21,326 nucleotides of DNA, taken from a virus. Positions 1-21,326 of this stretch are shown in pieces. The notes below the pieces were generated by a model. It searched no databases. It saw nothing but the letters and a program-made list of their open reading frames with translations, and was not told where the DNA came from. The first letter of the stretch is position 1. Each line of letters begins with the position of its first letter. Where the stretch lies: the IMG/VR virus record IMGVR_UViG_3300025896_000217, positions 1 to 21,326 of that record; one strand, written 5' to 3'. The position numbers were made by a program, and so were the translations under genes.

Positions 1-63
1 CTCAGCGTCATAGTTCAACACTTCTTTTAATCGCTGCTGAGTCAATGATTCAGTATTCTTCAT
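1..63 (-). CDS. Partial CDS: N-terminus of a probable HNH endonuclease
   Basis: An ATG at 63-61 opens a frame that runs off the left edge after 21 codons (MKNTESLTQQRLKEVLNYDAE). The pattern LTQxRLKEVLxYDxE is the usual N-terminal motif of phage HNH homing-type endonucleases, often with an AP2 DNA-binding domain, in which it is followed by TGxFxW. It starts 8 bases after the stop of the repeat protein on the same strand, as expected for a free-standing endonuclease inserted in a structural operon. The catalytic HNH residues lie outside the window, so the call rests on the N-terminal motif only. Confidence 0.5.
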   Translation of the reverse strand, partial: MKNTESLTQQRLKEVLNYDAE

Positions 64-70
64 TTCAAAC

Positions 71-898
71 CTACGCGGCTTCTTGCCAAGTGATTGAATT
101 GTCTGCTAAATCTGTCCAAGATTCTGAAGTATCAGAACCTGGTGTCCAGCTGCCGGAGGAATCCGCAACTGGTGTCCATGTCTCGCTACTGTCTGATTGT
201 GCCGTCCATGTCTCGTTGGAATCAGGCACTGCGCCCCATCCAAATCCGATCATTGTGCCAACAGCACCAGCAGACTCAACTCCAATTATCGCAATTTCAA
301 CAGTTAAACCAGCAATTGATCCAACAGCGCCTGTGCCATCAACTCCGGTGATTTCTTGGAATGAGATGACCTCTGCGCCCATAGTATCAACGGCACCAGT
401 GGCAGCATTTCCTGTAATCGCCTTAGACCGTGTTACTCCAACCGTTCCAACCGATAAGGTTGATGAGTTTCCATCTTCAGCAATTGACGTAACTGGTGCC
501 AGTGTCCCAACTGACAGGGTCGCTGCATTGCCGGTAACAGCAACTGTTCTGGATTGTGTAACCGTACCGACAGATACCGTAGAGGAATTTCCATCCTCTT
601 GAATTACTATGGATGGCGCAACTGATCCAACCGACAAGGTGGATGAGTTACCTGTAATCCCAAAAGTACGTTGTGATGCTAGTGTGCCAACATTACCTGT
701 TGCAATTGTTCCATCTTCTTGGATAGAAATATTGACGAGCAAACTACCAACTGATGCAGTTGATGAGTTGCCAGAAATAGCATCTATTTTTGTAAAAACA
801 ACAGTGCCGACATTACCAGTAGATGAATTCCCACTGAGAATGACAACGCCTATACCCCACGCGCCGCTTCCATAAGGGCCAGAACCATATGCAGCCAT
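71..898 (-). CDS. Periodic-repeat virion protein, probable tail or fibre component
   Basis: This 275-aa protein is built almost entirely from two tandem repeats. After a Gly/Tyr-rich N-terminus, residues 23-221 hold ten units of about 20 aa of the form GNSSTxSVGTV plus a variable half. The first eight start exactly 20 residues apart (G23, 43, 63, 83, 103, 123, 143, 163). Residues 226-271 hold five 10-aa units (DSSETWTPxx) with Trp at 231, 241, 251, 261 and 271. There are no cysteines, signal peptide or membrane segment. Gly/Ser/Thr/Val-rich repeats of this kind suggest a beta-solenoid or fibrous surface protein. It lies downstream of the head genes, where tail or decoration genes are expected. 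The function is inferred from architecture and position; no specific family is recognised. Confidence 0.7.
   Translation of the reverse strand: MAAYGSGPYGSGAWGIGVVILSGNSSTGNVGTVVFTKIDAISGNSSTASVGSLLVNISIQEDGTIATGNVGTLASQRTFGITGNSSTLSVGSVAPSIVIQEDGNSSTVSVGTVTQSRTVAVTGNAATLSVGTLAPVTSIAEDGNSSTLSVGTVGVTRSKAITGNAATGAVDTMGAEVISFQEITGVDGTGAVGSIAGLTVEIAIIGVESAGAVGTMIGFGWGAVPDSNETWTAQSDSSETWTPVADSSGSWTPGSDTSESWTDLADNSITWQEAA
83..223 (-). repeat. Tandem 30-bp coding repeat (10-aa Trp units)
   Basis: Five in-frame 30-bp units encode DSxxTWTxxx with a Trp every tenth residue. The unit is unrelated in sequence and period to the 20-aa repeat that precedes it in the same protein. Confidence 0.8.
236..832 (-). 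repeat. Tandem 60-bp coding repeat (20-aa units)
   Basis: Ten in-frame units of about 60 bp encode the GN(S/A)(S/A)TxSVGT(V/L) repeat. Alternate units end in IQED/IAED or in (G/A)IT/VT, so the first eight behave as a 40-aa super-repeat. The final two units are more divergent. Confidence 0.8.
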
Positions 899-913
899 GC
901 CGCTGCCCCTTGG

Positions 914-1369
914 TTAAGCCAGCCTGATCAGGCCAGTGCTTGCATCATTGGTAGGCATGGTCAGCGTAAACGTACCGGCAGTCACGGTCTGACTGCCAAA
1001 GGTATGCACGCTGACCGCTTTGTTTGACTGAGTCGAGTTGTAGATCAGGACTGCATCAAAGGCTGTGGATAAAGTCACTGAGGAATAGCTGATGCTGGCA
1101 CTTGGCGTGACAAAGGCTGTGGTGCCGCTAGTGCTTGGCGCAGTGCCAAAGGTCACCGTCACGCCGCCTGCGGTGTAGCCAGTGCCTGACACCTCGCCGG
1201 TAGCGCTGTAAGCTGTGGTGGCCGCGCTGACAGTGGCAGAAGCCAAGTACAAGGCGGCCTTGAAAGTGTCGGCTGTGGTTGCAGCGCGAATAACGCCAGT
1301 ACCAAAATTGTGGTGGCCGACAAGTAGCTCACCCTTAAAACTCGTACACATTGCCTGGGTATTTGCCAT
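914..1369 (-). CDS. Phage structural protein, hypothetical
   Basis: This 151-aa protein begins MANTQAMCTSFKGELLVGHHNF and is rich in Ala, Ser, Thr and Gly. Its strongly beta-type composition has many alternating hydrophobic and small residues and no charged clusters. Proteins with this opening and composition are common in the structural modules of environmental podoviruses and are usually left as hypothetical or called minor virion proteins. It lies between a 62-aa ORF and the repeat protein, with 15 bases to the latter. There is no enzyme motif. A head-decoration or tail-associated role is inferred from position. Confidence 0.7.
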   Translation of the reverse strand: MANTQAMCTSFKGELLVGHHNFGTGVIRAATTADTFKAALYLASATVSAATTAYSATGEVSGTGYTAGGVTVTFGTAPSTSGTTAFVTPSASISYSSVTLSTAFDAVLIYNSTQSNKAVSVHTFGSQTVTAGTFTLTMPTNDASTGLIRLA

Positions 1370-1379
1370 GATCTATTCC

Positions 1380-1568
1380 TTAAATTTGTTGGGTAACGCC
1401 ATCAGCAAACACACTGCGCTTGAGCGCCATATGGACAGATCGGTGAACCATTTCACCATCCAGCCAATACTCTACCCAGCTTGTTGTCTCGGTGTCATTG
1501 TCCAATGAACCTTCACGCTTCTCCAGCAGTGAATCGTCCATCTCGCCTTTGGTGGTGGTGACTATCAT
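1380..1568 (-). CDS. Small hypothetical protein (62 aa)
   Basis: The frame begins MIVTTTKGEMDDSLLEKREGSLDNDTETT and then reads SWVEYWLDGEMVHRSVHMALK. The ATG overlaps the end of the upstream adaptor gene by 4 bases (1565-1568), indicating translational coupling. It is acidic in the first half and basic in the second. The WVEYWLDGEMVHRSVHM stretch resembles short phage proteins that restate a substrate-like phrase, but I recognise no family. Placement between adaptor and virion genes argues for a small structural or assembly role. Confidence 0.65.
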   Translation of the reverse strand: MIVTTTKGEMDDSLLEKREGSLDNDTETTSWVEYWLDGEMVHRSVHMALKRSVFADGVTQQI

Positions 1569-2194
1569 CCGAATGTCCTTGCACGCGCCAACAGAGCGCC
1601 GCCAGAGGTTGAACCACGGTCATCAGCAACTTGTAGCTGATCTAAGCCAGCCAGGTATAAAGATGACCACACTGAGATTCTCGCATCATCCTGCAAGTAA
1701 GGCGCAGCCTGTAACAGCGAGCCGTACAGATAAACATCAGGCGCTTGTGTTAACAGCCAGTTGGTGGCGTTTGTAGCTGATAACTTAGCCAGCTTGGCGT
1801 AGTACACCAAGTCGGCCGTGTATGCACCATCAGGAATCGGTAGCAACCTGAATTGATTTCCCACCACGGTGAAATACAACGGCTTGCCGCTGGACAAATA
1901 GGTGGTGTTAGACAGTTGATCCATTCCCTCAATTGTTTGGAATGACAAGGATGTCACCGGATTAGTATCCAGCTTGATGGACTTGGTTTCCAAGAAGTCA
2001 TCAGGTACGGTGCCGTATTCAGCGGCAGCTGCAAATGATGCAGTGGCACGCACAATCATCTGACGTGTACGCAGCTGGCGCTCCATCTGCGCCTCGGCCA
2101 GGCTGATGAAGTCAGCAATAGCAGAAGTCAAATCAGTCCGGTTGAGCCAATCAGCCAGTGATGATTTGAGTTCGGTGTAGGTGGTCAATGCCAT
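1565..2194 (-). CDS. Phage adaptor (head-tail connector) protein
   Basis: This 209-aa protein begins MALTTYTELKSSLADWLNRTDL and continues with IADFISLAEAQMERQLRTR, VPDDFLETKSIKL and YLSSGKPLYFTVVGNQFRLLPIP. The order is an N-terminal helix pair, a 'VPxDFLE' element, then beta strands with the PxPDGAYTADLVYYAK pattern. It is typical of the adaptor proteins of SU10-type podoviruses, which bind the portal ring and connect it to the tail. It is encoded directly after a glycosyltransferase gene (stop and start are contiguous) and 1 kb downstream of the capsid gene. The assignment is from memory of the family pattern; the length is typical. Confidence 0.75.
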   Translation of the reverse strand: MALTTYTELKSSLADWLNRTDLTSAIADFISLAEAQMERQLRTRQMIVRATASFAAAAEYGTVPDDFLETKSIKLDTNPVTSLSFQTIEGMDQLSNTTYLSSGKPLYFTVVGNQFRLLPIPDGAYTADLVYYAKLAKLSATNATNWLLTQAPDVYLYGSLLQAAPYLQDDARISVWSSLYLAGLDQLQVADDRGSTSGGALLARARTFG

Positions 2195-2848
2195 TTAGAC
2201 TGCCTCTTTTTCAAGCTGTTCCTTCATGACCCATGTGTGTTCATGACGGAATTCAAACGTGCCAATGTGTCCGATTTCTTTTGAGACATCATGGTCAATA
2301 TACACCTTGAAACCCAATTCCTGAGCCTTCTTGCAGAAGAAGACATCCTCGCCCATGTAGCCGCGAGTGCCGGTCTGCCACGGCATATCAAACCATGGCT
2401 CAGTCATGTTCTCAAACACTTCGCGCTTGATCAGCATCACGCCAGTGCCAACTGAGCCAACCTCTTCTAAGCCGGTGGATTCGGGCATGGTGTAGACCGG
2501 CTTGCGCTTTCCATTCTCGTCATAGTTCTGCGCTGTTGGACCTGTAGGCATACGTCTACGCGCGCAGTTGGTCGCCACGATATCCACGTCATGCGCCAGC
2601 AGCCGCTGGATCATGTCCTGTGGGAAAGTCATGTCGGAGTCGATGAACAGTATGTGGCTGCAACCCTCGCGCATCGCGTCAAGGCACAAGTCAGCACGCT
2701 GATTCTGGATCAGTGTGCCTTGCAGTATCTTGAGGCTGACAGCGTCAGTGGTGTTCAGCGTGTGGTACGCCACCATATTGACCATGCAATAGGTGTAGTT
2801 GGTATGAACCATGTCACGCGCTGGCGTGCAGACTGCAATGTATTTCAT
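2195..2848 (-). CDS. GT-A-fold glycosyltransferase (family 2-like)
   Basis: This 217-aa protein should transfer a sugar from a nucleotide-sugar donor. The metal and nucleotide-binding DxD motif is D70-S-D72 in HILFIDSDMTFP. A preceding stretch at about 48-63 (QNQRADLCLDAMREG) matches the helix before DxD in this fold. A GED motif at 166-168 and H194 are placed like the acceptor base and the metal-binding His of GT-A enzymes. There is no membrane segment, so it is presumably cytosolic. The start overlaps the stop of the upstream 104-aa gene by 4 bases. It sits among head genes, so virion glycosylation or host-surface modification are both possible; the acceptor is unknown. Lengths near 220 aa are usual for phage-borne members. 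Confidence 0.8.
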   Translation of the reverse strand: MKYIAVCTPARDMVHTNYTYCMVNMVAYHTLNTTDAVSLKILQGTLIQNQRADLCLDAMREGCSHILFIDSDMTFPQDMIQRLLAHDVDIVATNCARRRMPTGPTAQNYDENGKRKPVYTMPESTGLEEVGSVGTGVMLIKREVFENMTEPWFDMPWQTGTRGYMGEDVFFCKKAQELGFKVYIDHDVSKEIGHIGTFEFRHEHTWVMKEQLEKEAV

Positions 2849-3159
2849 ACCTGACCTGGCCTCACTCTAAAGAACCTGTTATCGGGATCGTTCAACCATT
2901 TTTTCATGTAAACCGGATCATCCAGCTTGCCCTCTGCCTTCAACTGAAAGTAGATTGACTCAGGGATGCTGGCAACATGATGCCATTCGCCCTTCCAATC
3001 TGCTTTGTTGTCGATGGCGGCAAAGTCGCGCTTGTTAGCCTCAATGACGGCAGTCAAGTCCTGCGTTGTCTGAATCGTTGCCTCATCAGTGTCTTCGTTG
3101 TAGTGCCAGGTGCGAGTGATCCCCTTTTCGGGGTTTGCATCAAAAAATCGTTTTTCCAT
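2845..3159 (-). CDS. Conserved phage protein downstream of capsid gene
   Basis: This 104-aa protein begins MEKRFFDANPEKGITRTWHYNEDTDE and ends WLNDPDNRFFRVRPGQV. The combination of an opening RFFDANPExGIT, a WHYxEDTDxATIQT strand pair, a WHHVASIP segment and a terminal LNDPDxRxxR is a recurring small protein next to the capsid gene of T7-like and SU10-like podoviruses. Its function is not established to my knowledge. It lies 44 bases downstream of the capsid gene behind a GAAA-capped hairpin. No Shine-Dalgarno sequence is visible in the 10 bases before the ATG, so initiation may depend on that structure. Confidence 0.75.
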   Translation of the reverse strand: MEKRFFDANPEKGITRTWHYNEDTDEATIQTTQDLTAVIEANKRDFAAIDNKADWKGEWHHVASIPESIYFQLKAEGKLDDPVYMKKWLNDPDNRFFRVRPGQV

Positions 3160-3166
3160 GTAAGTA

Positions 3167-3186
3167 GGGGAGGATTTCTCCTCCCC
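3167..3186 (-). terminator. Stable GAAA-tetraloop hairpin after the capsid gene
   Basis: On the minus strand an 8-bp GC-rich stem (GGGGAGGA / TCCTCCCC) is capped by a GAAA tetraloop. It lies 17 bases after the capsid stop codon and 7 bases before the next ATG. There is no following U-run, so it is not a standard intrinsic terminator. It may be an attenuator, a 3'-end stabiliser for capsid mRNA, or a translational control element, because its stem contains the only GGAGG in the gap. Confidence 0.5.
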
Positions 3187-3203
3187 CTTTTCCTCTTAGT
3201 TGA

Positions 3204-4166
3204 TTAAGAAGTGATCAAGTCTGCTGCCAGACCGTGAGCGTTTTCAGCCAATACCTTATGGCCGAATTCGATCAACAGCATACGCTTTTCAGCGTCGCCT
3301 GTTTTCGCCAATTCGACTTGCTGGTAAGGACGGAGAACGGTCATCTTTGCGTACTCAGGATCGAGTACCCATGCATCACGCTCGCGCTGGAAGCGGTTAG
3401 CGATAACAGACACTTGACCAAAGTCGCTGACGTAGACGTCAACAGCACCGATCAAAGTGGCAGGACGGTCGCCACCGTTGATGTTGTAACGCTGTGAGGC
3501 AATGCCAGAGAAACCGGAAACGCGCTGCTTGTTGACAGGGCCAACCATCAGGATTTTTGGGTTACCGCCAGCAGTCCATACTTTCTGAATCACACTCTTG
3601 AGAATGGTTTCAGTGAAAGTACGCACGTTGCCGTCAGTACGCGCACTGTTTGGCAGTGTGGTGTAGCTTGGATCAGTACCGTTGGTTTGCTTGTCGGTAT
3701 TGGTCTTGACGAATGCGCCCAGAGAGGCAGTCACGCGAGCAGTGGTAGTGTTGCCTGCAACAGCAATACCGCCATTCAAGAAGATGAATTCTTGGTCGCG
3801 TTTGAGTTCAGAGCCGCGCTTGGCGATCTGGTATGCCAGTTCAGAACGGCGGCCAGCCTTGTTAACCACTTCTTCAGTGTTTGACAAGACGATGGTTTTG
3901 CGTGCAATCTGAGCATAGTTGGTCAAACGAACAGTGGCTGTCACTGAATCAAATGTGCCAACGTCATCACCTTCCAACTGAGCATTTGCGGCTGCATCTG
4001 CCAGTGTGTCGGTCTGCCACTCAAACAAAGTATTGCTGACGGTTTCGCGGCCAATATTGGATTGGTACGGTGTTTCTTCGGGAGCGATGTTGGTGATGAC
4101 ATTGCTCAAGTCTTCACGAATACCCTTTGCTGAGTATGTGGTGAACGTGTTACTTACGATAGACAT
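3204..4166 (-). CDS. Major capsid protein (SU10-like, DUF5309 family)
   Basis: This 320-aa protein forms the icosahedral head shell. It begins MSIVSNTFTTYSAKGIREDL, followed by SNVITNIAPEETPYQSNIGRETV and FEWQTDTLADAAANAQLEGDD. The 'I(A/S)PxETPFxS' element and 'WQTDxL' are hallmarks of the DUF5309/SU10 major head protein family, which has the HK97 fold. Later blocks include AYQIAKRGSELKRDQEFIFLNGG near 131-153 and a C-terminal VEFGHKVLAENAHG-type stretch. The length matches the family (about 320-350 aa). The scaffold gene lies immediately upstream, separated by 10 bases, and an AAGGAA ribosome site precedes the ATG. This is the clearest taxonomic marker in the window. Confidence 0.9.
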   Translation of the reverse strand: MSIVSNTFTTYSAKGIREDLSNVITNIAPEETPYQSNIGRETVSNTLFEWQTDTLADAAANAQLEGDDVGTFDSVTATVRLTNYAQIARKTIVLSNTEEVVNKAGRRSELAYQIAKRGSELKRDQEFIFLNGGIAVAGNTTTARVTASLGAFVKTNTDKQTNGTDPSYTTLPNSARTDGNVRTFTETILKSVIQKVWTAGGNPKILMVGPVNKQRVSGFSGIASQRYNINGGDRPATLIGAVDVYVSDFGQVSVIANRFQRERDAWVLDPEYAKMTVLRPYQQVELAKTGDAEKRMLLIEFGHKVLAENAHGLAADLITS

Positions 4167-4176
4167 GGTGAATTCC

Positions 4177-5169
4177 TTATTTCAAGAGTTTGTAGATGGC
4201 ATCAGCCGCATCATCGACACGGCCAGTTTTCGCAAGACGCTGTTGTGCTCGCAATGCCTCAGTATTGTTAGAAACTCTTCCCGCTGCACCAGGCTTTGCG
4301 GGTCTTGGCCCATTGTTTGTCACCGGCTTGATCTGTCCACGCTTGGACACCATCTGGTCGTACAGCGCCGCTTTTCGCAACAGCACAACCGCCCTGTGAT
4401 CGAGAACATTCTTCAGTTCATCAGGTGAGAATCCAGCCTTCTGGCCGAATTGAACGAGCATGGCTTTTTCAGCCGCAGCCTTCTTGGAGTCTTTCCACTC
4501 GGGAATAGCCGCCACCAAAGCCTCTTGCTCATGCTGCAACACCAACTGGTGATGCTGCATTTGTTCTTGTTGCGACAACTGAGACAGGCGCTGCTTTTCG
4601 CTTTGAATAGCTGCATTCTTCTCTTGGTTTTCTCGCATCACCTCGCGCTGCCGTACCCATTCAATGGGGTCTTCTTGGTAAAGACGTTCCCAATCAATGT
4701 TTGGCTGCGTTGCCTGCTGAACCTGAGCCTCTAAAGCTCCTAACAAATGAGCGTATTGCTCGCGCTCGGCACGCACTGCCTGCAACTCTGCCTCGGCGTG
4801 CTTTCGCACCTCGGCAATTTGCTGCGTTTTGCGTGTGTAATCCTGAGTCCTTGAATATCCCTTTTGGAGTTCCTCCAGCGACACCTCGACTTCTTTACCG
4901 TCAACCTTGACGGTGAAGACTTGTGGCTGTTCTTCCTCTTCAGAATTCTCATCTTCTTCGGATTGTTCGGGATCAGTTTCATTGCTATCCGCGTCTGCAT
5001 CGGTCAGCAACTCATCTTCTCCCGCCGCGCCCTCTTCGGGCAACTGCGACTCGCCTGAATCCTCTTGTCCCTCATCGGGGAGCATTCCTACAAGTGCATC
5101 GGCTGCTTCAGCCATATTCATCGGACCTTGAACGGCACTGCCTGCTGGCGTTGGTGCTACTGTCTGCAT
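4177..5169 (-). CDS. Capsid scaffolding protein
   Basis: This 330-aa protein is the internal assembly scaffold for the procapsid. Residues 30-85 are extremely acidic (runs of E, D, S, Q). They are followed at about 85-115 by FTVKVDGKEVEVSLEELQKGYSRTQDYTRKTQ, the common core of phage scaffold proteins (written here only as a landmark at KVDGKEVEVSLEEL). Residues 115-230 are Gln/Glu-rich and predicted to form coiled coil. The C-terminal part is basic (RPAKPGAAGRVSNN...), as expected for the capsid-binding end of a scaffold. It is encoded directly before the capsid gene, the normal order. The length is within the usual range. There are no protease motifs, so it is probably not a fused maturation protease. 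Confidence 0.8.
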   Translation of the reverse strand: MQTVAPTPAGSAVQGPMNMAEAADALVGMLPDEGQEDSGESQLPEEGAAGEDELLTDADADSNETDPEQSEEDENSEEEEQPQVFTVKVDGKEVEVSLEELQKGYSRTQDYTRKTQQIAEVRKHAEAELQAVRAEREQYAHLLGALEAQVQQATQPNIDWERLYQEDPIEWVRQREVMRENQEKNAAIQSEKQRLSQLSQQEQMQHHQLVLQHEQEALVAAIPEWKDSKKAAAEKAMLVQFGQKAGFSPDELKNVLDHRAVVLLRKAALYDQMVSKRGQIKPVTNNGPRPAKPGAAGRVSNNTEALRAQQRLAKTGRVDDAADAIYKLLK

Positions 5170-5184
5170 GGTCTATTTTCCTAT

Positions 5185-5445
5185 TTAAACAAGATTCTTT
5201 TGCGCGCGCTCAATGGCACGCTGTGCCACCTTGCCGTTGTCGATCATTTTGGTGAGTTCATTCTTGAAATTCTCAATGGCACGCAACTGCGCCCAACAAA
5301 TTTCACGCTTTGCAGCCTCTTCCGGCTTGCTGTTCTCAAACTCCCAAAGCAAATCACCACGCATCTTCTCCAAGGCCGTTGCAAATACCTCGTCTTGCAT
5401 AAACTGCTCAGACCGGCGGCCTTTTCGTACTTGTTCTTCGTTCAT
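5185..5445 (-). CDS. Small helical phage protein between portal and scaffold
   Basis: This 86-aa protein begins MNEEQVRKGRRSEQFMQDEVF. The rest is highly helical and charged: FATALEKMRGDLLWEFEN, then EAAKREICWAQLRAIENFKNEL. The start overlaps the portal stop by 4 bases, so the two are probably translationally coupled. The pattern 'KREICWAQLRAIENF' recalls small proteins found beside portal genes in environmental podoviruses; their function is unknown to me. A head-assembly chaperone or minor virion role is inferred only from position. Confidence 0.7.
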   Translation of the reverse strand: MNEEQVRKGRRSEQFMQDEVFATALEKMRGDLLWEFENSKPEEAAKREICWAQLRAIENFKNELTKMIDNGKVAQRAIERAQKNLV

Positions 5446-7628
5446 TGAGCCATTCCATTAAGGTTGATGGGTGGAGGCACATTGGCCGCCGTCTGCACTG
5501 CCTGCTGGACAATTGCTGACTGCTGCTGCATGGCCTCCCGATCCATAGCCTGCCGCGCTTCGATCTCGGCAGTGCTAATTTGTGTGTTGTACTTTAACTC
5601 AAGTTCATATTTCTTGAGCATTAAGTCTTGCGCCAGTTGATCTCTACGGTAATCATCATCGCGGATCATCTGCTCGCGTTTCAACTCCAACTCAGCAGCC
5701 TTCTTCTGGATGTCGGCTTGGATTGATTGAGCTTGCACCTGTGCCAGCACCTCTTCGGGCGTTGGCTTTGGTGCATCGGACTGCGGCATCTGGAAGTCTG
5801 CCGGCAACGTCTGGATGTAGCTCGATGCGTCCTTAAAGCCAGACAACTCAATGATCTTCTGGATGCTGCGGATGTACATGGCCGGTGTTACCACCGGATT
5901 GCTCAGGCCAAACTGCTGCATGATCTGCTCTTGCTTACCCGCAATCATGGTCAGTGCTTGAATGCGCTCGTTGGTGTCACCATTACCCAAGCCAATATTC
6001 ACCGTCACGTCCATGCTGGAATTCCAAACTCGTGGGTCAATCTCCACCCACTCATTACGCAAGCGCACCATGCGCGGCTTGTCTTGGTGCGTAGTCATCA
6101 GGTACAGGATGCCCTTAAACAGTTTCTTCATGCCCTCGGCCAGTATGCGTGCCTGCAATTCAATACGGCCTTGGCTGGCACCAATGGTGGCCGCCACAGC
6201 TGCCTTGGTGCTTGACTGCAATGCGTCAGCGTCCAAGCCCATCGCGGCCTTGCTCATGCCGGTACGGTCTTCGCGCATCTGATCCATGTAATCCAGCATG
6301 GGGAATGCGGCCTGTCCAACAAATGGGGTCGTAAACGGCTGCACCATGCCAGGCGCACGCATTCGGATAATGGCACCGGTTTCGTTGTTCAGCACGTCAT
6401 CAATGTTGACCTGGCCTTCAACCACGGCGGTGCGCGGGTGGATAGACTGCGCCAGTGAGTCCAGCGTGTTTCGCAATACCTCGGACTTGATCTCCTGAAT
6501 GTCATGCGTCAGATCGAATATCGACATGGCTTCCAGCGGTGAGGTATGCGGCTCTGGATCGCAGGGGAAGTCCACAAATGGGATGTAACTGGACGGCAGA
6601 TTACGCACCACGGTGTAGCCAGAACCCATGCAGCAGACTTTACGCAATTCGGGAATGCCGTCACCGTCAAAGTCCACTCGGATATAGGATTCAACGTACA
6701 GCACGCGGCGTTGACCAGGATTCAAACTGTCACCGGCACCCATGGTGGTGGACAGCGGCTGGCGTGCCAAGTACTCGTCATTGCTGTCTAAGTCGGTGCT
6801 GGAGATATTCTCTTCAATCTCCTCCAACTCATAGCCCATCTGAAGTAGATCGTCCACGGTTGCCATTTGACGGTGGGCAATGATGCCAGCATCATCAAAT
6901 GATCTGGCTCGGCGGTCAATCACCAACTCTTCAGGCGGCACCGCCATGATCTTGATGCGGCCATCCTTGACGGTGCGCTTAATCTGCACGTCATGCAGCA
7001 TCGGTTGCTGCATTTGCATTGGCTGGCCGGTCATCGGATCAACCTGTGGCTGCATCATGTCCATGGGCATAGATGGGTCAGGGTAGCTGACCACAATCTT
7101 GACCTCGGCCTGCTCACTCATCAGCATCTGCACGGTCTGGTCATCGAGGCCGGAATAATCCTCAATCTTGACCTCTTCAGACTCATCCCACCAGTATTTC
7201 GCAATGCCGCACTTACGCACCAGCGAGTCCTTGAACAGCGCGTAGGTGGTCATGAAACCGTTGTTGTCGTTGCTGAATATGTAGTTGGCATAGTCGGTCG
7301 CCTGCTGTGCGCCAGCCACGTCCTCCGGCCCACGCGGCACATACTCCACGACATTCTCGGTGCTGAAGAAAACGCGCATCAGGCTTGGCAGCATGGCGCT
7401 CACCGTGTCGCGCACCTCCATTGCCACCACTTGGCTGCGGCCATCTTCCTCATTACCAAAGGGGTCGCCACGGTAGTACTCTGTTCCCTTGGCGCGGATA
7501 GGCGATACATCGGCATCAATGTAGCTGACGGCATCTTCCAACTCACCGGCAACAATGCCCTGCAACTCGGTGTCATCCATTGGATTGACGGCGGCCATGT
7601 CTGTAGTCATTTGCAAATCGTTGATCAT
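5442..7628 (-). CDS. Portal protein
   Basis: This 728-aa protein should form the dodecameric ring at the unique head vertex through which DNA is packaged and ejected. N-terminal landmarks are YYRGDPFGNEEDGRSQVV at about 52-69 and VRDTVSAMLPSLMRVFFSTENVVEYVP at about 72-98. The latter element typifies the large portal proteins of SU10-like and P22-like podoviruses. A Met/Gln/Pro-rich insert lies near 185-210. The C-terminal 100 residues are Gln-rich and helical (the barrel or tail region). The length is typical of podovirus portals. Both neighbours overlap it by 4 bases, and it lies upstream of scaffold and capsid in the usual order. Confidence 0.88.
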   Translation of the reverse strand: MINDLQMTTDMAAVNPMDDTELQGIVAGELEDAVSYIDADVSPIRAKGTEYYRGDPFGNEEDGRSQVVAMEVRDTVSAMLPSLMRVFFSTENVVEYVPRGPEDVAGAQQATDYANYIFSNDNNGFMTTYALFKDSLVRKCGIAKYWWDESEEVKIEDYSGLDDQTVQMLMSEQAEVKIVVSYPDPSMPMDMMQPQVDPMTGQPMQMQQPMLHDVQIKRTVKDGRIKIMAVPPEELVIDRRARSFDDAGIIAHRQMATVDDLLQMGYELEEIEENISSTDLDSNDEYLARQPLSTTMGAGDSLNPGQRRVLYVESYIRVDFDGDGIPELRKVCCMGSGYTVVRNLPSSYIPFVDFPCDPEPHTSPLEAMSIFDLTHDIQEIKSEVLRNTLDSLAQSIHPRTAVVEGQVNIDDVLNNETGAIIRMRAPGMVQPFTTPFVGQAAFPMLDYMDQMREDRTGMSKAAMGLDADALQSSTKAAVAATIGASQGRIELQARILAEGMKKLFKGILYLMTTHQDKPRMVRLRNEWVEIDPRVWNSSMDVTVNIGLGNGDTNERIQALTMIAGKQEQIMQQFGLSNPVVTPAMYIRSIQKIIELSGFKDASSYIQTLPADFQMPQSDAPKPTPEEVLAQVQAQSIQADIQKKAAELELKREQMIRDDDYRRDQLAQDLMLKKYELELKYNTQISTAEIEARQAMDREAMQQQSAIVQQAVQTAANVPPPINLNGMAQ

Positions 7629-7915
7629 TTCTTGTTCCTTGCAGAAATTGCTTTGGCCTTTGCTTTTGCATCGGCCTTACTTGACGCGCCCCACGCTTTC
7701 AGACTCAGTGATAACCGAGTCGGCTCACCATTCTTCATCTCAGGGCCAGGCATATTGCCCATTCTCGCAAGGAATGACGCTCTGCGCGGGTTGTCACCAG
7801 ACTTCACCGGCGCTTTCAGATTCATACCCTCGGCCTTGGCGCTGGCGCGTCCCTTGGCATTCAGGCCGCCACTCGGATTCTTTCCCTCTTTACGTTGCCA
7901 CGCGGGTGTCTTCAT
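7625..7915 (-). CDS. Small basic phage protein (DUF6321-like)
   Basis: This 96-aa protein begins MKTPAWQRKEGKNPSGGLNAKGR. Its motifs are WQRxEGKNPxGGLNxKGR, AxGxNLKAPVKSGDNPRRxSFxARM and GMPGPExKNGEPTRLSLSLKAWG. These match the compact basic family I know as DUF6321, recurrent in phages near the portal and terminase genes. It is very rich in Lys, Arg, Ala and Gly, which suggests nucleic-acid contact or packaging with the genome, but no function is established. The stop overlaps the portal start by 4 bases. The start lies 26 bases inside the upstream methyltransferase gene. Confidence 0.75.
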   Translation of the reverse strand: MKTPAWQRKEGKNPSGGLNAKGRASAKAEGMNLKAPVKSGDNPRRASFLARMGNMPGPEMKNGEPTRLSLSLKAWGASSKADAKAKAKAISARNKK

Positions 7916-8447
7916 AAGGTACTTTCTTCAAAATCACATACATGGAGTCAACTGCGCGCGGCAGTCGCAATATCTCATTTTGCGGTAAATCTAGGTGTTG
8001 ACCGTAAGCACTGAGGCGCATCTCCAAATGCGTCATCTCAAATTTGCTGCCCTTCCAGCCCAAGTACCAAGCCCATTCGCAGTAGTACACCCAAGATTTT
8101 TCATTAAATGCTCTGACGTGTGTCGGGTCTTGCCATGCGCCATGGCTCAAGTCGTAAGGCACATGAATATGCATCTCGCCGCCCATCTCCAGCAAATCTC
8201 GGCAGTTGGTCATGGCCGTCACCAGATCGGGCAAATGCTCAAGCACGTCAAACGCCATGATCTTGGAAAAGCAAAATGGCTTAATAGTCACCATCCCAAG
8301 TGGTGACTTCACCACCTCACCTAGTGACAATTTGCAAATATCCACCACCCAATCGGCACCAACATCTGCGCGAATGTCAGCATTCACGCAATCAGGTTTG
8401 TAGTCCTTGCCGGAGCCTAAGTTAAGTATCAAACCACTGTTTTGCAT
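7890..8447 (-). CDS. SAM-dependent class I methyltransferase
   Basis: This 185-aa protein should transfer a methyl group from S-adenosylmethionine. Motif I is LILNLGSGKDYKPDCVNADI at residues 5-24, with the second strand acidic residue in NADIRADVG. The motif IV region is IMAFDVLEHLPDLVTAM at about 63-79, with the DVLEHL pattern common to type 11 small-molecule and sugar methyltransferases. GGEMHIHVPYDLSHGAWQDP near 92-111 follows. There is no DNA-methylase DPPY or catalytic Cys motif, so DNA is an unlikely substrate. It lies between a glycosyltransferase and the portal module and overlaps its neighbours by 26 bases at each end. A role in modifying a glycan made by the adjacent glycosyltransferase is a reasonable inference. 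Confidence 0.8.
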   Translation of the reverse strand: MQNSGLILNLGSGKDYKPDCVNADIRADVGADWVVDICKLSLGEVVKSPLGMVTIKPFCFSKIMAFDVLEHLPDLVTAMTNCRDLLEMGGEMHIHVPYDLSHGAWQDPTHVRAFNEKSWVYYCEWAWYLGWKGSKFEMTHLEMRLSAYGQHLDLPQNEILRLPRAVDSMYVILKKVPYEDTRVAT

Positions 8448-9120
8448 ATTCTGGCCTGTTTTGTAATATCCACGGTATGGCAGCTTTGGTCAGTGCGTCA
8501 CCGTTCATGCCCACCGTCTGGCTGCCAATGTGATGCACATATGACCGGCTCAGGTAATGGTGAAAGCCAGCGGCACGCAAATCCTCACAGTGGACATCAT
8601 CTGAGTACCAGTTCAGCGGTGGAAATACAGCCGCACTCCACGCATCGGCACCAATCCATGCAAAGATAGGGGATGGGCATTCCATCGGCACAATTGCGTC
8701 TTCATAGGGGTATTTGAAGTAGTGCAGCCGCTGATTAAAGGGGTTAGAGCGAATATTCTGCACCGGCCTGGCGGCATCGCACCGCGCTGAAACCCAGCCC
8801 ACAGGCTCACCGGTTTCGGCTTTCAGCTGCTTGACATCCTCCATCAGCAGCCGGTAGCTCGTTGGTGTCAGCACGATATCGTCATTCGCGCAGATCACCG
8901 ACTCAAACCCATCGGCAAAGGCACGGTCAATGATCTCGTTGTAGTCAAGACCGAAATTGTGCGGCGCACCAAAGACCTTTAGGTCAGCGTCAAAGCCGCC
9001 AATGATGGACTCTGGCCCTCGCAAATAGACAGGCACTTCGGGACAGTACTCGGCAATGCTTGTGAGCATCACCCGCAAACCTTTGCCGTGTACTGTTGAA
9101 ATGCATATCGGTGAAATCAT
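8422..9120 (-). CDS. GT-A-like glycosyltransferase
   Basis: This 232-aa protein begins MISPICISTVHGKGLRVMLTSIAEY, the first strand and helix of a GT-A nucleotide-diphospho-sugar fold. The segment NEIIDRAFADGFESVICANDDIVLTP (residues about 61-86) carries the donor and metal site (N79-D80-D81). Near 170-190, LNWYSDDVHCEDLRAAGFHHY resembles the acceptor-base region. There is no signal or membrane segment. It overlaps the downstream methyltransferase gene by 26 bases and the upstream 133-aa gene by 4 bases. Together with the methyltransferase it looks like a two-gene glycan-modification unit. The substrate and acceptor cannot be deduced. Confidence 0.75.
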   Translation of the reverse strand: MISPICISTVHGKGLRVMLTSIAEYCPEVPVYLRGPESIIGGFDADLKVFGAPHNFGLDYNEIIDRAFADGFESVICANDDIVLTPTSYRLLMEDVKQLKAETGEPVGWVSARCDAARPVQNIRSNPFNQRLHYFKYPYEDAIVPMECPSPIFAWIGADAWSAAVFPPLNWYSDDVHCEDLRAAGFHHYLSRSYVHHIGSQTVGMNGDALTKAAIPWILQNRPEYAKQWFDT

Positions 9121-9518
9121 TCTGGGTACGGGTAAAGTAAACCAGTTCTGCTTGCAAATGGTGATTGACCTTTGCCAATCCTAGACTTTGCCCAAGATTC
9201 TGCTTTGCTGTAAATATCCTCTGTTGGCTTACCATCAGATAACAGCAACCCCAACTCTTGTTTTGTCAGCGTTGGAACGATTAAAGGATATTCGCCAATA
9301 TTTGACTCTGATGATATTTCTGTAGAAAAGCCACCATCTTTCTGATTCAGCTTTCCAAAATATCCAGAGCCTTTAGGCGTTGCGCTGGCATTGCGCAAAC
9401 CATATGGCGCGAGTCCTTGACTTGCTGAATAGTTTTTTAAACCGACATTTCTGCCCATGTCTTGGCTCTGAGACAGACCCAAGGTGTTTATCAAATAATT
9501 CAGCAAGTCTGGATTCAT
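9117..9518 (-). CDS. Conserved phage protein, 'PTLTKQELGLLLSDGK' type
   Basis: This 133-aa protein has a Gly/Asn-rich N-terminus and then a core: KGSGYFGKLNQKDGGFSTE, then EYPLIVPTLTKQELGLLLSD, then SKAESWAKSRIGKGQSPFAS. The same core (GTGxFG...DGxxSTE, IPxLVPTLTxxE, KAxxxAxxRxxxGxSPFA) recurs in many phages, either as a small protein or as a segment of large internal virion proteins. Its biochemical role is unknown to me. The start shares a base with the stop of the upstream 55-aa gene, and the 3' end overlaps the glycosyltransferase start by 4 bases. It is probably an injected or minor virion protein. Confidence 0.65.
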   Translation of the reverse strand: MNPDLLNYLINTLGLSQSQDMGRNVGLKNYSASQGLAPYGLRNASATPKGSGYFGKLNQKDGGFSTEISSESNIGEYPLIVPTLTKQELGLLLSDGKPTEDIYSKAESWAKSRIGKGQSPFASRTGLLYPYPE

Positions 9519-9685
9519 TATTTAGCCTTCGGCTTCTTCATTTTGGCGGTCTTGGCCGCCAGCTTAAAGTCGGCGGCAGACGGCGCTGCCTTAGAGCCAA
9601 CCTTGTTCATCTTCTCGCCGCTGCCGGCAGCGATACGCTTTTGCTTGGCGTTGATGTTGGCGTACAAGCCAGGCTTAGTCGCCAT
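9518..9685 (-). CDS. Small basic protein 'MATKPGLYANINAKQKRI' type
   Basis: The coding part is 55 aa, MATKPGLYANINAKQKRIAAG followed by SGEKMNKVGSKAAPSAADFK and a Lys/Ala tail. The same opening (KPGLYANIxAKxKRIxAGSGEKMxKxGxKGAPT) is a recurrent tiny basic phage protein of unknown function. I chose the ATG at 9685 over a longer in-frame start at 9805, because the longer N-terminus is an out-of-frame copy of the Gly-rich end of the neighbouring gene and does not look like protein. It overlaps the end of the Cys-rich gene by 11 bases. A GGTGG sequence upstream can serve as the ribosome site. Confidence 0.7.
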   Translation of the reverse strand: MATKPGLYANINAKQKRIAAGSGEKMNKVGSKAAPSAADFKLAAKTAKMKKPKAK

Positions 9686-10211
9686 TGCCGCCACCGATTT
9701 TGATGGTGAGGAGTGAATCAACTCCAGAATCTGACGTTTCCGCATCCATTCCCCCATTCTCACCGTCACCACCGCCGCCGCCACCACCCTTGTTCGGGCC
9801 GCCAACTACCCAAGCGTCACAGGTGCGCGTACCGGCGCACTTGAAGTCGAATATCTCGCAGTAGCCCAAGTCGGCCAGCTTAATCGTTCCCCATGGATCA
9901 GCCTCGCGGCCAATGCCGTCAGCAATGCACTGCTTGACCTTGTCGGACACATTAAAAGCCGCGCAGTTCCCGCAACGGCTCTGCTTGGCATCATCTACTG
10001 ACACGTCCCACTGGTCAGCCTTCTTGCTCCAAAAAGCATCATTAGGCAGCGCGGGATTCTCAGGGCCGTAACCCGCGCTGGTAATAGCCTTGGCGCGGTT
10101 CTTTAGGTTGAGCGTCACGTCCTGCGTTGGAGTAGGGCAGCTGGCGCTGGTGTCCTGGTAGCCAGGCTTTTGATCCATGGCCTGCGCCATGGTGCGTTGC
10201 ATAGTAGCCAT
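9675..10211 (-). CDS. Cys-rich conserved phage protein with poly-Gly linker
   Basis: This 178-aa protein has seven cysteines, six of them clustered: C80-x2-C83, C95, C118, C125 and C131, within CGNCAAFNV...GYCEIFDFKCAGTRTCDAWV. The arrangement is conserved in environmental phages and is faintly like the Cys spacing and aromatic pattern of high-potential iron-sulfur proteins, so a metal or Fe-S site is possible. Residues 142-153 are a poly-Gly linker (GGGGGGGDGENGG), followed by an acidic tail (residues 154-178). The start shares one base with the upstream stop. The function is unknown; the metal-site idea is inference. Confidence 0.7.
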   Translation of the reverse strand: MATMQRTMAQAMDQKPGYQDTSASCPTPTQDVTLNLKNRAKAITSAGYGPENPALPNDAFWSKKADQWDVSVDDAKQSRCGNCAAFNVSDKVKQCIADGIGREADPWGTIKLADLGYCEIFDFKCAGTRTCDAWVVGGPNKGGGGGGGDGENGGMDAETSDSGVDSLLTIKIGGGNGD

Positions 10212-10399
10212 TACATCTTCCCCTTGGCGTTCTTGGCGGTGCGCTGACCGCGCATGGGCATCTTGGCTTCGGACATTGCAATGGCGATGGCCTGCTTGGG
10301 ATTCTTCACAACCTTGCCGCCAGCACCAGAGTGCAGCTTGCCGGTCTTGAATTCATGCATCACCTTGCCCATCTTCTTCTCCGCTTTGGTCATCTTCAT
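10211..10399 (-). CDS. Small basic protein, DUF6496-like
   Basis: This 62-aa protein reads MKMTKAEKKMGKVMHEFKTG, then KLHSGAGGKVVKNPKQAIAIAMSEA, then a basic tail. The core KVMxEFKxGKLHSGxxGxVVKNxKQAIAIAxSEA is the DUF6496 pattern, found in many phages and some bacteria. Its function is not established. A clear AAAGGGG ribosome site lies 8 bases upstream. It is the first gene downstream of the large terminase, 28 bases away. With the DUF6321-like and 'MATKPGLYANI' proteins it makes a set of three tiny Lys-rich proteins in 2.8 kb. Confidence 0.75.
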   Translation of the reverse strand: MKMTKAEKKMGKVMHEFKTGKLHSGAGGKVVKNPKQAIAIAMSEAKMPMRGQRTAKNAKGKM

Positions 10400-10427
10400 A
10401 ATTTACCCCTTTAAACAATTACGTCAA

Positions 10428-11897
10428 TTATGCAACCCTAGACAGGTTTCTTTTCAACGGCTGTCCCCACTTGGTGCTGGCTTTGCTCCCCATCATGCCG
10501 ATTACAGCGTCACTCGCAAACGTCAAACAGAATGCATCAGCCTTGTCAGGTGAGGCCAAACCCCGCTTCTTGATCTCGTCCTTGCTCTCGATCTGAATCT
10601 TGCCGTTAGACGTAAACATATAACGCACGGTCGCCAACTCGGCCACCAGCAGCTCATCCTTGGGAAGCCGACAGTCCCGCTGCTCCAGCCACGCCTTAGC
10701 CTTGTACCAAAGCTCGGCCTTCAGATTCCGGTAAGTCCCGCCCATGGCTGGACTCTCGCTGACGTTGATCCCGCGAGCAGGCAGCCCCAACTCTTTCAGC
10801 CGATCCACGACTCCGGCACCAAGCCCAATGCTGTCCACCAGTATCTCTTCGGGTCTGTCGCTTGGCGGCAGCGCCTCAAACTCAACCACCACCGCGCCGG
10901 TCAGCTGCATCAAATCCAAATTCTTCCATGTCTTAATCGGCTCAATCACCGCATTCCCCCGCCGCTTGCACAGCGCCGAACGGTCAGAGCCAAACCTTGC
11001 AACGTCCAAGCCCCAGACCAGCGGCGCGTAAGGACTCGCCACCACGTCCCGATTCATCGCCAAGTCCAAAAGCTCCATGGGAATAACCGTATCCTCATCA
11101 CTCCTCGGAAATTCACCCAGCACGCGAATCCGATAAGCGTTACTCTCCTCGCCGTACCGCGCCTTCATCTCCTCAATGTAAGCCTCACTCACCCTCGGCG
11201 AGTCGGCGCAGGACACCTTCATCGTCACCCAATCCCCCGCCAGACGGTTGTGGGTATCGTAGAAAAACCCGCTACTCCTGACCGGATTGCCAAGTAACAG
11301 CGTGACGGCGTTGTGGCCGGACATACTTCCGCTGGCCGCCTCAAACACCTTCTCCGGTATACCGCTGGCCTCGTCCCCCACCAGCATCACATGGTCGCTG
11401 TGTACACCTTGCAAGGCTTCAGGCTGCTCGGCCCTCGATGTCCTGGCTGAGATAAACGCCTCCTCGTTGGCATCCTTCACCTCAATGCGATCCTGCTTCA
11501 CCTCCAACATATCAGCCAGCATCGGCGGCAGCACCTTCACCCACCGCTTGACCTCCGCAAACAGCGCGTCATACAGCTGGCTGCTCGTTGGTGCCGTCAC
11601 CACCACCTTCACCGGAAAGCGCAGCAGTAGATACCAGATCATCGCCCAGGCTGACGCGGTGGACTTCCCAACGCCATGGCCTGATCTGACAGAGATACGC
11701 CGGTTGCCCTTGGCAATGTGATTCAAGAATTCCACTTGCCACGGGTCAGGCTCAGTGTTCAGTACCTCGCGGACAAACAGCACAGGGTTATTCTTGTATA
11801 GCTTGACGAATTCGACAAATGGATTGTTTGCCAGCAAATCATTATTTTTTTTGGCTGGACGCGGTTTCGTAGCAGTGGGGGGTAGGGGGTCGGTCAT
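10428..11897 (-). CDS. terL: Terminase large subunit
   Basis: This 489-aa packaging motor ATPase and nuclease pumps phage DNA into the procapsid through the portal. Walker A is SGHGVGKST (72-80), Walker B is VMLVGDEAS (170-178, catalytic E176), and the coupling motif is LLLGNP (200-205). The RNase-H-like nuclease carries D298 (GLDVARFG), D355 (ILVDSIGLG) and D451/D454 (SPDKADAF). Both halves are intact and the length is normal. The N-terminal 20 residues are Pro/Lys-rich. No Shine-Dalgarno sequence is visible before the ATG. The sequence there is G-rich on the plus strand. It lies downstream of the small terminase, but 318 bases of non-coding sequence separate the two, which is unusual for this pair. 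Confidence 0.93.
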   Translation of the reverse strand: MTDPLPPTATKPRPAKKNNDLLANNPFVEFVKLYKNNPVLFVREVLNTEPDPWQVEFLNHIAKGNRRISVRSGHGVGKSTASAWAMIWYLLLRFPVKVVVTAPTSSQLYDALFAEVKRWVKVLPPMLADMLEVKQDRIEVKDANEEAFISARTSRAEQPEALQGVHSDHVMLVGDEASGIPEKVFEAASGSMSGHNAVTLLLGNPVRSSGFFYDTHNRLAGDWVTMKVSCADSPRVSEAYIEEMKARYGEESNAYRIRVLGEFPRSDEDTVIPMELLDLAMNRDVVASPYAPLVWGLDVARFGSDRSALCKRRGNAVIEPIKTWKNLDLMQLTGAVVVEFEALPPSDRPEEILVDSIGLGAGVVDRLKELGLPARGINVSESPAMGGTYRNLKAELWYKAKAWLEQRDCRLPKDELLVAELATVRYMFTSNGKIQIESKDEIKKRGLASPDKADAFCLTFASDAVIGMMGSKASTKWGQPLKRNLSRVA

Positions 11898-12215
11898 GTT
11901 CGGTGGGCTATGGGATTTGGTAGGTGTTCGGTTGCATCTTCAGCCGCCCCCGCCGAAATTGCTCGAGGGGGGGGTCATCGCCGCCCACGGCCAGCGGCAC
12001 GCTCCAGCGCCAGCAGCGGCCACTTTACCGTTAAAAGTTATCCACAATCCACTATTCATGCAAGTCATTGATATATATGCTTTCTTACAGAATGCTGACA
12101 TATTCCATTTAACACGATGTCCATTATGTTAAGTCAATTGTGGATAACTGACCAGTATTTGCTCAACAAACAGGCAGAGTTGCGTTATCCACAGGGCAAT
12201 GTGTTCAATCATGGC
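11898..12215. other. Non-coding region between terminase genes
   Basis: This 318-base gap has no credible ORF. Bases 11,898-12,025 are G+C-rich with an 8-G run at 11,967-11,974 facing a 5-C run at 11,947-11,951. Bases 12,031-12,140 are A+T-rich, including an ATATATAT-like stretch near 12,070-12,080. It contains three of the four DnaA boxes, a TTAACA-N12-TGTTAA dyad (12,109-12,132) and a candidate minus-strand promoter. Confidence 0.7.
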
Positions 12216-12243
12216 TTAATCGTACCTCTCGCCTGTGGATAAC
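12036..12243. other. Candidate replication origin: four perfect DnaA boxes
   Basis: Four copies of the consensus DnaA box TTATCCACA lie at 12,038-12,046 (+), 12,139-12,147 (-), 12,185-12,193 (+) and 12,234-12,242 (-). They alternate in orientation. Boxes 1 and 2 share a 13-base inverted match (AGTTATCCACAAT). Boxes 3 and 4 share a 12-base inverted match (GTTATCCACAGG). Between boxes 1 and 2 is an A+T-rich stretch suited to unwinding. Box 4 lies inside the 3' end of the small terminase gene. DnaA boxes of this exact sequence are the bacterial initiator's high-affinity sites, so host DnaA binding is likely; origin activity is inferred. Confidence 0.6.
12109..12137 (-). promoter_or_regulatory. 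Candidate promoter for terL and late genes
   Basis: On the minus strand TTGACT (12,137-12,132) is followed after 17 bases by TGTTAA (12,114-12,109), a weak -10. The -35 abuts DnaA box 2. The 8-mer TTGACTTA recurs in the promoter region near 19,700. It would give a leader of about 200 bases before the terminase start. Confidence 0.3.
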
Positions 12244-12647
12244 TCGTCAACCACTTCAACATGGCGCAGTGCGGCCATGCGTAAGTCTTGGATGTTTATG
12301 TTGATCGAGGCTGCTTTTTGTAAGCCGTAAGTCTTCTGATCCCACCTTTCGGCCAGCCACTGCCTGGTTCGGATGCGCTGGACATCGCGCTGCGGATGCT
12401 CCACGTCCATGTCGTCCGCAATGGTCATTGTCTCCACCGCCAACTTATCGGCGGCTATCGCGCGCGCACGCGCAATTATAGAGGGATCGGTATCTTCGAT
12501 CCATTGCTCTAGCGCCCTGCGCCCAATGCCGAGTTCGTAGCAGATCGTTGTCTGTGACTTGCCTGCCTCAAACATGGACACGATCATGTCGTGAGGCAAT
12601 TCCTCAAGCAGAGTCATGTCCTGTCTGAATTTCGGTCTTCCTGCCAC
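12216..12647 (-). CDS. Terminase small subunit
   Basis: This 143-aa protein should recognise phage DNA and start packaging with the large terminase. Residues 10-55 form a helix-turn-helix: MIVSMFEAGKSQTTICYELG then GIGRRALEQWIEDTDP. Residues 88-112 (RDVQRIRTRQWLAERWDQKTYG) give the 'R...RxWLAxRxxPxxYG' oligomerisation segment seen in Sf6-like small terminases. The start is a GTG at 12,647 (MAGRPKF) behind GAGGAGG. The last 27 bases overlap DnaA box 4. Length and position upstream of terL support the call. Confidence 0.8.
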   Translation of the reverse strand: MAGRPKFRQDMTLLEELPHDMIVSMFEAGKSQTTICYELGIGRRALEQWIEDTDPSIIARARAIAADKLAVETMTIADDMDVEHPQRDVQRIRTRQWLAERWDQKTYGLQKAASININIQDLRMAALRHVEVVDELSTGERYD

Positions 12648-12649
12648 GC

Positions 12650-12718
12650 TCAGACCCTCCTCAGAGCCGTTTTAATCCGCTGGACGATGTCCAGTACCCA
12701 TTGCTTAATTCGCTGCAT
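12650..12718 (-). CDS. Possible 22-aa amphipathic peptide
   Basis: An ATG at 12,718 opens a 22-codon frame encoding MQRIKQWVLDIVQRIKTALR plus RV. It has a good ribosome site (AGGAAGG, 7 bases before the ATG), overlaps the end of the 240-codon gene by 14 bases and ends 2 bases before the small-terminase GTG. Hydrophobic and basic residues alternate as in an amphipathic helix with net charge about +4. It could be a translation-coupling leader for the terminase or a membrane-active peptide. It is short enough to be chance. Confidence 0.35.
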   Translation of the reverse strand: MQRIKQWVLDIVQRIKTALRRV

Positions 12719-13388
12719 TCTTGAGCCTTCCTGCGAGTTTGGTGTCGAATTTCTTTTCCATGACTTCATTGTCATCGAATTTCAAGTCGTTTTCAAAGTC
12801 ATCAAATCCTGTTGCACCGCCCAGCTTGAAGTCTGCTGTTGGTTTGAATGCTGTGACTTTGGCTGTTGGGAATAGTTCTTTGATCTTGATGACCTGTTGC
12901 ATACGCTCATCGGCCATCAATGCCTCAATCTCTTCCATTGCCCAGATATTCTGATTGCTGATGTCTTGACGCTCCCGCTGGATAGCCACGGCCTCGTTGA
13001 CCGTTCTGACAATCACCATGACCTGGCCGTTTTGCATCTCCCACTCAATCCTCGGGATGCTGTCGCTGGCCGGTGATATACCTTGATCGGCTGCCCACTG
13101 ATCCAGCACGCCATACGCTCTGATCATTCCCGCCAGGCTTGAATCGAATTTCGCCTGATCCTTTGCCGTGACTGCTTGCTGCAATCTGGCGTTCTGAATC
13201 CAGAATTTCTCTCTAAGTTGACTGTCTACTAAAGTAATCAGTCGATTTTCTCCCCATTTCCTGTCGCTGACTGCCTTTACTGACTCCAACTCCACCAGTT
13301 TGGATTGAACGTAAATCGTCCAAGGGTCTGCTTGTGGGCTTGGACTCGTTGCTGGTGGATGCTGTCTGCTCTTTTGCTTTGTTGCCAT
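12705..13388 (-). CDS. Hypothetical protein upstream of terminase genes
   Basis: This protein is 227 aa from the ATG at 13,388 (MATKQKSRQHPPATSPSPQA). An in-frame ATG at 13,427 would give 240 aa, but the later start has GGAA 7 bases upstream and a more natural N-terminus. After a Pro/Ser-rich N-terminus the protein is helical (WGENRLITLVDSQLREKFWI; AIQRERQDISNQNIWAMEEI). It ends in an acidic and basic stretch (FDDFENDLKFDDNEVMEKKF). I recognise no domain. It is the first gene downstream of the SOS-box control region and the first of the packaging and head transcription unit. A packaging or regulatory role is possible from position only. Confidence 0.7.
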   Translation of the reverse strand: MATKQKSRQHPPATSPSPQADPWTIYVQSKLVELESVKAVSDRKWGENRLITLVDSQLREKFWIQNARLQQAVTAKDQAKFDSSLAGMIRAYGVLDQWAADQGISPASDSIPRIEWEMQNGQVMVIVRTVNEAVAIQRERQDISNQNIWAMEEIEALMADERMQQVIKIKELFPTAKVTAFKPTADFKLGGATGFDDFENDLKFDDNEVMEKKFDTKLAGRLKNAAN

Positions 13389-13428
13389 TTTGATTTCCAT
13401 TCTCTTACGACATGACATTACGGACAAC

Positions 13429-13517
13429 GATAAGCGACAAACCTCCGAGTCTTAGACTCTCGGTTTGTCTTGTCGCTATCGGGACAGACAAAGCGCGACA
13501 AAGTCGCTATTTGTCGC
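13429..13517. promoter_or_regulatory. Cluster of inverted repeats in control region
   Basis: The heptamer GCGACAA/TTGTCGC occurs four times in alternating orientation (13,434-13,440, 13,470-13,476, 13,495-13,501, 13,511-13,517). The first pair flanks a long dyad: GACAAACC (13,436-13,443) with GGTTTGTC (13,462-13,469), enclosing GAGTC-TTA-GACTC. The second pair forms GCGACAAA-7-TTTGTCGC (13,495-13,517). Neither is followed by a T-run, so these are more likely protein-binding sites or 5'-leader structure than terminators. Confidence 0.6.
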
Positions 13518-13525
13518 TGTGCTTT

Positions 13526-13541
13526 CTGTATGTTCATACAG
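13526..13541. promoter_or_regulatory. LexA-type SOS box
   Basis: CTGTATGTTCATACAG fits CTGT-N8-ACAG with 7-base perfect arms. Read on the minus strand, TACTGTATGAACATACAGAA matches the E. coli recA operator as I remember it at 18 of 20 positions. It lies 2 bases past the primase-helicase stop and 138 bases upstream of the next gene, so it is placed to control the packaging and head operon. CTGT-N8-ACAG is the LexA site in gamma- and betaproteobacteria. Confidence 0.7.
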
Positions 13542-13543
13542 TA

Positions 13544-15616
13544 TTAAAACTCATTCTGATTGCTTGGTTTGGACATCAGCCATACAAATTTGTCTCTGAT
13601 TCCGATCAGTCCAGCCTCTGATAACCGTTCCTGAGCGCGATTCCATGCCTTGTTAAACGATGCTTTCTGGATGCTATTTGAGTCATCTGTGATGCCCTTC
13701 TTTGACCGAAATTCATTGTGCCAATCGTCCAAATAAACAACCATATGCTGGTTGCCCTCAATAAACTTTAATACTCCTTTTGCTTTTAATACATTTTCAA
13801 GGCTGACCATTTCCATGGTCTGATTTTTGCCACTGCCTGAGTTGCTTTTAGTCTTCTTTTCAGCCGCAAATTTGACCGCCTCATCGCTGGCCTGTACTGC
13901 TAGGCTGGTGATCGGGTCACCTATTTGCAGCGATCCAGCTGGCGGCGCGAGTTCCACGCTGACCATTTCAAAGCCGATTCTTGTGCCGTCCTCACCGTCC
14001 TTTTGCTTGGCTGTGCGGATGATGCCTTTCATAGAGTCCTCAAACCTAATCAATTCCAGTTCGGTGTCTACCGCGCCTAAGAGGCTGGAGTGGCCGCGCA
14101 GTCCTTTGGTGGCATCCTTGCCGCTGTGGTGCAGGATCATCAAGGCGCAGTCCTGAACGATCTGCTGGATGCGTCCGCAGCTGGAGATGAACGAACCCAT
14201 GTCGCTGGAATCGTTCTCGTTGCCGCCGCCAAAGGCTCTGGCTAAGGTGTCGATGATGATCAGCTTGAAGTCGATACCAAGTTCGGTGACAAGGTTTTCT
14301 ACTGCAATCATGAGCGCGTTAAAGTCCTCCACGCTTGATCTCAGGTTTAGCTGGTGCCTGATAACGTAGATCGGCGCGCCATCCTCAGTACCGTGGTGCT
14401 GCTTGATGGCCTTGATCCTTGCGCCGACACCGCCAAACCCTTCCCCGCACAGGTACAGCACCGCGCCTTGCTCTGTCACCTCGTTCCCCATCCACGTCCT
14501 GCCGGTCGCTATCGCCTCGGCAATGTCCAAGGCAATGAACGACTTGAACGAGCCTGGCGGCCCGAACAAGGCGCTGAAACTACCTACCGGCAGCACCTTG
14601 TCTATCATCCACTTCACCGGCTCGTCTTGGATGCTGTCCCAATGCTCAATGTTGATCTGCTTTGGCGGCTTGGCTTGTACTGCTGGCGCTGGCTCTGTTT
14701 CAAATTCCTTGGCGATGTCCGCTGATAGATTCCACGCGGCCATGGTGACTTCCACCACTGAATTTGTAATTGGATTCAACCTTTCGGGCATTGTTACCTG
14801 ATCCACACTTGTGATGATTAGCGCTGCCTTGACCAGCGCCACCAGCTTCTCTCTGCCTGCGCCAGCCTCAATGAATTCATAGGCATCATCTCCTTGGCCT
14901 TGCAGGCCGAGGTCTACTACCTTGACCGACTTGGCGATGGGAAGTATTGCTTGGGCCGCCTTGTGCGCGTACTGCCAGCCAGGCGTGTCGTTGTCCGGCA
15001 ATATGATGACCTGAGCGCCAGCAAAATACTCGGTGATAGCCTCCGGCCAGCTGCCGGCACCAGTGTGCGCCGTTGTTGCGATCATGCCAATGCTTGTGAT
15101 GGCATCTGCGGCTTTCTCGCCTTCCACCAAGAAGATATTCCTGCCTGCTGTCTTTGCGTCCAGCAATGCGGGTAAGTTGTACGGCACTATGCGCGCGTCC
15201 CCAAGGCTTGAGTGCCTACGGCCATCAGCGTCAACCTTGTACAGCCGGTAAGTCTTTCCTGCCTCGCCTACCTTGTACCGCTGCTTGACGAATACCGTTG
15301 TCCTGTCCTCGTCCTGATACTGCCACTCCTGCTCCAAGATATTGCGCGGTATGGGTTTGATGTTTGCGAGTGGGTCGGGGCGTTCCATGAGTTCCGGCAA
15401 CAGGTGCAGTTCCCTGATGGTCTGGAACACGTCCTCCTGACTGCATCCACCGTGACAGTGGAACAGCGGCACGCCGTCATCATTGATGTCTATGCTGAGA
15501 CTCGGATTCTTATCGCCGTTGCCTTTGCCGTGACCAGGCACTGGGCAGCTGGCTACCCACTGACCGTTTGCTTTCTTTGCGTTGCCGAGCGTCTTGGCTA
15601 TTTGTTCTGCTTGCAT
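13544..15616 (-). CDS. Primase-helicase (zinc finger, TOPRIM, RecA/RepA-like ATPase)
   Basis: This 690-aa replication enzyme should make primers and unwind DNA at the fork. The zinc-binding N-terminus is C24, H29, C54 and C58 (ASCPVPGHGKG; FHCHGGC). The TOPRIM domain has E165 (LVEGEKAADA) and D208/D210 (ILPDND). After a linker, the hexameric helicase ATPase has Walker A GPPGSFKS (352-359), Walker B IIID (453-456) and a LILHHSGK-type segment (494-500). I start it at the ATG at 15,616, which has AGAGG 4 bases upstream, rather than at 15,652. It then overlaps the methyltransferase 3' end by 19 bases. It is comparable to T7 gp4 in plan, with a RepA/AAA-25-type motor. Confidence 0.85.
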   Translation of the reverse strand: MQAEQIAKTLGNAKKANGQWVASCPVPGHGKGNGDKNPSLSIDINDDGVPLFHCHGGCSQEDVFQTIRELHLLPELMERPDPLANIKPIPRNILEQEWQYQDEDRTTVFVKQRYKVGEAGKTYRLYKVDADGRRHSSLGDARIVPYNLPALLDAKTAGRNIFLVEGEKAADAITSIGMIATTAHTGAGSWPEAITEYFAGAQVIILPDNDTPGWQYAHKAAQAILPIAKSVKVVDLGLQGQGDDAYEFIEAGAGREKLVALVKAALIITSVDQVTMPERLNPITNSVVEVTMAAWNLSADIAKEFETEPAPAVQAKPPKQINIEHWDSIQDEPVKWMIDKVLPVGSFSALFGPPGSFKSFIALDIAEAIATGRTWMGNEVTEQGAVLYLCGEGFGGVGARIKAIKQHHGTEDGAPIYVIRHQLNLRSSVEDFNALMIAVENLVTELGIDFKLIIIDTLARAFGGGNENDSSDMGSFISSCGRIQQIVQDCALMILHHSGKDATKGLRGHSSLLGAVDTELELIRFEDSMKGIIRTAKQKDGEDGTRIGFEMVSVELAPPAGSLQIGDPITSLAVQASDEAVKFAAEKKTKSNSGSGKNQTMEMVSLENVLKAKGVLKFIEGNQHMVVYLDDWHNEFRSKKGITDDSNSIQKASFNKAWNRAQERLSEAGLIGIRDKFVWLMSKPSNQNEF

Positions 15617-16827
15617 ATTGCCTCTACTTCTTGTATGCGTTGTCCGATCCACGCCATCACAGGCACTGCCATGCTATTGCCCAATGCTTTGTAGCGCGGG
15701 CCATCAGGCGTAGGTTTGCCCTTGGCTTGGATGTCGGTGTAGTTATCGCCAAAGCCTTGGAGTCTCTCGCATTCTTTTGGTGTGAGTCGGCGTACTGCCA
15801 TTGATGATTGATATACCGAATACACCTGTTGCGTCACCTCAGATGACTGTGGCGATCTGCTTGGATCGTTGGCGGCAGTAAGAGTAGGTGCGACAACTGA
15901 ATGCGCCACCGCCATCGGATTCTTGGCTTGCAGGGTTTGCGTCATGTCCACATCTGTCTGCGGGTTTGACATCTGGCCGCTGAATGCAATGGGTTGCGGA
16001 ATTAATCGGCCTGTATATGCATCTTGTCCACTGTATGAACCTGGATGAGTATCGGCACATAAAGCGCCAACAGTTTCATGAATAACAAGTGGAGTCTGGT
16101 TGCTGATACCGGCAGTTCCACCTGTATTGTGGCAAGTTAAAAAAGGCACTTCTTTTGCACCACCCTCTGCATTCACAAGATATTTTGATGGTGCTAATTC
16201 TTCGTGGTTGTTACGACTGATTCCAAAGCGTGCTGCAATTGTTCCGGCAACACCTTGCCCATTTTCTCTGCTCGGCGCAGGATTCCCTGACAGGCTGTGG
16301 CGCTCAAAAAGAACCGCTGCGGCAAGTCGCCAATCTCCAAGGTATCCGACAACGAACACACGGCGGCGGCGCTGTGCCACTCCAAAGTATTGAGCGTCAA
16401 GCACCCTGTATGCGAACCCATACCCGCATTCTGCCAACCCTTCAAGGAAGCTGCCAAAGTCCCGTCCTCCATTGGAGGACAGAACGCCGGGGACGTTCTC
16501 CCAGACCAACCAGTTGGGGCGATATTGTTTAGCAATGGCAAGATAGGTAAGCATGAGGTTGCCACGAGGGTCATCCAATCCTTTTCTGAGTCCAGCGACA
16601 CTAAATGATTGGCAGGGAGTTCCTCCAACGAGAACATCGACATCTGAGACATTTGTCCACTCCTTAAATTTCGTCATGTCGCCAAGGTTTGGCGTTTGTG
16701 GATAGTGGTGCGCCAGCACCTGTGAGGGGAACTTTTCGATCTCTGAATACGCTACTGCTTTCCATCCAAGGGGATGCCATGCAACTGTTGCCGCCTCAAT
16801 ACCACTGCAAAGTGAGAGATATTTCAT
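15598..16827 (-). CDS. C5-cytosine DNA methyltransferase, orphan
   Basis: This 409-aa enzyme methylates cytosine at C5, probably to shield phage DNA from host restriction. Motif I is LSLCSGIEAA (4-13), motif IV is GGTPCQSFSVAG (68-79, nucleophile C72), motif VI is WENVPG (109-114), motif VIII is QRRRRVFVVG (152-161). The target-recognition region spans about 165-345. Motif IX is RRLTPKECERLQGF and motif X ALGNSMAVPVM near the C-terminus. All catalytic motifs are intact. No restriction endonuclease is adjacent. No Shine-Dalgarno is visible before the ATG, and a terminator ends only 17 bases upstream, so expression must depend on readthrough or an unseen promoter. A second gene is nested inside codons 59-212 in another frame. 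The target sequence is unknown. Confidence 0.92.
   Translation of the reverse strand: MKYLSLCSGIEAATVAWHPLGWKAVAYSEIEKFPSQVLAHHYPQTPNLGDMTKFKEWTNVSDVDVLVGGTPCQSFSVAGLRKGLDDPRGNLMLTYLAIAKQYRPNWLVWENVPGVLSSNGGRDFGSFLEGLAECGYGFAYRVLDAQYFGVAQRRRRVFVVGYLGDWRLAAAVLFERHSLSGNPAPSRENGQGVAGTIAARFGISRNNHEELAPSKYLVNAEGGAKEVPFLTCHNTGGTAGISNQTPLVIHETVGALCADTHPGSYSGQDAYTGRLIPQPIAFSGQMSNPQTDVDMTQTLQAKNPMAVAHSVVAPTLTAANDPSRSPQSSEVTQQVYSVYQSSMAVRRLTPKECERLQGFGDNYTDIQAKGKPTPDGPRYKALGNSMAVPVMAWIGQRIQEVEAICKQNK
16194..16652 (-). CDS. Overprinted gene nested in the methyltransferase gene
   Basis: This 152-aa frame lies wholly inside the methyltransferase, same strand, shifted by one base, covering its codons 59-212 (motifs IV, VI, VIII). 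Its ATG at 16,652 is preceded by a perfect AAGGAG with a 7-base spacer. The protein has ordinary composition: MSQMSMFSLEELPANHLVSL opening, GWSGRTSP (48-55), GWQNAGMGS (72-80), and FFLSATACQGILRRAEK (114-130) followed by MGKVLPEQLQHAL. From memory, the segment (Y/F)FLSxxACxGILRRAEKRGKxLPxxLxxAL recurs in many phage hypothetical proteins beside or overlapping C5 methyltransferases, so it is probably a real overprinted gene. Its function is unknown. An anti-restriction or methyltransferase-modulating role would be a guess. Confidence 0.72.
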   Translation of the reverse strand: MSQMSMFSLEELPANHLVSLDSEKDWMTLVATSCLPILPLLNNIAPTGWSGRTSPAFCPPMEDGTLAASLKGWQNAGMGSHTGCLTLNTLEWHSAAAVCSLSDTLEIGDLPQRFFLSATACQGILRRAEKMGKVLPEQLQHALESVVTTTKN

Positions 16828-16843
16828 GTTGTATTTTTTAGAG

Positions 16844-16873
16844 GAAAAAAAACCGCTGGGGTTAGCCAGCGGT
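16844..16873 (-). terminator. Intrinsic terminator after the SSB-like gene
   Basis: On the minus strand an 8-bp stem ACCGCTGG / CCAGCGGT (16,873-16,866 and 16,859-16,852) with a 6-base loop is followed by eight Ts. It lies 16 bases after the SSB-like stop codon and ends just before the methyltransferase ATG. Confidence 0.85.
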
Positions 16874-16889
16874 GCTTAAAGCCGATCAG

Positions 16890-17486
16890 TTAAAACATCT
16901 CGTCATCAGCCACTGCTGCGGCCATCGCAGTTTTCGCTGGCGCTGCAACTGGCGGTATGAACGCTGGCCTTGCTTGCGGCACCGGCGCTGGTGCAGCCTC
17001 CTGAGCAGCGTCAGCATCCATGCCAGCGGGACGGTCGATCCATGACACGATATTGAAGTTCGGGATGCGTGTAGTGCCTTTGCCGATCTTCTCCAGCTTG
17101 GAGCCGGTGTACTCCAGCACAGGCAGCTTGTTCGGGTTGGCGGCTTGCTGCGCGGCGCAGTCTATGTACAGCTTTTGTAGCCCCATGTTTGGGCCTACGC
17201 CAGAAGATGACCACTCGCACAGCCCGAGCAGTTTGTTATAAAAGTGAATAATAAATCCCCTTTTATGGTCCGGCGTGGGTTGCGGTCCTTTCTTACCGAG
17301 TGACGCATCAGGTTGCCAATTGCGTACACCGACTCCAAGTTCGAGCCAACCGGTTTGCACATCATTGATGTCAAACACCACCTTTTTGAGTTGGATTTCC
17401 TCGCCAAGGTTATTTGTCCAAGCATTGGCTTGGGGTGAAAAGCGGATGTAGTTTCCATTACCGCCACCAGAGGATAAATTTAGCAT
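16890..17486 (-). CDS. Probable single-stranded DNA-binding protein
   Basis: This 198-aa protein begins MLNLSSGGGNGNYIRFSPQA. Residues 20-125 are beta-rich (LKKVVFDINDVQTGWLELG; HKRGFIIHFYNKLLG; LPVLEYTGSKLEKIG) and could form an OB-fold. Residues 150-190 are an Ala/Pro linker. It ends in the acidic tip ADDEMF, much like the DDxxxF tail that SSB proteins use to recruit partner enzymes. It sits directly downstream of the Cas4-like nuclease and near RuvC, a normal place for a phage SSB. No Shine-Dalgarno is obvious. The family is not firmly recognised; the call rests on tail, composition and context. Confidence 0.6.
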   Translation of the reverse strand: MLNLSSGGGNGNYIRFSPQANAWTNNLGEEIQLKKVVFDINDVQTGWLELGVGVRNWQPDASLGKKGPQPTPDHKRGFIIHFYNKLLGLCEWSSSGVGPNMGLQKLYIDCAAQQAANPNKLPVLEYTGSKLEKIGKGTTRIPNFNIVSWIDRPAGMDADAAQEAAPAPVPQARPAFIPPVAAPAKTAMAAAVADDEMF

Positions 17487-17520
17487 TTTGCGTTTCGCTT
17501 TCAGAAGTTTAGGGATTGCA

Positions 17521-18636
17521 TTATTGACTCAGACTGCGATCTCTCGCAAGCGTGAGTCCACTTGATACCTTGACGGTTAACTCGTCCAAGATAACTCTTT
17601 GTTCCTTTGGCAGTAGCTTTTCCGCTGCCGCAGGAGTAATTAGGGTTGTTTCAAATATGTCGCTGTCAGACAAACCTATTGATGTCAATTGTTCGCGCGC
17701 GGCATTGCCATCAATCCACTTGCGGGATGCACGTTTAGGTGCCAGCTGCCAGCCTGGCACAACCATGCCGTCCTTCTCCATGGCGTTCAATGCGTGTTCC
17801 TGTACCGCCGCTATGAATTTCTCTACCAGCGGTGCTTTGTCCAGAATGGCGCTGATCTGCTCGGGTGTCAGCGCCAGCATGACTTCCTTGATCTCTTCCT
17901 TCTTCATGACGGTAGTGTCTGGTTGCGCCGCTACGATATCGAATTGCTTTTGCTGCGCTGGACAGATCGTTTTTGCATCGCACCATTGGCACGCTGACTC
18001 TGATGGTTTGAATGATGGCGCGTCACTGACCACGTCATCAATTGCTGGCATCAGAATATTTTCTTCCCACTCGCCAAGTTCATCGGCGGTCATTGTGTGG
18101 ATGCGTTTTTCACCGTGGAATGGCTGAATGATCTGTAGTTCGACTTCATCAATGATTAGCCGCATCGTTGCAATGGCGGCCAGCGCGTAGATTTTCAGCT
18201 GCTCAGTGTCAGCGTCCACCCAGCCCTTACCGGTCTTCAAGTCTGCAATGACGAGCTTCTTTTGGCTGATGGAGTAACCGACAACGTCAGCCGTGCCGCC
18301 GAGCTTGAACAGCGCCGTGCTGAACAGCGTCACCGGCACTTCCACCTTGACCATGCCTAGTTGGTCTTGAATCGCCCATATGGCCTTCATGTGTTCCAGC
18401 GCATACAGACAGTTGTCCTCGGTCATTGTGATGTTCTCCACCGTCTGGCCGACAAACTGCATTGGGTCAGAGCCAAGTTGGAAACAGGTTTCGGCCAGCG
18501 CGTGGATCGCGGTGCCAATGTTGGCGGCCTCACCGGATGGACGCTGAGGTACTTGCTCGCACAGCTTTGCTGATGCAGGACAGGCGATCCAGCGCGATGC
18601 GGATGACGGTCTGAGCCTTAATTGCTTTGTTGCCAT
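17521..18636 (-). CDS. Cas4-like PD-(D/E)XK exonuclease (DUF2800)
   Basis: This 371-aa protein should be a recombination exonuclease of the Cas4/RecB-C-terminal type. H45 (GTAIHALAE), D117 (GGTADVVG), D132-L-K134 (IADLKTGKG) and Q146 (EQLKIYAL) give the PD-(D/E)XK nuclease core in order. Four cysteines, C19, C216, C219 and C225 (IACPA; CQWCDAKTICPA), have the spacing of a Cas4 iron-sulfur cluster. The length fits DUF2800. Its start overlaps the 74-aa gene by 19 bases. With the SSB-like protein and RuvC-like resolvase it makes a phage recombination set. It is not part of a CRISPR system here: no array or cas1/cas2 is present. Confidence 0.82.
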   Translation of the reverse strand: MATKQLRLRPSSASRWIACPASAKLCEQVPQRPSGEAANIGTAIHALAETCFQLGSDPMQFVGQTVENITMTEDNCLYALEHMKAIWAIQDQLGMVKVEVPVTLFSTALFKLGGTADVVGYSISQKKLVIADLKTGKGWVDADTEQLKIYALAAIATMRLIIDEVELQIIQPFHGEKRIHTMTADELGEWEENILMPAIDDVVSDAPSFKPSESACQWCDAKTICPAQQKQFDIVAAQPDTTVMKKEEIKEVMLALTPEQISAILDKAPLVEKFIAAVQEHALNAMEKDGMVVPGWQLAPKRASRKWIDGNAAREQLTSIGLSDSDIFETTLITPAAAEKLLPKEQRVILDELTVKVSSGLTLARDRSLSQ

Positions 18637-18842
18637 GAATCTCTTTCTAAGTGATGTTCGTTGATGATGAGTTGGTACGCCAGCTGGCGCACTTCAGTGC
18701 TTGTGGCGTGTCCTAAGTCCTCGGGATCGAGGAGGCGCTTAAGGAATACGACTTTGTCCTGATTTGCTTTGCGCTGCTTTTCCAGCATCTCGGCCAGCCA
18801 GACTATGTGCTGGCGCATGATCTGTCGTTCCTTATCAGCCAT
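18618..18842 (-). CDS. Small helical protein (74 aa)
   Basis: The protein begins MADKERQIMRQHIVWLAEMLE, continues QRKANQDKVVFLKRLLDPED and ends in a helical TEVRQLAYQLIINEHHLERDS stretch. It is almost all helix, probably coiled coil. It overlaps RuvC (8 bases) and the DUF2800 nuclease (19 bases), so it is translated as part of the recombination operon. I recognise no family; a partner of the resolvase or nuclease is possible from position. Confidence 0.65.
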   Translation of the reverse strand: MADKERQIMRQHIVWLAEMLEKQRKANQDKVVFLKRLLDPEDLGHATSTEVRQLAYQLIINEHHLERDSWQQSN

Positions 18843-19305
18843 TGCGGATACCCCACATTGCGATCAGCGTTGCCTCGGCTCGGCCATCGTCTTTGACGCG
18901 CTTAAAGTGTTCCGACATCGCGGGGAATAACTCAATGGCACGTTGTCTGGATGCGTCCTTGCCAGCAGCCTTGCCCATGGCCTTGGTCCAAGTCGCTGGT
19001 GACACATAGGTCACCGGCACATTGAGCGCAGCCAGCACGCCTTCCACCACGCCAAGGCTGCGGCCGAAGCCAAACATGGCTGTCACGCCCTGCCCTGGCC
19101 GCGCTGCGGGACGTTCCACAATGGCTTGGTCTGGCTTAAGGTTGCCAATGATCTCAGCCAGCAGTTGCGGTGAGACTTGCCGCTTGGTCTTCTTGTTGAT
19201 GTCCACCGTGAGTGTTGGCATATCGTGTACGGACAGCAATTGGCCGTCTACCAGCACCGCTATTGCGCCGTTTAAGCCGCAGTCAATACCTATGGTGACT
19301 TTCAT
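18835..19305 (-). CDS. RuvC-like Holliday-junction resolvase
   Basis: This 156-aa RNase-H-fold nuclease should cut branched DNA during recombination or before packaging. The opening MKVTIGIDCGLNGAIAVLVD carries catalytic D8. E64 (QAIVERPAARPGQG) is the second acid. The third site is supplied by D139/D140 and E144 (VKDDGRAEATLIA). The middle segment has the 'F.FGRSLGVVEGVL' helix and 'VTYVSPATWTKAMG' typical of RuvC. The length is close to bacterial RuvC (about 170 aa). The start overlaps the regulator stop as ATGA. Confidence 0.85.
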   Translation of the reverse strand: MKVTIGIDCGLNGAIAVLVDGQLLSVHDMPTLTVDINKKTKRQVSPQLLAEIIGNLKPDQAIVERPAARPGQGVTAMFGFGRSLGVVEGVLAALNVPVTYVSPATWTKAMGKAAGKDASRQRAIELFPAMSEHFKRVKDDGRAEATLIAMWGIRNG

Positions 19306-19538
19306 TTAACAGCCTCTTCCATGGCCTTGTTGAGTACCTGTAGCCGCGCTGTGATGAGCGCATCGGCTGCCTGCTCCAAGCGGATGACGGTGGAGTAAAG
19401 TGGTTCGGTCTGACCGTTGATCCAGCGCGAGAGTTGCGCTTGATCGATTTCCGCGACACGGCACAAGTCTGACATCCGGTAACCGGCTGACTCGATCTTG
19501 TGTTTGATGTCCTGAATTGCTTGCTGTGAGACTTTCAT
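19302..19538 (-). CDS. Cro/CI-type HTH transcriptional regulator
   Basis: This protein is 78 aa from the ATG at 19,538 (MKVSQQAIQDIKHKIESAGY). A start at 19,556 would add six residues but would lie inside the promoter. Residues 20-45 form the helix-turn-helix: RMSDLCRVAEIDQAQLSRWI, followed by NGQTEPLYSTVIRLEQAADA, the usual continuation in the lambda-repressor-like fold. There is no C-terminal peptidase, so it is more like Cro than full CI. It is the first gene of the recombination operon. It has no Shine-Dalgarno but a promoter just upstream, so the mRNA may be leaderless. Operators may be the dyads at 19,671-19,745. Confidence 0.8.
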   Translation of the reverse strand: MKVSQQAIQDIKHKIESAGYRMSDLCRVAEIDQAQLSRWINGQTEPLYSTVIRLEQAADALITARLQVLNKAMEEAVK

Positions 19539-19545
19539 GTGTATG

Positions 19546-19575
19546 ATGTTAACCATGTTTTGTGGAAAGCGTCAA
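19546..19575 (-). promoter_or_regulatory. Candidate promoter for the regulator operon
   Basis: On the minus strand TTGACG (19,575-19,570) and TAACAT (19,551-19,546) are separated by 18 bases. The expected start of transcription falls within a few bases of the ATG at 19,538. Confidence 0.5.
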
Positions 19576-19585
19576 GTGTACAGGT

Positions 19586-19616
19586 AAAAAAAGGGGATCA
19601 GCGTGAACCGATCCCC
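19586..19616 (-). terminator. Minus-strand intrinsic terminator
   Basis: The stem GGGGATC / GATCCCC (7 bp, loop of 10 at 19,600-19,609) is followed on the minus strand by seven Ts. It lies upstream of the regulator promoter and downstream of no annotated gene, so it must end a short transcript from the 19,680-19,760 region. Confidence 0.8.
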
Positions 19617-19683
19617 AAAGGCAACTGCTGGAAGCATGAACCAGCGAGGGACATTGTAATGGCTTAATTCTTGACTTACTTGT
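19586..19683 (-). ncRNA. Candidate small RNA ending at the terminator
   Basis: A minus-strand promoter (TTGACT at 19,718-19,713) would start RNA near 19,683, giving about 95 bases to the terminator. It contains a GCTGG/CCAGC hairpin (19,645-19,627) and the terminator hairpin. Both present the near-identical sequence GGTTCAyGCT (19,642-19,633 and 19,609-19,600). No ORF longer than 18 codons is present. This is inference from promoter, terminator and structure. Confidence 0.35.
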
Positions 19684-19718
19684 AAGGTCTAAATAATAGT
19701 TGTTGATGAGTAAGTCAA
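19671..19718. promoter_or_regulatory. Face-to-face promoter pair sharing a -10 region
   Basis: TTGACTTAC occurs at 19,671-19,679 on the plus strand and, inverted, at 19,718-19,710. Each has a weak -10 after 17 bases (TAATAG at 19,694-19,699 on plus; TATTTA at 19,695-19,690 on minus) in the same CTAAATAATA stretch. The plus promoter would drive the small-gene operon and the minus one the candidate small RNA. Confidence 0.4.
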
Positions 19719-19745
19719 ACCTGATATGATTCGTTCATCAACAAC
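19671..19745. repeat. Two interlocked inverted repeats
   Basis: Arm A is TTGACTTAC (19,671-19,679) and A' is GTAAGTCAA (19,710-19,718). Arm B is GTTGTTGATGA (19,699-19,709) and B' is TCATCAACAAC (19,735-19,745). Both are perfect (9 and 11 bp) and in the order A-B-A'-B', with B and A' abutting. The order is that of an H-type pseudoknot if transcribed, or of overlapping operators. Confidence 0.8.
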
Positions 19746-19766
19746 GCAACCCCAAGGAGATTTCAA

Positions 19767-20039
19767 ATGACAAACGCAACACAAACAACTACTCAAGAAG
19801 AACGCAACATCAATATGTATGGAGTCGCTAATATTGACGCTTATGTGGAGTCGGTCAAAGAATCCATCACTTACCAATTCACAGGCGCAAACATGGTTGT
19901 GGCTGGCCTGATGTCTGATGCTCAAGAATTGATTGCTGGTGGCGCACAAAACAGCAGCCGCCAAACACTCAACATTGCCAAACACATTTTGTTTCTGATT
20001 ATGGATGGCGAATTGGTTGGCACAGTAGAACGCAAGTAA
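19767..20039 (+). CDS. Small hypothetical early protein (90 aa)
   Basis: It begins MTNATQTTTQEERNINMYGVANIDAY; later segments are VESVKESITYQFTGANMVVA and GAQNSSRQTLNIAKHILFLIM. A strong AAGGAG lies 7 bases before the ATG. It is the first gene of the plus-strand operon, behind the interlocked inverted repeats, so it is likely expressed strongly and early. Helical and soluble, it has no Cys and no known domain. The segment 'AQELIAxGxxxxxRQxLNIAKHIL' resembles short phage proteins of unknown function. Confidence 0.75.
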   Translation: MTNATQTTTQEERNINMYGVANIDAYVESVKESITYQFTGANMVVAGLMSDAQELIAGGAQNSSRQTLNIAKHILFLIMDGELVGTVERK

Positions 20040-20045
20040 ACCCAA

Positions 20046-20061
20046 GGGGGCATCGTCCCCC
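20046..20061 (+). other. Short GC hairpin between small genes
   Basis: GGGGG-6-CCCCC forms a 5-bp stem 6 bases after the first small gene's stop, before the AAGGAG of the next. The T-run that follows (CTTT) is too short for a confident terminator. It may reduce readthrough or protect the upstream mRNA. Confidence 0.4.
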
Positions 20062-20078
20062 ATCTTTAAGGAGTCCCT

Positions 20079-20219
20079 ATGAACCACACACAACACGCCA
20101 TGACTGATGCCTGCCACCGCAGGCTTGGCAAACGCGCAGAGGCTTGCGCTGACTACTTGCTGTGCCTTGTCATCGGCACTGGCTTGGCCGCACTGCTTGT
20201 CGCATGGTGGTCATCTTGA
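20079..20219 (+). CDS. Small membrane protein (46 aa)
   Basis: The ATG at 20,079 follows AAGGAG by 5 bases. The product is MNHTQHAMTDACHRRLGKRA, then EACADYLLCLVIGTGLAALL, then VAWWSS. Residues 26-44 form one membrane helix. The N-terminal part is basic, so it is probably in the cytoplasm. Its last 16 bases overlap the next gene. The size and one-helix plan fit the tiny inner-membrane proteins of phage early regions; no function is known. Confidence 0.65.
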   Translation: MNHTQHAMTDACHRRLGKRAEACADYLLCLVIGTGLAALLVAWWSS

Positions 20220-20470
20220 CTGAGTTACAAGACTTCTGCCAAGAACCGCGCACCATGGAAGACTTGGAGAATGCCGGATTCAAGCCGCACGCGGTCTATA
20301 ACGCCGTCAAACGCAATGAATTGAAGAATGCCAATGCCATGGACGCATGGGGGCGCAAACAGCGCGGCAAAGGCTTGTTTGTGTCCACCGTGACACCCAT
20401 TCCCTACAACGCCAGCCTGCTGGTGCAAGTCTGGAACAACACACAACCACAAGGAGAGACAAATGTCTGA
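20204..20470 (+). CDS. Possible winged-helix DNA-binding protein (88 aa)
   Basis: From the ATG at 20,204 it reads MVVILTELQDFCQEPRTMED and continues LENAGFKPHAVYNAVKRNEL, WGRKQRGKGLFVSTVTPIP. A TTG at 20,216 (LTELQDFC) overlaps the upstream TGA stop and has GGTGG 5 bases before it, and may be the true start. The helix pairs LQDFCQEPRTMEDLENAGF and PHAVYNAVKRNELKNA, followed by a strand with GKGLFVS, resemble a winged-helix layout. It overlaps both neighbours. The function is unknown; DNA binding is inferred. Confidence 0.6.
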   Translation: MVVILTELQDFCQEPRTMEDLENAGFKPHAVYNAVKRNELKNANAMDAWGRKQRGKGLFVSTVTPIPYNASLLVQVWNNTQPQGETNV

Positions 20471-20732
20471 AAAAATGCAGATTGAGATTGACCGCGCCGT
20501 CAACAAGTTCACGCCACCCATGGAAGTCGGAGGTGGATTCCTCACCCGCGAGGAATATGCCAAGCTCGCTCGCATGGCGGTAACTGATGGCACGTTCATT
20601 GGCTGGACGCACGCAGAGAACATGACCAGAGAGCGTATGCAGCGCAAGATTGACGCGCTTGAGCATGAGTTGACTATCCTGCGAGAGCGCGTTAAGGAAG
20701 TGGAGATGGAACTACTGGCGGCTCAGAAGTGA
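20463..20732 (+). CDS. Small coiled-coil protein (89 aa)
   Basis: It begins MSEKMQIEIDRAVNKFTPPM behind AAGGAG. Residues 50-89 (HAENMTRERMQRKIDALEHEL and onward to the end) form a heptad coiled coil. The middle has EYAKLARMAVTDGTFIGWTH. It overlaps the upstream gene by 8 bases, and its TGA overlaps a GTG of the next ORF. No family is recognised. Confidence 0.7.
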   Translation: MSEKMQIEIDRAVNKFTPPMEVGGGFLTREEYAKLARMAVTDGTFIGWTHAENMTRERMQRKIDALEHELTILRERVKEVEMELLAAQK

Positions 20733-20884
20733 AAATCATATGGTTGGCGCTGGCGGTGCTGGCGCTGTTTTACTTTGACTCGGAGGATTTCTATGGAAAC
20801 GATGATGAATTTCGTGCTGATCGGTCTGCTCGGTATTGCAATAACGGTGATCGTGCTTGCGTGCATAGTCAAGTTCCTGCTTGA
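20729..20884 (+). CDS. Possible exported or membrane-anchored 51-aa protein
   Basis: A GTG at 20,729 (overlapping the upstream TGA) opens a 51-codon frame: MKIIWLALAVLALFYFDSED then a charged, two-Cys tail (CNNGDRAC). Residues 3-16 could be a signal sequence or membrane anchor. No clear ribosome site precedes it, so expression would need coupling. It overlaps the 36-aa gene in another frame for 92 bases. It fills what would otherwise be a 60-base gap, mild support that it is real. Confidence 0.4.
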   Translation: MKIIWLALAVLALFYFDSEDFYGNDDEFRADRSARYCNNGDRACVHSQVPA

Positions 20885-20903
20885 CGAGACAGAGGTGAAG
20901 TGA
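20793..20903 (+). CDS. Tiny membrane protein (36 aa)
   Basis: The ATG at 20,793 has GGAGG 7 bases upstream. The product METMMNFVLIGLLGIAITVI plus VLACIVKFLLDETEVK is one membrane helix (residues 7-29) with a short charged C-terminus. Its TGA overlaps the next ATG (TGATG), implying coupled translation. The size and plan fit small phage inner-membrane proteins; no function is recognised. Confidence 0.65.
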   Translation: METMMNFVLIGLLGIAITVIVLACIVKFLLDETEVK

Positions 20904-21118
20904 TGAAAGGTGGCTCCCGCCCCAACTCAGGACGCAAACTACCTGACATCAATGGCCGCAGAGCCATGCTGCTGCTCTCCGAGGGTATGACTAAGAAAGA
21001 GATAGCAGAACGCTTTAACGTCAACTACAAATCCATGCTGACGTTCTTCAAGAAGATGGGTGCCAAGCAGCCACGCGGTGAATACGTTTGGTCTGGCAAA
21101 TACAAAAAGGTGGCGTGA
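20903..21118 (+). CDS. Small HTH protein (71 aa)
   Basis: From the ATG at 20,903: MKGGSRPNSGRKLPDINGRR, then AMLLLSEGMTKKEIAERFNV and NYKSMLTFFKKMGAKQPRGE. The segment LLSEGMTKKEIAERFNVNYKSMLTFFKKM is a clear helix-turn-helix of the resolvase/homeodomain-like type, with a basic N-terminal arm like small-terminase and transposase proteins. A GAGGTG lies 6 bases upstream. It probably binds DNA as a regulator. Start and stop overlap its neighbours by TGATG. Confidence 0.7.
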   Translation: MKGGSRPNSGRKLPDINGRRAMLLLSEGMTKKEIAERFNVNYKSMLTFFKKMGAKQPRGEYVWSGKYKKVA

Positions 21119-21207
21119 TGAGACAAACATATACCTGTGCCAGATGCAAACGCAAAATCATTAGCATCACAACACTTTGCTGGCATTGCGGGAGAAGTCC
21201 ACAATGA
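21118..21207 (+). CDS. 29-aa zinc-knuckle protein
   Basis: The frame starts in the upstream TGATG and encodes MRQTYTCARCKRKIISITTL plus CWHCGRSPQ. Two CxxC pairs (C7/C10 and C21/C24) separated by ten residues make a minimal zinc ribbon. It is coupled at both ends (ATGA with the next gene). Such mini zinc-ribbon proteins occur in phage early regions and may be regulators or RNA/DNA-binding adaptors. The short length lowers certainty, but the paired CxxC in an exactly fitted slot supports it. Confidence 0.6.
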   Translation: MRQTYTCARCKRKIISITTLCWHCGRSPQ

Positions 21208-21326
21208 CACAAGAAGTTTTGAAGCTGGCACTTGAGTTTTTGGAAGACAACCAAGACTTAATTGAAGTATATGAAAGACCAGAATATTTGTCGATGTACA
21301 AAGCTGCCATTAATAAATGTAAAGAA
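21204..21326 (+). CDS. Partial CDS: helical phage protein
   Basis: The ATG overlaps the preceding TGA, with GGGAGA about 9 bases upstream. The frame is open for 41 codons to the window end: MTQEVLKLALEFLEDNQDLI, then EVYERPEYLSMYKAAINKCK. The pattern 'ALKLALExLE...AIxAIKEAL' is common in short phage proteins of unknown function. The C-terminus lies outside the window. Confidence 0.65.
   Translation, partial: MTQEVLKLALEFLEDNQDLIEVYERPEYLSMYKAAINKCKE

Follow-up and report, generated by a model that had tools for sequence, protein, structure and literature searches.

A candidate LexA box beside the presumed replication origin of an uncultured tailed phage

Described systems and the present locus

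The P4 alpha protein joins primase and helicase in one polypeptide; its C-terminal part presumably recognises the origin, and the replicon has short repeats. Kimsey and Waldor reportedly described in 2009 how host LexA coordinates CTXphi gene expression. CTXphi also uses host Xer without a phage integrase (PMC4439123). Phage GIL01 has no SOS-sensitive repressor of its own and is directly repressed by host LexA (PMC4551915); it carries LexA boxes and does not integrate (PMC4551915; PMC9700832). In SaPIs, the Rep protein uses its C-terminal domain to recognise iterons that lie immediately after the rep gene (PMC7581432), and operon I, which contains terS and follows the SaPI ori, is LexA-controlled (PMC5052747).

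We analysed one stretch of viral DNA, hereafter the window (21,326 nt), in which all genes lie on the minus strand. Read along that strand, the order is replication gene, CTGT-N8-ACAG box, a 227-aa gene, terS, terL, portal and capsid (Table 1). The arrangement resembles that of SaPIs: a replication gene with a presumed C-terminal origin-recognition domain, iterons directly downstream, and then a packaging module with terS. Two hallmarks of SaPI-type initiators are present, in that the iterons directly follow the primase gene and the C-terminal domain and iterons change together. Because SaPI operon I carries terS after the ori under LexA control, it is the nearest precedent for the gene order here, and by this analogy LexA control of late genes is plausible. 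In contrast to SaPIs, however, the element is a ~36-kb phage that carries terL, portal and capsid genes itself, unlike a SaPI/PICI satellite, which lacks most virion genes and depends on a helper phage, and its CTGT-N8-ACAG-type box precedes the iterons, at the rep stop codon, where no promoter was found.

The other systems each share part of this layout. Like GIL01, the phage has a LexA box, here a candidate one, and no SOS-sensitive repressor of its own; GIL01, however, is a Bacillus tectivirus with boxes at promoter P1 and a requirement for the cofactor gp7, whereas here a single box lies at the origin with no known cofactor. A possible Xer-like core would be analogous to the situation in CTXphi, although CTXphi is filamentous and replicates by rolling circle, and the candidate site here is without a good XerC arm. 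The primase-helicase fusion, presumed C-terminal origin recognition and short repeats recall P4 alpha, but the helicase domain here is RSF1010 RepA-like (1g8y), and a profile search of solved structures gave no match to the C-terminal domain.

Table 1. Features around the box, in window coordinates
Feature	Position	Strand	Remarks
LexA-box-like operator CTGTATGAACATACAG	13526..13541	-	palindrome, 7-base arms
20-base box context TACTGTATGAACATACAGAA	13524..13543	-	18/20 to E. coli recA operator
Primase-helicase	13544..15652	-	702 aa; RepA/AAA_25 helicase domain; presumed replication initiator
Variable C-terminal domain of primase-helicase	13547..13870	-	co-varies with adjacent iterons; presumed origin-binding
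Intergenic iteron region	13434..13520	-	GCGACAAA / TTTGTCGC repeats in both orientations; presumed replication origin
Hairpin core	13445..13463	-	CCGAGAGTCTAAGACTCGG, also given as CGAGAGTCTNNAGACTCG
First gene downstream of box and origin	12705..13388	-	227 aa; no family match
Terminase small subunit	12216..12647	-	Sf6 type
Terminase large subunit	10428..11897	-	
Four perfect DnaA boxes	12038..12242	.	TTATCCACA; terS end and terS-terL gap
Possible Xer/dif-like site	12107..12134	-	ATTTAACACGA TGTCCA TTATGTTAAGT in reverse complement

Sequence, position and conservation of the box

The only exact CTGT-N8-ACAG in the window is CTGTATGTTCATACAG (13526-13541), whose perfect 7-base arms, already noted in the initial annotation, are CTGTATG and CATACAG on either side of TT. 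Its comparison with the E. coli recA operator also proved accurate: TACTGTATGAGCATACAGTA and the minus-strand 20-mer are identical at 18 of 20 positions, and the operator/promoter letters were confirmed across 5371 E. coli genomes. The bare pattern is weak evidence, with 0.38 occurrences expected per window and at least one in 34% of shuffles. Scored with a LexA matrix of 15 E. coli operators, which may not represent the host's motif, the box reaches 21.2, where the source operators span 13.9–22.4. The runner-up in the window scores 10.2, and a simulated sequence of 1 Mb had no place at or above 21.2. The palindrome, A+T-rich middle and operator-like score together fit a LexA site of the gamma/betaproteobacterial type.

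The box starts 2 nt past the primase-helicase stop (codon 13544-13546, minus strand), and the likely ATG of the next gene (13388) lies 137 nt downstream of it. The earlier placement of the box between that stop and the packaging unit is therefore right on the primase side and incomplete on the other, where an iteron-rich presumed origin of ~155 nt, previously missed, intervenes. The box forms the upstream edge of this intergenic stretch. A terminator was ruled out: the 7-bp AU-rich stem is without a U-run, and the box is absent from terminator-like sites.

Related phages, on whose sequences the initial annotation had partly staked its reading, mostly carry the box as well. Across 18 distinct versions, pairwise identity is 91% in CTGT/ACAG, 57% in the middle eight positions and 51–55% in the 16-nt flanks, and the mean LexA score of 18.6 compares with 12.5 ± 0.8 for an equal number of random changes and 15.6 for the best of 5000 random-mutation trials; because the rows are interrelated and recombine, these figures, like the cassette counts below, are descriptive rather than independent trials. 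By this comparison the box is conserved in the way a LexA operator would be. Roughly 31 of 45 distinct cassettes hold it (LexA score >13), while all remaining cassettes score <6, and across many distinct cassettes it keeps a constant distance from the primase stop codon. Such LexA-like constraint supports, at the level of sequence, the identification of the site as a LexA box.

On a tree of primase N-terminal parts, the box is confined to one well-supported clade (26 of 35 rows) and undergoes about seven state changes in all, a history most simply read as one gain and several losses. G003 and G006, two relatives with terminal repeats, lack a comparable box outside coding sequence, which shows that it can be dispensed with. 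No exact box occurs in the distant relatives MW202879 and MW202711. CTGT-N8-ACAG matches within the primase gene of several relatives, such as CTGTGGGCATATACAG, belong to a conserved coding stretch (CGHIQ) and were rejected as boxes.

An exchangeable cassette with a presumed origin

Loci came from a primase scan (47 viral loci) and a TerL scan (80), and a hairpin pattern added further cassettes. Short repeats follow the primase in every phage of the box-bearing clade, with repeat sequences that vary among GCGACAAA, GGTAACA, GGTTACA, GGGAACA, GTAACAA, CTTACAA, GGAGACA, CGATCGGAAG and ATCAGAAGCG. The hairpin core, by comparison, is nearly constant throughout the clade, independent of iteron type. 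In the window, the intergenic region between primase and next gene folds far better than its shuffles (z −4.7 as DNA, −4.1 as RNA), and this iteron-rich region is probably the replication origin. An Rfam search of positions 12000-15000 returned nothing meaningful.

The C-terminal part of the primase-helicase varies with these repeats. In pairs whose N-terminal parts are >70% identical, identity averages 80% over the N-terminal part and 47% over the C-terminal 100 residues. C-terminal similarity predicts common repeat words given the N-terminal part (partial rank Mantel r 0.48, with 0 of 2000 permutations as high), whereas the converse, N-terminal similarity given the C-terminal part, yields a partial Mantel value of −0.21. 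One pair, L131 and L128, illustrates the difference, being 92% identical in the N-terminal part and 16% in the C-terminal part, with zero repeat words in common. This co-variation of domain and adjacent repeats indicates a SaPI-like initiator and iteron origin, in which the primase-helicase would be an initiator whose presumed origin-binding domain can be swapped along with the iterons that match it. Closely related backbones carry at least eight repeat types, and this natural set of paired initiator domains and iterons makes the origin-recognition specificity of primase-helicases directly testable.

The box belongs to the same unit. Its sequence tracks the initiator's C-terminal domain (partial r 0.57) rather than the backbone, and the box is therefore inherited within the replicator cassette, which comprises this domain, the box, the iterons and the hairpin. 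The outer CTGT/ACAG letters are still 92% identical when phages with unrelated iterons are compared. Because this core is kept beside unrelated iterons, its reader is probably separate from the iteron-reading domain, and most likely host LexA.

In four loci (L028, L030, L032 and L034), the primase frame continues through the iterons and hairpin to a C-terminus of SEAIRSDQKSDASDDQKSESETRVYKTRSF, so the origin repeats are translated there.

Candidate readers of the box and phage lifestyle

The exact spacing and letters make host LexA of the gamma/betaproteobacterial type the best candidate reader, and we consider it likely that host LexA binds the box. Sequence establishes the site itself, its LexA-like conservation pattern, its fixed position next to the stop codon and the link that ties it to the C-terminal domain and iterons. 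We give even chances to the fuller proposal that it is a genuine gamma/betaproteobacterial-type LexA operator, carried in an exchangeable replicator cassette and exerting a regulatory effect at the origin/packaging junction.

How might such an operator act? Since every gene in the order runs on the minus strand, LexA at the box would sit at the origin's edge as well as between early replication and late genes. The mechanism we favour is that, while the host is undamaged, LexA there would hold back transcription that otherwise crosses the origin into the terS-terL-head genes or, alternatively, would prevent the origin from opening. Removal of LexA by DNA damage, or by single-stranded DNA arising from phage replication itself, would then let replication and packaging proceed. 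Going one step further, we tentatively propose a modular SOS-gated replicator, in which host LexA at the edge of a tailed-phage iteron origin controls origin firing or transcription. Equally tentative is the evolutionary side of this model, that the whole unit is swapped between phages, so that origin specificity changes and control by host damage is retained.

A classical alternative is that the box is the operator of a packaging/head promoter, at which LexA would keep the late genes silent until SOS starts virion production. The one-strand gene order and the precedent of SaPI operon I (PMC5052747) agree with it, as do the GGAGACA-type relatives, in which TTGATA-17-AAAAAT lies at the box and scores 10.2, above their random 95% levels, next to a right box arm that reads ACAT. 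In the window, however, a sigma-70 consensus scan in the reading direction found no promoter overlapping the box (score 1.2 against a random mean of 3.5), and most relatives likewise have no good sigma-70-like promoter there, the GGAGACA type alone having a strong one. That LexA simply occludes a promoter of the packaging operon is thus possible but unsupported in this phage. The box also tracks the origin cassette rather than the backbone, and an iteron and hairpin region separates it from the first gene. The direct LexA control of late genes put forward in the initial annotation is a plausible reading, but in its form as a classical promoter operator we regard it as possible but doubtful.

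We judge it unlikely that the box is part of the origin and serves a replication protein of phage or host instead of LexA, for example as an operator for an initiator dimer or as the site of an accessory protein at the iteron edge. Its correlation with the initiator C-terminal domain is what such a role would produce, and the box adjoins the iterons and is lost where another cassette type is present. Yet the near-identity of the core across unrelated iterons makes the iteron-reading domain an unlikely reader, and the spacing, A+T-rich middle and tolerated changes all match LexA. A second phage protein, the HTH_3 repressor, was rejected as reader, because its sequence is independent of box presence and its own promoter region is without the motif.

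That the box now lacks any function, as a conserved relic or a chance palindrome, is very improbable: the frequency of the bare pattern in shuffles and the several relatives without a box are what it would predict, but the position-specific constraint exceeds every random-mutation trial and the box recurs across numerous distinct cassettes with the same spacing from the stop codon. Least credible is a role in the origin as an AT-rich cruciform or a DNA-unwinding element, for although the box is a palindrome with an 83% A+T middle (over the 18 versions) beside iterons, its outer letters are the conserved ones and complementarity of the inner pairs is kept in only 9 (5/12), 6 (7/10) and 3 (8/9) of the 18, a loss that a protein site fits better.

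If LexA does bind the box, widespread uncultured phages without a recognisable integrase would read host SOS without a self-cleaving repressor of their own. The switch would then lie at the origin/packaging junction and not at the immunity region, and damage to the host's DNA may unlock phage replication or packaging.

The early-operon promoter has no SOS box. Its region, at about 19540-19610 before the HTH_3 gene, contains a terminator (GGGGATCGG...TTTTTT) followed by TTGACG-18-TAACAT, and is conserved in relatives.

The absence of a visible integrase, already remarked on in the initial annotation, extends to related phages. No tyrosine integrase occurs in the 10 relatives searched, and no serine recombinase was found in six records, including the window; the records may be incomplete, but the integrase gene expected of an integrating temperate phage was found in neither set. 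The same six records yielded no S24 peptidase repressor. A primase scan of 84,980 genomes gave zero matches and no prophage copy, and the TerL genome scan returned just a contig of 3.7 kb from a gammaproteobacterial MAG and one 29% match, again with no prophage copy. No near-identical cultured phage was found.

Two further features bear on how the phage is maintained. The four perfect DnaA boxes fall within 205 nt, against 0.12 expected in the whole window, and DnaA boxes are clustered in many relatives too; the cluster is possibly a second, host-dependent origin element. Xer-dependent elements such as CTXphi and cer/psi plasmids have XerC and XerD arms around a centre of 6-8 bp. The Xer-like site, which also lies between terS and terL, has a conserved core, TTAACATAATGGACATCGT (also given as ACTTAACATAATGGACATCGTGTTAAAT; region TTAACATAATGGACATCGTGTTAAAT), whose reverse complement provides a conserved XerD-like arm, TTATGTTAA, with good resemblance to the dif/psi XerD arm. 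The XerC-like arm is weak, agreeing with dif at 4 of 11 positions. The core is a possible Xer resolution or integration site. Together, DnaA boxes and Xer-like core would fit a plasmid-like or Xer-using element without establishing one, and the temperate or episomal life suggested in the initial annotation is possible.

DnaA boxes of the same TTATCCACA sequence also occur in a distant relative, L049 (MW202879), where they lie with CGGAGATACC-type direct repeats directly downstream of repA, in a layout that resembles an initiator-origin arrangement.

Follow-up and report, generated by a model that had tools for sequence, protein, structure and literature searches.

The stretch 16194-16652 (minus strand) of a tailed-phage sequence, lying in the +1 frame inside the gene of a C5 cytosine methyltransferase, is on comparative sequence evidence a real overprinted gene and no shadow ORF. 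Profile searches show that the conserved end of its product is homologous to a piece of ordinary C5 methyltransferases that is absent from frame 0 of the overprinted-type enzymes, a relationship that is indirect for the clade of the phage analysed here. We consider it probable, with a probability of about 0.62, that the nested gene encodes a small subunit that delivers the displaced enzyme piece in trans, in which case methylation would depend on both chains.

Gene layout at the methyltransferase locus

The window, i.e. the whole stretch of 21,326 bases that was analysed, is the complete IMG/VR record IMGVR_UViG_3300025896_000217, which may itself represent a genome fragment. It belongs to a tailed phage, as judged from minus-strand genes for terminase, portal, scaffold, major head protein, primase/helicase, exonuclease and resolvase. 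The methyltransferase, denoted here the alpha chain, comprises 409 amino acids (15598-16827, minus strand, as are all features below) and matches PF00145 with an E-value of 7.8e-57, and motifs I, IV, VI, VIII, IX and X can be followed along its sequence. The overprinted ORF encodes the 152-residue beta chain in the +1 frame of the methyltransferase; it starts with ATG, and the coordinates 16194-16652 take in the stop codon. The overlap equals methyltransferase codons 59-211 and includes motif IV (Pro-Cys-Gln, PCQ; 16609-16617), motif VI (Glu-Asn-Val, ENV; 16492-16500) and motif VIII (QRRRR; 16360-16374), all read from the sequence. Motif IX (RRLTPKECERLQGF, residues 346-359, 15751-15792) is retained in alpha.

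The beta start is preceded, at a 7-base spacing from the ATG, by an AAGGAG Shine-Dalgarno sequence (16665-16660) formed by the Lys55-Glu56 codons of the methyltransferase. Further upstream the beta frame is closed by an in-frame TGA (16674-16676) made by the methyltransferase GDMT codons, and this stop occupies the same position in all listed homologues. Conversely, the methyltransferase start itself (..TCTAAAAAATACAAC ATG) has no Shine-Dalgarno sequence. The same absence was observed in 70 of 97 homologues, with the internal AAGGAG kept in 83 of 96. The sequence-only reading had described precisely this arrangement, that is, a complete 152-codon frame inside the methyltransferase, on the same strand and shifted by one base, with a perfect AAGGAG and 7-base spacer created by Lys-Glu codons, a methyltransferase lacking a visible ribosome site and an overlap covering motifs IV, VI and VIII. 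All of these elements were borne out, and the strand, which it had not given, is the minus strand. A terminator-like hairpin with a T run, recognised by consensus match only, is located directly upstream of the methyltransferase start (16852-16873), between the latter and the upstream gene (16890-17486). Considering the hairpin together with the missing Shine-Dalgarno sequence, alpha may be made sparingly relative to beta.

Evolutionary constraint on the +1 frame

Homologues were gathered separately by the overprinted protein and by the methyltransferase protein. The main statistics rest on the methyltransferase-chosen set plus the window (70 sequences below 95% DNA identity, median pairwise identity 66%), because the Firmicutes-type and P1-type sets were gathered by +1-peptide patterns; in these two sets the conservation of the segment is partly ascertainment, whereas the upstream stop depletion is not. 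The expected number of stops was obtained by resampling synonymous codons from the usage of each gene over methyltransferase codons 60-205. In the 70 methyltransferase-chosen sequences the +1 frame contained 3 stops as compared to 465 expected, and it was open in 69 of them against an expectation of 0.15. Likewise, the NTG start of beta was retained in 69 of 70 sequences (ATG in 30, TTG in 39), yet the methyltransferase residues around this position are variable.

The synonymous positions of the methyltransferase displayed a corresponding pattern. Mean pairwise diversity at codon positions 1/2/3 amounted to 0.19/0.15/0.50 upstream, 0.21/0.14/0.28 in the overlap and 0.25/0.15/0.55 over motifs IX-X. 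When the comparison was restricted to methyltransferase codons with invariant residues, position-3 diversity was 0.26 inside the overlap versus 0.55 outside (P 6e-12). At methyltransferase codons 181-195, within the conserved segment of beta described below, the pattern was inverted (0.40/0.16/0.11 for positions 1/2/3), as expected if +1 is the more constrained frame there. The N-terminal part of beta is also constrained in the window clade, with a third-position diversity of 0.33 compared to 0.50-0.55 outside. The sequence-only reading had held that both proteins are constrained in the same DNA, and had named in advance homologues of the small protein in other phages, stops in close relatives and synonymous divergence over the overlap as decisive. 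Homologues were found in many phages, no stops were found in the +1 frame of close relatives, and synonymous divergence drops exactly over the overlap; together with the inverted codon positions, this sustains the claim of dual constraint.

The Firmicutes-type set gave a complementary picture. Relative to the segment, stops were depleted between approximately codon -110 and codon +30 (about 20 observed vs 535 expected) and returned to expectation on both flanks, with amino-acid constraint in this region limited to the segment. The combination of a stop-free region and constraint in the segment only implies that the preserved feature is translation that begins at an internal start and extends through the segment.

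A shadow ORF, open and similar between homologues merely through conservation of the methyltransferase, could draw on the tendency of +1 peptides to share a parent-like composition and on the conservation of alpha over motifs IV-VIII. It is refuted by the stop deficit, by a synonymous constraint confined to the overlap, by the inverted codon positions and by the conserved NTG. Alternatively, the stretch could harbour an antisense gene or an RNA/DNA element responsible for the constraint, and antisense ORFs of about 100 codons are present in the window. However, the antisense and +2 frames hold 273-663 stops across homologues compared to 7 in +1, and the constraint tracks the +1 codon structure. 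By these comparisons we regard a shadow ORF and an antisense gene as excluded at any useful level, and an RNA/DNA element as hardly credible.

Relation of the conserved segment to ordinary methyltransferases

The conserved end of beta reads CSLSDxLE..RYFLSxxACxGILRRA; in the window the conserved segment spans residues 99-145 (the CSLSDTLEIGDLPQRFFLSATACQGILRRAEKMGKVLPEQLQHALES region, 16218-16358), and its Streptococcus form is CSLSDILEEEVDERYFLSAEMVQRLL. In ordinary C5 methyltransferases of Bacteroides, Phocaeicola and some Streptococcus phages, RLKDILEDSVDEKYYLSEEKTKQLI or LRDILEEEVDEKYFLSDEMIEGL forms part of the enzyme chain itself, approximately 10-35 residues past motif VIII. No open +1 frame was observed at this frame-0 piece in the four ordinary enzymes whose +1 frame was read. 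An HMM built exclusively from +1-frame segments matched the ordinary frame-0 enzymes just past motif VIII, with E-values of 9e-13 to 7e-9 for five phage enzymes and weaker matches at the same place in chromosomal C5 methyltransferases. The same HMM gave 0 matches among 257 frame-0 proteins of the overprinted type, and the best E-values in shuffled controls were 2 and 0.03. The similarity is also directly visible, as the frame-0 piece of a Phocaeicola phage and the +1 piece of Streptococcus phage MM1 share most of their 23 aligned residues. The presence of the segment in frame 0 of ordinary enzymes and its absence from frame 0 of the overprinted type indicate that the piece left frame 0 and now resides in +1. 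The arrangement may plausibly have arisen through a deletion that also altered the frame between motif VIII and the piece.

For the window clade the connection was made in two steps. Searched alone against ordinary enzymes, the clade gave a weak match (best E-value 0.0018), and the window segment showed no significant alignment to either of two chromosomal frame-0 segments when compared pairwise. The Firmicutes-type profile, on the other hand, matched all 93 window-clade members with E-values of 1e-9 to 4e-4. The homology is consequently transitive, running from the window clade via Firmicutes-type +1 segments to ordinary frame-0 segments. An enzyme piece located on a second chain and missing from the first, as in a two-polypeptide enzyme, was hence found by the segment HMM, indirectly so for the window clade.

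Distribution, fused forms and a second family

Using tblastn, the +1 product was detected in 208 phage records and in 530 plasmid records, the latter mainly P1-like. P1 dmt carries the +1 segment, as do phages of Roseobacter, Mycobacterium, Akkermansia, Lactococcus, Streptococcus and gut Firmicutes. When bacterial genomes were scanned for the pattern, 80 loci were retrieved, from Proteobacteria, Acidobacteria, Nitrospirae and others, and a viral scan with the Streptococcus form likewise gave 80. Regarding the frequency at which the small protein is encoded within a C5 methyltransferase, which the sequence-only reading had singled out as informative, the segment lies in the +1 frame of such an enzyme in all bacterial loci and, by a motif rule, in 78 of the viral ones, the remaining two showing a methyltransferase-like frame-0 chain. 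No stand-alone beta gene was found among the 80 bacterial and 80 viral loci. That reading had also assigned the segment to many hypothetical phage proteins near C5 methyltransferases; the segment was the right one, but the proteins are not neighbours of these enzymes, being instead encoded in the +1 frame within them.

Some loci deviate from the common layout. The annotated methylase gp113 of Mycobacterium phage Lucky2013 (L323, 1167-2006) stops before motif IX and is followed by small overlapping ORFs, with the +1 segment within, and is possibly another split form. In five loci (L177, L230, L242, L294 and L337) the +1 ORF continues into the recognition domain and motif IX, i.e. the C-terminal half of the methyltransferase, and frame 0 is out of phase there. 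These five fused forms count in favour of a displaced enzyme piece, but may be artefacts of sequencing or genes in decay. Poly-G runs occur near the end of the frame-0 ORF in L177 and L337, and these two forms may reflect phase variation, slippage or sequencing error.

The fused loci, and the G runs in two of them, would be accommodated if the +1 frame were reached from frame 0 by programmed ribosomal frameshifting or transcript slippage, generating hybrid methyltransferase chains. Still, we regard this route as improbable. Avoidance of +1 stops begins approximately 110 codons upstream, at the internal start codon and not near motif VIII, the NTG start codon and the AAGGAG are conserved, and the usual +1 frame ends before motifs IX-X. 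Moreover, a single shift cannot restore the order of an ordinary enzyme, because +1 stops before motifs IX-X and, at the DNA level, the segment and motif VIII overlap.

A second C5 methyltransferase family with a +1 ORF of its own, of approximately 250 amino acids, was also observed (PHROG 1008, with WPTP motifs). Examples are found in L413 (1426-2190 within 1233-2243), L414 (1303-2073 within 1215-2060) and L460-L478. This ORF contains 1 stop versus about 54 expected over codons 41-280 in 17 homologues. Its end, LNPxxSRWLMGLPxxW, is slightly motif IX-like, and frame 0 of that family is without motif IX; no match to a motif IX HMM was obtained in the PHROG 1008 ORFs. PHROG 1008 was considered as a stand-alone relative of beta and rejected, as it is a +1 ORF inside a different C5 methyltransferase.

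Structure predictions and profile searches

The AlphaFold2 model of beta was confident only at residues 114-151, which form a helical hairpin with predicted helices at residues 118-131 and 137-151 (16200-16301). Foldseek gave no match to the model at E ≤ 0.001, no hits were obtained against Pfam and NCBIfam, and PDB sequences provided no meaningful match. The PHROG 16143 profile matched the window beta at residues 46-122 with an E-value of 2.9e-8. For the N-terminal 100 residues neither a match outside the family nor a confident fold was found. Weak frame-0 matches to HMMs of this N-terminal part were discarded, as they fall in the same DNA register and were taken to reflect a property of the genetic code rather than homology. 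In the alpha model, predicted from a 31-row alignment, the catalytic domain was confident except for a dip at residues 73-86, and residues 186-320 had pLDDT <50. The nearest folds were M.HaeIII and M.HhaI, over about 165 columns of the catalytic part only.

The main rival to a displaced enzyme subunit is that beta, while a real overprinted gene, is a separate effector derived from the enzyme piece, such as an enzyme regulator, an antagonist of host methyltransferases or a counter-defence protein, with the likeness to the enzyme reflecting mimicry or a bygone origin. Alpha retains motifs I-X, beta has an additional N-terminal 100 residues that are constrained too in the window clade, and Pfam assigns beta no function, all of which is in keeping with such an effector. 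We nevertheless judge it unlikely, given that beta is seen only inside C5 methyltransferases at the bacterial and viral loci scanned, and that an effector would not require loss of the segment from frame 0 of exactly these enzymes. The role guessed by the sequence-only reading, modulation of the enzyme or counter-restriction, is not favoured for the same reason that the subunit is: the conserved part is a displaced methyltransferase piece.

Proposed mechanism and its implications

In the proposed two-chain mechanism, ribosomes in frame 0 would make the C5 methyltransferase (alpha), and ribosomes initiating at the internal AAGGAG-NTG would read the +1 frame and make beta, of approximately 150 residues. 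The C-terminal part of beta would be the helical piece that normally lies within the enzyme chain between motif VIII and the target-recognition domain; missing from frame 0 in this lineage, it would be supplied in trans. Beta would then dock on alpha and complete the junction of the catalytic and recognition domains, so that methylation would need both chains. We infer the production of both chains, the binding of beta to alpha and the complex as the active enzyme from the genes; alpha, spanning motifs I-X, may be active alone. The break in the overprinted type coincides with the split site at which M.SssI fragments complement best, i.e. between motif VIII and the recognition domain (PMC3404938).

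In a broader perspective, an indispensable enzyme piece would have moved to an overlapping frame to be made in trans, and the PHROG 1008-linked family may have done likewise with another piece. We give even odds to this reading as a whole, which concerns a phage enzyme family that is among the commonest and under which "frame-split enzymes" would be a recurrent design. Outside small genomes, DNA phages rarely contain long same-strand overprinted genes for which the evolutionary evidence is strong. Beta sits in a widespread orphan methyltransferase, P1 dmt included, and has been missed by most annotations. Should beta prove necessary, many of the phage methyltransferases that have been cloned or annotated as one chain would be incomplete, with consequences for anti-restriction work, methylome prediction and enzyme discovery.

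Comparison with known systems

Prior knowledge of the family consists of unexplained labels only. PHROG 16143 is labelled "DNA methyltransferase", though its members are the overprinted +1 product, and orf14 of Streptococcus phage MM1 1998 (DQ113772), which matches the whole of PHROG 16143 with an E-value of 5e-82, is annotated in GenBank as "C5 methyltransferase beta subunit". Both represent the overprinted family described here, with the relative position and frame unchanged. No description of the beta gene, its overprinting constraint, its distribution or its relation to the ordinary segment was found in the literature, searched mostly outside subscription papers. In P1 the +1 segment lies inside dmt (L002, 1409-3673) and shares 58% identity over 62 amino acids, but upstream of the segment the +1 ORF differs and is shorter. 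The P1 segment is unannotated, P1 being among the best studied phages.

Two-chain C5 methyltransferases offer the closest parallels. The gene of the M.EcoHK31I large chain likewise encodes the small chain, in a different frame. As in that two-polypeptide enzyme, the small chain here would bear a conserved piece absent from the large one; however, the M.EcoHK31I small chain carries motif IX (PMC3404938), whereas here motif IX is in alpha, at residues 346-359, and the displaced piece is that between motif VIII and the recognition domain. M.AquI, a natural two-chain enzyme split after motif VIII, shares the position of the break, but its small chain holds the distal variable region and motifs IX-X (PMC3404938), which alpha keeps here. 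The five fused loci are closer to an M.AquI-like split. In combination, the best reading of these comparisons is that the alpha/beta gene would work like a two-chain C5 methyltransferase in which a different piece has been displaced than in M.EcoHK31I or M.AquI.
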